From the NCBI RefSeq assembly GCF_007859075.1, contig NZ_VOAK01000025.1, positions 1 to 64,000 on the forward strand: 64,000 bases of DNA. The letters are read 5' to 3'. The notes beneath the pieces were generated by a model. It was not told the origin of the DNA, made no database searches, and saw only the letters and a list, made by a program, of their open reading frames with translations. Below are positions 1 through 64,000 of the stretch, piece after piece (the first letter of the stretch is position 1; the number at the start of each line of letters is the position of its first letter). Position numbers and translations under genes: made by a program. Origin of the DNA: Gemmobacter aquaticus. GTDB taxonomy: Bacteria > Pseudomonadota > Alphaproteobacteria > Rhodobacterales > Rhodobacteraceae.

Positions 1-1065
<1,065 letters not shown>

Positions 1066-1069
<4 letters not shown>

Positions 1070-1680
1070 CCTCACGCCCCATCATCGCTATTCTGCGCGG
1101 TCTTACCCCGCCCGAGGCTGAACCCATTGCCACTGCACTGATTGAAGCTGGCGTCGATCGGATCGAGGTGCCGCTGAACTCGCCCGAGCCATTGCAGAGC
1201 ATTGCAGTGATGGCGCGGGCCTTTGGCGCCACGGCGTTGATCGGTGCCGGGACGGTGCTTAGCGTCGAGGACGTCGCGCGGGTTCAGGATGCGGGTGGGC
1301 GGCTGGTTGTATCGCCCGACTGCAATCCTGCGGTGATCGCAGCCACCAAGGCGCGCGGCATGCAATCTTTTCCGGGTGTGTTCACCGCGACGGAATGCTT
1401 TGCCGCACTTCGGGCGGGGGCGGATGGGCTGAAGATTTTCCCCGCCTCTATCATGGGGCCGCAAGGGATCGCGGCCTTGCGCGCGGTGCTGCCGCCGGTC
1501 TGTCCGGTCTATGCGGTGGGCGGCGCAGGGGTGGATAACCTTGCTGAATGGCTGCGCGCAGGGGCCAGCGGCTTCGGGATCGGCACCGCGCTCTATCGTC
1601 CGGGGGATGATGCCCGCACGGTTGGGGAAAAGGCGCGGGCGCTGGTCGCGGCCTATGATCGGGCAACCGGGAATGGCTAA
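1066..1680 (+). CDS. dgoA: 2-dehydro-3-deoxy-6-phosphogalactonate aldolase
   Basis: A 204-residue class I aldolase of the KDPG/KDPGal family, cleaving 2-dehydro-3-deoxy-6-phosphogalactonate to pyruvate and glyceraldehyde 3-phosphate. The Schiff-base lysine is in LKIFPAS, the catalytic Glu region is [12 protein letters not shown], the phosphate-binding region is [10 protein letters not shown], and LIGAGTVL is the usual strand. It directly follows dgoK (4-bp overlap) and shares 8 bp with the downstream lactonase. The galacto rather than gluco assignment comes from the dgoK partner and the NSPEP motif. Confidence 0.92.
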
Positions 1681-2521
1681 GGTCTTTGACGCGCGCTCGT
1701 GCTTTCTGGGCGAGGGACCCCTGTGGCACCCGCTGCGGCGCGAACTCTTCTGGTTTGACATCATTGGAAAGCGCCTTCTGTCGCGCCGCGACGCCCAGCA
1801 ATCGGAATGGCAGTTTGACGAACATGTCTCGGCTGCCGGATGGATCGATGAGGATCATCTGATCATTGCCTCGGAAACCGGGCTCTGGCGCTTTGATATC
1901 CCGACCGGCGACCGGCACCTTCTGGTCGCGCTGGAGGCTGACAATCCGGTGACGCGGTCGAACGATGGCCGGGCCGACCCCTTTGGCGGTTTCTGGATCG
2001 GGACGATGGGAAAGCGGGCCGAACCGGGCGCTGGCGCGATTTACCGCTTTTTCCGGGGCGAGGTGCGGCGCCTCGTGGATGGTATCAGCATCTCGAATTC
2101 GATCTGTTTCGCACCCGATGGAGCATGTGCGTACTACGCCGATACCGCCCGGCAAAAGGTCTGGCGGGTCGGGCTGGATACCGATGGTTGGCCCGTCGGC
2201 ACACCCGCGCTCTATCTGGACCTTGAGCCTGAGGGGCTATGGCCGGACGGGGCGATCACCGATGCCGAGGGCGGGTTCTGGAACGCGCAATGGGGGGCGG
2301 GCCGGATCGCGCGATATCTGCCGGACGGACGGTTTGACCGTTCAATCGCGGTTCCGGCGCCGCATGTGACGTGTCCGGCGTTTGCAGGGGGGCGCCTGAT
2401 CGCCACCTCGGCGCGAGAGGGGCTGAGCGCCGATGCGCTGGACGCGGCTCCGCTGTCCGGGCAGGTGTTTGATCTGGGGCAGGTTGCGTTGCTGCGACCT
2501 GAGCCCAGTGTGAACTGCTGA
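1673..2521 (+). CDS. SMP-30/gluconolactonase family sugar lactonase
   Basis: A 282-residue six-bladed beta-propeller lactonase. The metal-binding Glu is in FLGEGPLW near the N-terminus, [10 protein letters not shown] holds the ligand Asn, and [11 protein letters not shown] holds the catalytic Asp. The frame is open further upstream, but the ATG at 1673, overlapping the dgoA stop, gives the normal family start (MAKVFDAR). It probably opens the galactono- or arabinono-1,4-lactone that feeds the dehydratase/DgoK/DgoA route. The exact lactone cannot be read from sequence. No terminator is visible before the next promoter region. Confidence 0.88.
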
Positions 2522-2527
2522 CCAAAT

Positions 2528-2556
2528 CGTTAACGATACTTTACCAGTACGTTAAC
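2528..2556 (+). promoter_or_regulatory. Three heptamers at 11-bp spacing upstream of the YcaO gene (candidate SARP-type operator)
   Basis: The 87-bp gap between the lactonase and the YcaO gene contains CGTTAAC at 2528, CTTTACC at 2539 (5 of 7 identical) and CGTTAAC at 2550. Successive starts are exactly 11 bp apart, one helical turn; the first copy also lies in a 10-bp palindrome at 2527-2536. Heptameric direct repeats on an 11-bp register are the known binding geometry of OmpR-type winged-helix SARP activators. A protein of that architecture is encoded at 5630-7564. That this protein binds here is inference. Confidence 0.5.
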
Positions 2557-2608
2557 CTTCGTGCTAGGCTGGTGTCCGGGTTGGGCCGACAGCAGCGCGG
2601 GGGCAGGT

Positions 2609-3589
2609 GTGGCGGCTACGGACGACATCGCGCGGGCGTGCAGAATCAAGGTGATGCCATCGCCTTGGGCAGCAGGTCTTGCCGTGGCTTTTGCCCGCTG
2701 GAACGGCGAACATCCCGCAATTTCTGATCTGGCGACGGGCACCGGCCCGGATGCGGCGTCTGCTTGCGCGCGGGCCCTGGGCGAGATGGCCGAGAACCTG
2801 TCAATTGGCGCGGGCAGCCATCCACAACCAGTGCCCGCCATCGGGCGGGATGGCAAGGTTATCGTCGCTGACTCTCGTATGCTGATACCCGCTGGCAGTG
2901 CAGATCCGGGCAGTGAGGGTGTCGCAGCCGGTGAAACCATGGCCGAAGCGAAGATTGCGGCCCTCTATGAGCGGATCGAGCGCGCGGCGTATGCGCTGTG
3001 GTGGGGCGGCGGGCTGGCGGCACGGAAGGCGCATCTTCCCACGCCTTTGCTAAGGCAGTACCGGCAGGCGCAGACACAGCGACGCTCGATGCTGTGGCAT
3101 CTGCCGCTGATGAACGCAGTCACGATCTGCCTTGTGCTGACCGATGACGGGCAGTGCGGGCAGATCGCCATGGGCACAGCGGCACACAGCGATCCGCACC
3201 GTGCAGCCGATGCCGCATTGCGCGAGGCGCTGCAGGCCGAGATTGCCTGGCTTGCCCCGCCGCACCACCCTGATGTCGTGCATCGCGATGCGATGCACGC
3301 GGCTCTGCGCTCTCGCCTGCCCGTATTGCTGGGGGCGGGCCGCACAGTGGTGGATCGTGGCGGCGACGGTGACCCTCTGCTGCGGATCGAGGCGGAGTTG
3401 GTCGGAAGGGGGTTGGATTGGGGCTATGCTGATCTGACCGCAGCCGGGATCGGTGTTCCGGTCGTGCGCTGCGTGATCCCCGGCTGGCCGCTGGCCCGGC
3501 CGATCCTGATGTCACCCAACCGTGCAGATGGCGCAGCGGTGACGCAGTCTCTGGCGTCCTTCGCATATGCCGCTGCAGTTGGAGGGTGA
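2609..3589 (+). CDS. Stand-alone YcaO-family ATP-dependent enzyme
   Basis: YcaO enzymes use ATP to activate peptide-bond amides, giving azolines, thioamides or amidines in RiPPs and modified proteins. All three family signatures occur in order (counting from a GTG at 2561): RALGEMAEN near 71-79, GETMAEAKIAALYERIER near 124-141, and DPHRAADAALREALQ near 211-225. These supply the acidic nucleotide/Mg ligands. GTG at 2609 is preferred (326 residues) because GGGGGCAGG lies just upstream; GTG 2561 or ATG 2654 are alternatives. The C-terminus has no proline-rich PxPxP tail. No TfuA, E1-like ocin-ThiF or dehydrogenase partner is adjacent; instead a haem peroxidase starts one base after the stop. The substrate is unknown. 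Confidence 0.85.
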   Translation: MAATDDIARACRIKVMPSPWAAGLAVAFARWNGEHPAISDLATGTGPDAASACARALGEMAENLSIGAGSHPQPVPAIGRDGKVIVADSRMLIPAGSADPGSEGVAAGETMAEAKIAALYERIERAAYALWWGGGLAARKAHLPTPLLRQYRQAQTQRRSMLWHLPLMNAVTICLVLTDDGQCGQIAMGTAAHSDPHRAADAALREALQAEIAWLAPPHHPDVVHRDAMHAALRSRLPVLLGAGRTVVDRGGDGDPLLRIEAELVGRGLDWGYADLTAAGIGVPVVRCVIPGWPLARPILMSPNRADGAAVTQSLASFAYAAAVGG

Positions 3590-3590
3590 C

Positions 3591-5078
3591 ATGGCGCCGG
3601 AGGATGATGTGACGCCGGGGGGCTACATGATCTGGCGGGGCAACCCGGCGGCAATTCTGCCACCGCCGACCCTGCCTGAAGGCAGGCGCAGCTTCGGCTG
3701 CGCGGCCATGGCGCGGCCTGCCGATCTGCACCGGGCCTGTGGTGGTTTGCGACATTCGGTCGAAACAGCCGTCGCGGCCAGCGCCAAGATCGCAAAGGGC
3801 TCGCGTCGCGAAGGGCGCATCCCGGCCGGCTACACCTATCTGGGGCAGCTTCTGGCGCATGACCTGTGCGCCCCGGCCGAGGGTGCCTTTGACTATCCAC
3901 TGCAAGGTGCGGCGCCTGCCCCTGCGCCGTCGCAGCGGCAGTCCCGTGCTGTGCCCTTGCACCTTGAAACCCTGTTCGGGCCGATCGCGTTGAACAGGCC
4001 GCTGCCCGGCCTGCACCGATTTGCCCCGCATCCGGCATTTCCGATGTTTGCGGCCGATATCAACAGGGTCGCGCCCGGTGATGGGTCCAACGCGCGGGCC
4101 GATCTGCATGATGGCCGCAACGACGATTCCCCCATGGTTGCGCAGCTTTCGGCGCTGTTTGTCGAAGCCGCACATCGGGCCGAGGCTGCTTTTCGTCAGC
4201 AGGGCCTTGCAGCGGATGCCGCCCGCAGTGCGGCGCGGGCCAAGGTTGCGCGGCTGTGGCACCGGATTCTTGTGCAGGATTATCTGCCGCATCTATGCCT
4301 GCCCGGCCTGCCCCCGCCCGTTGCCGACCGGACCGGCCCGCGTGAGGTGCCTGTCGAGGTGAGCCACGCAATCCTGCGCATGGGGCACTGGATGGTGCGT
4401 AGCCAGTACACGCTCGCGGCGGATACCGTCCCGGTGCGCGAGCTTTTGGCCGGGCAAAGCGGGATTGCCGAAAAACGCGCCCGACCAGGGTTGGAGAACC
4501 ATTGGCGCATCGACTGGCGCAACTTCTTTGAGCTTGACCCCGCGGTGCGGCCACAGCGCAGCTTGGCGCTGCAGACGGGGATTGCGGTCATGTTCGGCTC
4601 GGACTTCACGCTGCCTGCGGGTCTGCGCATCCATTCCGCGCTGGTGCGCAGCGACAATGATCTGGCGTTGCGCGATCTGGCGCGCAGCATTGACGGCGGC
4701 GTCCAGCGTGTCAGCGCTCTGGCGCGGCGGCTGCAGGGGCTGCGCACGCGCTATCCGCATTGGGTACTGTGGAGCGCCGACGCGCGCCGCACGATGATTG
4801 CCGACTGGTTTGCCGCAAACAATCTCAAGCCCGTCCCGGCCCTGCTGCGCGACCCGCCACTTTATCTGTACGCGCTGATCGAGGCGGGCAAAGGCACGAC
4901 CCGTAAGGGCTTTGGTGGCGGTCGGCATCTGGGCGCGCTCGGCTCGGTCCTGCTGGGCCGGTCGATTGCCGCAGCCATCGTGGCGGCCGAGGCAGCCCTG
5001 CCACCCAATGATCCCGCACTGCCCGACCTCGACGCCATCACCACGATGCCTGACCTTGTTCGTTTCCTGAGCCAATGA
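3591..5078 (+). CDS. Animal-type haem peroxidase (peroxidase-cyclooxygenase superfamily)
   Basis: A 495-residue protein with the conserved landmarks of animal-type peroxidases: distal His in YTYLGQLLAHDL (His90), distal Arg in DLHDGRNDDSPMV (Arg176), the helix VAQLSALFVEAAHR, ARLWHRILVQDYLPHL (220-235), and proximal His in AILRMGHWMV (His266). The Glu that usually links the haem covalently near the distal Arg appears as Asp. No signal peptide is visible, so the enzyme may be cytoplasmic. The ATG at 3591 follows GGAGGG by 4 nt, one base after the YcaO stop, so the two are cotranslated. It may oxidise a halide, a phenol or the YcaO product; that is inference. Confidence 0.88.
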   Translation: MAPEDDVTPGGYMIWRGNPAAILPPPTLPEGRRSFGCAAMARPADLHRACGGLRHSVETAVAASAKIAKGSRREGRIPAGYTYLGQLLAHDLCAPAEGAFDYPLQGAAPAPAPSQRQSRAVPLHLETLFGPIALNRPLPGLHRFAPHPAFPMFAADINRVAPGDGSNARADLHDGRNDDSPMVAQLSALFVEAAHRAEAAFRQQGLAADAARSAARAKVARLWHRILVQDYLPHLCLPGLPPPVADRTGPREVPVEVSHAILRMGHWMVRSQYTLAADTVPVRELLAGQSGIAEKRARPGLENHWRIDWRNFFELDPAVRPQRSLALQTGIAVMFGSDFTLPAGLRIHSALVRSDNDLALRDLARSIDGGVQRVSALARRLQGLRTRYPHWVLWSADARRTMIADWFAANNLKPVPALLRDPPLYLYALIEAGKGTTRKGFGGGRHLGALGSVLLGRSIAAAIVAAEAALPPNDPALPDLDAITTMPDLVRFLSQ

Positions 5079-5093
5079 TTTGCGGAGAACCTG

Positions 5094-5654
5094 ATGCCTG
5101 ATCGCCAGCCCTTGCCTGATGTGAAATACGTCACCATCAACTTCACCGTCACTGGCGCCTTCATGGTGGCCATGTCACGGGAAAAGGCCTCGGCCCGACC
5201 GAAGACCGTGAAAACCTTCATGGCGAAGCTTGCGGATTATGCCCGTGCCCATGCCGAAACGATCTCGACCGGGCCGGGGCGGCGCGAAAAGGCCCCTGAC
5301 GTGCCGAAGAAGCGTATCACCTCCCAGAAGTTTGAAGTGAGCTTCCGCCCGAACCCGGGCGATACCTCGCCAGATCCACTGGGTACCTGGGCGGTTGATG
5401 CGGTGCTTGAGGTGCGCAATGTCCGCCGTGGTGCCAAGATGAGGCTGTTTACCAACTCGGCCTCGAGCGTCCATATCCGCCTGCCGGAACGTCAGAATAT
5501 CGCCGCCAAGGAAGACATTGCGCTGGATCATGAGGCGAACGGAACCCAGTTCGACAAGATGCCCTATATCGACGACTACTTCTCGGGCAAGAAGTCGGCG
5601 ATGGAGTTCGTCTGGGACAATGTCGGTGACTATACCACGCGGTCCTGCCGCTGA
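5094..5654 (+). CDS. Protein of unknown family in the YcaO-peroxidase operon
   Basis: A 186-residue soluble protein that I do not recognise. GGAG sits 8 nt before the ATG, and the start is only 15 bp after the peroxidase stop, so it completes the operon. No signal peptide or membrane segment is visible. The N-terminal third is basic, the middle has short beta-like stretches, and there are several acidic/basic patches. It contains one cysteine only, the penultimate residue, in the C-terminal sequence DYTTRSCR. A Thr/Ser/Cys-rich end beside a YcaO enzyme is suggestive of a modification site, but it could equally be a structural partner of the peroxidase. The 3' end overlaps the convergent regulator gene by 25 bp. 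Confidence 0.8.
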   Translation: MPDRQPLPDVKYVTINFTVTGAFMVAMSREKASARPKTVKTFMAKLADYARAHAETISTGPGRREKAPDVPKKRITSQKFEVSFRPNPGDTSPDPLGTWAVDAVLEVRNVRRGAKMRLFTNSASSVHIRLPERQNIAAKEDIALDHEANGTQFDKMPYIDDYFSGKKSAMEFVWDNVGDYTTRSCR

Positions 5655-7564
5655 TCCTCAAGCGTTTCCAGCGCCTCGGCCACAAGATCAAGGCCGTGAC
5701 CGCGGCGCATGGAACTGGCTGACAGGAACCAGCGCAGCGGATCAGGTGCCCTGTTCCCGCGCCAGCGGGCGGAAAGGTCGCGACAGAACCGCGCCCAGAA
5801 CTCTTCGGCTTCCCGCGGCTTGCGCGCCATGACGGCCGCCGCCGCACCGTAGGCATAGGTAAAGGGAATGGTACCCTGCGACTTGTCCGCAAGCTCCATC
5901 GCCAGATCATACTGTCCCGACAGCAGCGCAACTGGGGTGCGGTAGCCCATCGAGACCCGGCAGACCCCTGAATCGAGTTGCGCAGCGGCCGTCGCCAGCC
6001 GAGCGGCGCGCGCGACATCGCCCGAAAGTGCCATCATCTCGGCCGCGCCCGACAGCCTGCGCGGGTTGCATTGCGACAAATCAGCCACCACCGAAGCCGC
6101 ATGTGCAGCACTCTGCATGTCGTCGAGCAGGATCGAGCTCCAGCCGAACGCAAGCCAGGCGTCGCCGCGTTCCGGCGCCTCTGCTGTGATGGTTCGGCCG
6201 ATCTCCAGCGCTTCGGGCACGCCCGCATGCACAGGGCCGATGCCCGGAAAGATCAGCTCCCGGCTGTTCAGAAGCTCGGCCAGACCCACGCGGGCACGCA
6301 AGCCCAGATCCCCGCCCGAGGCGACCGAGCGCAGCAGCGCCTCGGCCCGGCGATCGGCATCGGGCGACCAGTCTCGCATCAACCAGCGGGCGCGGATCAG
6401 CTTGCGGTAGTCGGCAAGTTCAGTGTCCGAATAGCTCTCGATCCCCGAGATGTAATGCGCCTCAAGCCGGCCGGTCAGGCGCATCGCCATGCGCTGCACC
6501 GCAAAGCCCGAGTTGCGCACCCAGTCGTCGCGGTGAAGCTGCAACGGCCAGGTCCAGAGGATCGCGCCCGAACCGAGGTCCTTGAGCGTGAGGATCAGGC
6601 GCATATCCTCAAGCCCCGGCGACAGACGGCCGCGCAGCTCATAGTTTCCGACGCGGGCAGGGGGCAAGAGGTCCGGCCCTGCCTCGATGGTGACCCAGTC
6701 CTCAACCGCGAAAAGGGCAGCACTGATTTCCGCCTGCACCGCCGAGATCACGATCTGATCCTCATCCGACAGACCCGCGAGGCTGAACGGATGCAGGAAG
6801 ATGGTGATCCGCTCCTCGATCTGGGGCAGCGTGCTGGCCGAAGCCGTGCCCGAGAGCTTGAGCGAAACAGCAAGGGCCTGCGTCTCGGACGAAGGCTCGA
6901 CATCAAAATCCTCGTCCAGCACCTCCCACAGGCGTCGATAGTGATCCAGCGCGGCGGCCTTGTTGCCCGCGGCGATCTCCAGTTGCATCAAACTGCGGGT
7001 GGCCTGTTCGTCCTGCGGCGTCAACTCGCGCAGTCGTTCGGCCAGAACACGTGCCTCGGGCCGGCCGGCGGCGGCCGCGAGCCGGGTTTGCAGCCCTTGG
7101 GTGATCTGTGCGAGCCACGCCGTACGACGTTCGATCAGAAACTGGTCGAACCCGGGATCGAGGCCCCAAAGATCAGCGGCAAACCGCGTTTCGGCATCTG
7201 ACAGCGACAGCGTGGCCAGCGGCGCGGTATCCGCGGCATCCCACTGGACAAGGGCGCGCATCACTTCACAGGTGCAGGGCGTGAAATGCGCCCGGATATG
7301 CTGTCGGTCGCCTTCAAGCAGTACCAACGGGGCACTGTCGCGGGCCAGAACATGCAGTGTATTGCGCAGCGAGCCGCGCGCCTTTTCCGCATCTGAATCC
7401 GACCACAGAAGATCGGCCAACCGATCACGTGGGATGGTCGGCGATCCGGTAAGGCAAAACCATGCCAGGATCGCACGCTGCTTCTGGCCGCGAACTGGAA
7501 CCTCGCGGCCATCTGCAATCAGGCTGAACCTGTCAAGAATCCGGTATCCACAGCCATTGGCCAT
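5630..7564 (-). CDS. SARP-like transcriptional regulator (winged helix, BTAD and TPR-like C-terminus)
   Basis: A 644-residue regulator. The N-terminal ~95 residues form an OmpR-type winged helix (SLIADGREVPVRGQKQ, LADLLWSDSDAEKARGSL), followed by a bacterial transcriptional activation domain ending near residue 230 (EQATRSLMQLEIAAGNKAA, ALDHYRRLWEVLDEDF). The remaining ~400 residues hold a mixed domain and alpha-helical repeats resembling TPRs, without a visible NB-ARC P-loop. ATG at 7564 is preferred; the longer frame starts with a GTG at 7630 lacking a spaced ribosome site. It lies convergent to the YcaO operon and downstream of the oxoamine synthase terminator, so it is probably the local regulator. 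Its ligand is unknown. Confidence 0.8.
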   Translation of the reverse strand: MANGCGYRILDRFSLIADGREVPVRGQKQRAILAWFCLTGSPTIPRDRLADLLWSDSDAEKARGSLRNTLHVLARDSAPLVLLEGDRQHIRAHFTPCTCEVMRALVQWDAADTAPLATLSLSDAETRFAADLWGLDPGFDQFLIERRTAWLAQITQGLQTRLAAAAGRPEARVLAERLRELTPQDEQATRSLMQLEIAAGNKAAALDHYRRLWEVLDEDFDVEPSSETQALAVSLKLSGTASASTLPQIEERITIFLHPFSLAGLSDEDQIVISAVQAEISAALFAVEDWVTIEAGPDLLPPARVGNYELRGRLSPGLEDMRLILTLKDLGSGAILWTWPLQLHRDDWVRNSGFAVQRMAMRLTGRLEAHYISGIESYSDTELADYRKLIRARWLMRDWSPDADRRAEALLRSVASGGDLGLRARVGLAELLNSRELIFPGIGPVHAGVPEALEIGRTITAEAPERGDAWLAFGWSSILLDDMQSAAHAASVVADLSQCNPRRLSGAAEMMALSGDVARAARLATAAAQLDSGVCRVSMGYRTPVALLSGQYDLAMELADKSQGTIPFTYAYGAAAAVMARKPREAEEFWARFCRDLSARWRGNRAPDPLRWFLSASSMRRGHGLDLVAEALETLEDQRQDRVV

Positions 7565-7669
7565 GTTTTCGACAGTCCCTTTGCGACGCCCCCGACCCAA
7601 GGGATAGTTGAGCAGCGCAGGGGCGTCCACCCTTCATGGGCGTAAATGGGCTGTCGGCAAAGGAAAAAC

Positions 7670-7698
7670 GGGCGATGGCCGGGGAGAGGCCATCGCCC
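7670..7698 (-). terminator. Rho-independent terminator after the oxoamine synthase
   Basis: An 11-bp perfect inverted repeat, GGGCGATGGCC (7670-7680) and GGCCATCGCCC (7688-7698), with a 7-nt loop. On the minus strand it is followed by CGTTTTTCC, a classic U-tract. It separates the oxoamine synthase from the regulator gene, so the regulator must use its own promoter or read-through. Confidence 0.9.
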
Positions 7699-7752
7699 GA
7701 GAACATTAACAATGAAATGGTGAAATCAGGGGTGAAATACAGGCACTGGTAA

Positions 7753-9084
7753 TCACGCAGCGACGAAGCGGTTGGAGAATGCCTTTTCATCGGCCTCCGC
7801 CAGTCGTTTGCGGCACTCGATCAGAAGATCGACAAATCCGTCGATCTCCTCGGGGCCGTGTCCGGCCATCACGCGCAGACGCCAGACAGCAGCGCCCGGA
7901 GTCGCATGATTCGCCCCGATACGCTCGGACAGGTTGACGAGCGCACCATTGGCCAGAACCTCGGCCGTCAGGCGGCGGGCACGCGACAGCGGGCCCAACC
8001 GCACTGTAACCACCGGGCCAGGCTCACCGCGAAGCTCGAACCCGGCCTTAATCAGACGTTCCCGCAGATGCCGGGCGTTGGCGATCAGCGATTCCCGACG
8101 CTCGCGGCCATCTTCGGACGCGACGATTTCTAGTGCGGCAAGAACGATGGCCGCCTGAACGGGAGATACGGCATTGCTGTCACCCAGCGTGCTGCACGAC
8201 AGTCGCAACGCGACTTTGACCGCCGGGTGGCTGGAGGCGACGAACCCGCCGTTCGCGGCAAAGACCTTGGAGAAACTGCCGACCATCACGTCGATCCGGC
8301 CCAGCATCTTCTGGATCTCTGCCACGCCGCGGCCGGTTTCACCCAGCACGCCCAGATCGTGCGACACATCGACGAGCAGCGTGGCCGCATGGCGCTTGCA
8401 CAGCGCCTGCAGTGCGCGCAGGTCGGGCGCGTCGCTTTCGGTTGCGAACAGGGATTCGGTCACCACCAGAATGCCAGCCTGCGGGTCCTCATCGCGCAGC
8501 CGTTCCAGCCGCGAGGTAATCGCTTGCAGCGACAAATGCGGCATCCGATGAACCCGCGCACCCGAGGCCGCAGCCCCTTCGCGCAGGCAGTCATGTGCCA
8601 GCGTGTCGATCAGCACGTGATCGCCTTCGCGCACCAGCGTCCGGATCGCGCCATAGCCTGCGGCCCAGCCCGAGGGGAATACCGTCGCATCCTCGTAGCG
8701 CAGGAATGTCGCCAGCTGATCCTCCAGCGCGGTGGTGAGCGGATTCAGCCCCATCTGCACGGCGGTGCCTGCAGCGTGCACGCCGAACCGGCGGCCTGCC
8801 GCCGATGCCGCGGCAAGAATCCGCGGATGCGATGCGAGGTTCAGATAGTCCTGCGCCGCGAAATTGATGCCCGAAATGCCCCGGCCGCCCCTGTCGCGGC
8901 CCACAATCCTCGGACCGATTCGCGACCCGTTCATCTTGCAGGTGGCGTCAAAGCCAGCCTCAAGCCGGGCCTCCATCCATTCGGCCACCGGCAGCCAGCG
9001 GTCCATAACCGAGACGCAACCATCGTCCAGATGGTCCACGGCGATGGTATCCAAAAGCTCTGCACTGTCGAAGCGGCGGGTCAT
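7753..9084 (-). CDS. Alpha-oxoamine synthase family PLP enzyme (ALAS/AONS/SPT/CqsA group)
   Basis: A 443-residue fold-type I PLP enzyme that would condense an acyl thioester with an amino acid. Active-site residues are intact: Schiff-base Lys273 in GSFSKVFAANGGFVA, Asp239 and His242 in LLVDVSHDLGVLGETGRG, and the ring-stacking His164 in DTLAHDCLREG. The glycine loop reads GVHAAGTAVQMG, unlike GTRNISG of ALA synthase, so hemA is unlikely; serine palmitoyltransferase-like or CqsA-like specificity is possible. ATG 9084 is preferred because AGAGGA lies 8 nt upstream; the frame is open to 9126. No acyl carrier protein is adjacent. The regulator of the YcaO region lies downstream. Confidence 0.85.
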   Translation of the reverse strand: MTRRFDSAELLDTIAVDHLDDGCVSVMDRWLPVAEWMEARLEAGFDATCKMNGSRIGPRIVGRDRGGRGISGINFAAQDYLNLASHPRILAAASAAGRRFGVHAAGTAVQMGLNPLTTALEDQLATFLRYEDATVFPSGWAAGYGAIRTLVREGDHVLIDTLAHDCLREGAAASGARVHRMPHLSLQAITSRLERLRDEDPQAGILVVTESLFATESDAPDLRALQALCKRHAATLLVDVSHDLGVLGETGRGVAEIQKMLGRIDVMVGSFSKVFAANGGFVASSHPAVKVALRLSCSTLGDSNAVSPVQAAIVLAALEIVASEDGRERRESLIANARHLRERLIKAGFELRGEPGPVVTVRLGPLSRARRLTAEVLANGALVNLSERIGANHATPGAAVWRLRVMAGHGPEEIDGFVDLLIECRKRLAEADEKAFSNRFVAA

Positions 9085-9139
9085 GGTCTGTCCTCTCGAT
9101 GCGCCATCTGTTGGCGATGAGGACAAGATTGCACGGCCA

Positions 9140-9170
9140 CCGTCAGTCTTCCGTCATTGCTGAAATGACG
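9140..9170 (-). promoter_or_regulatory. Direct repeat and inverted repeat upstream of the oxoamine synthase
   Basis: CCGTCA occurs at 9140 and again at 9151 (11-bp step) on the plus strand, and the second copy runs into a 7-bp inverted repeat CGTCATT (9152-9158) / AATGACG (9164-9170). They lie 56-86 bp upstream of the oxoamine synthase start, where an activator could bind. The heptamer differs from that upstream of YcaO, so common control is not shown. Confidence 0.3.
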
Positions 9171-9349
9171 CTAGGTCAATAGGGTGGTGCGGGACTGCCG
9201 GTTTCGATCATCCATTTGAATTCAATCGTGGAATTTAGATGACATCATATGGGTGGGGTCATTGCCCAGTCCATCGGCCCAAATTGCCGGGCAAGAAATC
9301 GCGCTCGGATCACGCCCGGCTGCGACGCTGGCCAGTGGTGTGATGTGGG

Positions 9350-9499
9350 TTAGAACAACCAGCGGATGAGTGCAACGCCAAGCCAGACCCAGACCGCCGT
9401 GCCGCCGATGATGCAGGGAAGCAACCACCAGCCCGAAGCAAGACGGGCCTTGGATTCAGGGCGTTCCTTGCTGGCAACGGTGCTGGAGATGACGGTCAT
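9350..9499 (-). CDS. Small single-pass membrane protein (49 residues)
   Basis: A 49-residue frame with an ATG at 9499 and TAA at 9350-9352. A purine-rich GGGGAA lies just before the start. A basic/acidic N-terminal 18 residues (KERPESKARLAS) is followed by one strongly hydrophobic segment, WWLLPCIIGGTAVWVWLGVA, and a short LIRWLF end, suggesting N-in/C-out insertion. I do not recognise the family. It stands alone between the oxoamine synthase promoter and a DUF4405 gene. The clean amphipathic layout and ribosome site argue that it is translated. Confidence 0.6.
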   Translation of the reverse strand: MTVISSTVASKERPESKARLASGWWLLPCIIGGTAVWVWLGVALIRWLF

Positions 9500-9582
9500 G
9501 TATTCCCCGGTCTGGTTGTGACAGGTCCCAATCAGGACAAGTCAAAGTATAGCTTTCACAGCGCAACAACCCTAGAGGGAAA

Positions 9583-9711
9583 ATGCTTGACGTCTGGTTA
9601 ATGGTGGATGAGTGGCGGGATCGTGCCAAGCGGAATTCCGCGCCCTCTGTGACTACGATTTCTGGCCGCCGATTCGCCTCGGCGGCCACACGCTTTTGGC
9701 GAGTTCTATAG
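9583..9711 (+). CDS. Possible 42-residue small ORF
   Basis: An ATG at 9583 is preceded by AGAGGGAAA and opens a 42-codon frame ending at TAG 9709-9711, two bases before the convergent DUF4405 stop. The product (MLDVWLMVDEWRDRAKR...) is basic with tryptophans but matches nothing I know. The internal inverted repeat at 9664-9687 would sit in its coding part, which counts against it. Listed as a weak candidate. Confidence 0.22.
   Translation: MLDVWLMVDEWRDRAKRNSAPSVTTISGRRFASAATRFWRVL
9664..9687 (-). terminator. GC-rich hairpin downstream of the DUF4405 gene
   Basis: A perfect 9-bp inverted repeat, GGCCGCCGA (9664-9672) and TCGGCGGCC (9679-9687), with a 6-nt loop, 26 bp beyond the stop of the minus-strand DUF4405 gene. 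No clear U-tract follows, so termination may be inefficient or Rho-assisted. Confidence 0.45.
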
Positions 9712-9712
9712 A

Positions 9713-10222
9713 TCAGGGCGACGGAACTGCGTTCAGCGCCGCAAGGGCTTGGGCAGGGCTTTTGCCGGAGCTTTCAGCGATCTTTGACAGGGGCAAATCG
9801 AGCGCCGCGACCGTGAAACCCGCATCGATCAGGGCCGCAGTGATATCTTGTGGCGCGACGTGCAACGCAGGAGCGATCTCGGCGACCGAAGCCTGCATCA
9901 GGCGGTCGGCAAAAGCGAACTGCGGCGGCCCGCCTGGACTGCCGTTTGCCGAGGTGCCGGGAAACATGAACACAGCCCCGGCAGCGAGCGAGATCATCAG
10001 AGCGACCACCATGGGGGCGTGTTTGAAGTAACTGATCATCGGGCGCCAGTTGCGCCAGATATGCAACCCGAAGGGCAGGATCAGCACGAGGCTGAGCCAT
10101 TCGTGCATCGGATGAAACCCGCTCGGGCCAATATGAAGGAAGAGCGCGAGGCCCGAAATCAGCGAGACGAGAAACAGTCCGGTGATCAGCGGGGTGGCAT
10201 AGCGATAAAGAACTTGGGGCAT
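9713..10222 (-). CDS. DUF4405 membrane protein (cytochrome-b-like helices)
   Basis: A 169-residue protein with two hydrophobic helices in the first 60 residues and a third near 70-90, followed by a soluble C-terminal part. The segment HEWLSLVLILPFGLHIWRNW has the paired histidines and tryptophans of the DUF4405 family, distantly related to b-type cytochrome membrane domains; haem binding is possible but unproven. The C-terminal 80 residues resemble a small helical domain ending PSP. It is followed by a hairpin and precedes no obvious redox partner. Confidence 0.75.
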   Translation of the reverse strand: MPQVLYRYATPLITGLFLVSLISGLALFLHIGPSGFHPMHEWLSLVLILPFGLHIWRNWRPMISYFKHAPMVVALMISLAAGAVFMFPGTSANGSPGGPPQFAFADRLMQASVAEIAPALHVAPQDITAALIDAGFTVAALDLPLSKIAESSGKSPAQALAALNAVPSP

Positions 10223-10296
10223 GACGAGACTCTGGCTTATGCGCGTTCAAACGATCTACGCACGTCAGATCCAGTTCCGTCGCAAGGATCTGCCGG

Positions 10297-10494
10297 TCAG
10301 CGCGAGCGCGGTCCTGCAAGCAGCCAGATCAGGAAACCGATCACCGGCAACAGCAGGATAAGCAGAACCCAGATCACTTTTGATCCGGTGCTGGCCGAGG
10401 AGTTGATGACCGAAACGATGGCCCAGATATCAAGGGCAAGGATAACAAGGCCCCAGAAACCGTTGAGAGCCGTTATGTTCAGTTCTGCGGGCAT
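10297..10494 (-). CDS. PLDc_N-domain small membrane protein
   Basis: A 65-residue protein with two transmembrane segments (NGFWGLVILALDIWAIVSV and VIWVLLILLLPVIGFLIWLL) ending in a short basic tail. The order of ALDIWAIVSV, a short polar turn, then W.LLILLLPVIGFLIW is the signature of the phospholipase D nuclease N-terminal domain, here as a stand-alone protein. Such proteins are common in bacteria, often stress-linked, with no assigned reaction. It is transcribed in the same direction as its DUF4405 and lipoprotein neighbours, but the gaps suggest separate transcripts. Confidence 0.8.
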   Translation of the reverse strand: MPAELNITALNGFWGLVILALDIWAIVSVINSSASTGSKVIWVLLILLLPVIGFLIWLLAGPRSR

Positions 10495-10558
10495 GATCGC
10501 TCCAGCCTTTGGTCAGGTGGCAACCGGCGCCGCAGGGCGACGCCGGTGAACCTTTCTA

Positions 10559-10828
10559 TCAGCAGGCAGCTGTGTAGGTGCTGCCATCAGCGCGGCGATA
10601 GACGCACTGACCGGCGTTGTTGCGACCGATCATGTTGCCGGCGAGGCCGCCGACGGTCGCGCCGATGATCGCGCCCTGAGTGCGGTCAGACGAGCTGGAC
10701 ACGGCCGCGCCAAGCGCGGCACCGGCCAGCGCGCCGGTCGCCGTCGAATTGGTGACGGGGTCGCCGGTTTGGCAAGCGGCAAGAAGGGCAATGATCGGAA
10801 GGCCAATGGCAAGGCGACGGATTGACAT
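10559..10828 (-). CDS. Glycine-zipper lipoprotein
   Basis: An 89-residue lipoprotein: signal peptide MSIRRLAIGLPIIALLAACQ with lipobox LLAAC and lipidated Cys19, then a glycine-zipper region (GALAGAALGAAV, GAIIGATVGGLAGNMIG) of the YMGG/OmpA-like zipper type, and a short tail with two cysteines (QCVYRRADGSTYTAAC). ATG 10828 follows GGAGAAACAC; upstream in-frame ATGs lack a ribosome site. Likely anchored in the outer membrane, where glycine zippers self-associate. The two tail cysteines could form a disulfide. Confidence 0.85.
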   Translation of the reverse strand: MSIRRLAIGLPIIALLAACQTGDPVTNSTATGALAGAALGAAVSSSSDRTQGAIIGATVGGLAGNMIGRNNAGQCVYRRADGSTYTAAC

Positions 10829-11099
10829 GTGTTTCTCCAGAAAAGAAGTGTCAGGTGTTGGGACTATCTCGCAATTCTCTTTCTGCATCCAATCCAATCA
10901 ACCTGCAACTGAAAGCAACCCCACTGACCGGCGAATTCTTGCGCAGGTATTTGAATCTGCGGCGTTTCGCAGGGATGGCCAAGGGCCGAGAGTTCGCCTT
11001 GGCGAAAGGCCGCTCGCCTCGCCACTTGTGACAGGCAATGAGGTGCCGGTTCAGCTTGCGACACTTTGATTGCAGGAACCGACATTTCTCCTCTTGCAA
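10829..11099. other. Intergenic region between lipoprotein and serC leader
   Basis: About 270 bp, divergent promoter space for the lipoprotein gene (minus) and the serC operon (plus). I see no convincing coding sequence. The stretch is less GC-rich near 10860-10920. A short frame from 10822 has no plausible product. The serC promoter probably lies near 11050-11085, just before the structured leader. Confidence 0.5.
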
Positions 11100-11165
11100 G
11101 AATCCCGCGGCTTTCATATTCACGGCGGCGGGAAACCCCTCCCCACCGAGGGGCGTTTATCTGGA
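11100..11165 (+). ncRNA. serC leader (candidate serC RNA motif)
   Basis: Just upstream of serC lie two stem-loops: CCCGC (11104-11108) pairs with GCGGG (11128-11132) around a loop with GGCTTTCATATTCACGGC, and CCCCT (11136-11140) pairs with AGGGG (11149-11153). The ribosome site GGAAGG follows within 15 nt. A conserved cis-regulatory motif upstream of the alphaproteobacterial serC-serA operon is established knowledge (serC motif). The gene context and hairpin placement fit it, but I could not align it to the covariance model. The ligand of the motif, if any, is not known. Confidence 0.6.
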
Positions 11166-11173
11166 AGGATACC

Positions 11174-12331
11174 ATGGCTGATCTGATCGCCCCGGCACAG
11201 CGCCCGGCAAACCCGCGCTTTTCGTCTGGCCCCTGCGCCAAGATCCCCGGCTTCTCTCTCGACATGCTTGCTGATGCGCCGCTTGGCCGCTCGCACCGCG
11301 CTGCCGTGGGCAAGGCGAAGCTGAAAGAGGCGATCGACCTCACCCGCGAAATTCTGGGCGTGCCTGCGGACTACCGCATCGGCATCGTGCCCGCCTCGGA
11401 TACTGGCGCCGTCGAGATGGCGCTGTGGAGCCTTCTTGGCGCCCGTCCGGTCGAGATGCTGGCTTGGGAAAGCTTTGGCGAGGGCTGGGTCACCGATGTG
11501 GTGAAGCAACTCAAGCTCGACGCAACCGTCAAGAAGGCCGCCTATGGCGAGATTGTCGATCTGGCCACCGTCGATTTTGACAAGGACGTGGTTTTCACCT
11601 GGAACGGCACCACCAGTGGCGTCCGTGTCCCGAACGGTGATGTGATCCCGGCAAACCGTGCGGGTCTGACGATCTGCGACGCAACCAGCGCCGCATTTGC
11701 GATGGACCTGCCCTGGGACAAGCTGGATGTCGTGACCTTCTCCTGGCAGAAGGTACTGGGGGGTGAGGGCGGCCATGGCGTGCTGATCCTGTCGCCCCGC
11801 GCGGTGGAGCGGCTGGAAAGCTACACCCCCGCATGGCCGCTGCCCAAGATCTTCCGGCTGACCTCCAAGGGCAAGCTGATCGAAGGCATCTTCGTTGGCG
11901 AAACCATCAACACGCCCTCGATGCTGTGCGTCGAGGATTACCTTGTGGCACTGAAATGGGCCCAGACCATCGGCGGGCTGAAAGGCCTGATCGCGCGGTC
12001 CGAGGCCAATGCAAAGGCGATTGCCGACTTCATCGCTGGCAAGGACTGGATCGCCAATCTGGCGGCTGATCCTGCGACCGCCTCGTGCACCAGTGTCTGC
12101 CTCAAGTTCACTGATCCGCGTATTGTGGACGGCGCAGCCTTTGCCAAGAACGTGGCAAAGCGGCTTGAAAAGGCGGGTGTGGCGCTGGACGCCGGCGCCT
12201 ATCGCGATGCGCCTCCCGGTCTGCGCATCTGGTGCGGCGCCACGGTCGAGCAGGCCGATGTCGCGGCGCTGATGCCGTGGATCGAATATGCCTTCAACGC
12301 CGAGATTGCGGCGCTGACCGAGGCGGCCTGA
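11174..12331 (+). CDS. serC: Phosphoserine aminotransferase
   Basis: A 385-residue class V PLP aminotransferase that converts 3-phosphohydroxypyruvate to phosphoserine in serine synthesis, and may also serve pyridoxal synthesis. [13 protein letters not shown] near the N-terminus, the PLP-lysine in [15 protein letters not shown], and the [12 protein letters not shown] segment match the alphaproteobacterial long SerC type. ATG 11174 has GGAAGG 5 nt upstream; the frame is open to 11066 but that would overlap the leader RNA. It is followed by serA after 84 bp, the conserved serC-serA arrangement. Confidence 0.96.
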
Positions 12332-12364
12332 GCCGACCTTTCGAGAGATGACATGATCCAGGCT

Positions 12365-12378
12365 GGGGATACGTCCCC
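12365..12378 (+). other. Small hairpin between serC and serA
   Basis: GGGGA (12365-12369) and TCCCC (12374-12378) form a 5-bp stem with a 4-nt TACG loop in the 84-bp gap. No U-tract follows, so it is more likely an mRNA processing or stability element than a terminator. Confidence 0.4.
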
Positions 12379-12415
12379 ATCCTGCTTGCCAAACACATGC
12401 ACAGGAACCATCGCA

Positions 12416-14011
12416 ATGGCCCCCCGCGTTCTCGTCTCTGATGAACTTTCCGAAACCGCCGTCCAGATCTTCCGCGACCGTGGCGTCGAGGTCGACTACA
12501 TGCCGAAGCTCGGCAAGGACAAGGAAAAGCTGGCCGAGCTGATCGGCCAGTATGATGGCCTTGCCATCCGCTCGGCCACCAAAGTCACCGAAAAGCTGCT
12601 GGAAGGCGCCACCAACCTCAAGGTGGTGGGGCGCGCCGGCATCGGTGTTGACAACGTCGACATCCCGGCCGCCTCGAAAAAGGGCGTGATCGTGATGAAC
12701 ACGCCTTTCGGCAACTCGATCACCACGGCCGAGCATGCCATCGCCATGATGTTCGCGGTTGCCCGCCAGATCCCTGACGCCAATGCCTCGACCCATGCCG
12801 GCAAGTGGGAGAAGTCGAAGTTCATGGGGGTTGAGCTGTTCAACAAGACCCTCGGTGTGATCGGGGCCGGCAATATCGGTGGTATTGTCTGCGACCGTGC
12901 GCTTGGCCTGAAGATGAAGGTCATTGCCTATGACCCCTTCCTCAGCGAAGAGCGCGCCAAAACGCTGGGCGTGCACAAGGTTGAGCTGGAAGAACTGCTG
13001 GCCAAGGCTGATTTCATCACCCTGCACGTGCCGCTGACCGACAAGACCCGCAACATCCTGTCGCGCGAGAACCTCGCCAAGACCAAGAAGGGCGTGCGCA
13101 TCATCAACTGCGCCCGCGGCGGTCTGGTGGATGAGGCCGCGCTGAAGGACGCGCTGGATTCGGGTCACGTGGCCGGTGCCGCGCTCGATGTGTTCGAGGT
13201 GGAGCCAGCAACCGAGAACGTGCTCTTCGGTCATCCGAATGTCGTCGTCACGCCGCATCTCGGCGCGTCGACCACCGAGGCGCAGGAAAACGTGGCGCTG
13301 CAGGTGGCCGAGCAGATGTCGGACTATCTGCTGACCGGCGCCGTACAGAACGCGCTGAACATGCCCAATGTCACCGCCGAGCAGGCGGCGGTCATGGGCC
13401 CGTGGATCAAGCTGGCCGGTCATCTGGGGGCCTTCATCGGCCAGATGACGGATGAGCCGATCCGCGCCATCAACATCCTCTATGATGGCCGTGTGGCCTA
13501 CATGAACATCGCCGCGCTGAATCAGGCGGTCATCGCCGGTGTGCTCAAGGCGCAAAATCCGGATGTGAACCTTGTGTCGGCGCCGGTTGTTGCCAAGGAC
13601 AAGGGCATCCAGATCTCGACCACGCGTCAGGACAAGTCGGGCTCGTTCGATGCCTATATCAAGGTGACCATGGTGACCGACAAGCGTGAGCGGTCGGTGG
13701 CCGGTACCTGCTTCTCGGACGGCAAGCCGCGCTTCATCCAGATCAAGGGCATCAATATCGACGCCGAAGTAGGCGCCCATATGCTCTACACCACCAACGA
13801 GGACGTGCCGGGCATCATCGGTCTGCTCGGCATGACCATGGGCAAGAACGGCGTGAACATCGCGAACTTTACGCTTGGCCGCTCGGGCGTGGGGCAGGAC
13901 GCGATCGCGCTGCTCTATCTGGATCAGGCTATCGACCCCAAGGTGGTCGATACGCTGGAGGCGACAGGCATGTTCAGCCAGGTCAAGCCGCTGCAGTTCG
14001 AAGTGGCCTGA
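12416..14011 (+). CDS. serA: D-3-phosphoglycerate dehydrogenase (long form with ACT domain)
   Basis: A 531-residue enzyme catalysing the first committed step of serine synthesis, oxidation of 3-phosphoglycerate. The NAD-binding glycine motif is LGVIGAGNIGG, the catalytic region has INCARGGLVDEAAL and VTPHLGASTTEAQ with the active-site His. An intervening ASB domain (~320-450) and a C-terminal ACT domain (HMLYTTNEDVPGIIGLLG) make this the long type-1 form, usually feedback-inhibited by serine. ATG 12416 follows AGGAA; in-frame upstream codons lack a ribosome site. Confidence 0.97.
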   Translation: MAPRVLVSDELSETAVQIFRDRGVEVDYMPKLGKDKEKLAELIGQYDGLAIRSATKVTEKLLEGATNLKVVGRAGIGVDNVDIPAASKKGVIVMNTPFGNSITTAEHAIAMMFAVARQIPDANASTHAGKWEKSKFMGVELFNKTLGVIGAGNIGGIVCDRALGLKMKVIAYDPFLSEERAKTLGVHKVELEELLAKADFITLHVPLTDKTRNILSRENLAKTKKGVRIINCARGGLVDEAALKDALDSGHVAGAALDVFEVEPATENVLFGHPNVVVTPHLGASTTEAQENVALQVAEQMSDYLLTGAVQNALNMPNVTAEQAAVMGPWIKLAGHLGAFIGQMTDEPIRAINILYDGRVAYMNIAALNQAVIAGVLKAQNPDVNLVSAPVVAKDKGIQISTTRQDKSGSFDAYIKVTMVTDKRERSVAGTCFSDGKPRFIQIKGINIDAEVGAHMLYTTNEDVPGIIGLLGMTMGKNGVNIANFTLGRSGVGQDAIALLYLDQAIDPKVVDTLEATGMFSQVKPLQFEVA

Positions 14012-14031
14012 GGCAAGGTGCAGATAAACAG

Positions 14032-14058
14032 AAGGGCCGGGGATTTCCCCGGCCCTTT
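14032..14058 (+). terminator. Terminator of the serC-serA operon
   Basis: AAGGGCCGGGGA and its complement around a 3-nt TTT loop form a near-perfect stem ending in CCCTTTGTC, 21 bp after the serA stop. It lies between serA and the convergent yidD gene and could serve both. Confidence 0.88.
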
Positions 14059-14063
14059 GTCAT

Positions 14064-14336
14064 TCATGGCTTGTGCTGGCAGGGCTTGTTCTGCTGGGCG
14101 TCATGGTCGGGGTCTGCGCCCGGCACTGGATCATAGCCCGACCCGCCCCAAGGATGGCATCGGCAGACGCGGTGGACGGTCAGCCAGCCACCCTTGACGC
14201 CACCGTGCCGCTGCAGCGCCTCAAGCGCATAGGCCGAACATGTCGGTTGATAGCGGCAGCCATGGCCCACCCAGGGCGACAGAAGCAGACGATAGGCCCG
14301 GACGGGCAGTGCAAGCACATGGGCCAGCGGGGTCAT
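14064..14336 (-). CDS. yidD: Membrane protein insertion efficiency factor YidD
   Basis: A 90-residue YidD protein. The family signature is clear: [21 protein letters not shown], then [17 protein letters not shown] and [17 protein letters not shown], with the conserved cysteines. It acts at the inner membrane near YidC to help protein insertion, held by an amphipathic N-terminal helix. The start overlaps the rnpA stop by 4 bp (ATGA), the usual rpmH-rnpA-yidD order; yidC is not adjacent in this window. Confidence 0.95.
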
Positions 14337-14767
14337 GGCTCGGCCCGTGGTGGCCTGTCGCGGTGGATCTGGCGCAATGCGCCCTCCAGATCGGATTTCA
14401 GGGCAGCGAAATCGCGGCTGACGGTAACACCCGGGCGGCCCACAAGCACATAGTCCCAGCCCGGCTGCGCAAGGGGTGGCAGAACGGCGCGCACCACCTC
14501 GCGCAGGCGGCGCTTGGCGCGGTTGCGCATCACGGCATTGCCGATCTTCTTGGAGCAGGTAAAGCCCACACGGACGGCATCCGACCCGTCATCCCGGCGG
14601 CGCGCCTGCAGCAGAAAGCCCTGTGATCCCTGACGGCGGGCCGAGGCTGCGCGCAGGAAATCAGACCGAAGAGCGAGAATGGTATAGGGCAGACATGACA
14701 AAACCGCCGCTTTGGCGGCGGAAGCCCCCGCGACGCGGTCTGCCTCCTGTGCCAGCGGCGGTGTCAT
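14333..14767 (-). CDS. rnpA: Ribonuclease P protein component
   Basis: A 144-residue basic protein that binds the RNase P RNA and tRNA precursors. The RNR motif [18 protein letters not shown] and the upstream [10 protein letters not shown] are diagnostic. The N-terminal 25 residues before [11 protein letters not shown] are longer than in many homologues, so a later start is possible; the chosen ATG has GGGGTGA in front. It is cotranscribed with rpmH upstream and overlaps yidD downstream. Confidence 0.95.
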
Positions 14768-14784
14768 GGTCGCATCACCCCGAA

Positions 14785-14803
14785 TGGCCCCTGTAGGGGG
14801 CCA
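14785..14803 (-). terminator. Hairpin between rpmH and rnpA
   Basis: TGGCCCC (14785-14791) and GGGGCCA (14797-14803) form a 7-bp stem with a TGTAG loop between the rpmH stop and the rnpA start. It lacks a U-tract; a partial attenuator or processing site that lets rpmH exceed rnpA is plausible. Confidence 0.5.
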
Positions 14804-14811
14804 GCCAAAGA

Positions 14812-14946
14812 TCAGGCCGACAGCTTTTTACGGCCGATACGGCGGCGTGCAGCCAGAACCAGACGGCCGCCTTTGGTAGCCATGCGGGCGCGGAACCCGT
14901 GGCGACGCTTGCGAACCAGGTTCGACGGTTGGTAAGTGCGCTTCAT
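14812..14946 (-). CDS. rpmH: 50S ribosomal protein bL34
   Basis: A 44-residue, very basic ribosomal protein. [18 protein letters not shown] and the tail [11 protein letters not shown] are the standard bL34 sequence. ATG at 14946 gives the normal length. First gene of the rpmH-rnpA-yidD operon; its promoter must lie in 14947-15100, which on the minus strand is free of genes. Confidence 0.98.
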
Positions 14947-15284
14947 CGCGGCTCTCCATAAGACTTGCGGCCCCAAGCCCCATCCGGAAGGGAAGGGATT
15001 CGAAGGGCCACGGCAACTGAGGCCCGTCCTTTAGGGGCGTAAGTCGGCCAAGTCAATTCGATTGCTGGGATTTCGGCAAGTTTTCGTGGTGGATTGGCAT
15101 CTTGCCCCTGCGGCGCGATGGCACGCGCGGGCGCTGTGCAACCGTGAACGGGTTTGCTATGCCTGTTCCAAGCCGGTTCGCGGGCAATTTTAACAGTGCC
15201 CTGCGGCGGTTGGCGGGAAGACAAGCCGCGGCAGGCAGATTTGTCCCGGCCGTGCCCGAGGTGAAAAGGGAAGGCGACAAGACG

Positions 15285-16742
15285 GTGCGAAGGTTCGCGG
15301 CACGGATTCTGAACACGCTTTCAGGGCGCTTCCTGCTGCTGACCGTTGCCTTCGTCATGCTCGCCGAACTGCTGATTCTTGTCCCCTCGGTCGCGCGCTT
15401 CCGTCTGGACTATCTGCAACTGCGGCTGGAAAAGGCACAGATTGCCTCGCTGGCCGTCGAGGCCAGCAATGACATGGTCTCGGCAGATCTGGAGCGCGAG
15501 CTTCTGGCGAATGCTGGCGTCTTCAACGTGGTGCTGCGGCGCGACGAGGTGCGGCAACTGGTGCTGTCGTCGCCGATTCCGGAGCCCGTGGCGGCAACCT
15601 ATGATCTGCGCATGGCCGGACCCTTTGACCTGATCCAAGGTGCGGCAACGGCGCTGCTCGATGGTGGCGATCCGGTGATCCGGGTCATTGGCCAGCCCGT
15701 TCAGCAGGCAGGGCTTCTGATCGAGGTCACGCTGAAGCAGGGACCGATGCGGCGTGAGATGGTGGACTATGCGCTGCGCATCCTGTTCATGTCGGCGCTG
15801 ATCTCGGTGATCACGGCGGCCATGCTGTTTCTGGCGGTGCGCCAGCTGATGGTTCTGCCGATCCGCCGCGTGGTGCGCCACATGCAGGCCTATGCGGGTG
15901 CGCCCGAGGATGCGCGTCTGGTCATCACGCCAACCGCGCGGGTGGTCGAGCTGCGGGATGCCGAACAGGCGCTTGCCCGGATGCAGACAGAGCTGATCTC
16001 GGCCCTTCGGCAAAAGGAACGTCTCGCGCAATTGGGCGGCGCGGTCGCCAAGATCGCGCATGACCTGCGCAACATCCTGACCTCGGCCCAGCTTTTTGCA
16101 GACCGGATCGAGCAGAGCGCCGACCCCGGCGTGGCGCGGGCGGCGCCCAAGCTGATCGGTTCGATCAGCCGCGCGGTGAACCTGTGCGAATCGACGCTTG
16201 CTTTCGGCAAGGCCGAGGAGCACCCACCTCGCCTGAACCGCTTTGCGCTGCGCCCTGTCATGGAGGACGTCGCCGAGGGCGAAGGGCTGTCGCCGGTGTC
16301 CGATCCCTCGTGCCTGATCGACGTGGCCCCGGGGCTGATGATACGTGCCGATGCCGAACAGTTGCACCGCGTGCTGTCAAACCTCGTGCGCAACGCGCGT
16401 CAGGCGATCGACGCAACGGGCCGGTCGGGCACGATCGAATTGTCGGCAGGTGAGACCGATGCCGATTGGTGGATCCGTGTCGGCGACACCGGTCCCGGCC
16501 TTCCGCCCAAGGCGCGTGAGCATCTGTTCCAGGCGTTTCAGGGGTCGGTCCGCAAGGGTGGCACCGGCCTTGGCCTTGCGATTTCAGCCGAGCTGATCCG
16601 GGGCCACGGCGGACGGCTGGAGCTTGTGCGGTCAGACGCCGAGGGAACCGAGTTCATCATCCATCTGCCCAAATCCAGTGGTCCGGGGTTGGGCGAGTCG
16701 GCGACCGAGGCGGAACCGGGCAGTTTCGCTCTCGACGGATAA
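15285..16742 (+). CDS. Membrane-bound sensor histidine kinase
   Basis: A histidine kinase of about 485 residues. A first membrane segment (FLLLTVAFVMLAELLILVP) and a second (ILFMSALISVITAAMLFLAV) bracket a ~150-residue periplasmic sensor region. A HAMP-like linker, the phosphoacceptor box KIAHDLRNILTS, and the ATPase N (LVRNARQAI), G1 (DTGPGLP) and G2 (GGTGLGLAI) boxes follow. The start is uncertain: GTG 15285 gives a normal N-terminus, but ATG 15102 and 15159 are in frame. No response regulator is adjacent, so it is an orphan kinase; the signal is unknown. Confidence 0.88.
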   Translation: MRRFAARILNTLSGRFLLLTVAFVMLAELLILVPSVARFRLDYLQLRLEKAQIASLAVEASNDMVSADLERELLANAGVFNVVLRRDEVRQLVLSSPIPEPVAATYDLRMAGPFDLIQGAATALLDGGDPVIRVIGQPVQQAGLLIEVTLKQGPMRREMVDYALRILFMSALISVITAAMLFLAVRQLMVLPIRRVVRHMQAYAGAPEDARLVITPTARVVELRDAEQALARMQTELISALRQKERLAQLGGAVAKIAHDLRNILTSAQLFADRIEQSADPGVARAAPKLIGSISRAVNLCESTLAFGKAEEHPPRLNRFALRPVMEDVAEGEGLSPVSDPSCLIDVAPGLMIRADAEQLHRVLSNLVRNARQAIDATGRSGTIELSAGETDADWWIRVGDTGPGLPPKAREHLFQAFQGSVRKGGTGLGLAISAELIRGHGGRLELVRSDAEGTEFIIHLPKSSGPGLGESATEAEPGSFALDG

Positions 16743-16808
16743 AGTTTGCAGTTTCGCGTTTTGGCTCTTGCATCGCCTCGTCGCCGGGGCTAAATCGCCC
16801 CTCACGAC

Positions 16809-16885
16809 GGACCCGTAGCTCAGCTGGATAGAGCATCAGACTACGAATCTGAGGGTCGGGCGTTCGAATCGCTCCGGGTCCGCCA
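16809..16885 (+). tRNA. tRNA-Arg (anticodon ACG)
   Basis: A 77-nt cloverleaf with encoded CCA. Acceptor strands GGACCCG (16809-16815) and CGGGTCC (16875-16881) pair perfectly; the D arm GCTCAGCTGGATAGAGC, anticodon loop CTACGAA with ACG at 16843-16845, and T loop TTCGAAT are all standard. ACG would be deaminated to ICG and read CGU/CGC/CGA. Confidence 0.98.
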
Positions 16886-17174
16886 CTTCCCCTACATAGA
16901 AAAGACTTACCGCTTCGGCGGCTCAGTGCACGCTGCCCATGCCTTGTGGCTGGCGCATTGCCAATTGCAGCCTGTGCTGACAAAGAGCTACACCTTTGCC
17001 CGAAAACTGGCATAAAAACGTGCAGTTTTAATCGGAATGTCTTGAACGGCCCCTCTCGGTGAATCATCTGCTTCCAGACGAAGCACGATTCGTGCGAGGC
17101 AGGGCGGGAATGTGGTGGTCGCGGCGTGCGGGCGCCATACTGTAAAGTTGTTTCGTGTCTGGTATGGGAAGTTG
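16886..17174. other. Intergenic region between tRNA-Arg and the polysaccharide locus
   Basis: About 290 bp without a gene. A CCGC-TTCG-GCGG hairpin at 16910-16921 just after the tRNA may help define its 3' end. The sequence becomes more A/T-rich around 17005-17040 (TAAAAACGTGCAGTTTTAAT) and 17145-17165, where the promoter of the polysaccharide operon probably lies. tRNA 3' ends are common integration points, but I see no integrase or att-like duplication. Confidence 0.5.
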
Positions 17175-18416
17175 ATGGTGCATTCAGTCAGGCCTGCGGT
17201 GGTTGACCAGATCGACCTCCTCGGAACCGCGCCGAACCGCGGAACTGATGAACCTGTCGTGCTGCAGATCATCGACAACCTCTCGTTGGGTGGCGCGCAG
17301 CGTCTGCTGATCACGCTGGCCAAACATGTTGCACGCTCCGCGCCTCTGCAGGTCTATGCGTTGAATGCAGCTGACACGCCGATGCGGGCTGAGCTTCTGT
17401 CTGCGGGTGTCCGCTTGCGGGAAACAACTGGAATACGGCTTTGGAGCCCGCTCTCTTGGCGTCGCGTCGCGTGTGCGATCCGCGAAAGTGGTGCGGACGT
17501 CGTGCATGTGCATCTGACCTATGCCACGATCCTTGCCGCGCCGATAGCCCGGATGCAGGGCAAGCGCGTTGTCGTCTCATTGCACAACGCAGACACTGCA
17601 CGGGGCTCGGGTGGACGCCGACGGCTGCGTCATTCGGTGCTGCGCAGTCTCGAGGATCGGGCGCTCCGGTGGTTTACTGATCAGGTCGTATTCGTGGGCG
17701 CCAATGTCGCGCGGGCCAATCAGGGCCGCATCGGTGGCACGCCGGGCGTCACCATCCGCAACGTGATTGCTGCGCCGGAACCCGTCTCGGACGAGCAGAG
17801 GGCGTCGATCCGTCGCGCGATGGGTGCCAAGGCGCAGGACATCGTGCTGATCGCGACAGGGCGCCTGATGCCGCAGAAAGACCCGGCGGCCTTGCTGCGG
17901 GCCTTTGCGCTGCTTGCCGCCGAGGCGCCGGATGCCCGGCTCTGGATGGTCGGGGCCGGGCCGATGCAGGATGAAATCACCGCCCTTCGTGCCGCTTTGG
18001 GGCTTGAGGATCGTGTCGTGTTGACGGGCGAGCGCGGGGATGTCGCGCAGCTTCTGGCGGCGGCGGATGTCTTTGTGCTGTCCTCGGCCTGGGAGGGGCT
18101 GCCGCTTGGGCTGCTTGAGGCGATGGCGCAGGGCTTGCCGGTCGTGTCGACCGATGTGGGCGATGTGGCCGGGGTTTTGCCTGCAGCGGCCGGTGGCCTT
18201 GTCCCGCCCGGTCAGCCAGAGCGTCTCGCCGAGGCGCTGCGCCCCCTTTTTACCGATGCCGAAAGGCGCCGGGCCTGTGGCATAGCGGCACTTTCGGCAT
18301 CTCGCGACTTTACCGATGTCGAGGGCTGGCATCGGCAGTTGCAGCGTCTTTACCGGGGCGAGACGGCGCGTGACCCTGCTACCGCTGCACAGGTCGCCGC
18401 CGGAGGGAGGGGCTGA
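17175..18416 (+). CDS. Glycosyltransferase, GT4 family
   Basis: A 413-residue GT-B glycosyltransferase using a nucleotide sugar at the cytoplasmic membrane face. IIDNLSLGGAQRLL is the acceptor-domain glycine loop; the donor half has IATGRLMPQKDPAALL, the DVFVLSSAWEGLPLGLLEAMA signature (EX7E-type motif), and VSTDVGDVAGVLP. ATG 17175 follows GGGAAG. First gene of a four-gene block (GT4, polymerase, Wzz-like, GT4) with stop/start overlaps, so it probably adds a sugar to the repeat unit. Specificity cannot be read. Confidence 0.88.
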   Translation: MVHSVRPAVVDQIDLLGTAPNRGTDEPVVLQIIDNLSLGGAQRLLITLAKHVARSAPLQVYALNAADTPMRAELLSAGVRLRETTGIRLWSPLSWRRVACAIRESGADVVHVHLTYATILAAPIARMQGKRVVVSLHNADTARGSGGRRRLRHSVLRSLEDRALRWFTDQVVFVGANVARANQGRIGGTPGVTIRNVIAAPEPVSDEQRASIRRAMGAKAQDIVLIATGRLMPQKDPAALLRAFALLAAEAPDARLWMVGAGPMQDEITALRAALGLEDRVVLTGERGDVAQLLAAADVFVLSSAWEGLPLGLLEAMAQGLPVVSTDVGDVAGVLPAAAGGLVPPGQPERLAEALRPLFTDAERRRACGIAALSASRDFTDVEGWHRQLQRLYRGETARDPATAAQVAAGGRG

Positions 18417-19783
18417 TGCCGCTTTCGCTGATCCTTGCCGCTGCCGTCGTACTGGGACTTGTCCCGGTTCTGCTGCGCCGTCCGGACTGGGCGGTCTTTT
18501 CGATGACCCTGATCCTCGGGCTCAATCTGAGCCACGTTCTGGCGGTAGAGCATGGGGTAGGCATCGGCAGCCTTGCGCTTTTCGCCGGCATGGCCGGCCT
18601 CGCCGTGGCCAATACGGTCGTGCATGGCGACCGTCCGACCGGCATGTCGCGCTATCTGCTTGCCGTGACAATCTGGCTTCTGGCCGTTCTCAACTCGGCA
18701 GTCTGGTCATGGGCGCCAGAATCCCCACTGAAGTATCTGCGAGAGTTCGCGCCGAATGTCCTTCTGTCGGCGGCGCTGCTTCTGTTGATCACCGACCGGA
18801 CGCGCTTTCTCTACGCCTGTTACGGTCTGGCATCGGCGGCGCTGATCCTCGCAACCCTGACGGTGGTTCAATCGGCCTTCGGGCTTTGGGATCAGACGTT
18901 CCTTGGCCTCGCCAAGCACGCGATGGGCAACATCATCGACGAGGTGGATTCGCTGCGTCCGACCGGCCCGATCGAAGACCCGAACTACTTTGCCCAGATG
19001 TTGCTGCCGGGGCTTGGTCTCTGGCTGGGCGTGACCATTGTGGCGCGCAGCCTGACCTTCCGTCTGGCGGCGGGGCTTGCAGTGCTGATCGTGACTGCGG
19101 CGGTCCTGTTGACCTCATCACGTGGCGGGGTCGTGGCCCTTGGACTGATGGTTCTGTTCTGGCTGGTGCGGGAACGCAGGCTCGGTGTGATCGCTTTCCT
19201 GGCACCGCCCCTGCTTGCGACGCTCTTGCTCATGCCCGGCTACGCCGAACGGCTTGTCACGACCGCAAGCTCTGCCATCGCGGCCTTCTCGGGCGAGGAT
19301 GTGAACGAGGCCTCTGTTTCGGGTCGTCTGGCCGAAATGGGGGCTGCCGCGCAGGCCTTTTCAGAGCATCCCGGCGCCGGACTGGGCTACGGCACCTTCC
19401 AGGACTTCTACCAGGCGCAATCCGTTCGACTTGATCTGAAGTTGCGCTCGGCCGACCGTTCGGCGCACAGCCTTTACCTTGAAGCCGCAGCCGAACAGGG
19501 CCTGCCCGGCCTTCTGGCGCTGCTTGTCCTGATCGGGCTTGCCTATCGGGCCGCGTTCCTGGCCCGAACGGCGGCACTTCGGGCGGGCGACACCCGTCTC
19601 AGGGCGATGATCGACGCCTTGATCGCCGGTGCAACCGGGTTGTTCGCGGCGTCTCTCTTCCTCCATGATGCCTATGGGCAGAATGTCTGGATCCCTCTGA
19701 CGCTGCTTTTCGCAAGCGAGCGTGTCACCCTATTCTTCCCCAGCTTCGTTACGCCAAACAGAAAGCCAGTCCATGCCGGTTGA
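18416..19783 (+). CDS. O-antigen ligase/Wzy-type polysaccharide polymerase
   Basis: A 455-residue polytopic membrane protein with about ten hydrophobic segments. The Wzy_C/O-antigen ligase features are visible: TSSRGGVVALG, and a periplasmic loop with RSADRSAHSLYLEAAAEQG carrying the conserved His and Arg. It would polymerise lipid-linked repeat units, or ligate them, on the periplasmic side. Its start overlaps the GT4 stop by 1 bp. Polymerase is favoured because Wzz-like and Wzx-like genes are in the same locus. Confidence 0.85.
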   Translation: MPLSLILAAAVVLGLVPVLLRRPDWAVFSMTLILGLNLSHVLAVEHGVGIGSLALFAGMAGLAVANTVVHGDRPTGMSRYLLAVTIWLLAVLNSAVWSWAPESPLKYLREFAPNVLLSAALLLLITDRTRFLYACYGLASAALILATLTVVQSAFGLWDQTFLGLAKHAMGNIIDEVDSLRPTGPIEDPNYFAQMLLPGLGLWLGVTIVARSLTFRLAAGLAVLIVTAAVLLTSSRGGVVALGLMVLFWLVRERRLGVIAFLAPPLLATLLLMPGYAERLVTTASSAIAAFSGEDVNEASVSGRLAEMGAAAQAFSEHPGAGLGYGTFQDFYQAQSVRLDLKLRSADRSAHSLYLEAAAEQGLPGLLALLVLIGLAYRAAFLARTAALRAGDTRLRAMIDALIAGATGLFAASLFLHDAYGQNVWIPLTLLFASERVTLFFPSFVTPNRKPVHAG

Positions 19784-20960
19784 CCCTGACCATCGCCACG
19801 CGCCACTTTCCCGCATGCCCGAGTGGCAGATCGCTGCGCCGATCCTTCATCACATCCGGCCGATCCTTCTGGCCTCGGTACTGGGCGCAGGCGTTGCATT
19901 CCTGCTGGCCGAAGCGCGCCCGGCACCGCATCCGGCCAAGGCCGAGCTCTTGATGCGGGTGGGTTATGAATACACGCCCGCCCCCGCAGACCCGACACGC
20001 GACTACCAGCAGGTGACCGTGCGGCTGGACGAAGCCATCGGAACCGAACTGCAGATCCTCTCAAGCCTGCCACTGATTGCGCGCACGTTGAAGGACGAGC
20101 CACACCCCCACGGCCCGGCAGTCGCCGACCTGACCGCGCAAGACGTGCTGGAGCGTCTTTCGGTAAAGCGCATCGAGGGCAGCACGATCGTCGCGCTGGA
20201 GTTGCTAGATGAGCGCTCGGACTGGGCCGCGCGCTTTCTCGACCGGCTGATCGCCAACTACCGGCAAGAGCGAAGCAGGCTTTATGGGCAGGATGCCTAT
20301 ACAGAGATGCTGACCGCTCAGCGCTCCGAGGCGGAGAGTGCCCTGGAGGCGGGGCGGGCAGAGCTTGCAGAGGTGACCCTGGCGATGATCCAGCAGACTG
20401 CCAAGCTGCGCGAGGGGATCTCGGTTCTCGCCTCAGATCCGGCACGGCAGGCAGAGTATCGCGATGTGCGGGCGGCGTTGGCGGCGCTTCAGCTGCGCCT
20501 CGCTGACCGGCAGACCACGCAGGGCGTCGTCGCCCTGCTGGATCGCATCGGATCCGATGAGAGCCCGGGTCTGGCCCCGACGACACCGGTTCCGCCGGGC
20601 TCGGTTGTCGCGATGGTTGATGACCTGGGGCGCATGGCAGACCGCATCTCTGCACTGAACACGGTCGAGGCGGAAGTCGGGACCCGCGTTGCCGCGCTTG
20701 ACGATGCCCTGATGCGTCAGCAGGTGCGTGAACTTGGTAGCGCGAATGTCGAGGTGATGACGCCGCCCTATGTGTCTGATGAGGTGGCGGGGCTGTCATC
20801 CCTCACCAAGTCGGTGCTGTGGGGGATCATGGTCTTCCTTGCGGCTTCGGCAATCGCCGTCGTGCGTGCCGGGCTGCGCCGCCCTGAAGACGATGAGGAT
20901 GGGGCGTCCATCAAGACTGAAACCGAAGAAGGCCATTCCGGTGGATCAACTGGCGCCTGA
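19773..20960 (+). CDS. Wzz/GumC-like polysaccharide chain-length protein
   Basis: A 395-residue protein with an N-terminal membrane segment (PILLASVLGAGVAFLLAE), a long alpha-helical periplasmic region (about 100-330, coiled coil with SEAESALEAGRAELAEV), and a second membrane segment near the C-terminus (VLWGIMVFLAASAIAVV). This is the layout of chain-length determinants/polysaccharide co-polymerases. No Walker motifs are present, so it is not a fused BY-kinase. Start ATG 19773 overlaps the polymerase gene by 11 bp, supporting a joint role. Confidence 0.82.
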   Translation: MPVDPDHRHAPLSRMPEWQIAAPILHHIRPILLASVLGAGVAFLLAEARPAPHPAKAELLMRVGYEYTPAPADPTRDYQQVTVRLDEAIGTELQILSSLPLIARTLKDEPHPHGPAVADLTAQDVLERLSVKRIEGSTIVALELLDERSDWAARFLDRLIANYRQERSRLYGQDAYTEMLTAQRSEAESALEAGRAELAEVTLAMIQQTAKLREGISVLASDPARQAEYRDVRAALAALQLRLADRQTTQGVVALLDRIGSDESPGLAPTTPVPPGSVVAMVDDLGRMADRISALNTVEAEVGTRVAALDDALMRQQVRELGSANVEVMTPPYVSDEVAGLSSLTKSVLWGIMVFLAASAIAVVRAGLRRPEDDEDGASIKTETEEGHSGGSTGA

Positions 20961-22098
20961 CACCAATCTCCAGCCGCTGCCACCGGTGGTGATCGTCTGC
21001 CTGTCGATCCGGCACGGTGGAGTGGATGTGCGCGTGCGCCAAACCGCGCTGGCCCTTGCCGCGCGCGGGGTGGATCACCGCGTGGTCGTGATCCGCGACA
21101 GCGTGTTGCATCAAAGTCTGTCCGCTGCCGGGGTTGCGATCCATCCGCTTGATCGTGGGCGCGGCGATCCACGGATCGTGCGCGATATCCTGCGGCTGGC
21201 CCGTCAGATGGGCGCGCGGATCATCGATGCCCACAACACGCAGTCGCAGTACTGGGCGGTTGCGGCGGCGATGCTGGGCCGTATTCCTGGCCGGATCGCG
21301 ACAACCCATTCCGTGTATTCCGAGGATCATCAGGGGGCCCTGCGCCAGCGCTTTCATGAAAGCGCGCTAGTTCTGGCACGGCTGGCCGGGTTCCGCTTTC
21401 TTGCGGTTTCGCGCAGCGTCGAGAATTACTTGCTCGGCCCGATGCATGTCCCGCCGGATCGCGTGACGCTCAGCCGGAACGGGATGGAGCCTCTGGGCCG
21501 TGATCCGGGACCGATTGATGTTCAGGCAGAGGCGGGCTGGCCAGCCGATGCGCTGGTGCTCACGATGATCGGGCGCCTGGATGCCCGCAAGGGGCACCGC
21601 TTTGCCATAGAGGCCCTGCGTCAGATCGTCGAGGCAGGCGAACGCCGCGCGCGGCTCTTCATTGCCGGGGCTGGGCGCGAAGAGCAGGTGCTGCGCGATC
21701 TGGTGGCGCAGACCGGCATGGCTGACTATGTTCATTTCGCGGGCTTTCGCAGTGATGTGCCCGAGATTCTGGCGCGCACGGACCTGTTTCTGCTGCCATC
21801 GCTGAGCGAAGGTCTGCCCTATACGGTACTAGAGGCCGCGCGGCAGGGCGTCCCGACGCTTGGCTCGCGGCTGGAGGGCACCGAGGATGTGCTGACCGAT
21901 GGCGAGACCACCTTCTTCGTGCCAGCCGGAGACGTCGATGCGCTGCGGCAAAGCTTGCAGGCGCTGATCGACGATCCGGATCGCCTGCGTAGCGTTGGCG
22001 CTGCGGCACGCAGGCATCTGGAGACCTCGATGGGTGTTGAGCGGATGTTCGGCGAAACCTTCGAGACGTATCGCCGCGCGCTCGCCACAGGCAACTGA
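20941..22098 (+). CDS. Glycosyltransferase, GT4 family
   Basis: A 385-residue GT-B transferase. LSIRHGGVDVRVRQTALALAARG is the acceptor-domain start, with TMIGRLDARKGHRFAIEAL, the DLFLLPSLSEGLPYTVLEAARQG motif and LGSRLEGTEDVL in the donor half. The frame is open from 20770, but GTG 20941, preceded by AAGAAGG at good spacing, gives the family start and a 20-bp overlap with the Wzz-like gene; ATG 20899 is the alternative. Last gene of the plus-strand block; it converges with the GT2 gene, 6 bp apart. Confidence 0.87.
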   Translation: MDQLAPDTNLQPLPPVVIVCLSIRHGGVDVRVRQTALALAARGVDHRVVVIRDSVLHQSLSAAGVAIHPLDRGRGDPRIVRDILRLARQMGARIIDAHNTQSQYWAVAAAMLGRIPGRIATTHSVYSEDHQGALRQRFHESALVLARLAGFRFLAVSRSVENYLLGPMHVPPDRVTLSRNGMEPLGRDPGPIDVQAEAGWPADALVLTMIGRLDARKGHRFAIEALRQIVEAGERRARLFIAGAGREEQVLRDLVAQTGMADYVHFAGFRSDVPEILARTDLFLLPSLSEGLPYTVLEAARQGVPTLGSRLEGTEDVLTDGETTFFVPAGDVDALRQSLQALIDDPDRLRSVGAAARRHLETSMGVERMFGETFETYRRALATGN

Positions 22099-22104
22099 CG
22101 ATAC

Positions 22105-23280
22105 CTAGCGCGAGGGCTTGTCCCATTTCAGGAAGCTGCGTCCAACGGCAATATCCCGCACGGCGAGCAGAATGGACAGGTTAGAGCGGGTGATGTGGTA
22201 GAACAGATGTGCGAGGCGCCAGCGGCGCCCCGTCCGGTCCGCCAGATATCCCGCCGCAGCTAGGCCAAATCCGATCAGTTGCAGCACCAGCGTCAGAGCA
22301 AATACCCACCATCCGGGTGCCAGCCAAACGACGATGATATTCGCGACGATTCCCCCGATCATCAGAAAGGGAAGCGCAATCCGTAGAACCTTATGCGACA
22401 GGAAGGCTGCAAGAACCGCTGGCCGCTTCAGTGGCCAGATCTCGGGCCGTCCGAGCAGCAGGATGCGCCCGGCGGTGATGCGGCGGCGGCGCGTCTGTTC
22501 CTCGGCGCTGGATTCGCTGGCCTCTTCCCAGCTGACGGCACGGGGGGCAAAGCGCACATTCCGTCCACGGGCCAGCGTCGACATCGTGATCCATGCGTCG
22601 TCATTGATGGTGCCAGGCGGCAACGGGCGCCAATCCTGCGCGCGGATCGCCAGCATGGAGCCCACCGAGGCGACCGTGGCCCCGATGGCGCTTTCCGAGC
22701 GGCGGATGAAATCCTCATACCGCCAGTAAAGCCCCTCGGACTTTCCGACGAGATCCCGCTCGGTCTTGGGAGGGCGCACACGATGCGATCCGCTGACGGC
22801 GCCGACAGTCGGGTCGGCAAACTCGGCCAGAAGGTGCATCAGCGCCTGACGTTCATACATCTCGGAGGCGTCCGAGAAAACCAGCACCTCTCCCGTAGCT
22901 GCCGCTGCACCGTAGTTCATCGCGGCGGATTTTCCGCCCCGCTCCGGCTTGTCCAGAACCTGCACATGTGCGGCAGCGCTGGCGGCACGTCGGGCGATTG
23001 TCAGCGTGTCATCGGTCGAGCCGTCATTCACCACGATGATCTCGTCCGGCGATGGATCAAGGGCCAGCGAGTTTGCAATCTTCTCGGCGATGACCCCCGC
23101 TTCGTTATGCGCGCAGATGATCATCGTGGTGCGCAGGGCGGGGATGCTCGCCGCCGACGGCTTGCGACGCCCCATCACCCGGGCCAGAAGCCCGAGGATC
23201 AGTGGGTAGAGCACGTAATGGTAAAGTTGCAGGCCCAGGCAAAAGATTGTCAGCGACGCAGCAAACCCGGCCAGTCCCAT
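22105..23280 (-). CDS. Membrane glycosyltransferase, GT2 family
   Basis: A 391-residue processive-type GT2. An N-terminal membrane helix is followed by the GT-A domain: IVVNDGSTDDTL, then FSDASEMYERQAL (DxS metal site), NDDAWI, and the EEQTRRRRITAGR acceptor motif resembling QxxRW. Three C-terminal membrane segments follow. Similar enzymes build beta-linked polysaccharide chains or transfer sugars to lipid carriers. It is transcribed with the sugar transferase gene upstream on the minus strand (20-bp gap). Sugar specificity unknown. Confidence 0.85.
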   Translation of the reverse strand: MGLAGFAASLTIFCLGLQLYHYVLYPLILGLLARVMGRRKPSAASIPALRTTMIICAHNEAGVIAEKIANSLALDPSPDEIIVVNDGSTDDTLTIARRAASAAAHVQVLDKPERGGKSAAMNYGAAAATGEVLVFSDASEMYERQALMHLLAEFADPTVGAVSGSHRVRPPKTERDLVGKSEGLYWRYEDFIRRSESAIGATVASVGSMLAIRAQDWRPLPPGTINDDAWITMSTLARGRNVRFAPRAVSWEEASESSAEEQTRRRRITAGRILLLGRPEIWPLKRPAVLAAFLSHKVLRIALPFLMIGGIVANIIVVWLAPGWWVFALTLVLQLIGFGLAAAGYLADRTGRRWRLAHLFYHITRSNLSILLAVRDIAVGRSFLKWDKPSR

Positions 23281-23300
23281 GCCCGAACCCCGCGCGCCGG

Positions 23301-24035
23301 TCAGACGCCAGTGTGGCGGTAAAGGCAGACGACCAGCGTCTGCACCAGAATTCCAAGGTCACCGCGGAAAGATTTTGTCCGAATATACTCGATGTCGATT
23401 TGGCACCGCTGAGCAAAGTCCTGCGGCTTGTTCAGCATCACCTGCCATGATCCAGTCAGCCCCGGCCGCACGGCAAGGCGCTGACGCTGCCACGGCTCGT
23501 AGGTGTCGGGCGAGTACGAATTGGCGCGCGGTCCGACAAGGGCCATATCGCCCCGGAGCACGTTCAGAAGTTGCGGCAGTTCATCGAGATAGAGCTTGCG
23601 GATCCAGCGCCCCGGCTTGGTGATGCGGGGGTCGTTTTCAAGCTTGAAGCCCGCGCCCTTGTCCTCGCTTAGCGCGACAAGCGTCTCTTTCATCTTTTCG
23701 GCGCCAGGAACCATGGTGCGGATCTTGAACAGGCGGAACGGGCGACCGCCGCGCCCATAGCGGGTCTGCGTGAAGAACACGGGCGACGACGGGTCATCAA
23801 GCTTCACGCACAGTGCAAGGATCAGCAGGATTGGCAGCACAAAGGGCAGTGCAAGGATAACCATGGTTACGTCAAACGCGCGAAACCGCCAGTCAGGCGT
23901 CCGGCCAAGCTGTATGGCCTGGTGTGCAGAGGATGCCCTCTCGGACTGATAGGATTGCGTGCCGGCTGCTACGTCGTTGCCTGCACGGATCAGATTTTGC
24001 GCCGCCGACAACTGGGCTTGCCGACTCGGGCCCAT
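23301..24035 (-). CDS. Initiating polyprenyl-phosphate sugar-1-phosphate transferase
   Basis: A bacterial sugar transferase (WbaP/WcaJ C-terminal type) of about 244 residues that starts repeat-unit assembly on undecaprenyl phosphate. One membrane segment (VTMVILALPFVLPILLILAL) precedes FFTQTRYGRGGRPFRLFKIR, LYLDELPQLLNVLRGDMALV and the VGPRAN motif, all diagnostic. Start ATG 24035 is preferred; the frame continues to 24170 without a better ribosome site. It has no large N-terminal multi-helix domain, so it is the short form. Confidence 0.88.
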   Translation of the reverse strand: MGPSRQAQLSAAQNLIRAGNDVAAGTQSYQSERASSAHQAIQLGRTPDWRFRAFDVTMVILALPFVLPILLILALCVKLDDPSSPVFFTQTRYGRGGRPFRLFKIRTMVPGAEKMKETLVALSEDKGAGFKLENDPRITKPGRWIRKLYLDELPQLLNVLRGDMALVGPRANSYSPDTYEPWQRQRLAVRPGLTGSWQVMLNKPQDFAQRCQIDIEYIRTKSFRGDLGILVQTLVVCLYRHTGV

Positions 24036-24390
24036 ATCCAGATTTACCAATTTGCCACCCCCACAAAAAACAATCCAACACTTACAAAGTTCGGTTCCCG
24101 GCCGCATAGGAAGCCGGGCAAACTCGATCAAATCTGGTAGCGCCCCGGCCCAAACCGAAGCTATTTGCATGCGCCGCGCTTGACCAACCCGGTCGTAAAC
24201 ATGGGATCATTTCGACCCCGTGGCACATACAACAGCCAACCCACAACCGAGATTACCGGGACCAGCGGGGCCAAGTCTAGTCCTGCGCCGCATTTCAGCC
24301 GCAATTTCTGCGATGTGCGCAGGATGGCAACACTACCATTTCGGGATTGCGGCCAATTCGCCCAATAAATGGAAACTGTCATGCGATCTT
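24036..24390. other. Intergenic region upstream of the sugar transferase
   Basis: About 355 bp with no convincing gene and lower GC than the neighbours. Short frames here are shadows. It should contain the minus-strand promoter for the sugar transferase-GT2 pair. The right-hand end runs into the cluster of inverted repeats listed separately. Confidence 0.5.
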
Positions 24391-24464
24391 GCGCGAAAGA
24401 TCTTTTGCGCTAACAACTTGAAGTTGTTTCGCCCTCGACCTGCTGAATCGGCCGAGGGCGAAAC
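24391..24464. repeat. Three consecutive inverted repeats (last one a probable terminator)
   Basis: Three palindromic elements lie end to end. 24391-24410: GCGCGAAAGA/TCTTTTGCGC, 20 bp with one mismatched pair. 24412-24428: AACAACTT-G-AAGTTGTT, perfect 17 bp. 24426-24464: GTTTCGCCCTCG and its exact complement (12-bp arms, 15-nt loop). The last, 29 bp beyond the minus-strand stop at 24493, probably ends the hydrolase-like gene. The first two look more like protein-binding sites for the sugar transferase promoter. Confidence 0.6.
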
Positions 24465-24492
24465 CGGGAATCAAGCCCGTCCGAGCATGGGT

Positions 24493-25704
24493 TCAGATGC
24501 AGTCGAACCCGTCTTTTCGTTCAGTACAAAACAGGCCTTCAACCGAGCGGACCTCGATAGTCTTGCCATCAAAATCGACCACGGCATTCTGACGCGAGAT
24601 GTTGTAGATCGCCACGCCCTTCTCGAACCGCTTGTAGCTGATGCCCGGCGCGATGATCGTGCGGCCGCTGACTGCCCGGCCAAGATCGGTCTTGTAAAAG
24701 TCATAGCGGACATGTTCGTGGTCGCTTGCGTCGGTGTCGCGCTGGTTGTCGGTGTAGAGGATGTAGCCGTTACGCGGCGCAACGCTGGCCATGGCGCTGA
24801 ACAGCTTGGCCAGATATTGGTTCACCGGGCTGCGGCGGTCCTGATCGCCTTTGGTCTGGCTGATGCGCCATGGTTCGAAGGCAACGATCTTGGGCTGCTG
24901 CAAGGCCTCGTCATAATAGGTGATCAGCTCTTCCATGCGCAGAAGGTCGGGGCAGTCATAACCGTCTGCCGGAACCTTCTTCCAGTATTCCATGAACACG
25001 CCGTTCAACTGGCCCATGGTCGCGACTTCCTTCTCGCGTCCGACGTTGCCCAGCAGGATCGGCTCGTCGCCAACCTTGGCGCGGATGGCCTTGGCCATTG
25101 CCTGCCGGATCGATTGCACCTCGCTGCGGTCCATCTTCGGGTGGTTGTCGATCCACCAGTCGAACATCAGGCCTTCGGCGCCCGTGCCCTTCAGCATGCG
25201 ATCTGCGACCTCGGCGGAATACTCGACGAAACCGGGGGTGCGATAGGCGATGCGATAAGTGCTGCCATACTCCGGGTCATGTTCCCAGCGTTCGGGTTCA
25301 AGGAAGTTGTCCAGTTCTGGCACATGGAAGCGGTAGGCGGCCCTCCGGCTGTCGGGCCGGTCATAGAAATAGGCCCAGTACATTTCCTTCAGCCAGATCG
25401 AGTTGCCTGCAGGCGCCTCATCCCAGCTATGCCAGGTCAGGCCGTAGTCCGAAGCCGGATGATGTCCGGTTTCCACCCAGGGGCCAAAGAGGTTGATCGT
25501 GCCGCGCCGGTCCAGCTTGCGCTGTACTTTGGGGTTCGCGGCGGTCAGTTCGGGAAGCGGCGCCGGCGGCGGCGCGACAAGCTTCACGCTGCCCGTTCCG
25601 GGCTGGCATGTATTTTGGCCGGAAAGTTCCTGTGCGGCCTCGGCCGCAGTACCACCAAGCAACAAACCAAAAAGCGCAATCGATCGTGTGAGATTCGAAA
25701 ACAT
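24493..25704 (-). CDS. Secreted glycoside-hydrolase-like protein
   Basis: A 403-residue exported protein: signal peptide MFSNLTRSIALFGLLLGGTAAEAA, then a single large domain. Segments such as YWAYFYDRPDSRRAAYRFHV, EGLMFDWWIDNHP, ILLGNVGREKEVA and KIVAFEPWRIS suggest a TIM-barrel glycoside hydrolase with acidic residues at strand ends, resembling hypothetical glycosyl hydrolase families rather than a characterised one. ATG 25704 follows GGAG. Located in the polysaccharide locus, it may trim or release the polymer; this is inference from context. Confidence 0.55.
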   Translation of the reverse strand: MFSNLTRSIALFGLLLGGTAAEAAQELSGQNTCQPGTGSVKLVAPPPAPLPELTAANPKVQRKLDRRGTINLFGPWVETGHHPASDYGLTWHSWDEAPAGNSIWLKEMYWAYFYDRPDSRRAAYRFHVPELDNFLEPERWEHDPEYGSTYRIAYRTPGFVEYSAEVADRMLKGTGAEGLMFDWWIDNHPKMDRSEVQSIRQAMAKAIRAKVGDEPILLGNVGREKEVATMGQLNGVFMEYWKKVPADGYDCPDLLRMEELITYYDEALQQPKIVAFEPWRISQTKGDQDRRSPVNQYLAKLFSAMASVAPRNGYILYTDNQRDTDASDHEHVRYDFYKTDLGRAVSGRTIIAPGISYKRFEKGVAIYNISRQNAVVDFDGKTIEVRSVEGLFCTERKDGFDCI

Positions 25705-25918
25705 TGACAGGATACTCCATCGGCAAACCCGGGGGATGCTGCCCCGAGCGTGGATTTTGTTCAACAGGCAATGTTGCAAGTGCACAATCGGGCTTGCCTG
25801 TCCAGCCCGCACTGCCAATCAATGTTGCGTGACGCGGCTAAACGATGCAGTTGATTCTGCCAAGGGCGTCTTGGTTCACCCATCTTGCGCCGGGGCGCGA
25901 CAAAGGCAGGCCGTATTG

Positions 25919-26593
25919 ATGAATGACCAGTGCAGGGGGATTGTCTTTCACGGCATCGGGGAGCCGGAGCGCAGTCTCGAACGTGGCGAGGACCGCTACT
26001 GGATCAGCGCGGACCGTTTCTACCGTTGCCTTGATGCGGTGCTGTCGCTGCCTGACCCGTCATCCGTCTATATCAGCTTCGATGACGGCAATGCCTCTGA
26101 CCATGACCTTGCGCTTCCGGCATTGGTCGAGCGCGGGCTGACGGCGGACTTCTTCGTGCTGACGGGCCGCATCGATCAGCCGGGATCTCTGGCTTCCGAC
26201 CAGATCGACGCCCTGCACCGTGCAGGCATGGGCGTGGGCAGCCACGGCATGCACCACCTGAACTGGCGTGAGATCGCGCCGGATACCTTGCGGACCGAGC
26301 TTGAGGGATCGCGTGCCGCGCTCGAGCGGATCTGCGGGGCGACCATCGATCGTGCGTCGGTGCCGTTCGGGCGGTTCAACCGGCAGGTCGTCGCCGCCGC
26401 GCGCGCCGCAGGGTACAGGCGCCTTGCCACGAACGAGGGCGGCTCTTTTCAGCGCGGCGCATTCATGGCGCCGCGCACCAATATGCGGGCCGACATGACC
26501 GAACAGGACTACGTTGATCTGATCCGGGGCGATGAACGGTTTCTGCGCAAGGTCAGACGTCTGATCGGCCGGGTACGGCGGCGCTTCGTCTAG
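25919..26593 (+). CDS. Polysaccharide deacetylase (NodB/CE4 family)
   Basis: A 224-residue CE4 deacetylase. The metal/catalytic motifs are present: YISFDDGNASDHD (catalytic and metal Asp), SHGMHHLNW (metal His pair), and VPFGRFN (motif 3). It would remove N- or O-acetyl groups from a glycan; no signal peptide is seen, so action may be on a lipid-linked intermediate. ATG 25919 is chosen (the frame is open to 25493, but that part is antisense to the signal-peptide gene). It converges with the GT4 gene with a 4-bp overlap. Confidence 0.85.
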   Translation: MNDQCRGIVFHGIGEPERSLERGEDRYWISADRFYRCLDAVLSLPDPSSVYISFDDGNASDHDLALPALVERGLTADFFVLTGRIDQPGSLASDQIDALHRAGMGVGSHGMHHLNWREIAPDTLRTELEGSRAALERICGATIDRASVPFGRFNRQVVAAARAAGYRRLATNEGGSFQRGAFMAPRTNMRADMTEQDYVDLIRGDERFLRKVRRLIGRVRRRFV

Positions 26594-27732
26594 GCCGGCG
26601 TCTGGGCCGGGCGGTGGGCGAGCTTGCGGTAGGCCTCGGCCAGTTTGCGCGCGGTGGCATCAATGCTGTAATCGCGTTCGATCCGTGCACGGATGCGCTG
26701 CGCCAAAGCCGCGTCCGGCGCGGCCGCCAGCGCGGAGCTGAGCGCCGAGCACAGGGCATCTGGATCGCCCACCGGAACAAGACTGCCAAGACCATCGCCC
26801 AGCAGGTCGGGCGCGGCACCCACTTCGGTCGCCACACAGCGCAGGCCCATCGCCATCGCCTCAAGTAGCGCATTCGACAGTCCCTCGGCAAGCGATGGCA
26901 GCACAAAGACGTCTGATGCGGCGAACCATGGCCGCATCGCAGTCTGTTTGCCAACAAGGCGCACGCCTTCAGGCGCGCCGGCCTTCAAGCTCTCCTCAAG
27001 TGACCCCGTGCCCACGACCACAAGCGTCGCTCCGGGCACCGCTGCGCGCACACGTGGCCAGATCTCGATCAGGCGGTCGACCTGCTTTTCCCGCTCCAGC
27101 CGACCTGCGAAAAGGGCGACAGGCCCCGCACCAAGCCCAAGCTCGTCGCGCAAGCTGGTCGTTTCGGTCGGCGTCGCGGGTAGGTAGCTGTCAAGATCGA
27201 CGCCATTCGGGATGAAAAGTCGCCGCTCGGCAGATACACCCTCGGCCGCAAGCTCATCATCGATCTCGCGGCTGATCACCGCAAAGGCGTCGATCTTGCG
27301 CAGGATACGCTGCAGACGCATGCGGTCGGACGGTTTGCGCGACAGGGCCGCGATATCGCCAAGGGTGCCCCCGCGCAACACCTTGGCCAGAACCGGCGTC
27401 CTGCTGAGCGCGCGCCACGCGACGGCGGTGGTCGAGGGCGAGCGCAACTCGAATGCATGGACGACATCGGGGCGAAAGCGGCGCAGCGCCAGAATGCCCT
27501 TGAGAGTATAGGTGATCGAAGCAAGCTCCCGGTGGCGGCCCACCTCGATCCGGTGCACCGGAACGCCCTCGACCCGGTCATCGACGGGGCTTGCATCATG
27601 CCGACGGGTGATGACCATCGGTTCTATCCCATAGGCGGGAAGGCGTTGCAGCACGGCGGCAAGCTGCTTTTCGGCACCGCCGATGAACGGCAGGTAAACC
27701 TGCGTCAACATTGCGACTTTCAATGGGGTCAT
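26590..27732 (-). CDS. Glycosyltransferase, GT4 family
   Basis: A 380-residue GT-B enzyme. MLTQVYLPFIGGAEKQLAAVL, VALFAGRLEREKQVDRLIEI and SDVFVLPSLAEGLSNALLEAMAMGL are the standard signatures. The start overlaps the asnB stop by 4 bp (ATGA), so the two are translationally coupled. This suggests that amide formation and sugar transfer concern the same repeat unit. Sugar donor unknown. Confidence 0.88.
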   Translation of the reverse strand: MTPLKVAMLTQVYLPFIGGAEKQLAAVLQRLPAYGIEPMVITRRHDASPVDDRVEGVPVHRIEVGRHRELASITYTLKGILALRRFRPDVVHAFELRSPSTTAVAWRALSRTPVLAKVLRGGTLGDIAALSRKPSDRMRLQRILRKIDAFAVISREIDDELAAEGVSAERRLFIPNGVDLDSYLPATPTETTSLRDELGLGAGPVALFAGRLEREKQVDRLIEIWPRVRAAVPGATLVVVGTGSLEESLKAGAPEGVRLVGKQTAMRPWFAASDVFVLPSLAEGLSNALLEAMAMGLRCVATEVGAAPDLLGDGLGSLVPVGDPDALCSALSSALAAAPDAALAQRIRARIERDYSIDATARKLAEAYRKLAHRPAQTPA

Positions 27733-29615
27733 GCGGCCAGGCCCTTGTCCGACAGTTCAGGCGCCAGATAGCGCCGGTGCCAGGCTTCAAGCACCAGCAA
27801 ACGCCACAGAATATCGCCATAGTTGCGTTTGCGCGCCAGATGCAAGGCCAATACCTGTGCGACACCGTCAGGGTTCCAGAGGTCGGGCACCGCGTTTGCG
27901 ACCAGCCGGTCACGGATCATCGCCGCGCCGCCCGGCGTGCGGAACCAGTCGTCCACCGGGGCGCCGAACCCCTTCTTGCGGCCGGTGGTCACGGCCGGGG
28001 GCAGCATCTTCGCCGCGAGCTTGCGCAGCATCAGCTTCCCGTGGCGATCATCCACCAAGAGCCGGTGCGGCAGCCGCGCTGCCCATTCGACAACCCGGTA
28101 ATCAAGGAAGGGTGAGCGCACCTCGGTCGAATGCGCCATAGAGGCACGGTCGACCTTCACCAGCACGTCATCGGTAAGGTAGCAGCGATAGTCGAAATCG
28201 CGCTGTCGCGACAAAAGGTCAAGCCCTGCCGATTTCGCCCAGGCACGGGCGACGGGGGCGGCAACATCAGGCGCTGTTGTCAGCCCGTCGGGCAAGATCA
28301 ATGCCAGTGCCGGATCGCGGGTCAGCCCGAAGCCATCAAAGACCGCGCCCAGCAACTCGTCGGGTAGCGTGGCCTTGGCCAGCCGATAGGCCAGGCGCGG
28401 CGGCAACCAGCCACGACCCGCAGCCCAGGCCAGCCGTTGCACGCCTTCGGGCAGGTTCATCAGATTTTTGTACCGCTGCGCCTCAAGATAGCGGCGATAT
28501 CCGCCAAATGCTTCGTCTCCGCCATCGCCAGTCAAGAGGACGGTCGCATGCTGGCGCGCCGCCTCGCAGATCCGCAGTGTCGGCAGGGCTGACGTATCGG
28601 CAAAGGGTTCGTCAAAGCTTGTGGCGACGTGGTCGACGTCCTTCAGGCTGTCGGCGGTCAGTTGCATCTCGCGCAGGTCGATCCCAAGATGCTTGGCGGT
28701 GGCGCGGGCGAGGTCGGTCTCGTCCATCTCGGGGCTGCCGACGCCCGCCACAAGCGCGAGCGGCGGCTGGCCAGTGCGGGCGGCATATGCCGCAACCAGC
28801 CCGCTGTCGATGCCGCCGGACAGTAGCAGGGCCACTGGCACATCGCTGCGCATCCTGATGCGCAGGGCATCGTCCAGAAGCGCATCAAGCTCTTCCAGCA
28901 AGGCATCGTCCCGGTCCGGCCCGCGATCTTCGGGCTGCATGGTGACCTGCCACCAGCGCTGCGGGACGACCTCTGGCCCGTCAATGCTGCCGGACAGGAA
29001 ATGGCCCGGTGCCAGCTTGGCGTAGCCCTGAAAGATGCAGCTTTCATGCGGCAGATAGCCCATGGCCAGATAATCGGCCAACGCCCCGCGGTCGATCCGG
29101 CGCTCGGCGCCCGGCCACTCGAGCAGGGCCTTCAGTTCCGAGGCAAAGCGCAGCTGACCGGGGCGGTGGTGCAGATAAAGCGGTTTGACCCCAAGCCGGT
29201 CGCGGGCCACCACAAAACTGCGCCGCTCCATATCCACAAAGGCAAAGGCGAACATTCCGTTCAACCGGGGCAGGGCCGCGGCGCCTTCGCGGATCAGCAG
29301 CTTCAGCAGCACCTCGGTATCGGTGCCGCTGCGGAACCGCTCGCCCGCGGCCAGAAGTTCCGCCTTCAGTTCCAGATAGTTGTAGATCTCGCCGTTATAG
29401 ACCAGCACATAGCGGCCGTCGTCGTGGAAAAGCGGCTGATGGCCGGCCGGGGAAAGATCGAGAATCGCCAGCCTGCGAAAACCCAACATCCAGCCATTGC
29501 CTGTTGCAAGGCCGTCATCATCGGGTCCGCGATGCCGAATGCTGCGAGAAATTGCGGCAAGTGCTGCCTCATCTCGCAGGACATCTTGTCCGAACTCGCC
29601 AAACAGGCCGCACAT
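27729..29615 (-). CDS. asnB: Asparagine synthase (glutamine-hydrolysing)-like amidotransferase
   Basis: A 628-residue two-domain protein: N-terminal glutamine amidotransferase with catalytic Cys2 (MCGLFGEF) and C-terminal ATP-pyrophosphatase synthase with LLLSGGIDSGLVA and LLTGDGGDEAFGGY. Start at ATG 29615 leaves Cys2 exposed after Met removal; upstream codons would bury it. In polysaccharide loci this subfamily usually amidates uronic acids or acts on unknown acceptors rather than making asparagine. Coupled to the GT4 gene downstream and divergent from the flippase. Confidence 0.9.
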   Translation of the reverse strand: MCGLFGEFGQDVLRDEAALAAISRSIRHRGPDDDGLATGNGWMLGFRRLAILDLSPAGHQPLFHDDGRYVLVYNGEIYNYLELKAELLAAGERFRSGTDTEVLLKLLIREGAAALPRLNGMFAFAFVDMERRSFVVARDRLGVKPLYLHHRPGQLRFASELKALLEWPGAERRIDRGALADYLAMGYLPHESCIFQGYAKLAPGHFLSGSIDGPEVVPQRWWQVTMQPEDRGPDRDDALLEELDALLDDALRIRMRSDVPVALLLSGGIDSGLVAAYAARTGQPPLALVAGVGSPEMDETDLARATAKHLGIDLREMQLTADSLKDVDHVATSFDEPFADTSALPTLRICEAARQHATVLLTGDGGDEAFGGYRRYLEAQRYKNLMNLPEGVQRLAWAAGRGWLPPRLAYRLAKATLPDELLGAVFDGFGLTRDPALALILPDGLTTAPDVAAPVARAWAKSAGLDLLSRQRDFDYRCYLTDDVLVKVDRASMAHSTEVRSPFLDYRVVEWAARLPHRLLVDDRHGKLMLRKLAAKMLPPAVTTGRKKGFGAPVDDWFRTPGGAAMIRDRLVANAVPDLWNPDGVAQVLALHLARKRNYGDILWRLLVLEAWHRRYLAPELSDKGLAA

Positions 29616-29770
29616 ACTCGCCCCATGTCTCGCGGCGCCATGGCGCACATGAAGATCATTGCGCTATCATCCGGGGGAATCTGCGGCAAGACAACCGCAA
29701 TTTCCGTGCCTTGTGGCGTGGGGTCCAAATGGGTGCGCGCGGTGTGCACGCAGGTCAAGGAAGCACAGGA

Positions 29771-31213
29771 ATGCCGCAGCACGGCAATATCGACCGCAAG
29801 ATCGTTACCGGCGCGGCGCTGAACTATGCCGGGTTCTTTGCGGGCAAGCTGATCGTCTTTCTGAACACGGTGATCCTTGCCCGACTGTTGGCGCCCGAGC
29901 ATTTCGGTCTGGTCGCGCTTGGCCTGCTGGTGCTGGCGGTGGCCGAGACACTGGCCGAGGCCGGAACAGGGGCCGCCGTCGTCTGGCACGGCGCCGACGT
30001 TGAGGAAACCGCGCCTGTGGCGCTGGCGGTGGGCTTGCTGTCGGCGGGCATCATCGTGGCGCTGGTGCTGGCGCTGGCCCCTGCCATTGCGGCGTTCTTT
30101 CACGAGCCCGAGGCCACCGGCATTATCCGCGCGCTTGCGCTTTGTGCCCTGATCAGCGCGCCGGCTTCCGTATTCTCGGGCATCCTGCAAAAACGCATGC
30201 AGTTCGGCAAACGGCTGATGCCGGAGCTTTTGAAGGCGATTGCCAAAGGGGCAGTGGGCATCCCGCTGGCGCTTTGGGGGTTCGGGGCATGGAGCCTTGT
30301 CTTCAGCCAGATTGCAGGGGTCGTCGTGGGCCTTGCGTTGCTCTGGCGGCTTTCGGACTGGACGCCGAGGCTGTCGCTGCGGCCCAGCATCCTGCGGCAG
30401 GTTCTGCCCTATGGTCTGAATATCGCAGCGCTTGGTCTCTTGGGCCTCGCCATCAAGAAACTCGACGTGACCATCATCGGCTATCGCTTCGATGCGGCGC
30501 AACTGGGGCACTATACGCTGGCTTTCTCGCTGGTGGAGCTTTCGGTGATGGGCCTCGTCTGGGCGGCGAGTCAGGCGTTCTTCCCTGCGCTTGCGACCAC
30601 CGCCCAGAACCCTGAAGCCTTGCAGCGGATGTTTCGCAAGGGACTAGGGCGGCTGTTCCTTCTGGTGCTGCCGATGTCGGCGGGGCTCGCCATCGCGGCC
30701 GAGCCCTTCATCCTGACGCTTTACGGCGCGAAATGGGCCGAGGCGGCGGATCTGATGCGCATTCTTGCCTTTTACGCGATGTTTTACGCCGTCGGATTCA
30801 ACGTGGGCGATGTCTACAAGGCGACGGGGCGTCCACAGGTGCTGACCTGGATCAACCTCGGCAACCTGGTGATTGCGGCGCCCCTACTGATTGCTGCCGC
30901 AACCTTTGGCTTGAAGGGCGTGGCTATGGGGCAGGTGGTGCTGGCGATCATCCTGTCGGCGATCAGCTGGGCACTGGCGCGGCGATTCTCGGGCCTTGGT
31001 CCCGAGGTGCTGTGGCAGGCACTGCGCGGTCCGGCGCTGGCGACGGCCATCATGGCGGCGGTCTGCATTCTGGCAGACCGGCTTTGGTTTGCGGATCTGA
31101 GCCCGCCGCTGCGGCTGGTGTCGCTCGCCCTGCTGGGCGGGGTCATCTATGGCGCGCTGGTGGGCGGGCACATGCTGATCCGGCGGCGCCGGGTGCCCGA
31201 GCCTGCCGAATAG
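29771..31213 (+). CDS. Wzx-type lipid-linked oligosaccharide flippase
   Basis: A 480-residue MOP-superfamily flippase with 12-14 hydrophobic segments. NYAGFFAGKLIVFLNTVILA and LLAPEHFGLVALGLL are the usual first two helices; LPYGLNIAALGLLGLAIKKLD opens the second half. It moves the lipid-linked repeat unit to the periplasm for the polymerase. ATG 29771 has AAGGA in good spacing; the longer frame to 29504 is antisense to asnB. It converges with the GT2 gene 4 bp away. Confidence 0.87.
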   Translation: MPQHGNIDRKIVTGAALNYAGFFAGKLIVFLNTVILARLLAPEHFGLVALGLLVLAVAETLAEAGTGAAVVWHGADVEETAPVALAVGLLSAGIIVALVLALAPAIAAFFHEPEATGIIRALALCALISAPASVFSGILQKRMQFGKRLMPELLKAIAKGAVGIPLALWGFGAWSLVFSQIAGVVVGLALLWRLSDWTPRLSLRPSILRQVLPYGLNIAALGLLGLAIKKLDVTIIGYRFDAAQLGHYTLAFSLVELSVMGLVWAASQAFFPALATTAQNPEALQRMFRKGLGRLFLLVLPMSAGLAIAAEPFILTLYGAKWAEAADLMRILAFYAMFYAVGFNVGDVYKATGRPQVLTWINLGNLVIAAPLLIAAATFGLKGVAMGQVVLAIILSAISWALARRFSGLGPEVLWQALRGPALATAIMAAVCILADRLWFADLSPPLRLVSLALLGGVIYGALVGGHMLIRRRRVPEPAE

Positions 31214-31216
31214 GCG

Positions 31217-31888
31217 CTAACCCTGCCGTGCCAACCGGCGCATCCCCAAGATCTGCGCGGCTGCCGTCGTCGGCCCGATGGTGCGGAAGATGTCGCGCAT
31301 CATGCCCGCATCGGCGCGCAGACCGCGCCAAAGCCCCATCTTTTCCGCCTTCAGCGGGCTGCGCACGGCAGGCCAGCGCACGATGGTCAGCCGCAGGCGC
31401 TGCGCGAGGATGCGCTGGTTCATCGCAACCTCAAGCCCAAAGCGGGCCTGTGGTTCCAGCCCCGCCAGCAGTCCCTTCGGCACCACCCGTTCGCCCGAGA
31501 TGTAATCGAGCCCGATGGCCCGCCATGGCGCCGGGGCATTGCCACGCAGAGAGATCGTGGTATCCGCCTTCTTGCGCACGACCGGCATCACCAGCGCCGT
31601 GATCGCATCTGGCGTCAGCCCCTGCAGGTCTGCATCGAGCAGAAGCACATGATCGCCCCGCGCCGCCGCAACACCCGTCGCGACAGCCCGCGTCTTGCCT
31701 GCGTTCATGGGCTGACGGATCAGCCGCGCCGCGGGAAAGGCGCCCACCACCGCAGCGGTATCATCGATGCTCGCATCATCGACCACGATCACCTCGTCAA
31801 TCATCGGGTGATCAAGGGCGACCGACAGCACGGCACCGATTCGTGTGGCCTCGTTCCAGGCGGGGATGATGCAGCTGATCCGGGTCAT
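31217..31888 (-). CDS. Glycosyltransferase, GT2 family (small)
   Basis: A 223-residue GT-A enzyme: SCIIPAWNEATRIGAVL, EVIVVDDASIDDTAAV and LLLDADLQG (DxD metal site) are clear. It lacks membrane helices and resembles dolichyl-phosphate-mannose-synthase-like transferases. Its start overlaps the VTT gene stop by 4 bp, making it the last gene of a four-gene minus-strand cassette (phosphatase, GT21, VTT, GT2). Confidence 0.85.
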   Translation of the reverse strand: MTRISCIIPAWNEATRIGAVLSVALDHPMIDEVIVVDDASIDDTAAVVGAFPAARLIRQPMNAGKTRAVATGVAAARGDHVLLLDADLQGLTPDAITALVMPVVRKKADTTISLRGNAPAPWRAIGLDYISGERVVPKGLLAGLEPQARFGLEVAMNQRILAQRLRLTIVRWPAVRSPLKAEKMGLWRGLRADAGMMRDIFRTIGPTTAAAQILGMRRLARQG

Positions 31889-32442
31889 GCGAGCGGCCTC
31901 TGCCTGCGGCTGACAAGAAGAACGAGGGCCGCGATCAGCCCCGCTGCGGGTAGAAGCCAGCCCAGCACCGCCTCTTGCCCGAGGATATAGCCCACCGTCA
32001 GAAGGGCTGCGGCCTTCACGCCACCTGCGGCCGTGTTGGCAAACAGGAAGGGCAAGATCCGCATGCCTGCCATCCCTGCGGCCGCCAGAACCGGGGCGCC
32101 GGCGCCATGGGTCAGCTTGGCCGCGATCAGAAAGGCCATGCCGTCACGGTCGAAGCGCGCGCTGAGCGCCATGATGCGCCGCTCGTTCAGGCCCAGCCGA
32201 GCGCGCCAGCGTTCCGGCATGCGGCGCAGGCCCTGATGGCCCAGGGCGTAGTAGAGCAGATCACCGATCACGTCGCCTGCCAGAACAGCGGCAAAGGTCG
32301 GCAGGATCGGCAGTGCCCCGATCTTGATCAGCCAGCCTGCGATCACGGTTGCGACCGGCCCCTCGATGATCGTGACCGGCAGCAGAACCCACAGTCCCCA
32401 GATCGAGACCAGCCGCATCACCTCTGCCCAGATATCGTCCAT
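31885..32442 (-). CDS. DedA/VTT-domain membrane protein
   Basis: A 185-residue membrane protein with about four hydrophobic segments. LPVTIIEGPVATVIAGWL, AVLAGDVIGDLLYYALG and LTHGAGAPVLAAAGMAG match the DedA/SNARE-associated family, members of which are implicated in lipid-carrier (undecaprenyl phosphate) or phospholipid translocation. ATG 32442 starts one base after the GT21 stop; the upstream open frame belongs to GT21 in another phase. Its place between two glycosyltransferases suggests a glycolipid or carrier-lipid transport role. Confidence 0.8.
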   Translation of the reverse strand: MDDIWAEVMRLVSIWGLWVLLPVTIIEGPVATVIAGWLIKIGALPILPTFAAVLAGDVIGDLLYYALGHQGLRRMPERWRARLGLNERRIMALSARFDRDGMAFLIAAKLTHGAGAPVLAAAGMAGMRILPFLFANTAAGGVKAAALLTVGYILGQEAVLGWLLPAAGLIAALVLLVSRRQRPLA

Positions 32443-32443
32443 G

Positions 32444-33580
32444 TCACACCGTGGGCATCGCGTCGTTGCGGGCCTCAGACGCCGCCATCGCCGTGCCGCG
32501 CCAGTCAAACCCCTGACGGCCAAGGCTGGCACACCACAGCGCGGGCAACAGCGCATCGCGGATGACTGCAGCGCAAAGGTCGATCCCGCCGAAGCGCCAG
32601 CCACCCGCGCGGGCCAGCGCCCACTCGGGCAGATACCAAAGCGCGGGCAGGGCGATCAATGCGGCGGCCGGCGCCGCACCCGACAGCACAGGCAGGGCAA
32701 GGGCGGCAAAGGGGATCAGCGGGCCATTCAGCGGCTCCAGCAGGAACATGCCGGGAAAGCCCGCGCGCCGCACTTTTGACCAGCGCAACTGCCGCGCCCA
32801 GACAGCGCCCGCACTGCGCTGCCCGATCGGTTGCGGGAAAGGCCGTGTCGTCAGGTGCACCTTGCGGCCCATGGCGTGCGCCACCTTGGTGCAGGCCACG
32901 TCTTCGGCCAGATCGCGGGCCAGCGCGGGCAATCCGCCCACCGCATCGAGATCCGCCTTGCGCCACATCAGCGTCTTGCCTTGCGCAAAGCCCGCGCCAA
33001 GACAGTCGGCCGCCAGTTGCAGCCGCGCCTGATTGCCGTTCAGGAACGCGGCCTCGACCGCAGCCCAAAGTCCGCTCGGTTGCGTTGCCAGCGGCGGCGC
33101 GCTGACAAGCCCCGTGTCGGGGCGCCATCTGGCGGCAAGCTGGCGCAGATAGTCGGTCGGCAAGAGCACATTGCAATCGCTCATCGCGACAAAGCTGCCG
33201 GTTGCGGCATCCCACCCCTTCAACAGGTTGTTCAGCTTCGGATTCCCGGTCAGCCGGGTCTCACCGATCAGCAGTTGCGCAGGCACATGCGGGTGCGCGG
33301 CGATCAGTTCACGCAGAACCGGAATGGCCGGGTCATCAGGGTGGGCGACGCAGAAGATCAGCTCCCAATCGGGATAGGTCTGGGAAAAGCTGGAGGCGAA
33401 GCTCTGGCGATCCTGAGGGTCGAGTCCGCAGACCGGGCGCAGCAGCGTGATGCGCGGCCAGCCCGCCGCGGGTTCGGCGACCTCTGGTGCGCGGCGCAAG
33501 CGACGCATGACCATGAGGGTCGATACCCAGTGCGCCAGCAAAAGCAGTCCGCCGAAAATTGCGATCGTCCAGAGGATCAT
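32444..33580 (-). CDS. Ceramide-glucosyltransferase-like GT21 enzyme
   Basis: A 378-residue membrane GT21. An N-terminal helix (ILWTIAIFGGLLLLAHWV) leads to LLRPVCGLDP, VAMSDCNVLLPTDYL (DxN metal site), ARDLAEDVACTK (D3) and VWARQLRWSKVRR, the (Q/R)xxRW motif of ceramide glucosyltransferases. C-terminal membrane segments follow. In alphaproteobacteria such enzymes glycosylate ceramide or related lipids; HpnI of hopanoid synthesis is a GT21 relative and cannot be excluded. Start overlaps the phosphatase stop (ATGA). Confidence 0.85.
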   Translation of the reverse strand: MILWTIAIFGGLLLLAHWVSTLMVMRRLRRAPEVAEPAAGWPRITLLRPVCGLDPQDRQSFASSFSQTYPDWELIFCVAHPDDPAIPVLRELIAAHPHVPAQLLIGETRLTGNPKLNNLLKGWDAATGSFVAMSDCNVLLPTDYLRQLAARWRPDTGLVSAPPLATQPSGLWAAVEAAFLNGNQARLQLAADCLGAGFAQGKTLMWRKADLDAVGGLPALARDLAEDVACTKVAHAMGRKVHLTTRPFPQPIGQRSAGAVWARQLRWSKVRRAGFPGMFLLEPLNGPLIPFAALALPVLSGAAPAAALIALPALWYLPEWALARAGGWRFGGIDLCAAVIRDALLPALWCASLGRQGFDWRGTAMAASEARNDAMPTV

Positions 33581-34380
33581 CGTGCAGCCCCGACAAGGGT
33601 AGGATCGTCCTGACCTGCACGCGCGTCCTGAGACACGCCCTGCCAGCGGACCAGCTTCAGATGGCCATCCGCATCTTCGGCCACCGAGGTAAAGCTGTCC
33701 ATCCAGTCGCCGCAGTTGGCGTAGGTCAGCCCGTGGTCGTGGTGCAGCATGGGTTTGTGAAAATGGCCGCAGATCACCCCGTCCTGACCAAGCGCGCGGG
33801 CCATGGCGATCAACCGCCGCTCGTGCCGCGACCCAAGCGCCATCAGCGCGTTCACTCCGGCGAGTGCCGCCTCGATCAGGCTGCGCTGCTCGACGCGGCT
33901 CTGGCGGCGCAGGCGTGACAGGGCGAGGTCCAGACGGCGCAGGCCGCTGTTCGTCCAGCTGCCGATCCGGGTCGAGAGGTGCGAACGGAAGATGCGCGCA
34001 TCCGCCACGTCACCGTGCAACACGAGATAGGAGCGCCCATTCCCGGCCCGGTGCAGGCATTCCAGCGCGATTTCAAAACTGGGGGGCAGGCGGCGCCGGT
34101 CGGCCAGCGCCGCGGCATCGTGGTTGCCGATCAGATAGACCACCCGTGTCCCGCGATCGGCGCGATCAGACAGCAGGCTGAGCACCGCTTCCTCAGCTTG
34201 ACCCCAGACCGGACGGCGCGGGTGCCACAGATCCAGCACATCGCCCACCAGATAGATCGTATCGGCACTGACCCCGCGCAGAAACTCCAGCAACCGATCA
34301 GCCCGGCTTCCCATCGCGCCCAGATGCAGATCCGACAGGAACAGGGCGCGATGATGCAGTGTCGGCTGGGCAAGGTCCAT
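33577..34380 (-). CDS. LpxH-like UDP-diacylglucosamine/phospho-ester metallophosphatase
   Basis: A 267-residue calcineurin-like phosphoesterase. All metal motifs are present: FLSDLHLG (DxH), VGDVLDLW (GDxxD), GNHD, LHGDVADAR and CGHFHKP. The DLHLG...GDVLDLW spacing and the long lid between are those of LpxH/LpxH2 UDP-2,3-diacylglucosamine hydrolases. ATG 34380 has GGAG upstream; the frame runs on to 34593 without support. It is the first gene of the glycolipid cassette, coupled to GT21, so it may hydrolyse a nucleotide- or phospho-lipid intermediate other than the lipid A precursor. Confidence 0.83.
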   Translation of the reverse strand: MDLAQPTLHHRALFLSDLHLGAMGSRADRLLEFLRGVSADTIYLVGDVLDLWHPRRPVWGQAEEAVLSLLSDRADRGTRVVYLIGNHDAAALADRRRLPPSFEIALECLHRAGNGRSYLVLHGDVADARIFRSHLSTRIGSWTNSGLRRLDLALSRLRRQSRVEQRSLIEAALAGVNALMALGSRHERRLIAMARALGQDGVICGHFHKPMLHHDHGLTYANCGDWMDSFTSVAEDADGHLKLVRWQGVSQDARAGQDDPTLVGAAR

Positions 34381-34591
34381 GAGCGGGCTCCGATGACCGG
34401 TTCGGTTATGCGCCTTCTTGCCGGGACACTGACCTATGCGCGCGTCACCTGTGTGAAGGTTAGGCGACAGCGGGGTGACAGGCCGAAGCATTTCGCAGCG
34501 ATCGCCAGCACTCACGTCCCCGATGCGGATTTCCGTCGCAAAATGCCTGCGATTAAGGCAGGTTGCGGCCATTCGCATCGCAGGGCAGACC

Positions 34592-35296
34592 ATGACCGAA
34601 ATCCGTCGTTATGCCATCTACCACGCCCCACCGGCCGGAGGGCTCGCCCGTCGCGCCGCGGATTGGCTGGGCTGGGATGCCGAGCGCGGTCAGGTTGCGC
34701 CGCACCCTGACCTGGGCCTGCCAGCCGGGGAGATGACCGGTGAGCCCCGCCGATACGGCTTTCATGCGACGATCAAGCCGCCATTTCGACTGCGCGAAGG
34801 TCAGACCGTCGAGGGGCTTGTGCAAGCGCTTGACGCCTTGGCCGCCCGGTTGCCACCGGTAGTCCTGACCGGGCTGGAGATGCGCCCGCTAGGCGGATTT
34901 CTTGCGCTAGTCCCCGAAGCGGAGAGTGCGGCCTTGCAGGATCTGGCGGCCGAGGTTGTGTGCGCACTCGATCCCTTTCGTGCCCCGCTGACCGAGGCTG
35001 AGATCGCCCGCAGGCGGCCAGAACGCCTGACGCCACGGCAGCGAGAGCTGCTCGCCCTCTGGGGCTATCCTTACGTACTGGAAGAGTTCCGCTTTCACAT
35101 GACGCTGACAGACCGGCTATCGCCGGAACTTACAGACCGGGCCACGCCGATCCTGCGGGCATGGTTCAACGAGGTCTTGCCCCGGCCCTACCGTATCGAG
35201 GATCTGTGCCTCTTTGGCGAAAAGGCAGATGATGGGCAGTTCGTCCTGCTGTCGCGCCACCCGCTTAAGGGTGGCGCGCAACGGCTCGGTTATTGA
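34592..35296 (+). CDS. DUF1045 family 2H phosphoesterase-like protein
   Basis: A 234-residue protein of the DUF1045 (phosphonate-metabolism-associated) family. It carries two HxT motifs typical of 2H phosphoesterases, YGFHATIKPPF and FRFHMTLTDRL, and a start MTEIRRYAIYHAPPAGG common in the family. ATG 34592 follows the GGG of GCAGGGCAGACC. DUF1045 genes usually sit by phn operons, but none is in view here. It converges with and overlaps the DUF1254 gene by 7 bp. Confidence 0.85.
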   Translation: MTEIRRYAIYHAPPAGGLARRAADWLGWDAERGQVAPHPDLGLPAGEMTGEPRRYGFHATIKPPFRLREGQTVEGLVQALDALAARLPPVVLTGLEMRPLGGFLALVPEAESAALQDLAAEVVCALDPFRAPLTEAEIARRRPERLTPRQRELLALWGYPYVLEEFRFHMTLTDRLSPELTDRATPILRAWFNEVLPRPYRIEDLCLFGEKADDGQFVLLSRHPLKGGAQRLGY

Positions 35297-36306
35297 ACCA
35301 CCTCGGCCACCGGTGCGGTCCAGCTGCCATCGATCACCTCGGCGTGCGGACGATAGAGCCGCAGCGTGTAGTTCCAGCCCTCGGTGATCGGAATGCAGTT
35401 CTCCACGCCCGCGTCGCAACCGCCAAAACGGATGGTCTGGCTACCATCGGCGGCCGCCTTGGCGCTGACGCTGTTCAGGGCATTCACGTTCAGGCTGTTC
35501 GGCGCAAAGAAGCCGTCCTTGTCATAGACGCTGACCGACCAGAAGGCATCGACGGGGACGTCCTTCATCACCACCTGATGCGGCGTCTTGCCATCGTTTT
35601 GTGCGGGGGTGACCATCTTGTAGACAGCCTCGGTCGGCGGATTCAGGCCCCAGCCAGCTGCGGTTGCCACCAGATGCGCGATCGGGTCAATCTCGTCCTT
35701 CGTGCCCATCGGGATGCCAAAGCCCGCGTCCCCCAGTGCGCCAAGGCTCAGCAGCGCATTGCGTGCTGCATCAAGCGAGGTCTTGTCCCAGTCCACGGCC
35801 TCATAGGTGCCGGCCGCGGCCTGTTCGACCTTGATCGAATCCTGCACGGCATGAACACGTGCCAGATCGTCAGGATCGGAAGAATTGAGGAACACCCGCA
35901 CCAGAAGTGCGACATAGCGGGTTCCGACCTCTTCCTGCGTGATCGTATGCGTTCCTTCATGCAGCACTGCGGGCGTCAAGTGATCCTGCGACACGATCTG
36001 CAGGGCGACATAGCGCTTGGGATCGGCCGGGGGCAGGGTCACCGTGACCGGCCCCGCCGACAAGTCGTAGACGCCCGAGGAGTAGAGCGTGTCGAGGTTC
36101 ATGCGGATGATGGATTGCTTGTCGAGCGGGGTCGTCGTGCGTTCGTGGACCATTTTGCCCAGCCCCTGCGCGGCAACCATGTTCCCCATGTAGCGGTCAC
36201 TTTCCGCCCGGATGAATGTGACAGCATTCACGGGTTTGGGGTCTGCCAGGGCGGCGCCGGCGGTCAGAGCGAGCATGGCGGTAAGAGTTGCAGATTTCAA
36301 AACCAT
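35290..36306 (-). CDS. DUF1254/DUF1214 exported protein
   Basis: A 338-residue exported protein: signal peptide MVLKSATLTAMLALTAGAALA, then a DUF1254 N-terminal and DUF1214 C-terminal region (RMNLDTLYSSGVYDLSAGPV, RYVALQIVSQDH, FWSVSVYDKDGFFAPN, and a TEGWNYTLRLYRP end). Function of the family is unknown; it is often envelope-linked. ATG 36306 lies 5 nt after GGAGA; ATG 36318 is in frame but worse placed. A terminator at 36405-36428 isolates it from the solute-binding protein gene. Confidence 0.85.
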   Translation of the reverse strand: MVLKSATLTAMLALTAGAALADPKPVNAVTFIRAESDRYMGNMVAAQGLGKMVHERTTTPLDKQSIIRMNLDTLYSSGVYDLSAGPVTVTLPPADPKRYVALQIVSQDHLTPAVLHEGTHTITQEEVGTRYVALLVRVFLNSSDPDDLARVHAVQDSIKVEQAAAGTYEAVDWDKTSLDAARNALLSLGALGDAGFGIPMGTKDEIDPIAHLVATAAGWGLNPPTEAVYKMVTPAQNDGKTPHQVVMKDVPVDAFWSVSVYDKDGFFAPNSLNVNALNSVSAKAAADGSQTIRFGGCDAGVENCIPITEGWNYTLRLYRPHAEVIDGSWTAPVAEVVQ

Positions 36307-36404
36307 TCTGGTCTCCATCGATTGAAATACCTTGAGGCGGCAGAAAAGGCCGCAGGTTGCACAGATCCGTGACGGTCGCATGAAAATTCATGCCCTGAAA
36401 AGGC

Positions 36405-36428
36405 CATGGCCGGCACAAGCCGGCCATG
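36405..36428 (-). terminator. Terminator after the solute-binding protein gene
   Basis: CATGGCCGGC (36405-36414) and GCCGGCCATG (36419-36428) form a perfect 10-bp stem with a 4-nt loop; on the minus strand GCCTTTTC follows. It lies 55 bp past the stop at 36484. Confidence 0.85.
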
Positions 36429-36483
36429 ACTGGGTTTTGGTGGCGAATGCCTGGCTCACAGCGGGGCCAAGGCAGTCACGCAA

Positions 36484-37554
36484 TCAGTTGGCGGCGAGCC
36501 AGGCGTTGAAACGCTCGTTCAGCTCGGCGTCACGGTCGACCCAGAACTCATAGGACGACGGCAGCGCGTTCTTCATGTTGTCCGGGTTGGTCGGCATGTG
36601 CGGTGCCATCTCGGTCTTGCCGTCGGAATAGAGCCCGACCAGCGAGGCCGACGACTTGCGTGCGGGACCATAGCTGATCCATTTGGCCTGATCGGCCAGA
36701 CGCTGGGTGTCGGTCGCGAAGGCCAGGAACTTCTTGGCTTCTTCCAGGTTCGGCGCGCCCTTCGGGATCACGAAGAGGTCGTATTCGAAGACCTGACCAT
36801 CCCATACGGTCTGGAACGGCTTGCCCTCGGACACGGCGGCGGCAAAGATCCGGCCGTTATAGGCGGTGGTCATTGCGACTTCGCCATCGGCCAGCAGTTG
36901 CGGCGGTTGTGCGCCGGCTTCCCACCAGATGGTGTCCTTCTTGATCTTGTCCAGAACCGAGAACGCGCGATCGACGCCTTCGGGGGTCTCGAGCACCGAA
37001 TAGACCTCGGCAGCCGGGACGCCATCGGCCATCAGAGCCATTTCGAGGTTCGCCTTGGCGCCTTTGCGCATGGCGCGCTTGCCCGGGAATTTCTCGAGAT
37101 CGAAGAAATCCGCCATCGTGGTCGGGCCTTCCGGGAACTTCGTCGTGTCATAGGCATAGACCGTCGAGAACACGATGGTCGACACCGCGCAATCGGTCAG
37201 CGCGCCCGGCAGGAAGTCTTCGGTTGCAGGGGTGCCATCGGGGGCAGCCGGCAGAATTGCGGGGTCGATGGTTTCCAGCATGCCTTCGTCGCAGAGGCGA
37301 ATCGCGTCGGCGTATTCGACGTCGGCAACGTCGACGGTGACGTTGTTGGCCTCGACCATGGCCTTCACCGGGGTGGCCGGGTTGTCGGCATCAACCATGG
37401 TGACCTTGACGCCGGTCTGGGCGGTGTAGGGCTTGATATAGGCTTCAATCTGGCTGGTGGCATAGGAACCACCCCAGGACATGACCGTCACATCCGCCGA
37501 AGCAGACAGGGCCACGGCCGACAGGGCGGTGGACAGGGCGAGCAGTTTCTTCAT
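36484..37554 (-). CDS. Polyamine-type ABC transporter substrate-binding protein (orphan)
   Basis: A 356-residue periplasmic binding protein of the spermidine/putrescine (PotD/PotF) class. Signal peptide MKKLLALSTALSAVALSASA precedes VTVMSWGGSYATSQIEAYI; other typical parts are DVEYADAIRLCDEG, WEAGAQPPQLLADGEVAM and NGRIFAA. ATG 37554 follows GGGAGCC. No permease or ATPase genes are adjacent, and a terminator closes the gene, so it either serves a transporter elsewhere or lost its partners. The ligand is unknown; these proteins bind polyamines or other amines. Confidence 0.88.
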   Translation of the reverse strand: MKKLLALSTALSAVALSASADVTVMSWGGSYATSQIEAYIKPYTAQTGVKVTMVDADNPATPVKAMVEANNVTVDVADVEYADAIRLCDEGMLETIDPAILPAAPDGTPATEDFLPGALTDCAVSTIVFSTVYAYDTTKFPEGPTTMADFFDLEKFPGKRAMRKGAKANLEMALMADGVPAAEVYSVLETPEGVDRAFSVLDKIKKDTIWWEAGAQPPQLLADGEVAMTTAYNGRIFAAAVSEGKPFQTVWDGQVFEYDLFVIPKGAPNLEEAKKFLAFATDTQRLADQAKWISYGPARKSSASLVGLYSDGKTEMAPHMPTNPDNMKNALPSSYEFWVDRDAELNERFNAWLAAN

Positions 37555-37774
37555 TCGTTGGCTCCCAGTGTTGGACCGCAAGTTTCTTTTCTGACTGCGG
37601 CTTCTCGGACGGCCCCAGGGCCGCAAGTTCAAGCTGGCGTCGCAGATGGACGTGAATCCCTGATCGACCAGCTTGCGCTCACCCTAGAACAAACTTTGTG
37701 CAGGGCAACAGCCTCTTTTTGATCAATCCTGCGAAGTTGATCGTATCGCGTGCAAACGCCCGTTCGCTGTGCAA

Positions 37775-38929
37775 TCAGGCGGCGGCGCGCATGACCGAAA
37801 GAAGTACCTCGGCGGACAACGACGCGGGGTTCGCCTTCATCGAGGACGACGTGGCGGCGGCCTCTGCCGCGGCGGCCATCACGGCGGCGTCGACGCCAAG
37901 TGCGGTCAATCCGGGCAGGCCGCTGGCGCGTCCCCAATCGGCTAAATGCGCTGCGGCGGGGCCGAGCGCGCCGTCGGTGCGATCAAATGCCGCGGCTATC
38001 CAGCGGCCCACCTGGTCCAGTCGCGCGGCCAATGCCGCATCGGTGACCGCCGCGCGATTGGCGATCAGGACATGCGGCAGCAGCACGCCACAGATCGCGC
38101 CATGGGCTGCGCCCGTCATGCCACCAAGCGGCCCCGCCAGCCCATGCACAGCGCCCAGCCCCGCATTGGCAAGCGCTAGCCCACCGCACAGGCTGACCCA
38201 TGCCATCTCATCGCGCGCCTGCGCATCCTCGGCCTGCATCAGACGGATCAGCGCAGACAGACCGCGCGGTATCGCATCGCGGCACAGCGCATCGGTCAAT
38301 GGATTGGCGCGGGTGCAGACATAGGGCTCGATCACCTGCGTGATCGCATCAAGGCCCGAGGCCAGCGTGATCGCCCGCGGGCAGCCATCGGTCAGAGCGG
38401 GATCAACAATCGCAATCCGGGGCAGCATCCGCGCATCCCGCAGACTGACCTTGCGGGCGTGCTCTTTGACCGCGATCACGGCGTTGCGTGTGACCTCGGC
38501 GCCGGTCCCGGCAGTGGTCGGCAGCGCCACGAAGGGCAGGGGCGGGTGATCGAGCGGCAGACCCGCGCCAACAACTTCCAGATGGTCGATCATCGGGCGG
38601 GTGGCGGGGGCAAGTGCCGCAATGGCCTTGCCCGCATCGATGACCGCCCCGCCGCCAAGAGCCACCACTACCTCGGCCCCGGTCGCGCGGGCCATCGTGA
38701 CGCCGGATTCGATGATCGCGGTATCGGGTTCCTCGGTCACTGCAAAGCGTTCGACCGCGCATCCCGCCGCCGCAAGACCCTTTGCCAGCGCCTCGCTTCG
38801 TGTGGGATTGCCACCCAGTACCAGCAAGACCCTTTTCCCGAGTGCCGCCACCCGGCCCGGCGCGGAATTTGCCTGACCCCGTCCAAACAGGATCTCGGTT
38901 GCCGTCGCGAATGAGAATGGGAGAGGCAT
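37775..38929 (-). CDS. Iron-type alcohol dehydrogenase homologue with altered metal ligands
   Basis: A 384-residue group III (Fe-type) dehydrogenase. The NAD site ALGGGAVIDAGKA and FVALPTTAGTGAEVTRNAVI are clear. In the metal site, Asp194 is in GLDAITQVIE, but the usual next ligand His is Gln198; His262 (GAVHGLAGPLGG) and His276 (AAHGAICGVLLPH) are kept, while the usual His in AHPLG is Gly266. The enzyme may use another metal or none. ATG 38929 has AAGGA upstream. Substrate unknown; stands alone between the binding protein and purU. Confidence 0.83.
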   Translation of the reverse strand: MPLPFSFATATEILFGRGQANSAPGRVAALGKRVLLVLGGNPTRSEALAKGLAAAGCAVERFAVTEEPDTAIIESGVTMARATGAEVVVALGGGAVIDAGKAIAALAPATRPMIDHLEVVGAGLPLDHPPLPFVALPTTAGTGAEVTRNAVIAVKEHARKVSLRDARMLPRIAIVDPALTDGCPRAITLASGLDAITQVIEPYVCTRANPLTDALCRDAIPRGLSALIRLMQAEDAQARDEMAWVSLCGGLALANAGLGAVHGLAGPLGGMTGAAHGAICGVLLPHVLIANRAAVTDAALAARLDQVGRWIAAAFDRTDGALGPAAAHLADWGRASGLPGLTALGVDAAVMAAAAEAAATSSSMKANPASLSAEVLLSVMRAAA

Positions 38930-39067
38930 GTCAGTCCTTTTCCGGGCCAGCGTCCGGCCGATCCCGGAGGCAGCGAATCTGTAACCGCCGCCGCCAATCG
39001 CAGGCAAGCCCACCGATCGGGCTTGCACTCGGACGACAGCAATGACGGTTATGCGCGTCGGAGTGAC

Positions 39068-39107
39068 GTTCTACGCCGCAGATGCCCTTTGTGGCGCAGT
39101 GTAGAAC
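39068..39107 (+). promoter_or_regulatory. Stable hairpin in the purU leader
   Basis: GTTCTAC (39068-39074) pairs with GTAGAAC (39101-39107), and the inner GCCGC (39075-39079) pairs with GTGGC (39091-39095, one G-U) around an 11-nt loop, with a GCAGT bulge on one side. It ends 27 bp before the purU start and just before the ribosome site, so it could act in translation control. It has no U-tract. I do not recognise it as a known riboswitch. Confidence 0.45.
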
Positions 39108-39134
39108 CGATGCATAGAGACCCAGAGGATGCCC

Positions 39135-40019
39135 ATGTCCAGATTCGCCCTCACTGTCACCTGCCCGTCGACCCGCGGGATTATTGCCGCCATCGCCAAT
39201 TACATGGCCGACAGCGGCTGCAACATCACCGACAGCTCGCAATATGACGATCTGGAGACCGGCCAGTTCTTCATGCGCGTCAGCTTCACCTCGCAGCAGG
39301 GCAAGTCGCTGGACGAGCTGAAGGCGGGCTTTGGCGAAACCGCCAAGAAGTTCTCGATGAACTTCGACTTCCATGACGAATCGCGGAAGATGAAGGTCAT
39401 CATCATGGTCAGCCGCTTTGGCCATTGCCTGAACGACCTGCTCTACCGCTGGCGCATCGGGGCGCTGCCGATTGATATCGTCGCGGTGATTTCGAACCAC
39501 ATGGACTATCAAAAGGTCGTGGTGAACCACGACATTCCTTACTACTGCGTCAAGGTTACCAAAGAGAACAAACCGCAGGCCGAGGCCGAGCAGATGCGCA
39601 TCGTGCGCGACTCGGGGGCCGAGCTGATCGTTCTGGCGCGCTATATGCAGGTGTTGTCGGATCAGATGTGCAAGGAAATGTCGGGGCGGATCATCAACAT
39701 CCACCACTCGTTCCTGCCGTCGTTCAAGGGCGCAAACCCCTACAAGCAGGCCTTTGAAAAAGGCGTGAAGCTGATCGGGGCAACCTCGCATTACGTGACC
39801 GCCGATCTGGACGAAGGCCCGATCATCGAACAGGACATCATCCGCGTGAGCCATGCCCAGTCGAATGAAGACTATGTCTCGCTTGGCCGCGATGTCGAGG
39901 CTGCGGTCCTGTCGCGCGCCATCCACGCCCATGTGCATCGCCGCGTCTTCCTGAACGGCAACAAGACAGTCGTGTTCCCGGCCTCGCCCGGCTCCTACGC
40001 CTCAGAACGCATGGGCTGA
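39135..40019 (+). CDS. purU: Formyltetrahydrofolate deformylase
   Basis: A 294-residue enzyme hydrolysing 10-formyl-THF to THF and formate, balancing one-carbon pools. An N-terminal ACT domain (ALTVTCPSTRGIIAAIANY) leads into the formyltransferase fold with the catalytic Asn/His/Asp set in RIINIHHSFLPSF and GATSHYVTADLDEGPII. ATG 39135 is chosen over ATG 39129 because AGAGG (39124-39128) has a 6-nt spacing to it and none to the other. Flanked by a leader hairpin and a terminator, so it is a single-gene unit. Confidence 0.95.
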   Translation: MSRFALTVTCPSTRGIIAAIANYMADSGCNITDSSQYDDLETGQFFMRVSFTSQQGKSLDELKAGFGETAKKFSMNFDFHDESRKMKVIIMVSRFGHCLNDLLYRWRIGALPIDIVAVISNHMDYQKVVVNHDIPYYCVKVTKENKPQAEAEQMRIVRDSGAELIVLARYMQVLSDQMCKEMSGRIINIHHSFLPSFKGANPYKQAFEKGVKLIGATSHYVTADLDEGPIIEQDIIRVSHAQSNEDYVSLGRDVEAAVLSRAIHAHVHRRVFLNGNKTVVFPASPGSYASERMG

Positions 40020-40043
40020 GACGTTTCAGCTTTAGGCAGCGTG

Positions 40044-40072
40044 AAAAAGGTCGGGTCAGTCCCGGCCTTTTT
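40044..40072 (+). terminator. Terminator after purU
   Basis: AAAAAGGTCGGG and CCCGGCCTTTTT form a 12-bp stem (one G-T pair) with a TCAGT loop, ending in a T5 run 25 bp past the purU stop. A standard intrinsic terminator. Confidence 0.95.
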
Positions 40073-40086
40073 GCGTTCTTGCTGCT

Positions 40087-40101
40087 GCGCAATGCTTGTG
40101 C
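40087..40101 (+). promoter_or_regulatory. NtrC-like palindromic site 1 upstream of urtA
   Basis: GCGC-N7-GTGC matches the classical NtrC pattern GCAC-N7-GTGC with one substitution; the wider TGCGCA/TGTGCA halves are also nearly palindromic. It lies about 320 bp upstream of urtA, just after the purU terminator. Nitrogen control of urt operons is established in several bacteria; binding here is inference. Confidence 0.4.
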
Positions 40102-40226
40102 ATCGAGGCAATTCCCCTGCGGAGGTGCTGGATTTGATGTCTGCAATCTGAGCAAGGTCGAAAAATCTGCCCTTTTTTCGGGCAAAGCGGCGCAGGGCGC
40201 AGGGCAGCAGGCGCTGCGTCGCAGCA

Positions 40227-40243
40227 TGTGCGTTGATTGCACA
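40227..40243 (+). promoter_or_regulatory. Palindromic site 2 upstream of urtA
   Basis: TGTGC (40227-40231) and GCACA (40239-40243) form a perfect inverted repeat with a 7-nt spacer, about 180 bp upstream of urtA. It has the same half-site spacing as site 1 but the halves face the other way. Upstream activator or global-regulator binding is possible. Confidence 0.35.
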
Positions 40244-40420
40244 AATCCGAGTCTGTTTGCTCTCCCTGCGGCCACGACACGCAAGAACGCGGGGCCGAAG
40301 AACAGGGAAGCCGCGCGGGCGAAATCCGGTGCGGAGAAACAGACAGGATTGCCGCTTGCAGAAACGGGGCCGCTGACGCGCAGTCCCCGGTCGGGGGCGG
40401 CTTGCAACGGGGGAACCTTC
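40244..40420. other. urt operon leader region
   Basis: About 180 bp with no convincing gene. An upstream in-frame extension of urtA reaches 40079, but nothing in it looks like a signal peptide. The ribosome site is the GGGGGAACC just before ATG 40421. Confidence 0.5.
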
Positions 40421-41719
40421 ATGAACTTCACACGTCGCACGCTTTTGGCAACTGTTGCCGCCGCGATCGCCGCACCGGTCGTGTCGCCGCGCTTTGCCTT
40501 TGCACAGGAAGAGCCGATCCGGGTCGGCATCCTGCACTCGCTGTCCGGAACCATGGCAATTTCGGAAACCACGCTCAAAGACACCATGCTGATGCTGATC
40601 GAGGCTCAGAACGCCAAGGGCGGTCTTCTGGGCCGCAAGCTTGAGGCGGTGGTGGTTGATCCGGCTTCGGACTGGCCGCTTTTCGCCGAAAAGGCGCGCG
40701 AGCTTCTGACCGTGTCGAAGGTCGACGTGATGTTCGGCTGCTGGACAAGCGTCAGCCGCAAATCGGTGCTGCCGGTCATTGAAGAGCTGAACGGCCTTCT
40801 GTTCTACCCGGTGCAGTACGAAGGTGAGGAAAGCTCGAAGAACGTCTTCTACACCGGCGCCGCGCCGAACCAGCAGGCAATCCCGGCCGTCGACTACTAT
40901 CTGAACGAGCTTGGAGTACAGAAGTTTGCGCTGCTTGGCACCGACTATGTGTACCCGCGCACCACGAACAACATCCTCGAAAGCTACCTGATCTCGAAGG
41001 GTATCCCGAAAGAGGACATCTTCGTGAACTACACCCCCTTCGGCCATTCCGACTGGTCGAAGATTGTGGCCGATGTCGTGGCCCTTGGCGCGGACGGCAA
41101 GAAGGTCGGCGTCGTCTCGACGATCAACGGCGATGCCAACATCGGCTTCTACAAGGAGCTCGCGGCAGCGGGTGTGACCGCAGACCGCATCCCGGTCGTC
41201 GCCTTCTCGGTCGGCGAGGAGGAACTGTCGGGTCTGGATACCTCGAACCTCGTTGGCCACCTTGCCGCATGGAACTACTTCATGTCGGCTGACACGCCGG
41301 AGAATGCCGAGTTCATCAAAGCGTGGAAGGCCTTCATCAAGGACGACAAGCGCGTCACCAACGACCCGATGGAGGCCCATTACATCGGCTTCAACATGTG
41401 GGTGAATGCAGTGACCCAGGCAGGCACCACAGCCGTTGATCCGGTGATCGAGGCCATGATCGGCCAGAAGTTCCCGAACCTGACGGGCGGCGTGGCCGAG
41501 ATGCTGCCCAACCACCACCTGACCAAGCCCGTGCTGATCGGCGAGATCCGCGCCGATGGCCAGTTCGACATCATCAGCCAGACCGAGCCGGTTCCGGGCG
41601 ACGCCTGGACCGACTTCCTGCCCGCCTCTGCGGTGCTGGAGTCGGATTGGAAAGACCTGAAGTGCGGCATGTACAACACCGAGACCAAGACCTGCGTGCA
41701 GCTGACGTCGAACTACTGA
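40421..41719 (+). CDS. urtA: Urea ABC transporter substrate-binding protein
   Basis: A 432-residue periplasmic binding protein of the urea/short-chain amide family. The signal MNFTRRTLLATVAAAIAAPV has a twin-arginine pattern. RVGILHSLSGTMAISE, the DVMFGCWTSVSRKSVLPV region and FYPVQYEGEE are the typical UrtA sequence (the WTS/RKSVLP region distinguishes it from amino acid binders such as LivJ). First gene of urtABCDE; expression is probably induced by nitrogen limitation. Confidence 0.95.
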   Translation: MNFTRRTLLATVAAAIAAPVVSPRFAFAQEEPIRVGILHSLSGTMAISETTLKDTMLMLIEAQNAKGGLLGRKLEAVVVDPASDWPLFAEKARELLTVSKVDVMFGCWTSVSRKSVLPVIEELNGLLFYPVQYEGEESSKNVFYTGAAPNQQAIPAVDYYLNELGVQKFALLGTDYVYPRTTNNILESYLISKGIPKEDIFVNYTPFGHSDWSKIVADVVALGADGKKVGVVSTINGDANIGFYKELAAAGVTADRIPVVAFSVGEEELSGLDTSNLVGHLAAWNYFMSADTPENAEFIKAWKAFIKDDKRVTNDPMEAHYIGFNMWVNAVTQAGTTAVDPVIEAMIGQKFPNLTGGVAEMLPNHHLTKPVLIGEIRADGQFDIISQTEPVPGDAWTDFLPASAVLESDWKDLKCGMYNTETKTCVQLTSNY

Positions 41720-41770
41720 GCCGAGCCGCGAGGGGGTACTGCCCCCTCGCCCATTTTTGACGGGGTCCGC

Positions 41771-43708
41771 ATGTTCCGCATACTTCTGCCGCTGGTGATG
41801 GCGGTCTGTCTGGCGTTGCCGGTCTTCGCCCAGGGCCTGCCCGAGGTTCTGGCAACCGAGCGGGCCAAGATCGAAAAGCCCTCGCGTCAATCCATCGGGC
41901 CGGTGATCGATGCGATCGTGGCCACGGGCGATCCCGCCGCCGCGCGGATGCTGGCCGCCTGGGCCGAGCGCAAGCTGGGTCAGCGCAAGGCCGATGGCGC
42001 CTTCTTCATTCTGGAAAAGGCGGATGAGGGCTGGGCGCTGACGGGCCTCGACGGTGCCCCCGCCGGTACCGCCCTCAAGGCAGATATGGTAGAGTTGAAG
42101 CCCAATGCGGGCGTGCGCGAGCTGATCGGGGCGGCGCTTGTGCAATTCACCCTGTCAGACCCCGATCCGGCCCAGCGTGCCCGCGCGCTGGATGCCATTG
42201 CCAAATCACCGTCAGAGACCCAGCTAGAGCCCCTGCGCGCGGCGATTGCCACAGAGGCCGATCCGGTGCTCAGAGCCCGCAAAGAACGGCTCGAACGTTT
42301 CCTGACCCTGCAATTCGACCCGGATATCGAAGCGCGGGTTGCGGCCATAGAAAGCTTCCGGGGCGATACTGCGCTCGACGTGCGCGCCGCGCTGAACCCC
42401 CTGCTTGCCACAACGCGCAAGGCTGCCATTGCATTGCCCGAAGGCGCCAATATCGCAGCCACCTTGCGCCCCGGCTCCGATCTGACAGAGGTTGAGGCCT
42501 ATGACCTGCTGGTCGCGGCGAACCTCGCCCCTGCGCGCCTGACGTCCGAGGCGCAGAAAGCGGCCCTTGCCGCGAACCTGTCAAATGGTCAGGTGGCGGG
42601 CGTTCCCGTGGCTGATCTGGCCACCCGCGAAGGGCGCGATCGCGCCTATGAGGCGATGGAGAAGGCGGGCACGGTGCCGACCGCCGCAACCGATGCCGAG
42701 GTTGACGCCGCGTTGCAGGCGCATGTCTTCTTTGACGAATACACCCAGCCCGATGCCCGGATCACCTCTGCCGCGCGAGCGACGCTGGGCAGCATCGATA
42801 CCCGCGTCGGTCTGATGACGGCGACGGATCTCGCGCTTGATGCGCTGTCGCTTGCCTCGATCTACTTCCTCGCGGCCATCGGCCTTGCCATCACATTCGG
42901 CGTCATGCGCGTGATCAACATGGCGCATGGCGAGTTCATCATGATGGGTGCCTATACCGGCTACGTCGTGCAGCAACTGATCCCGAACTATACGGTTTCC
43001 ATCATTGTCGCGCTGCCGATGGCCTTTGCCGTCACCTTCATGGCGGGCGTCGCGATGGAGCGGCTGGTCATCCGCCACCTTTATCGCCGACCGCTTGAGA
43101 CGCTGCTTGCAACCTTCGGCATCTCGATCGCGCTTCAGCAGATCGCGAAGAACATCTTTGGCACGCAGGCCCGTCCGCTGACCTCACCCGCCTGGCTCGA
43201 TGGGGCGCTGGTCTTCAATGATGTGATCTCGATCAGCTATATCCGCATCGCGATCTTCGTGCTGGCGCTTCTGTTCCTGGGCTTCTTCCTGTGGCTGATG
43301 AAGCGGACCCGGCTGGGGCTTGAGGTGCGTGCCGTCACGCAGAACCCCGCGATGGCCGCCAGCATGGGGATCGATCCCGGTCGCATCAACATGCTGACCT
43401 TCGGGCTGGGCTCTGGCATCGCGGGAATCGCCGGTGTGGCCATCGGGCTCTTTGCCAAGGTCACGTCCGAGCTTGGCTCCGACTACATCGTGCAAAGCTT
43501 CATGACCGTTGTGGTTGGTGGTGTCGGCAACATCTGGGGGGCGCTGGCCGGCGCTGCCATGATCGGCGGCTTCCAGAAGGTGATCGAGTGGCTCAATCCG
43601 GCCAATACGCTGGCCGCACAAACCTACATGATCCTCTTCATCATCCTGTTCATCCAGTTCCGTCCCCGGGGGATCATCGCCCTCAAGGGACGCGCGGCCG
43701 GAGACTGA
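41771..43708 (+). CDS. urtB: Urea ABC transporter permease
   Basis: A 645-residue permease. A signal peptide and a ~330-residue periplasmic-type N-terminal region (with alpha-helical HEAT-like stretches) precede a LivH-like permease domain starting about residue 350 (LALDALSLASIYFLAAIGLAI) with eight or so membrane helices and the EAA-type cytoplasmic loop MKRTRLGLEVRAVTQNPAMA. The extended N-terminus is a known feature of UrtB. It follows urtA by 51 bp. Confidence 0.94.
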   Translation: MFRILLPLVMAVCLALPVFAQGLPEVLATERAKIEKPSRQSIGPVIDAIVATGDPAAARMLAAWAERKLGQRKADGAFFILEKADEGWALTGLDGAPAGTALKADMVELKPNAGVRELIGAALVQFTLSDPDPAQRARALDAIAKSPSETQLEPLRAAIATEADPVLRARKERLERFLTLQFDPDIEARVAAIESFRGDTALDVRAALNPLLATTRKAAIALPEGANIAATLRPGSDLTEVEAYDLLVAANLAPARLTSEAQKAALAANLSNGQVAGVPVADLATREGRDRAYEAMEKAGTVPTAATDAEVDAALQAHVFFDEYTQPDARITSAARATLGSIDTRVGLMTATDLALDALSLASIYFLAAIGLAITFGVMRVINMAHGEFIMMGAYTGYVVQQLIPNYTVSIIVALPMAFAVTFMAGVAMERLVIRHLYRRPLETLLATFGISIALQQIAKNIFGTQARPLTSPAWLDGALVFNDVISISYIRIAIFVLALLFLGFFLWLMKRTRLGLEVRAVTQNPAMAASMGIDPGRINMLTFGLGSGIAGIAGVAIGLFAKVTSELGSDYIVQSFMTVVVGGVGNIWGALAGAAMIGGFQKVIEWLNPANTLAAQTYMILFIILFIQFRPRGIIALKGRAAGD

Positions 43709-43816
43709 TCCCATGTTCGCAAGCACCCCACGCTATATCCCTTCACTCTGGCCCGAAAACCTGACGGGGCGCGCGGGGGGTGTGACGCCCCTCGCATCAA
43801 CCGGAAAGGCCCCGGC

Positions 43817-45049
43817 ATGACCCGTAGCTTTCTTGCGCGCAATCCCTCGGTCCTGTGGTTCCTGCTGATCCTTTCGGCCTTTACGCTTGTGGTCACCCTG
43901 CTGGCAGAGGGGTTCGGCCTCGGCCTGATCCCCACGGCCTTCGTCAAGGTTTTGGGCAAGACGCTCTGCCTGTGCCTCGTTGCCCTCGCGATGGATCTGA
44001 TCTGGGGCTATACCGGCATCCTGTCTCTCGGCCACATGGCCTTCTTCGCGCTTGGCGGCTACATGCTGGGCATGTGGCTGATGTATGCCCGCACCGAAGA
44101 GATCGTGGTGCAGTCCCTTGCCGGCAGCCCTATCCCCGCAACGCCGGACGAAGTTGCGCAAGGCGTGGCGACACAGATCTTCGGTGTGGTCGGCGCGTCG
44201 GAACTGCCAGTCGTATGGTCCTTTGCCCATAGTGCATGGCTGCAATTGCCCCTTGTCCTTATTGTGCCGGGGCTTTTTGCCTTGATATTCGGCTGGCTTG
44301 CCTTCCGTGCGCGGGTGAACGGGGTGTATCTCTCGATCCTGACACAGGCGATGACGCTGGCGCTGGCGCTCTATCTCTTTCAGAACGACTCGGGCCTGCG
44401 CGGCAATAACGGGCTTTCGGGGCTGCAAAACCTGCCGGGCCTTGGCGAGGTGCCGCAATCGACGCTGTCGATCAGTTTCTTCCTCGCCTCGGCCGCGCTG
44501 CTTGCGGCAGGCTATGTCACCCTTGCCTGGATCACCGCAGGAAAATTCGGCAGCGCCCTGCGCGCCATCCGCGATGACGAACAGCGGCTGCGATTCCTTG
44601 GCTACCCCGTCGAGGGTTACAAGCTCTTCGTCTTTACGCTGACCGCGATGATCGCGGCCATCGCGGGCGCGCTTTACTACCCGCAGGCGGGCATCATCAA
44701 CCCGGCCGAACTTGCGCCCATCGCCTCGATCTATCTGGCGGTCTGGGTGGCCATCGGCGGGCGGGGCCGGCTTTATGGCGCGGTGATCGGGGCGGCTTTC
44801 GTCTCGCTTCTGTCCTCGTGGTTCACGGGTGGCACCGCGCCGTCGATCCCGCTGGGGTTCTACACGATCCACTGGGTTGACTGGTGGACGGTGCTTCTGG
44901 GCCTCTCGTTCGTGCTGGTTACCCTGTTTGCGCCCAAAGGCATCGGCGGGCTTTTCGACCGGTTCGCCCATATCGGCACCCCGGAACGGCATGGCGCCGA
45001 CCTTGGACCCGATGCCGGTTCCCTGCAGGAAAGGGAGGCGCAGGAATGA
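43817..45049 (+). CDS. urtC: Urea ABC transporter permease
   Basis: A 410-residue LivM-like permease with about ten membrane helices. LCLVALAMDLIWGYTGILSL is the standard opening, followed by a loop specific to UrtC (QNDSGLRGNNGLSGLQNLPG) and GSALRAIRDDEQRLRFLGY as the coupling loop. It follows urtB by 108 bp and overlaps urtD by 4 bp (ATGA). Confidence 0.95.
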   Translation: MTRSFLARNPSVLWFLLILSAFTLVVTLLAEGFGLGLIPTAFVKVLGKTLCLCLVALAMDLIWGYTGILSLGHMAFFALGGYMLGMWLMYARTEEIVVQSLAGSPIPATPDEVAQGVATQIFGVVGASELPVVWSFAHSAWLQLPLVLIVPGLFALIFGWLAFRARVNGVYLSILTQAMTLALALYLFQNDSGLRGNNGLSGLQNLPGLGEVPQSTLSISFFLASAALLAAGYVTLAWITAGKFGSALRAIRDDEQRLRFLGYPVEGYKLFVFTLTAMIAAIAGALYYPQAGIINPAELAPIASIYLAVWVAIGGRGRLYGAVIGAAFVSLLSSWFTGGTAPSIPLGFYTIHWVDWWTVLLGLSFVLVTLFAPKGIGGLFDRFAHIGTPERHGADLGPDAGSLQEREAQE

Positions 45050-45786
45050 GTGCACTTCTCGAGGTCTCTGGCGTCTCCGTTACCTTTGACGGCTTCCGCG
45101 CCATCAACAACCTGTCCTTCGCGATCGGCCCGCAAGAGTTGCGCGCGGTGATCGGGCCGAATGGAGCGGGAAAGACCACCTTCATGGATATCGTCACCGG
45201 CAAGACCCGGCCCGACGAGGGGAGCGTCACCTTTGGCGAAACCCCGCGGTCCCTGCTGAAGATGTCCGAGGCGCAAATCGCCCGTGCCGGGATCGGTCGA
45301 AAGTTCCAGCGCCCCACCGTTTTCGAGGATCAGACGGTCTCCGAGAACCTGATGCTCGCGCTTAAGGCCAATCGCGCACCGTGGCGGGTGCTCTTCTGGC
45401 GCGAGACGGCAGCCGACCGGACCCGCGTCGCCGATCTGGCCGGGCAGGTGGGGCTGGGGTCTCAACTTGCCCGCAAGGCAGGCGAGTTGAGCCACGGCCA
45501 GAAGCAATGGCTGGAGATCGCGATGCTGCTGGCGCAGGAACCGCGGCTGCTGCTGGTTGACGAACCTGCGGCAGGCATGAGTTTCATCGAGCGCGAGCAG
45601 ACCACCGCCCTTCTGGTGGAGCTTGCGAAAACCCGCGCCGTCGTCGTGGTCGAGCACGACATGGAATTCATCCGGCGATTGAACTGCAAGGTCACCGTGC
45701 TGCACGAAGGCTCGGTCCTGGCAGAGGGCAGTCTTGACCATGTGACCAAGAACCCTGCCGTCATCGAAGTTTATCTGGGGCGCTGA
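45046..45786 (+). CDS. urtD: Urea ABC transporter ATP-binding protein
   Basis: A 246-residue ABC ATPase: Walker A GPNGAGKTT, signature LSHGQKQWLEI, Walker B RLLLVDEPAAGM with catalytic Glu, and switch His in VVEHDMEFIR. The LivG-like layout and Walker A context VIGPNGAGKTTFMDIVTGKTR, broken here only by line, fit UrtD. ATG 45046 lies in the urtC stop; the open frame to 44884 is inside urtC. It is 2 bp from urtE. Confidence 0.95.
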   Translation: MSALLEVSGVSVTFDGFRAINNLSFAIGPQELRAVIGPNGAGKTTFMDIVTGKTRPDEGSVTFGETPRSLLKMSEAQIARAGIGRKFQRPTVFEDQTVSENLMLALKANRAPWRVLFWRETAADRTRVADLAGQVGLGSQLARKAGELSHGQKQWLEIAMLLAQEPRLLLVDEPAAGMSFIEREQTTALLVELAKTRAVVVVEHDMEFIRRLNCKVTVLHEGSVLAEGSLDHVTKNPAVIEVYLGR

Positions 45787-45788
45787 GA

Positions 45789-46484
45789 ATGCTGACAACC
45801 CAAGGCCTGACCCTGCACTATGGCGGCAGCCAGATTCTGCACGGGATCGATATCGAGGCGCGGGCAGGTGTTGTGACCTGCGTCATGGGCACAAATGGCG
45901 TGGGCAAGACCTCGCTTCTGAAGGCATTGGCGGGCACGCATCCACGCACGGCCGGAAGCGTTACGCTGGACGGTGAAAGCCTGCCCATCCTGCCCGCGCA
46001 ACAGATGGCGCGGCGCGGGCTTGCGGTGGTGCCGCAGGGGCGGATGATCTTTCCATTGCTGACGGTCAAGGAGAACCTTGAAACCGGCTTTGCGCTTCTG
46101 CCGCGATCGGAACACAAGGTGCCCGATGAAATCTATGATCTTTTCCCGGTGCTGAAAGAGATGGGCCATCGTCGCGGGGGCGATCTGTCGGGTGGCCAGC
46201 AGCAGCAACTTGCGATCGCGCGAGCCATGATCATGCGCCCGAAAGTCCTGTTGCTGGACGAGCCGACCGAGGGCATTCAGCCCAATATCATTCAGCAGAT
46301 CGGCCGTGTGATCCAGTATCTGAAGGCCAAGGGCAACATGGCGATCATCCTTGTCGAGCAGTACTTTGATTTTGCCTATGATCTTGGCGACCACTTCTAC
46401 GTCCTGAAGCGCGGCGAGGTGACCCTGACCCATCCGAAGGAAGGGCTGACCCGGCAGGCGTTGCAAGGCGCGCTCAGCATCTAA
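45789..46484 (+). CDS. urtE: Urea ABC transporter ATP-binding protein
   Basis: A 231-residue LivF-like ATPase: Walker A GTNGVGKTSLL, signature LSGGQQQQLAIARAM, Walker B LLLDEPTEGIQPN, and switch region ILVEQYFDFA. The GTNGVGKTS P-loop is typical of UrtE. It ends the operon; no urease genes follow in this window, so urea may be used through an amidolyase or a distant urease. Confidence 0.96.
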   Translation: MLTTQGLTLHYGGSQILHGIDIEARAGVVTCVMGTNGVGKTSLLKALAGTHPRTAGSVTLDGESLPILPAQQMARRGLAVVPQGRMIFPLLTVKENLETGFALLPRSEHKVPDEIYDLFPVLKEMGHRRGGDLSGGQQQQLAIARAMIMRPKVLLLDEPTEGIQPNIIQQIGRVIQYLKAKGNMAIILVEQYFDFAYDLGDHFYVLKRGEVTLTHPKEGLTRQALQGALSI

Positions 46485-46512
46485 GAAATATACGGGTTCA
46501 GGTCGTGATTTT

Positions 46513-46537
46513 GCGCGGGATGAATTGATTCCCGCGC
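46513..46537. promoter_or_regulatory. Inverted repeat between urtE and the Rrf2 gene
   Basis: GCGCGGGA (46513-46520) and TCCCGCGC (46530-46537) form a perfect 8-bp repeat with a 9-nt spacer, 22 bp before the Rrf2 ATG. No U-tract follows. Rrf2 regulators commonly autoregulate from such a site, but it may instead end the urt transcript. Confidence 0.45.
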
Positions 46538-46558
46538 GCTGTGGGCTTACGCAAAGTC

Positions 46559-47026
46559 ATGATCACGCAGAAGATGAAATACGCCCTCAAGGCGCTTCTG
46601 GCCCTTGCCGACGAGGCCGCGCGCCCCTCTCCGCAACCCTTGACGATCGAAGAGATCGCCAAGCGTTCGGGTGCGCCCAAGCGGTTTCTGGAACATATCC
46701 TGCTTGAGATCCGCAACGCCGGGGCCATCGCCTCGATCCGGGGCCGCTCGGGTGGCTATAGCCTGATCAAGGCGCCGCGGGATATCTCGATCTCGGAAAT
46801 GCTGCGGCTGATTGACGGGCCGATCGCCCCGTTGCCCTGCCTGTCGCGCCGGTCCTACCAACGCTGCGAGGACTGTACGGACGAGGCGAGCTGCCGCATC
46901 CGCAAGGTTTTTGCCGAGGTGTTCTGGTCATACCTTCTGATCATCGAATCGCTGACGCTGGAGGACATGCTCCGGTCATCTGAAGTCGCAGCCAGCGTGC
47001 TGCTCGAAGCGCCTGCCGGCGAATAA
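46559..47026 (+). CDS. Rrf2 family transcriptional regulator with cysteine cluster
   Basis: A 155-residue winged-helix regulator. ITQKMKYALKALLALA and IEEIAKRSGAPKRFLEHIL are the Rrf2 DNA-binding features. Four cysteines (94, 103, 106, 112 in LPCLSRRSYQRCEDCTDEAS and the following C) lie where IscR and NsrR hold their Fe-S cluster, though the spacing differs from either. ATG 46559 is preferred over GTG 46541. Located behind the urt operon and an inverted repeat; it may sense redox/Fe-S or NO status. Confidence 0.88.
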   Translation: MITQKMKYALKALLALADEAARPSPQPLTIEEIAKRSGAPKRFLEHILLEIRNAGAIASIRGRSGGYSLIKAPRDISISEMLRLIDGPIAPLPCLSRRSYQRCEDCTDEASCRIRKVFAEVFWSYLLIIESLTLEDMLRSSEVAASVLLEAPAGE

Positions 47027-47032
47027 CGGCTC

Positions 47033-47392
47033 TCAGTGCAGTTCCGCCGGGGGCGCCAGGACCCGCGATGCACCGCCCAGTGCCGAAGCCCCCGCATCGG
47101 TGCCGGTGATCATCGTCTCAATCCCGGCACCCTCGGGCACATCCCCGAAGACCCAGACCCCTTCGGTCGAGGCGCGCCAGGCAAGGCGGCAGGTGCCGCC
47201 GCAATCGTCAACCGTCAATGTGCCCGATATCTCGAAACCATCCTCCAGTGTGCTGGCGGCGATCGCAGCCGACAGGTGGCGCGCAAGATAGGCGCCGGGC
47301 TGGCAGGCCGCGCCATTGCGCGGACACAGTTGGCACATTCGGCGGACCGACGACATGGCAGGCCCAGCGGGCCGCGCGGCGGAACTCTTCAT
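47033..47392 (-). CDS. DUF1636-like cysteine-rich metal-binding protein under B12 control
   Basis: A 119-residue protein. MCQLCPRNGAACQPGAYLAR holds Cys20, 23 and 30, and VDDCGGTCRLAWRAS holds Cys64 and 68, followed by GVWVFGDVPEGAG. The order CxxC, helix, CxxxC, W.FGDV is that of DUF1636 putative metal-binding proteins, often linked to cobalt/cobalamin genes. AAGGAG stands 6 nt before ATG 47392. A cobalamin riboswitch precedes it directly, so it is repressed when adenosylcobalamin is plentiful. The role may be metal delivery or trafficking for B12 synthesis; not proven. Confidence 0.8.
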   Translation of the reverse strand: MKSSAARPAGPAMSSVRRMCQLCPRNGAACQPGAYLARHLSAAIAASTLEDGFEISGTLTVDDCGGTCRLAWRASTEGVWVFGDVPEGAGIETMITGTDAGASALGGASRVLAPPAELH

Positions 47393-47441
47393 ACGCTCTC
47401 CTTCCGGGGCACCCCGCCCGGCGAATGATGGTGTCAGCGAT

Positions 47442-47617
47442 GGCAGGTCTCCTGACTTGCGGGTCATCGCGCGTCCCTTGCCTTCCCGGCCTTGCGGCCA
47501 GTGGCGGTCAGGGGGCGCTCTCCGCTTACAGTTGCGGGGGCAGTCGCGGATTTGGCGCCGGGGCGCCGCACCGTGTTCCCTTTTCACCCGGCCTTGATGC
47601 CGGGCACCATCTCTGTG
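47442..47617 (-). promoter_or_regulatory. Cobalamin riboswitch
   Basis: Read on the minus strand, all hallmarks occur in order: TGGTGCCCGGCATC near 47612, AAAAGGGAAC with GGTGCGG near 47588-47565, the core CTGCCCCCGCAACTGTAAGC near 47545-47525, GCCACTGG near 47505, CCGGGAAGGC near 47488, and the B12 box end GTCAGGAGACCTGCC at 47456-47442. The RNA ends about 50 nt before the DUF1636-like ATG. A CGGGG/CCCCG hairpin next to the AAGGAG points to translational control. The COG0523 gene is divergent and not under it. Confidence 0.96.
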
Positions 47618-47752
47618 CCCGAAGGTCGCGCGGGCTGGCCGCCGATGCGCGCCTGTCTGCGTCCTGTTCCGGTCTGCGGGCGACATGCCCCCCTCTGGCC
47701 TTCCGGTGCGGGGAGGGATAGGTTCAGCGACCCCAAGACCCTGGAGTCCCGC

Positions 47753-48829
47753 ATGACTGTTGACCGCATCCCCGTCACCCTGATCACCGGCTATCTTGGG
47801 GCGGGCAAGACCACGCTGCTCAATGCGCTTCTGGCCAATCCCGGCATGGCAAAGGTGGCGGTGCTGATCAACGAATTCGGGGACGTGGGGCTGGATCACG
47901 ACCTGATCGTGGAATCCACCGAAGAAATGGTGCTGCTGGAATCGGGCTGCATGTGCTGCGCGGTGCGCGGAGACCTGACCCGTGCGATGTCGGATCTGTC
48001 AGAGCGTCGCCGTGCCGGAACCGCCCAGTTCGACCGGCTTGTGATCGAGACGTCAGGCCTCGCCGATCCCGGGCCGATCCTGCATACGCTTCTGGTCGAG
48101 TCGGCGCTGGCCGAGGCCTACCGCATGGATGGTGTGGTCACGCTGGCAGATGCCGCTCATGGGCCGGCGACGCTCGATCAGGGGTTTGAGGCCGTGGCGC
48201 AGATCGCGATGGCGGATCTGATCGTGGTGACCAAGGCCGATCTGGTGACGCCTGCGGCCCTTGCAGCGTTCCAGCGGCGCCTGCGCGGCATAGCACCCAC
48301 CGCCCGGCAGATCGTGGCCGAGCGTGGGCAGGTCGCGCCGGGCGCGCTGTTCGGACTGGGGTTGCCCAAGGAAGACAGCGCGGCCAGTGGTGCCGAGGCC
48401 TGGGTGAATGCGACCTCCACACCCAAGCCTCTGCCGGCGCTGACCACCTTTGGCTCGCAGCACGGGCTTTTCGGGGCGGCCTTCACTGCAGCACCGGTTG
48501 CCGCGCGCCATGATGATCGCATCCGATCGGTCTCGGCCACCATCGACCAGCCGATCCATCCGGGACTTTTCAACATCTGGATCGACACGCTGATCCAGTT
48601 GCGCGGGCCTGACATCCTGCGCTTCAAGGCATTGATCTGGCTGGAGGGCGAGGACGAGCCCTATGCCATCCACGGCGTGCAGCATGTCTTTGACCCGCCG
48701 GTGAAGCTTGCCCGCGCACCCGGCGGTGATCGCAAGAGCCGCATCGTGATCATCGGCCGCGACCTTGCCGAGGGCGTTCTGGAAGAGACGCTCGCCTTTC
48801 TGAACAGCCCGACGACGGCGCTGCGGTAA
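47753..48829 (+). CDS. COG0523 (CobW/ZNG-type) metallochaperone GTPase
   Basis: A 358-residue G3E GTPase. Walker A ITGYLGAGKTTLL (11-23), NEFGDVGLDHD, the metal motif CMCC (66-69), the base-specifying VTKADLV, and a C-terminal CobW_C domain (LFNIWIDTLIQLRGPDILRF, YAIHGVQHVFDPPV) are all present. No His-rich linker. These proteins deliver zinc, cobalt or iron to client proteins. The divergent B12-controlled neighbour suggests cobalt/cobalamin, but the subfamily cannot be settled by eye. ATG 47753 has GGAG 8 nt upstream. Confidence 0.9.
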   Translation: MTVDRIPVTLITGYLGAGKTTLLNALLANPGMAKVAVLINEFGDVGLDHDLIVESTEEMVLLESGCMCCAVRGDLTRAMSDLSERRRAGTAQFDRLVIETSGLADPGPILHTLLVESALAEAYRMDGVVTLADAAHGPATLDQGFEAVAQIAMADLIVVTKADLVTPAALAAFQRRLRGIAPTARQIVAERGQVAPGALFGLGLPKEDSAASGAEAWVNATSTPKPLPALTTFGSQHGLFGAAFTAAPVAARHDDRIRSVSATIDQPIHPGLFNIWIDTLIQLRGPDILRFKALIWLEGEDEPYAIHGVQHVFDPPVKLARAPGGDRKSRIVIIGRDLAEGVLEETLAFLNSPTTALR

Positions 48830-48835
48830 CGACGC

Positions 48836-48855
48836 AGGGGGCGCTCGCGCCCCCT
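48836..48855 (+). terminator. GC-rich hairpin after the COG0523 gene
   Basis: AGGGGGCGC (48836-48844) and GCGCCCCCT (48847-48855) form a perfect 9-bp stem 7 bp after the stop, followed by a second GC-rich hairpin GGCGCG/GCGCC. No U-tract. It belongs to the dispersed repeat described at 48874. Confidence 0.55.
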
Positions 48856-48873
48856 CGGCGCGTGCCGCGCCTC

Positions 48874-48902
48874 ACCCCCCGAGGATATTTCGGAAAGGAA
48901 AG
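48874..48902 (-). repeat. Rhodobacterales-type intergenic repeat, copy 1
   Basis: On the minus strand this reads TTTCCGAAATATCCTCGGGG followed by a GC hairpin. The core AAATATCC-CGGGGG recurs, in the other orientation, at 57455-57470, again next to a GC hairpin. Sequences of this type are scattered between genes in many Rhodobacteraceae. Confidence 0.55.
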
Positions 48903-48978
48903 CCCGAACGCGGAGCGATTCTTGGGGGTGGTGGCTGGGATTAACCCCGCGTTTACTTTTGTGCACCAGGCTGGCGAC

Positions 48979-49752
48979 ATGTCAGACCGCCCGCCCGTCT
49001 TTTCAGAAGCCCCCCTTCCGCTCTTCGCGCCCAATGGTGACGTGGATGAAGCGGTGGGCGGCGCGCTAACGGGGCGATTGCCGTCGTACATCGCAGATCA
49101 TCGCAAACGCCTTCGCAGCCGCTTCATGGAGGGCGGGGCGGCGGCCATGCCGGACTATGAGCTGCTGGAATTGGTGCTTTTTCGGGCCATTCCCCGGCAG
49201 GATGTCAAACCGCTGGCGCGCCTGCTGCTCGATACATTTGGCGATTTCAACCGCGTGATCTCGGCCCCGGTCGCGCGGCTGCAGGCGGTGAAGGGGGTGG
49301 GCGATGCGGTCGTGCAAGAGCTGAAGATCGTCGAGGCGGCGGCACAGCGGCTGGCGCGTGCGCGCGTGATGCAGCGCCCCGTTCTGTCATCATGGAACGC
49401 GCTTGTGGACTATTGCCACACTGCCATGGCGCATCTTGAGACCGAGCAATTCCGCATCCTGTTTCTGGATCGCAAGAATGTTCTGGTCGCCGATGAAGAA
49501 CAGGCGCGCGGCACGGTCGATCATGTGCCGGTCTATCCGCGCGAGGTGGTCAAGCGTGCGCTGGAACTGAATGCATCGGCGTTGATCCTTGTGCACAACC
49601 ACCCCTCGGGCGATCCTTCCCCCTCAGATGCCGATATTGCGATGACCGCGCAGATCCGTGATGCCGCCGAAACGCTGGGCATCGTTCTGCACGATCACCT
49701 GATCATCGGGAAAGAGCGGGAGCTGAGCTTCAGGGCGTCTGGCTATCTGTAG
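48979..49752 (+). CDS. radC: RadC family JAMM-domain protein
   Basis: A 257-residue protein: helix-hairpin-helix part (PDYELLELVLFRAIPRQDVK, VKGVGDAVVQELKIVEAA) and a C-terminal JAMM metalloprotease-like domain with VHNHPSGDPSPSD, the HxHxnD zinc motif. Despite the name, a repair role is doubtful in the literature; the activity is unknown. ATG 48979 is preferred (GGCTGGCGAC upstream). The 3' end overlaps the convergent OmpA-like gene by 23 bp. Confidence 0.92.
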   Translation: MSDRPPVFSEAPLPLFAPNGDVDEAVGGALTGRLPSYIADHRKRLRSRFMEGGAAAMPDYELLELVLFRAIPRQDVKPLARLLLDTFGDFNRVISAPVARLQAVKGVGDAVVQELKIVEAAAQRLARARVMQRPVLSSWNALVDYCHTAMAHLETEQFRILFLDRKNVLVADEEQARGTVDHVPVYPREVVKRALELNASALILVHNHPSGDPSPSDADIAMTAQIRDAAETLGIVLHDHLIIGKERELSFRASGYL

Positions 49753-51250
49753 CCCCCTTGGGGCGTAGCCAGACCTCGACCCGACGGTTTGACCGGCGGC
49801 CAGCGGCGGTGGTGTCGCAGGCCATCGGCAAAGCCTCACCAAAGGCCATGACGCCTGGCAAGGGCTGATCCGGGGGAAGGTCGGTTGCCTTTTCGGTCAG
49901 GGACTGCAGCACCGCCATCGCCCGGCTTTCTGACAGTTGCAGGTTGGCCTCGGCATTGCCTGATCCGTCCGAGAAGCCCACAAGGATGACCTCCTCTCCG
50001 CGGAAAGCGTCTGTCGCCAACATCCGGGCGAGCATCGTCAGGTTATCACGACTATTGGCATCCAGCGTGCTGGAGCCATCCTCGAAGCGGAAGGTCAGCG
50101 ACAGCCGCTCAGAGTCGCGCATCACATTCGCAAGCTGTTTCAGGGTCTCGAGCCTGACATCGTCGCCTGCACCCATAATGGCGTTCAGCAGGCGCAGACC
50201 ATCATCCGTCATCGGCTGCGATTCCGGGGTGCGGTCAACAAAGCCAGCTTTGGCAACGGCGGCCTGTGCGGCAGGATGGTCCAGAAATTCCAGAAACTCG
50301 CGCCCGAACAGGGGCAGGCGCCGACGCGGGGTCAGCAACTGGACCGGCATGGTCAGCGGATAGTCCTCGGCCTTGACCGAGGCGCGAGCGGGGATCAGAG
50401 GGAAGCCGCAGCTGTCGGTCATGGGCAGGGATCGTGCCTCGCCCCGCGCCGACTGGCCGGTGATCGCAAGCGCCCAAGGGTCACGCGCGACGGCTGCGGC
50501 CAGCGCTTCGGCGCTGTCATGTTCAACCACCGCGGCCACATCACGCCCTAGGCGCGCGGCCAGTGCCTCTTGCAAGGACGAATCGCGGCGCAGGGCATGA
50601 AGCGCGATCGGCATGTCCGGGCCACCGACCTCCTTCCAGTTGCCGAACTTGCCTGAGAGCGCGGCCGCAAGATCGGCTGTCGAAATGCGCGGCAGCCGGT
50701 TGTCGCGCGCAGCGATCGGGATCAGCGCATCAAGCGCAATCGGTCGCGCACCAAATCCCTTGTCGGCGGTCAGCGAGACCGCCATGTCGGCGCTGCCCTT
50801 CAGGAGTGCTGCGCGCGAGTCCTCGGGCGTGGCAGGAGCGAAGGTGACCCGCGCGAGCAATGTGCCGGTGGCTGGGTCGCTCAATTCCGCGACAAAGCCC
50901 ATGTCCAAAGGGTCTGTCGAGAGGGTCAGGCCACGGGTCGCGGCATAGGCTTGAAGCAATCCGGGCAAGAGCTGACTGCCCTGCTCGGCCGCGCCGGTGA
51001 TGCGCAGATGCGCGAAGGTTGCTGTCATGTCAGGACATCCGGGACCTTCGCAGATCACGCCCTCTCCATCGACGGTCAGTGGACCATATTTGGTATCCAC
51101 CCGGTAGAATTCACCGTCAAATCCGACCAGCGCACCCTCGATCGACAAAGATCCGTCCCGCGCGGTCAATGTGACGTCTTGCGCCTTGACGCCCTGCGCT
51201 GAAACCAGAAGCGCGGCGAGGACCGCCGCGCGCAAGACCTGCAATACCAT
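49730..51250 (-). CDS. OmpA-domain protein with PstS-like substrate-binding region
   Basis: A 506-residue exported protein: signal peptide MVLQVLRAAVLAALLVSAQGVKA, a central phosphate-binding-protein-like (PBP) domain (about 90-340, AYAATRGLTLSTDPLDMGF, SGKFGNWKEVGGPDMPIALH), and a C-terminal OmpA/MotB peptidoglycan-binding domain (VILVGFSDGSGNAEANLQLS, RRSNRRVEVWL). PstS-OmpA fusions are found in alphaproteobacteria, probably anchoring ligand binding to the cell wall. Ligand unknown. Followed on the same strand by nothing; preceded by an exported protein gene 27 bp away. Confidence 0.85.
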   Translation of the reverse strand: MVLQVLRAAVLAALLVSAQGVKAQDVTLTARDGSLSIEGALVGFDGEFYRVDTKYGPLTVDGEGVICEGPGCPDMTATFAHLRITGAAEQGSQLLPGLLQAYAATRGLTLSTDPLDMGFVAELSDPATGTLLARVTFAPATPEDSRAALLKGSADMAVSLTADKGFGARPIALDALIPIAARDNRLPRISTADLAAALSGKFGNWKEVGGPDMPIALHALRRDSSLQEALAARLGRDVAAVVEHDSAEALAAAVARDPWALAITGQSARGEARSLPMTDSCGFPLIPARASVKAEDYPLTMPVQLLTPRRRLPLFGREFLEFLDHPAAQAAVAKAGFVDRTPESQPMTDDGLRLLNAIMGAGDDVRLETLKQLANVMRDSERLSLTFRFEDGSSTLDANSRDNLTMLARMLATDAFRGEEVILVGFSDGSGNAEANLQLSESRAMAVLQSLTEKATDLPPDQPLPGVMAFGEALPMACDTTAAGRRSNRRVEVWLRPKGATDSQTP

Positions 51251-51276
51251 CCGTGACCCGTCTGTTGACCGGCCCC

Positions 51277-52164
51277 TTACCTAACAGCAACTTCCATGTC
51301 GGGCACGATGTTTTTCAACACCAGCACCCCGCCGGGCACACTACAGTCAGGCATGGCGAGCGTCACATCCGAAACGGAAACCTTGCCGCCGACCGACGAG
51401 ACCGCCTCGCCCAGCATCTCGCGCCCGCAGGTCGAGGGAGTCACCACCGCCTCGACCATCACCTCGGCCTCGCCCTGAGGCGGGAAGGTATAGATCTGCG
51501 CCTGCATCGGCAGGCTGACGCTGCTGTCCCCAAGCACGGTCAGGTACCCGCCCTTGGGGGCTGTGCCGTCTACGGGGAATCCGGTGTTGGTGATATTGAT
51601 GTTCCCGGGCGTGCCGAAGTCGGCGCCGTCCTCATAGGCCTGCAGATCGAAGCGGTCGTTGTCCATCCATTGCACGGCAAAGCGGTGTAGCTCTTTCACC
51701 TCGGGCACCTCGACGCGTCCCAGCACATCTGATCCGTCGATGAAGTTGACGGTGACGCGGGCCTGTTCCTCCATCGCCGGCAGATCAAGCGTCAGCTTGC
51801 CGTCAAGCGTGGTGCGCCCGGTGATTGCAAGGCCACCGTGCTTGATGACGACACGCTGGTCACCATGGCAGGGCGCGCTGAGAGAGAGGCCGATCATGGC
51901 CTGGCTCTTTGCCAACAGGTCGAGTTGCAGCGGGCAGGATTTCTCTTCCGTGACGGCCTCGGCAGTTGCCAGAACGGCACCGGTGGCAGCAGGCGGGTCG
52001 ATCTTCAGTGTTGCGGCATCCGTCCCGGCAGACAGTTGCTCGATCTTTTCGGGTTTGGGTGTCGTCTCTGCACGCTCAGCCGCGCGCGACTGCACGAAGT
52101 GGCCCGTGCCAAGACCTACGGCAAGCAACGATATAGCCAATGCAAGTCGGCGTTGCAGGTTCAT
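51277..52164 (-). CDS. Exported protein of unknown function next to secA
   Basis: A 295-residue protein with a membrane anchor or signal at MNLQRRLALAISLLAVGLGT, a low-complexity linker, then a beta-rich domain (IGLSLSAPCHGDQRVVIKH, TTLDGKLTLDLPAMEE, RFAVQWMDNDRFDL). Cysteines in CPLQLDLLAK, APCHGD, STCGREM and MPDCSVPGG could form disulfides. AGGAG precedes ATG 52164. In Rhodobacteraceae this gene lies by secA and is often labelled translocase without evidence. It probably shares a transcript with the OmpA-like gene 27 bp downstream. Confidence 0.8.
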   Translation of the reverse strand: MNLQRRLALAISLLAVGLGTGHFVQSRAAERAETTPKPEKIEQLSAGTDAATLKIDPPAATGAVLATAEAVTEEKSCPLQLDLLAKSQAMIGLSLSAPCHGDQRVVIKHGGLAITGRTTLDGKLTLDLPAMEEQARVTVNFIDGSDVLGRVEVPEVKELHRFAVQWMDNDRFDLQAYEDGADFGTPGNINITNTGFPVDGTAPKGGYLTVLGDSSVSLPMQAQIYTFPPQGEAEVMVEAVVTPSTCGREMLGEAVSSVGGKVSVSDVTLAMPDCSVPGGVLVLKNIVPDMEVAVR

Positions 52165-52304
52165 GGCACCACTCCTGTGCGATTCCGCAGTCAGAACTAT
52201 CGGCGGAATCTGGCCGAGTCGTGGCAAAAGCGGGGAATGTTTCCAGCCCTTAAAGGCAAAACGGGGGCCGAAGCCCCTGTTTCGATTCAGATCTGCGCGG
52301 AAAA

Positions 52305-55004
<2,700 letters not shown>

Positions 55005-55212
55005 GTTTTCTCCGCAGTCCCTTCTGACAAGATCGTGCGAACCCGAGAGCGACCGGAGAGGCCCATGGGCCTTGCCCGCCTCACCCAGCTTTCATAGAAG
55101 AACCCGGAAAGGCGCGAAGGTGCCCCGTCTCGCGCGACCTTCGCGATGTAAGGGGGCCAGAGGCCCAAGTCAACGTGGCGCGATGGGCGCCCCGGATCAG
55201 GAGACGGTGAAA

Positions 55213-56064
55213 ATGGCGAAAAAGATCACTTACCTTGGGGCGCTGGCCTTCGGTGCGGCGCTTCTGGCGTCTCCGCTTGCTGCGCAGGATGCGCCGACCG
55301 CTGATACGGTCGTGGCGACGGTGAACGGCACCAGCATCACCCTGGGCGAGATGATCGCGACCCGCGCGACCCTGCCCGAGCAGTACAAGCAGCTGCCCGA
55401 TGACGTGCTGTTCAAGGGCATTCTTGACCAACTGGTGCAGCAGACGCTGCTTTCCCAGAAGGTCGAGCCGAACCTGACCAAGAGCCAGCTGACCCGACTG
55501 GCGAATGAGCGCCGCTCGGCCGTATCGGCGATTGCAATCGACGACATCCTGAAGGTCGCGGTCAACGACCAGACCCTGCAGGCCGCCTATGATGCCGCCT
55601 ACAAGGACTTCAAGCCGGGCACCGAATACCACGCGGCCCATATCCTTGTGGACAGCGAAGAGAAGGCCGCAGAGATCAAGGCGCAGATCGAGGGCGGTCT
55701 GGCCTTTGCCGATGCGGCCAAGACCCATGGCACCGATGGCACCGCAGCCTCGGGCGGTGATCTGGGCTGGTTCGGGACGGGCATGATGGTCAAGCCGTTC
55801 GAGGACGCCGTGACCTCGATGAAGGCCGGTGAGCTGAAGGGCCCGGTCAAGACCGACTTCGGCTGGCACCTCATTCAGCTGATCGAGACCCGCCCGGCAG
55901 CCGCCCCCACGCTGGACGATGTGCGCGATGAGCTTGCGGCAGAACTTGAGCAGAAGGCCGTTGCGGCCGAGATCGAGAGCCTGACTGCCGCCGCAAAGGT
56001 CGAGAAGCCCGGCGAGGGGATTGACCCGGCGGTGCTGAAGGACGAAACCCTTCTGGACAAGTGA
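55213..56064 (+). CDS. Periplasmic parvulin-type peptidyl-prolyl isomerase
   Basis: A 283-residue periplasmic folding factor: signal peptide MAKKITYLGALAFGAALLASPLAAQ, N-terminal helical chaperone region, and a parvulin domain (about 130-225) with AAHILVDSEEKAAEIKAQI, ASGGDLGWFGTGMMVKPFE and VKTDFGWHLIQL. ATG 55213 has GGAG 9 nt upstream. Related to SurA/PrsA-type isomerases. Cotranscribed with argJ, 21 bp downstream. Confidence 0.93.
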   Translation: MAKKITYLGALAFGAALLASPLAAQDAPTADTVVATVNGTSITLGEMIATRATLPEQYKQLPDDVLFKGILDQLVQQTLLSQKVEPNLTKSQLTRLANERRSAVSAIAIDDILKVAVNDQTLQAAYDAAYKDFKPGTEYHAAHILVDSEEKAAEIKAQIEGGLAFADAAKTHGTDGTAASGGDLGWFGTGMMVKPFEDAVTSMKAGELKGPVKTDFGWHLIQLIETRPAAAPTLDDVRDELAAELEQKAVAAEIESLTAAAKVEKPGEGIDPAVLKDETLLDK

Positions 56065-56085
56065 TCCCGCGAAAGGGGCAAGGAC

Positions 56086-57441
56086 ATGGCCAAGACCGAC
56101 TGGAAAGCCGAAGCGAAGTCGCTGAAGAAAAAGCTGAAGAAAAAGGTCGAAGAGCTGACCCATCAGCTTGACCAGTTCCGAGGCGCCCCGGCGCCCGCGA
56201 AGGCTGCCAAACCGGTCTCACCCCTTGCCCCTGCCGCCTTCCCGGTTCTTCCGGTGATCAAGGGCGCCGCCTTCGCCGCCATCGGCGCGGGCATCAAATA
56301 TCAGAACCGTCGCGACGTGATGCTGGTCAGCCTTTGTCCCGGCACGACAATCGCGGGCGTCTTCACCCGCTCGACCACCCGCTCGGGCTGCGTGCGTGAT
56401 TGCCAGGAAAAGCTCTCCCTGAAAGCGCCAGCCGGTGCTGGCGCGGCCATCGTGGTGAACTCGGGCAATTCCAACGCGTTTACCGGCAAGGTTGGCGACA
56501 GGGCCGTGGCCGAGGTGACGGGTGCCGCAGCCGCCGCTCTTGGCATCCCCGCGGACCGCGTCTTTTCCTCGTCGACCGGGGTGATCGGTGAGCCGCTTCC
56601 CTATGAGAAAATCACCGCAGTGCTTCCGGCGCTGGTTGCCGATCTGAAGGAACAGTCGATCCAGATGGCTGCCGAGGCGATCATGACGACCGATACCTTC
56701 CCCAAGGGTGCCAGCGCCGTGATCGAGGGCGAGGGTGGGGCCATCCATATCTCTGGTATCGCCAAGGGCTCGGGCATGATCGCTCCTGATATGGCGACGA
56801 TGCTGGTCTATATCTTCACCGACGCCAAGATCAGCGCGGCCAATCTGCAGAAGATGGTCGCGCGCCACACCGAGGCGACCTTCAACTCGATCACCGTTGA
56901 CAGCGATACCTCCACTTCGGACACGCTGCTGATCGCCGCGACAGGCCAGAGCCCGGCGGCCGAGATCAAGACGGGTGCCGTGGCCAAGGCATTCGAGGCC
57001 GCCCTGCACGACGTCATGCTGAACCTTGCCCATCAGGTGGTAAAGGATGGTGAAGGCGCCACCAAGTTCGTTGAGGTGCGTGTGACGGGCGCGGCCAGCG
57101 ATGCCGACGCCGCCCGTGTCGCCCGCGCCATCGCCGACAGCCCTCTGGTCAAGACTGCCGTTGCCGGCGAGGACCCGAACTGGGGCCGTATTGTCGCGGC
57201 CATTGGCAAATCCGGCGCAGAAGCCGATCGCGACAAGCTGCGCATCAGCTTTGGCGACATCATCGTTGCCGAAAAAGGCTGGAAGGCCAAGTCCTACACC
57301 GAGGAGGCTGGCGCTGCCTATATGAAGGGGCAAGAGCTTGTGATCTCTGTCGATCTGGGACTGGGACGTGGCAAGCGCACGATCTGGACCTGCGACCTGA
57401 CCAGCCGCTATATCGAGATCAACGCGGACTATCGCTCCTGA
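56086..57441 (+). CDS. argJ: Bifunctional glutamate N-acetyltransferase/ornithine acetyltransferase with N-terminal extension
   Basis: A 451-residue ArgJ that recycles the acetyl group in arginine synthesis. The autocleavage site is ATML with Thr238 as new N-terminal nucleophile (MIAPDMATMLVYIFTD); GNSNAFTG and ITVDSDTSTSDT are also conserved. The first ~48 residues (KAEAKSLKKKLKKKVEELTH, then a Pro/Ala linker) are an added lysine-rich helix before the family start FPVLPVIKG. The extension is odd for ArgJ. It follows the isomerase by 21 bp. Confidence 0.95.
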   Translation: MAKTDWKAEAKSLKKKLKKKVEELTHQLDQFRGAPAPAKAAKPVSPLAPAAFPVLPVIKGAAFAAIGAGIKYQNRRDVMLVSLCPGTTIAGVFTRSTTRSGCVRDCQEKLSLKAPAGAGAAIVVNSGNSNAFTGKVGDRAVAEVTGAAAAALGIPADRVFSSSTGVIGEPLPYEKITAVLPALVADLKEQSIQMAAEAIMTTDTFPKGASAVIEGEGGAIHISGIAKGSGMIAPDMATMLVYIFTDAKISAANLQKMVARHTEATFNSITVDSDTSTSDTLLIAATGQSPAAEIKTGAVAKAFEAALHDVMLNLAHQVVKDGEGATKFVEVRVTGAASDADAARVARAIADSPLVKTAVAGEDPNWGRIVAAIGKSGAEADRDKLRISFGDIIVAEKGWKAKSYTEEAGAAYMKGQELVISVDLGLGRGKRTIWTCDLTSRYIEINADYRS

Positions 57442-57446
57442 TCTTC

Positions 57447-57490
57447 TTCTTTTCTCAAATATCCCGGGGGTCCGGGGGCAGGGCCCCCGG
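57447..57490 (+). repeat. Intergenic repeat copy 2 with terminator-like hairpin
   Basis: TTTCTCAAATATCCCGGGGG (57451-57470) repeats the core seen at 48874-48902. It is followed by CCGGGGGC (57472-57479) / GCCCCCGG (57483-57490), an 8-bp stem with a 3-nt loop, between argJ and mutT. The hairpin may terminate argJ. Confidence 0.55.
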
Positions 57491-57517
57491 CGCCTCCGGC
57501 CTAGCGGAACCCATCCG

Positions 57518-57916
57518 ATGAAGCTACTTCTTGTCGCCGCTGTCGCGCTGATCGATGCCGATGGCCGTGTTCTTCTGGCCCAGCGTCCCGAAGGTAAGTC
57601 GCTTGCCGGTCTATGGGAGTTTCCGGGCGGCAAGGTCGAGCCGGGCGAATCCCCCGAAGCCTGCCTGATCCGCGAGTTGAAGGAAGAGCTTGGCATCGAC
57701 ACCTGGAAAAGCTGTCTTGCGCCCCTGACCTTTGCCAGTCACGCCTATGAGGACTTCCATCTGCTGATGCCGCTTTTCGCCTGCCGCCGGTGGGAAGGGA
57801 TCCCGATGGGGCAGGAAGGACAGAGAATCGCTTGGGTGCGCGCTGACCGCCTGACGGACTATCCGATGCCCCCGGCCGACATTCCGCTGCTGCCGATCCT
57901 GCGCGATTGGCTTTGA
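57518..57916 (+). CDS. mutT: Nudix hydrolase, MutT-type 8-oxo-dGTP diphosphatase
   Basis: A 132-residue Nudix protein. The Nudix box GKVEPGESPEACLIRELKEE continuing to LGI is intact, and AVALIDADGRVLLAQRPEGK and LWEFPGG are the MutT opening. It would hydrolyse 8-oxo-dGTP to prevent transversions. A weak stem GGGCAA/TTGCCC at 57919-57936 follows the stop. Confidence 0.93.
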   Translation: MKLLLVAAVALIDADGRVLLAQRPEGKSLAGLWEFPGGKVEPGESPEACLIRELKEELGIDTWKSCLAPLTFASHAYEDFHLLMPLFACRRWEGIPMGQEGQRIAWVRADRLTDYPMPPADIPLLPILRDWL

Positions 57917-58022
57917 TCGGGCAACAATATTTGCCCTGAAGCTGTACCGGCCAAAGAATTTCGATTGATTTCAACTTCAGGTTAGGCATTCTTCAGTCAC
58001 GGATGCGCGATTGGGGGGAGAC

Positions 58023-58160
58023 ATGCTGCGTACCATTTCACTGAGTTCCTGCATTTCGGTGCAGGGGATCGTCGTCGGCAAGACGCATGACGGCAAGCTG
58101 CTGGTTCGGGTAGATGACAAGACGTTCGTCGGCTATCCGGTCAGCGCCGCGCACGGCTGA
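58023..58160 (+). CDS. 45-residue conserved-looking small protein
   Basis: ATG 58023 is preceded by GGGGGGAG at ideal spacing and opens a 45-codon frame to TGA 58158-58160. MLRTISLSSCISVQGIVVGK, then THDGKLLVRVDDKTFVGYPV, forms a pattern of short beta strands with a G-K/D-G turn, like a small barrel fragment. It has no membrane segment. A strong terminator follows 24 bp after the stop, making this an independent unit. Function unknown; not recognised. Confidence 0.72.
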   Translation: MLRTISLSSCISVQGIVVGKTHDGKLLVRVDDKTFVGYPVSAAHG

Positions 58161-58183
58161 CTCCGGATCGCGATTTCAGGGCT

Positions 58184-58216
58184 GAAAGGCGCCGGGTGGA
58201 AACCCCGGCGCCTTTC
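58184..58216 (+). terminator. Terminator after the 45-residue gene
   Basis: GAAAGGCGCCGGG (58184-58196) and CCCGGCGCCTTTC (58204-58216) form a perfect 13-bp stem with a 7-nt loop, followed by CATTTTG. A strong intrinsic terminator. Confidence 0.85.
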
Positions 58217-58240
58217 CATTTTGGGGCCCGTTGGATTGGC

Positions 58241-58294
58241 ATGGCCGAAACGGAAAAGGCCGGGCAATTGCCCGGCCTTTTCCGTTTCGGCCAT
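58241..58294. terminator. 54-bp perfect palindrome ending the infB operon
   Basis: Bases 58241-58267 and 58268-58294 are exact reverse complements: 27-bp arms, no spacer, centred on GGGCAATTGCCC. Each arm carries a GGAAAAGG/CCTTTTCC block, so either strand gives a stem with a U-rich outer segment. It begins 8 bp after the infB stop on the minus strand and 24 bp after the terminator of the small gene, so it probably acts on both. Confidence 0.8.
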
Positions 58295-58301
58295 CGCGGG
58301 A

Positions 58302-60920
58302 TCAGGCCAGCTTGCGCTGAACCTCCTCACGCTCGAAGATCTCGATGACATCGCCTGCACGGACGTCTTCATAACGCTCGAAGGCCATGCCACATTCCTG
58401 ACCGGACTGCACTTCCTTGACCTCGTCCTTGAAGCGCTTGAGCGTCTTGAGCGTGCCTTCGTGGATAACCACGTTGTCGCGCAGCAGACGCACGCCGGCC
58501 GAACGCCGCGCCACACCTTCGGTGACCAGACAGCCCGCGACGTTGCCGACTCCGGTAATGCGGAAGACCTCCTGGATCTTCGCATAGCCGATGAAGTTTT
58601 CGCGCACTTCGGCTTTCAACAGGCCCGAGGCCGCCGACTTGATGTCATCGATCAGGTCGTAGATGATCGAATAATAGCGCAGTTCGACGCCCTTTTGCTG
58701 GGCTGCGTTGCGCGCAGTCGCATTTGCGCGGACGTTGAAGCCGATGATCGGTGCGCCAGAAGCCTCGGCCAGACCCACATCGGAATCGGTGATCGCGCCG
58801 ACGCCATAGTGCAGCACGCGCACTCGGACTTCGTCGTTTCCGATCTTCTCCAGCGCCTGCACGATCGCTTCGGCCGAACCCTGCACGTCGGCTTTCACCA
58901 GAACGGGCAGTTCCGACACGCTCTGGTCGGCCTTGGCCTTGGCCATCAGCTGTTCCAGCGTCGTCGCGGCACCGGCTGCGGCGCGCTTGTCCTTGGCGGC
59001 CTTCTCGCGGTAGTCCGCGATCTCGCGTGCCTGCGCTTCGGTATCAACCACGTTCAGCACGTCGCCGGCCTGCGGGGCGCCATTGAGGCCCAGCACTTCG
59101 ACCGGAACCGACGGACCGGCCTCGTCAACGCGGTCGCCCTTGTCGTTGATCAGCGCGCGGACCTTGCCCCACTGTTCGCCCACGACAAAGATGTCGCCGC
59201 GCTTCAGCGTGCCGTTTTGAACCAGAACCGTCGCCACCGGACCACGGCCCACATCGAGCTTGGCTTCGATCACGGCGCCCGAGGCTGCCCGGTTCGGGTT
59301 TGCCTTCAGTTCCAGAATCTCGGCTTGCAGCGCGATTGCATCGAGCAGATCGCCCAGCCCTTTGCCGGTCTTGGCCGAAACCTCCACGTCCTGCACGTCG
59401 CCCGACATCGCCTCGACAACGACTTCGTGCTGCAGCAGATCGGTTCGCACCTTCTGCGGATTCGCATCGGGCTTGTCGCACTTGTTGATCGCCACGATCA
59501 TCGGAACCTTGGCGGCCTTGGCGTGGTTGATCGCCTCGATCGTCTGCGGCATCACGGCGTCATCGGCAGCAACCACCAGCACAACGATATCCGTCACCTG
59601 CGCGCCGCGGGCGCGCATCGAGGTGAAGGCCGCGTGGCCGGGTGTGTCGAGGAAGGTGACAAGGCTGCCATTCGGCGTGGTCACCTGATAGGCACCGATA
59701 TGCTGGGTGATGCCACCGGCCTCGCCCGAGACGACGTTCGCCTTGCGGATCGCATCCAGCAGCGAGGTCTTGCCGTGGTCGACGTGGCCCATGATCGTCA
59801 CGATCGGCGGACGCGACTGCAGATCCTCGGCCTTGTCCTCGACGGTGTCGATCACCTGCTCGACGTCGGCGTCCGAGACGCGGACGGCGCGGTGGCCGAA
59901 CTCTTCGATGATCAGCTCTGCCGTGTCGGCGTCGATGGTCTGGTTCATGTTGACCAGCATGCCCATCTTCATCAGGGCCTTCACGACGTCGGCTGCGCGT
60001 TCCGCCATGCGGTTCGCCAGTTCAGACACCACGATGGTCTCGGGCAGTTGCACGTCACGGGCCTGCTTTTCAGCCTTCTGGCCGAAGCCGAGCGCCTTGT
60101 TGCGGGCCTTTTCCTGTTTGCGCTTCATCGAGGCGAGCGAGCGAGTGCGCCCGCCTTCGCCATCAAGCGCTGCGGTCAGGGTCAACTTGCCAGAGCGGCG
60201 GCCATCCTCACCCTTGCTCTTAGAGGCACGCTCGCGTTCGCGCTCTTCGCGTTCGCGGTCGGTCTTGCGCGGGCTGGAGGTGGCAGCGCCGGTCTTGGCA
60301 CCCCCGCCACGGGTTTCTTCGCCGGCAGCGGGTGCCGGTGCAGCCGCAGGGGCATCTTTTGCCTTGGGCGCCGCAGCGGCAGCGGCTTGACGGGCCTCTT
60401 CCTGCTCACGCTGGGTTTGGGCGCGCGACTTGGTGCCAAGGATATCGGCCTTGCGCTGCGCGGCGGCTGCGACCTTGGCCTCAGCCTCGGCGCGGGCCAG
60501 ACGCTCTTCCTCTTCGGCCTTGGCGCGCAGGGCGGCCTCGCGGGCGCGCTCCTCACGTTCCTTGGCCTCGATCTCGTCGCGGCGACGCTGGCGATCTTCC
60601 TCGCGCTGGCGCTCTTCCTCGGCGCGGCGGGCGGTATCTTCGGCCTCGCGTGCCTTGGCAGCCTTCAGCGCAGCGAGACGGCGTTCCATCTCGGCGTCAG
60701 AGATCCCGGCGGGACGCTTGGACGGGTCGCCCAGATGCGGCGCGCCCGATGCGCCAGCCGCCCCCGGAGCACCCGCCTTGGGCACCACGACGCGCTTGCG
60801 CTTGGTTTCCACCACCACCGTATTGGTGCGGCCGTGGGAGAAGCTCTGCTTCACCTGACCAGGGCGCTTGCCTGCGCCACCACCAAGCCCGAGGGGTTTT
60901 TTGCCGTCTGTATCGCTCAT
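58302..60920 (-). CDS. infB: Translation initiation factor IF-2
   Basis: An 872-residue initiation factor. A long charged, coiled N-terminal region ([20 protein letters not shown]) precedes the IF2_N helix region and the GTPase domain ([62 protein letters not shown]) and ends EVQRKLA. ATG 60920 overlaps the ylxR-like stop (ATGA). Last gene of rimP-nusA-ylxR-infB. Confidence 0.98.
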
Positions 60921-61561
60921 GCCGTCTTCGTATCCTCTCCGGCGGTCTCGCCGCCGTCATGCTGGCCTGCTCCACCCCGGAGCCCGGCAAGCCTTGCCGC
61001 TTCCTCTACAACACGGTTGCTGAGTCCACCAGCCGCAAGCGCGCCGTGTATGGCATGTTCACGCCCGAATGCCAAACCGATTTCCTGTGCGGTCAGGCAG
61101 CCGATGAACAGCCCCGTCTTCTCGGGCGGGCGCAGCTTGGATTTGCCGCGTTCCGACCCGTCACTGGCCTGGATCAGCACGGTTGCCGTGCCGTTCACCA
61201 GCCAGTCTTTCACCTTCTCGTATCCTGTCACCGCAAGGCCTGCCTTGCGGGTCAGACTGATCAGTTCCACCACCCGCCGTGCCAGCATCCCCTCAATCAG
61301 GTCAGCCAGCTCGGCAGGTGTCGTCACCTTGGTGCGCGCGGCGCGCGAGAACAGCCCCTTCGCCGCAGCGCGGTCCAGTGCCTCGCGCGTCGAGGTCACC
61401 CAGAACCCGCGACCCGGCAGGCGGCCCAGAACATCGGGCACAACCTGACCGTCCGGCCCGGCGACAAAGCGGATCAGCCCGGCCTTCGGCCCGACCTCGC
61501 CCGAAACGATGCAACGTCGTTCCGGGCCTTCGCCTGTCTCCTTTTGGCCGCCGCGAGTCAT
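60917..61561 (-). CDS. YlxR-L7Ae-type RNA-binding protein
   Basis: A 214-residue two-domain protein: N-terminal YlxR/DUF448 domain ([36 protein letters not shown]) and a C-terminal L7Ae-like domain ([38 protein letters not shown]). The fused form is usual in alphaproteobacteria. It lies between nusA (14-bp gap) and infB (4-bp overlap). Likely RNA-binding in transcription/translation coupling; exact role unknown. Confidence 0.92.
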
Positions 61562-61575
61562 GGAAACCCCGAGGC

Positions 61576-63189
61576 TCAGGCCTCGGCCTCCTCGTCGGTG
61601 CCTTCTTCCTCTTCGCCTGCGGCCTCAAGCTCGGTCGGGTCAACCCAGCCCAGCATGACGCGGGCGGTCATCACAAGGTTCTGCGCCTCTTCCAGCGAGA
61701 CGTCGAACTTTTCAAGGATGCCTTCGTCCTTCTTGCGCTGGCCGTTCTCGGTCGTCCAGCCGCCGGCAAGCTCCCAGTCGGCGCAGGTCGCAAAGTCTTC
61801 CAGCGTCTTGATGCCGTCCTTGGCCAGCGCCTCGATCATCTGGGGCGTCAGCCCTTCGAAGTTGAACAGGCTGTCATCGACGCCCAGTTCGCGCGCGGTT
61901 TCAATCGCCTTGCGGTTCTGCTCTTCGATGAAGTCGCGCGCACGGGCCTGCAGCTCCTCGGCGGTGCCTTCGTCGAAGCCATCGATCGACAACAGCTCTT
62001 CCTGATCGACGTAGGCCACTTCCTCGAGGTTGGTGAACCCTTCGGCGACCAGAAGTTGCGCCATCATCTCGTCGATGTCGAGCGTGTCCATGAACAGCTT
62101 GGTGCGTTCGGCAAACTCGGCCTGACGGCGCTGGCTTTCCTCGGCTTCGGTCATGATGTCGATGTCGAGCGCGGTAAGCTGGCTGGCCAGACGCACGTTC
62201 TGGCCGCGACGGCCGATCGCCAGTGACAGTTGCTCGTCCGGAACGACGACCTCGATCTTGCCGGCCTCTTCGTCGAACACCACTTTCGACACTTCGGCCG
62301 GTTGCAGCGCGTTCACGAGGAAGGTCGCCGTATCGGCGTTCCACGGAATGATGTCGATCTTTTCGCCCTGAAGTTCGTTCACCACGGCCTGCACGCGGCT
62401 GCCGCGCATACCGACGCAGGCGCCCACGGGGTCGATGGAGTTGTCGTAGCTGATCACGGCGATCTTGGCGCGGCTGCCCGGATCGCGGGCCACGGCCTTG
62501 ATCTCGATGATGCCGTCATAGATTTCCGGCACTTCCATCTTGAACAGCTCGGCCATGAACTGCGGGTCGGTGCGTGACAGGAAGACCTGCGGGCCACGAG
62601 TCTCGCGGCGCACGTCCTTGACATAGCAGCGGATACGGTCGTTCGGACGATAGCTTTCGCGGCCGATCTTTTCGTTGCGACGCAGGATGCCTTCGCCCCG
62701 GCCGATATCGACGATCAGATTGCCGTATTCCTCGCGCTTGACCACGCCATTGATGATGGTGCCCTTGCGGTCCTTGAACTCTTCGAACTGGCGGTCACGC
62801 TCGGCCTCGCGCACCTTTTGCAGGATCACCTGCTTGGCCGATTGCGCGGCGATGCGGCCCAGATCGACCGGGGGAACCTCGTCCACCACCTCGTCGCCGA
62901 TCTGCGGGTCGGCCAGATAGGATTTTGCCTGACGGACCGTCAGCTGGGCGTGATGGTTCTCGAATTCTTCGTCTGCGACCACGGTGCGGACGCGGGCAAA
63001 GGTGGCGCGACCCGTCTTGCGGTCGATCTTGACGCGGATATCAAGCTCGGTGCCGTAGCGCGACTTGGCGGCCCGGGCGAGGCTTTCCTCCATCGCCTGG
63101 ATGACCAGGTCCGGGTCGATCATCTTTTCCCGCGCAACCGCTTCGGCGGTTTGCAGCAGTTCCAGCTGGTTCGCAGACGTAATCGCCAT
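61576..63189 (-). CDS. nusA: Transcription termination/antitermination factor NusA
   Basis: A 537-residue factor with the N-terminal RNAP-binding domain (LVIQAMEESLARAAKSRYG), S1 domain (NGVVKREEYGNLIVDIGRG), two KH domains (VGACVGMRGSRVQAVVNELQ, LAIGRRGQNVRLASQLTALD) and two C-terminal helix-hairpin-helix repeats (NLEEVAYVDQEELLSIDGFD, and one ending ADWELAGGWT), with an acidic tail. Start ATG 63189 fits the family. It follows rimP by 18 bp. Confidence 0.97.
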   Translation of the reverse strand: MAITSANQLELLQTAEAVAREKMIDPDLVIQAMEESLARAAKSRYGTELDIRVKIDRKTGRATFARVRTVVADEEFENHHAQLTVRQAKSYLADPQIGDEVVDEVPPVDLGRIAAQSAKQVILQKVREAERDRQFEEFKDRKGTIINGVVKREEYGNLIVDIGRGEGILRRNEKIGRESYRPNDRIRCYVKDVRRETRGPQVFLSRTDPQFMAELFKMEVPEIYDGIIEIKAVARDPGSRAKIAVISYDNSIDPVGACVGMRGSRVQAVVNELQGEKIDIIPWNADTATFLVNALQPAEVSKVVFDEEAGKIEVVVPDEQLSLAIGRRGQNVRLASQLTALDIDIMTEAEESQRRQAEFAERTKLFMDTLDIDEMMAQLLVAEGFTNLEEVAYVDQEELLSIDGFDEGTAEELQARARDFIEEQNRKAIETARELGVDDSLFNFEGLTPQMIEALAKDGIKTLEDFATCADWELAGGWTTENGQRKKDEGILEKFDVSLEEAQNLVMTARVMLGWVDPTELEAAGEEEEGTDEEAEA

Positions 63190-63207
63190 GATGTCCTCTT
63201 GGCCTCT

Positions 63208-63819
63208 TCAGTGTTTCGTCGCGGGGGCGTCGAGGTCTTCGTCCTCGTCGCCTTCGGTTTCCTCGATCTCGTCGAACTTCGTCTCGTCGATGACGCCGGC
63301 TTCCTTGCGCTGGCGCAGCACCTCGGCGATCAGCTCGTCAGTCAGCAAGAGCTTGGCGTCCGACAGCCAGTCGAACTTCAGCCCGATGGTCAGAGTCTCG
63401 CCACCTTCCTCGATCTCGATCAGAACCTCGTCGCCCTCGGTTCCTTGCAGGATTCCCTTGAAGCGGCGGCGGCCGTCGATCAGTTCGGTGGTTTCAAGAC
63501 GTGCCTCATACTCGACCCACATGTCGAAATCCTTCAGCCGCGTCAGCGGCCGGTCGATGCCGGGAGAGGAGACTTCGAGGATGTAGTTGTCCTCGATCGG
63601 GTCTTCAACATCCAGCACCGCGGAAATCGCGGTCGAGCAGGTGGCGCATTCGTCAACCTCGATCCCGCCCTCGGGGCGGTCCACCATGATCTGCAGCGTG
63701 CGCGTCTTGCCGCCCATCAGGCGGATGCGCACCAGTTCAAACCCCAACCCCTCGATGACGGGCGAGATGATGTCGGCGAGGCGCCGGTCGATGGCAGTCT
63801 TGGCGATGAGATCGGTCAT
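63208..63819 (-). CDS. rimP: Ribosome maturation factor RimP
   Basis: A 203-residue protein for 30S maturation. [39 protein letters not shown] and [20 protein letters not shown] are the RimP signatures; the C-terminus is longer and acidic ([20 protein letters not shown]). ATG 63819 gives the normal N-terminus; ATG 63828 is in frame. It opens the nusA operon and sits just after a terminator-like hairpin. Confidence 0.95.
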
Positions 63820-63834
63820 GCCTTGCATCCAAAA

Positions 63835-63861
63835 CAAAAAAGCGGGCTCACACGGCCCGCT
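63835..63861 (-). terminator. Terminator or attenuator immediately upstream of rimP
   Basis: On the minus strand AGCGGGC and GCCCGCT (63841-63847, 63855-63861) form a 7-bp stem with a 7-nt loop followed by a run of six Us. It lies only about 16 nt before the rimP start. It either ends an upstream gene beyond the window or attenuates the rimP-nusA-infB transcript. Confidence 0.75.
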
Positions 63862-63956
63862 CGCATTCTTCGGTGGTCCGTCGGTTTGGACCCGACAGCG
63901 CCTGTGTTGAGAGGCGATATAGGGCAGTTCCCCCTTCATTGCAAGGACGAAAGCCA

Positions 63957-63984
63957 TGGCGCGCGCCGTGATGGGCGCGCGCCA
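63957..63984. repeat. GC-rich inverted repeat near the window end
   Basis: TGGCGCGCGCC (63957-63967) and GGCGCGCGCCA (63974-63984) form a perfect 11-bp repeat with a 6-nt loop. No gene is supported in 63862-64000; the repeat may belong to the 3' end of a gene outside the window. Confidence 0.5.
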
Positions 63985-64000
63985 GTGTCAGGTCAGACCG

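Follow-up and report, generated by a model that had tools for sequence, protein, structure and literature searches.

A YcaO and animal-type haem peroxidase cassette of Alphaproteobacteria that looks like a machine for modifying the end of a Cys-tailed protein

To our knowledge, the substrates of YcaO enzymes are short RiPP precursors and a very small number of proteins. Those of the cyanobactin pathways, LynD and TruD, close thiazolines on peptides, acting at Cys, and a PxPxP end is seen in many azoline-forming YcaOs; the bottromycin ring, in turn, is finished by a haem enzyme, a P450, and SARP-type regulators often control secondary metabolism. According to the accessible parts of the respective papers, bottromycin carries a C-terminal thiazole (PMC7136475), E. 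coli YcaO recognises a folded protein and thioamidates ribosomal protein uL16 (PMC13063428), and McrA is a cellular protein thioamidated by YcaO together with TfuA (PMC5589413). A cassette combining YcaO with a haem peroxidase, which a sequence-only reading of the present locus had taken to be an undescribed arrangement, was likewise not found described in the open-licence literature. Open-licence papers containing both terms look unrelated by their titles and the beginnings of their abstracts; what PMC8776678 names, in its accessible part, is a Dyp-type peroxidase and a YcaO cluster of no relation to this one, and PMC13063428 does not contain the word "peroxidase".

The locus lies in a 64,000-nucleotide stretch of the Gemmobacter aquaticus genome (hereafter the window), and the cassette that it represents shares parts with each of these systems. 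Its YcaO domain resembles those of LynD, TruD and MusD (family profile E 5e-52 to 5e-41) and the conserved Glu and Arg positions align, but no fused or neighbouring E1-like domain was found, the presumed substrate is longer than 120 residues with mostly one tail Cys, and the place of the flavin dehydrogenase would be taken by a haem peroxidase. Like the stand-alone bottromycin YcaOs it has no partner protein of that kind, whereas the cassette has no recurrent P450, methyltransferase or short precursor, and its peroxidase is of the animal type. With E. coli YcaO it would share the action on a folded protein, although the sequences are far apart (only 2.9e-10 in the PDB search with the family profile) and the uL16 site given in the accessible text lies beside Arg81/Met82, not in a C-terminal tail (PMC13063428). 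The McrA system differs in being archaeal and in modifying an internal Gly465 (PMC5589413, accessible part), and the Gemmobacter genome has no TfuA.

Table 1. Genes and features of the cassette locus in the window (positions in nucleotides).
Feature	Position	Strand	Remarks
Stand-alone YcaO	2561..3589	+	PF02624 E 2.9e-25; start uncertain: GTG 2561, GTG 2609 or ATG 2654
Animal-type haem peroxidase	3591..5078	+	ATG at 3591; assigned by family profile
186-aa orphan protein, presumed substrate	5094..5654	+	no Pfam/NCBIfam match; single copy in genome
C-terminal tail codons G178-D-Y-T-T-R-S-C-R186	5625..5651	+	Cys185 at 5646-5648
SARP-type BTAD regulator	5630..7630	-	PF03704 E 5.1e-10
Alpha-oxoamine synthase-like PLP enzyme	7753..9126	-	PF00155 E 3.2e-34

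All five genes were recovered where the sequence-only reading had drawn them, including the peroxidase ATG one base past the YcaO stop (Table 1). For YcaO, either downstream start is as likely as the first, since matches to the six Gemmobacter relatives start at residues 14-29 of the window protein. Regulator and 186-residue gene are convergent and overlap by 25 nt (5630-5654). The BTAD domain of the window regulator reaches 40.3 bits against PF03704 (cut-off 22.1); the regulator at locus L276 is also above the cut-off and that at L054 slightly below, and both carry a cyclase-type domain. CGTTAAC stands upstream of the window YcaO as a perfect direct repeat (22 bp apart), but as a candidate SARP-type operator it was rejected, being present at none of the six other Gemmobacter loci and within chance by estimate. 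The alpha-oxoamine synthase, originally listed alongside the operon, was seen among the loci analysed at the seven Gemmobacter loci and L109, and is a Gemmobacter accessory and not a core gene.

Peroxidase and YcaO searches yielded 159 loci. The genome-contig scan found no relative with the single window YcaO as query, and with a peroxidase alignment it gave 512 relatives, of which the best 80 entered the analysis, leaving distant ones under-sampled; among plasmids, tblastn with the window peroxidase gave no match, and a Mesorhizobium peroxidase matched 26 records. Peroxidase, YcaO and SARP-type regulator stand together at 68 of the 159 loci, so that the three genes recur as a unit and the YcaO is indeed linked to the peroxidase, as had been supposed from the window; the regulator accompanies one of the two enzymes at 6 loci, and 62 loci hold the peroxidase only and 19 the YcaO only. 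Since many genera carry the set, amid differing flanking genes, the linkage of YcaO and peroxidase is real and goes beyond chance, and the set is also carried on plasmids. We define a cassette locus (n = 74, with L109 and L113 counted in) by a regulator homologue (E<1e-60) plus peroxidase or YcaO, all loci having been fetched by one of the two enzymes; nine of the 74 are second copies of the same genomes. The peroxidase is missing at two cassette loci (L044 and L206), and no YcaO lies beside peroxidase and regulator at four: L081, with cassette-like YcaOs elsewhere in its genome; L109, with a YcaO on another contig and no tail at the locus; L097, with only a weak YcaO (1.4e-21) in its MAG; and L120, whose contig starts inside the peroxidase. 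At L113 the sole nearby YcaO is of another kind, and L271 has a cassette-type YcaO (5e-120) with no peroxidase, regulator or strict tail within 18 kb. For neighbour clustering, the YcaO tree and distance correlations, ten loci were left out as duplicates, including L116, which is not one. No non-core family appears in more than 7 of the 64 loci clustered, by a clustering that could miss distant families; the transporters near the cassette are an ABC ATPase family in 7 loci, never nearer than 2.7 kb, and in 4 loci a DMT-like family. The four proteins YcaO, peroxidase, SARP and tail protein show correlated distances (rho 0.45-0.77 over 54 loci, also leaving out L113, L266 and L046; none of 999 permutations as high), which may partly reflect common species history.

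The window YcaO scores 89.7 bits against PF02624 (cut-off 25.7) and is the sole match to this family in the genome. Glu75, Glu78, Glu137 and Arg141, which presumably have a role in ATP binding, are invariant in an alignment of 32 rows. In the PDB, the family profile comes closest to LynD (5.1e-52) and TruD (3.6e-51), with MJ1094 and 6ci7 matched at about 1e-26. The closeness to azoline-forming cyclodehydratases appears less clear in the tree, in which the cassette YcaOs do not form one clade: 12 of the 60 branch with 25 mostly long, fused-type YcaOs, and the window's group of 25 and another group of 22 stand apart. The PxPxP end was found in 0 of 70 sequences of the end-motif check. The claim that TfuA and E1-like partners are lacking was borne out, with no TfuA match in the 99.97% complete genome and, for the E1-like TIGR03882, one 21.8-bit fragment below the cut-off of 36.9 and with a stop within its frame; neither at the window locus nor as a recurring neighbour cluster among the loci clustered was an E1-like or ThiF-like partner seen. 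Nothing found places this YcaO in a TfuA- or E1-dependent clade with partners elsewhere.

The peroxidase was called animal-type in the sequence-only reading, an assignment that stands for the family: the family profile matches lacto-, eosinophil and myeloperoxidase (best E 2e-14) and 14 of 19 aligned members match PF03098 at E<=0.01, but the window protein alone gave no PF03098 match by hmmscan even at E<=1. Among the 19 rows Gln86-x3-His90-Asp91 is invariant and Arg176 and His266 are at least 90% conserved, positions that we take to be the distal Gln-x3-His, the Arg and the proximal His. The strict distal pattern is present in 67 of 76 peroxidase ORFs, and of the 9 without it at least 5 carry a near variant; at L042 the proximal His is replaced by Gln. 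No signal peptide is evident by eye in the window peroxidase.

Next to the cassette, 73 of the 74 cassette loci encode a small protein whose C-terminal tail surrounds one Cys and is mostly of the form [V/I]-[G/A]-D-Y-T-x-x-x-Cys-x-COOH (72 by pattern, 63 unique sequences among them, and L192 added by hand from its own sequence). One tail protein was seen per locus, and at L046 the tail sits on the C-terminus of the peroxidase itself. The strict pattern occurs at 59 of 74 cassette loci but at none of the 62 loci with peroxidase only and none of the 19 with YcaO only; of the four peroxidase plus YcaO loci it occurs at one, L144, where the regulator is cut by the contig end; a looser rule on called genes gave 0 of 62 and 1 of 19 in the same controls. 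The 64 unique tail proteins were picked by a Cys-requiring pattern, so that Cys in 64 of 64 holds by construction and is no evidence; within them Cys is penultimate in 62, Tyr stands at -7 in 55 and Gly/Ala at -9 in 61, and only 3 have a second Cys within the last 20 residues, while a penultimate Cys occurs in 36 of 2070 other genes, one being the tail protein of L144. The tail is conserved beyond the body, since the bodies fall into eight BLAST families (38, 12, 5, 4 and four singletons). Hhalign, used to look for a fold common to the tail-protein families, found no similarity between the two largest, and the second model was poor (pLDDT 58). The 186-residue protein, with homologues at six other Gemmobacter loci, is predicted by AF2 as a well-defined fold (pLDDT 85, pTM 0.82) that has no PDB match at E<=0.001. 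An NHLP/nitrile-hydratase-like leader suggested by eye was rejected: 28 + 22 members of the tail families gave no relevant NCBIfam/Pfam match to leader families (NHLP, Nif11), nor did 7 members in NCBIfam and 2 of those 7 in Pfam, and the fold of the window protein had no PDB counterpart.

The first 20 loci supplied the tail pattern, which was relaxed once later ones had been seen (L107, L108, L113, L192 and L267 among them), the register being shifted by one and two residues at L267 and L113, and up to ten of the tail proteins (L058, L081, L082, L099, L112, L113, L187, L265-L267) are stop-to-stop ORFs missed or miscalled by the gene caller. Blind evidence for the tail consists of two plasmid loci, from a test covering 5 of the 26 plasmid matches: the two with YcaO and regulator carry the tails LGDYVMSRCK and LGDYVLQHCD, and three plasmid peroxidases without YcaO have no tail nearby.

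Comparison of the loci thus establishes the co-occurrence of predicted YcaO, animal-type haem peroxidase, BTAD regulator and Cys-tailed small protein, and we consider it probable that these four genes form a protein-modification system of Alphaproteobacteria in which YcaO acts at the tail Cys and the peroxidase oxidises the tail, by a chemistry that we infer. The small protein would be the dedicated substrate, its folded body displaying the short end; YcaO, with ATP, would activate the backbone amide that immediately precedes the tail Cys, and the thiol of this Cys would most likely be closed into a thiazoline. The haem peroxidase, with H2O2, may then oxidise the tail, either azoline to azole, or the Cys, or the conserved Tyr five residues earlier, standing in for the usual flavin dehydrogenase. 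Since no transporter, protease or immunity gene recurs beyond a few loci, the protein probably keeps the product, unless general proteases free it. The BTAD regulator would control the operon, perhaps responding to the protein once it is modified. The proposal of a new modification pathway made from the window alone retains its recurring unit, YcaO linked to peroxidase and lacking TfuA or E1-like partners; it is amended in two respects, as the oxoamine synthase is not core and a peptide substrate, which it had held to be lacking, is probably there in the 186-residue protein with its conserved Cys tail.

Other readings of the same genes deserve weight. If the cassette were a RiPP natural-product pathway, the small protein would be a long leader with a very short core, and the modified C-terminal peptide would be cleaved from it and leave the cell as an antibiotic or a signal; the cyanobactin-like YcaO profile, the class of the regulator and the oxoamine synthase at the window locus speak for this, yet the sparse export families, the mostly single tail Cys, the missing leader-family match and the well-folded model of the window protein make it unlikely. 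Equally unlikely in our judgement is that YcaO, in place of forming an azoline, introduces a thioamide or some other backbone swap, with the Cys serving for recognition or redox and the peroxidase acting on Cys or Tyr: E. coli YcaO, lacking an RRE, does thioamidate folded uL16 (PMC13063428, accessible part) and the profile also reaches MJ1094 and 6ci7, but LynD, TruD and MusD are the top PDB matches, TfuA is missing from the genome, and a Cys stands at the centre of the tail.

Less credit still is given to a role of the tail Cys outside YcaO chemistry, with the small protein as a peroxidase subunit or scaffold docking through its tail, or as a redox sensor for the BTAD regulator. The fused tail of L046 fits this, as does the adjacency of the tail gene to the peroxidase and not to YcaO in many non-Gemmobacter loci; nevertheless L044, which has lost the peroxidase, and L042, whose peroxidase has its proximal His replaced, keep the tail YTTRSCR unchanged, and peroxidase-only loci are devoid of the strict tail. 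That the genes are chance neighbours, or the tail an artefact conserved merely through overlap with regulator codons, is hardly credible: some codons are indeed shared at the window because of the overlap, but the tail is kept at loci without overlap, such as L047 and L057, and recurrence in many genera and on plasmids is taken as already refuting mere chance.

Under the protein-modification reading, the cassette would be a new variant of YcaO-dependent modification, one in which many stand-alone YcaOs come with a haem peroxidase as partner, a fixed site and an evident candidate for the substrate, and that is directly testable because all three are at hand. If true, azol(in)e-type groups would be made by a new route that dispenses with flavin and E1-like partners, and the tail would serve as a marker motif for finding new substrates. 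More tentatively, and as a possibility we rate below the modification system itself, this may be a general, mobile alphaproteobacterial system that installs a peroxidase-finished thiazole, or a similar Cys- or Tyr-derived group, at the C-terminus of dedicated folded proteins as a permanent cofactor or as a redox reporter that the BTAD regulator would read, with a tail portable between unrelated bodies. Possibly, marine, soil and symbiotic bacteria have in it a protein-derived cofactor or signal of a new kind.

The gene arrangement proposed in the sequence-only reading was borne out in the window, in which the YcaO, the haem peroxidase and the 186-residue ORF form one tight run. Directly upstream, genes for 2-keto-3-deoxygalactonokinase, KDPG aldolase and SMP-30/gluconolactonase (161-2521) constitute an ordinary sugar-acid operon. 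A perfect direct repeat of CGTTAAC lies upstream of the YcaO (2527-2555) with a 22 bp, SARP-like spacing; it was not found at six other Gemmobacter loci. In the host genome (99.97% complete, 27 contigs), the window YcaO is the sole match to PF02624 and the family of the small protein is present in single copy. The same reading remarked that a TfuA or E1-like partner is absent; across this whole genome no TfuA was found and the E1-like family TIGR03882 gave a sub-threshold fragment only.

Features of the window locus and small multi-Cys-tail proteins of two variant loci
Feature	Locus	Coordinates	Strand
YcaO	window	2561-3589	+
Haem peroxidase	window	3591-5078	+
186-residue ORF, small tail protein	window	5094-5654	+
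BTAD regulator	window		-
Oxoamine synthase	window		-
Small multi-Cys-tail protein	L268	7575-7946	
Small multi-Cys-tail protein	L132	5806-6129	

Of the 11 genomes of the genus, 7 have a YcaO match, which is the window's own gene in one and shows 44-48% identity in the other six; a peroxidase was detectable in 30 of the 295 genomes of the family. Genes were called on 38 fetched stretches, which together with the window gave 39 loci of two kinds: 20 that combine regulator and YcaO (peroxidase also present in 19), and 19 without YcaO, where the regulator is at most a weak match (three loci, 1e-19 to 1e-25). The survey was widened to 80 named loci, the best 80 of 512 relatives, and to 40 stretches fetched from YcaO matches in the order (46/244 genomes), class (52/385) and phylum (95/398), counts that include other kinds of YcaO. 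In the final set of 159 loci, all three proteins stand together in 68, confirming the suspected linkage of YcaO, peroxidase and BTAD regulator in related genomes; the remainder hold peroxidase and regulator (4), YcaO and regulator (2), peroxidase and YcaO (4), peroxidase only (62) or YcaO only (19). Full cassettes were found in genera including Gemmobacter, Poseidonocella, Stappia, Mesorhizobium, Inquilinus, Thalassobaculum, Nitratireductor, Roseobacter, Phaeobacter and Sulfitobacter, and all 74 flagged cassettes (regulator match E<1e-60 plus peroxidase and/or YcaO) belong to named alphaproteobacteria or to genomes labelled with the window's class or nearer. Distances of all cassette parts correlate (54 loci), in part perhaps because of common descent.

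The neighbours of these enzymes, with bodies of no detectable similarity, share one C-terminal pattern, typically a Tyr followed by four residues, a Cys and a single last residue. This tail was present in all 20 of the first cassette loci and in 73 of the 74 flagged loci, the exception being L109; in another locus (L046) it is the C-terminus of the peroxidase itself. Under one search rule, the strict pattern was recovered in 59/74 cassette loci, 0/62 peroxidase-only and 0/19 YcaO-only loci, and in one of the four peroxidase-YcaO loci (L144), where the regulator gene is truncated at the contig end. The 64 unique tail proteins were selected by a pattern that itself includes Cys, which stands next to last in 62 of them and at -3 and -4 in one each; they carry Tyr at -7 in 55 cases, Gly or Ala at -9 in 61 and Asp at -8 in 37. 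A penultimate Cys occurs in 36 of 2070 other called genes, and with an aromatic residue at -7 in two, one being the tail protein of L144. The bodies fall into BLAST families of 38, 12, 5 and 4 members plus four singletons; profile comparison detected no similarity between the two largest, and no relevant match was found in Pfam or NCBIfam. The AlphaFold model of the window protein is confident (pLDDT 85) and had no PDB match at E<=0.001; that of a second family is poor. Four peroxidases outside the cassette, recognised by gene order (L060, L067, L072, L074), end ...L(M/Q/Q/F)CG, also with penultimate Cys, and have no YcaO nearby.

A blind check was made on plasmids, where 5 of 26 records with a peroxidase match were examined for YcaO, regulator and tail. 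In two, Mesorhizobium huakuii pMhuNZP2235a and Paroceanicella profunda pD4M1F, YcaO and regulator stand beside the peroxidase, and the "hypothetical proteins" encoded between them terminate in LGDYVMSRCK and LGDYVLQHCD, respectively. In the other three records (Sinorhizobium meliloti pSymA, Rhizobium CB3171, Microvirga VF16), the peroxidase has no YcaO and no tail lies within ~7 kb on each side.

Some loci depart from the full cassette and count against the proposed system. Peroxidase and regulator lack an adjoining YcaO in L081, L097, L109 and L120; the genomes of L081 and L109 carry cassette-like YcaOs elsewhere (for L109 a cassette-type one on another contig), that of L097 a weak YcaO only, and the L120 contig starts inside the peroxidase. 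L109 (4216-9467, a Rhodospirillales MAG) comprises a more weakly matching BTAD regulator (9e-72), oxoamine synthase and peroxidase, with no YcaO nearby and no tail. Conversely, L271 has a cassette-type YcaO (9110-10534, 5e-120), with peroxidase, regulator and strict-pattern tail all absent within 18 kb. L268 and L132 represent a related variant, in which YcaO and peroxidase accompany small proteins with the C-termini SCASC and CCSEC, the BTAD regulator being replaced by a cyclase-TPR protein; L269 has similar enzymes, and the Cys-tail idea may extend beyond the BTAD cassette. Two cassette regulators (L054 4742-7528, L276 10567-13083) combine an adenylate/guanylate cyclase-type domain with BTAD. 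A second animal-type peroxidase gene lies beside the cassette in Mesorhizobium and Poseidonocella (L088 13620-15464, in Mesorhizobium and the same record as L272 10011-11855; L091 13703-15469; L082 5413-7263).

No recurring non-core family was present in more than 7 of 64 clustered loci. The oxoamine synthase, seen in all seven Gemmobacter of the first survey, occurs here in six Gemmobacter and L109; among the other families are an ABC ATPase in seven loci (never closer than 2.7 kb), a response regulator in five and a DMT-like transporter in four. In four loci (L048, L102, L197, L198), the core is accompanied at a distance of roughly 0.1-0.6 kb by a ~465-residue protein, a possible cassette partner.

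The YcaO profile (32 rows) best matches LynD (5.1e-52), TruD (3.6e-51) and MusD (5e-41); MJ1094 and 6ci7 follow at about 1e-26, and E. coli YcaO at 2.9e-10. A tree of 127 YcaO domains, rooted at the midpoint, has weak deep support; in it the 60 cassette members form groups of 25 (including the window), 22 and 12, with that of L113 outside, and the group of 12 clusters with 25 YcaOs that are mostly long and of the fused type. Likeness to azoline enzymes is therefore strong as judged by profile, whereas the tree by itself gives no such placement for the window's group. Gln-x3-His-Asp, Arg and the proximal His are retained in the peroxidase. This enzyme is dispensable in some loci: none lies near the cassette in L044 and L206, and in L042 Gln replaces the proximal His. 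That L042 and L044 retain YcaO and the same tail, YTTRSCR, argues for the YcaO-tail pair as the core and the peroxidase as a later step.

Co-occurrence, Cys tail, azoline-like profile and haem-peroxidase residues are directly observed, and beside them we infer a path in which the tail of the small protein is probably the substrate. The peroxidase would more likely than not act on the same tail as the YcaO; that thiazoline is the first product has about an even chance, as has retention of the product on the protein. Among precedents, azoline YcaOs are described as mostly needing an E1/ThiF-like partner, with azoles made by a flavin dehydrogenase, and the stand-alone bottromycin YcaOs as partner-free, one yielding a C-terminal thiazole (PMC7136475). 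Recognition of a folded protein is reported for E. coli YcaO (PMC13063428), and involvement of TfuA for McrA thioamidation (PMC5589413).

Judged from sequence, this YcaO-haem peroxidase system with C-terminal Cys-tailed proteins is real and widespread, and it is undescribed as far as the literature could be searched. On the predicted chemistry, it would extend YcaO-dependent modification to a haem peroxidase and to proteins with C-terminal Cys tails.
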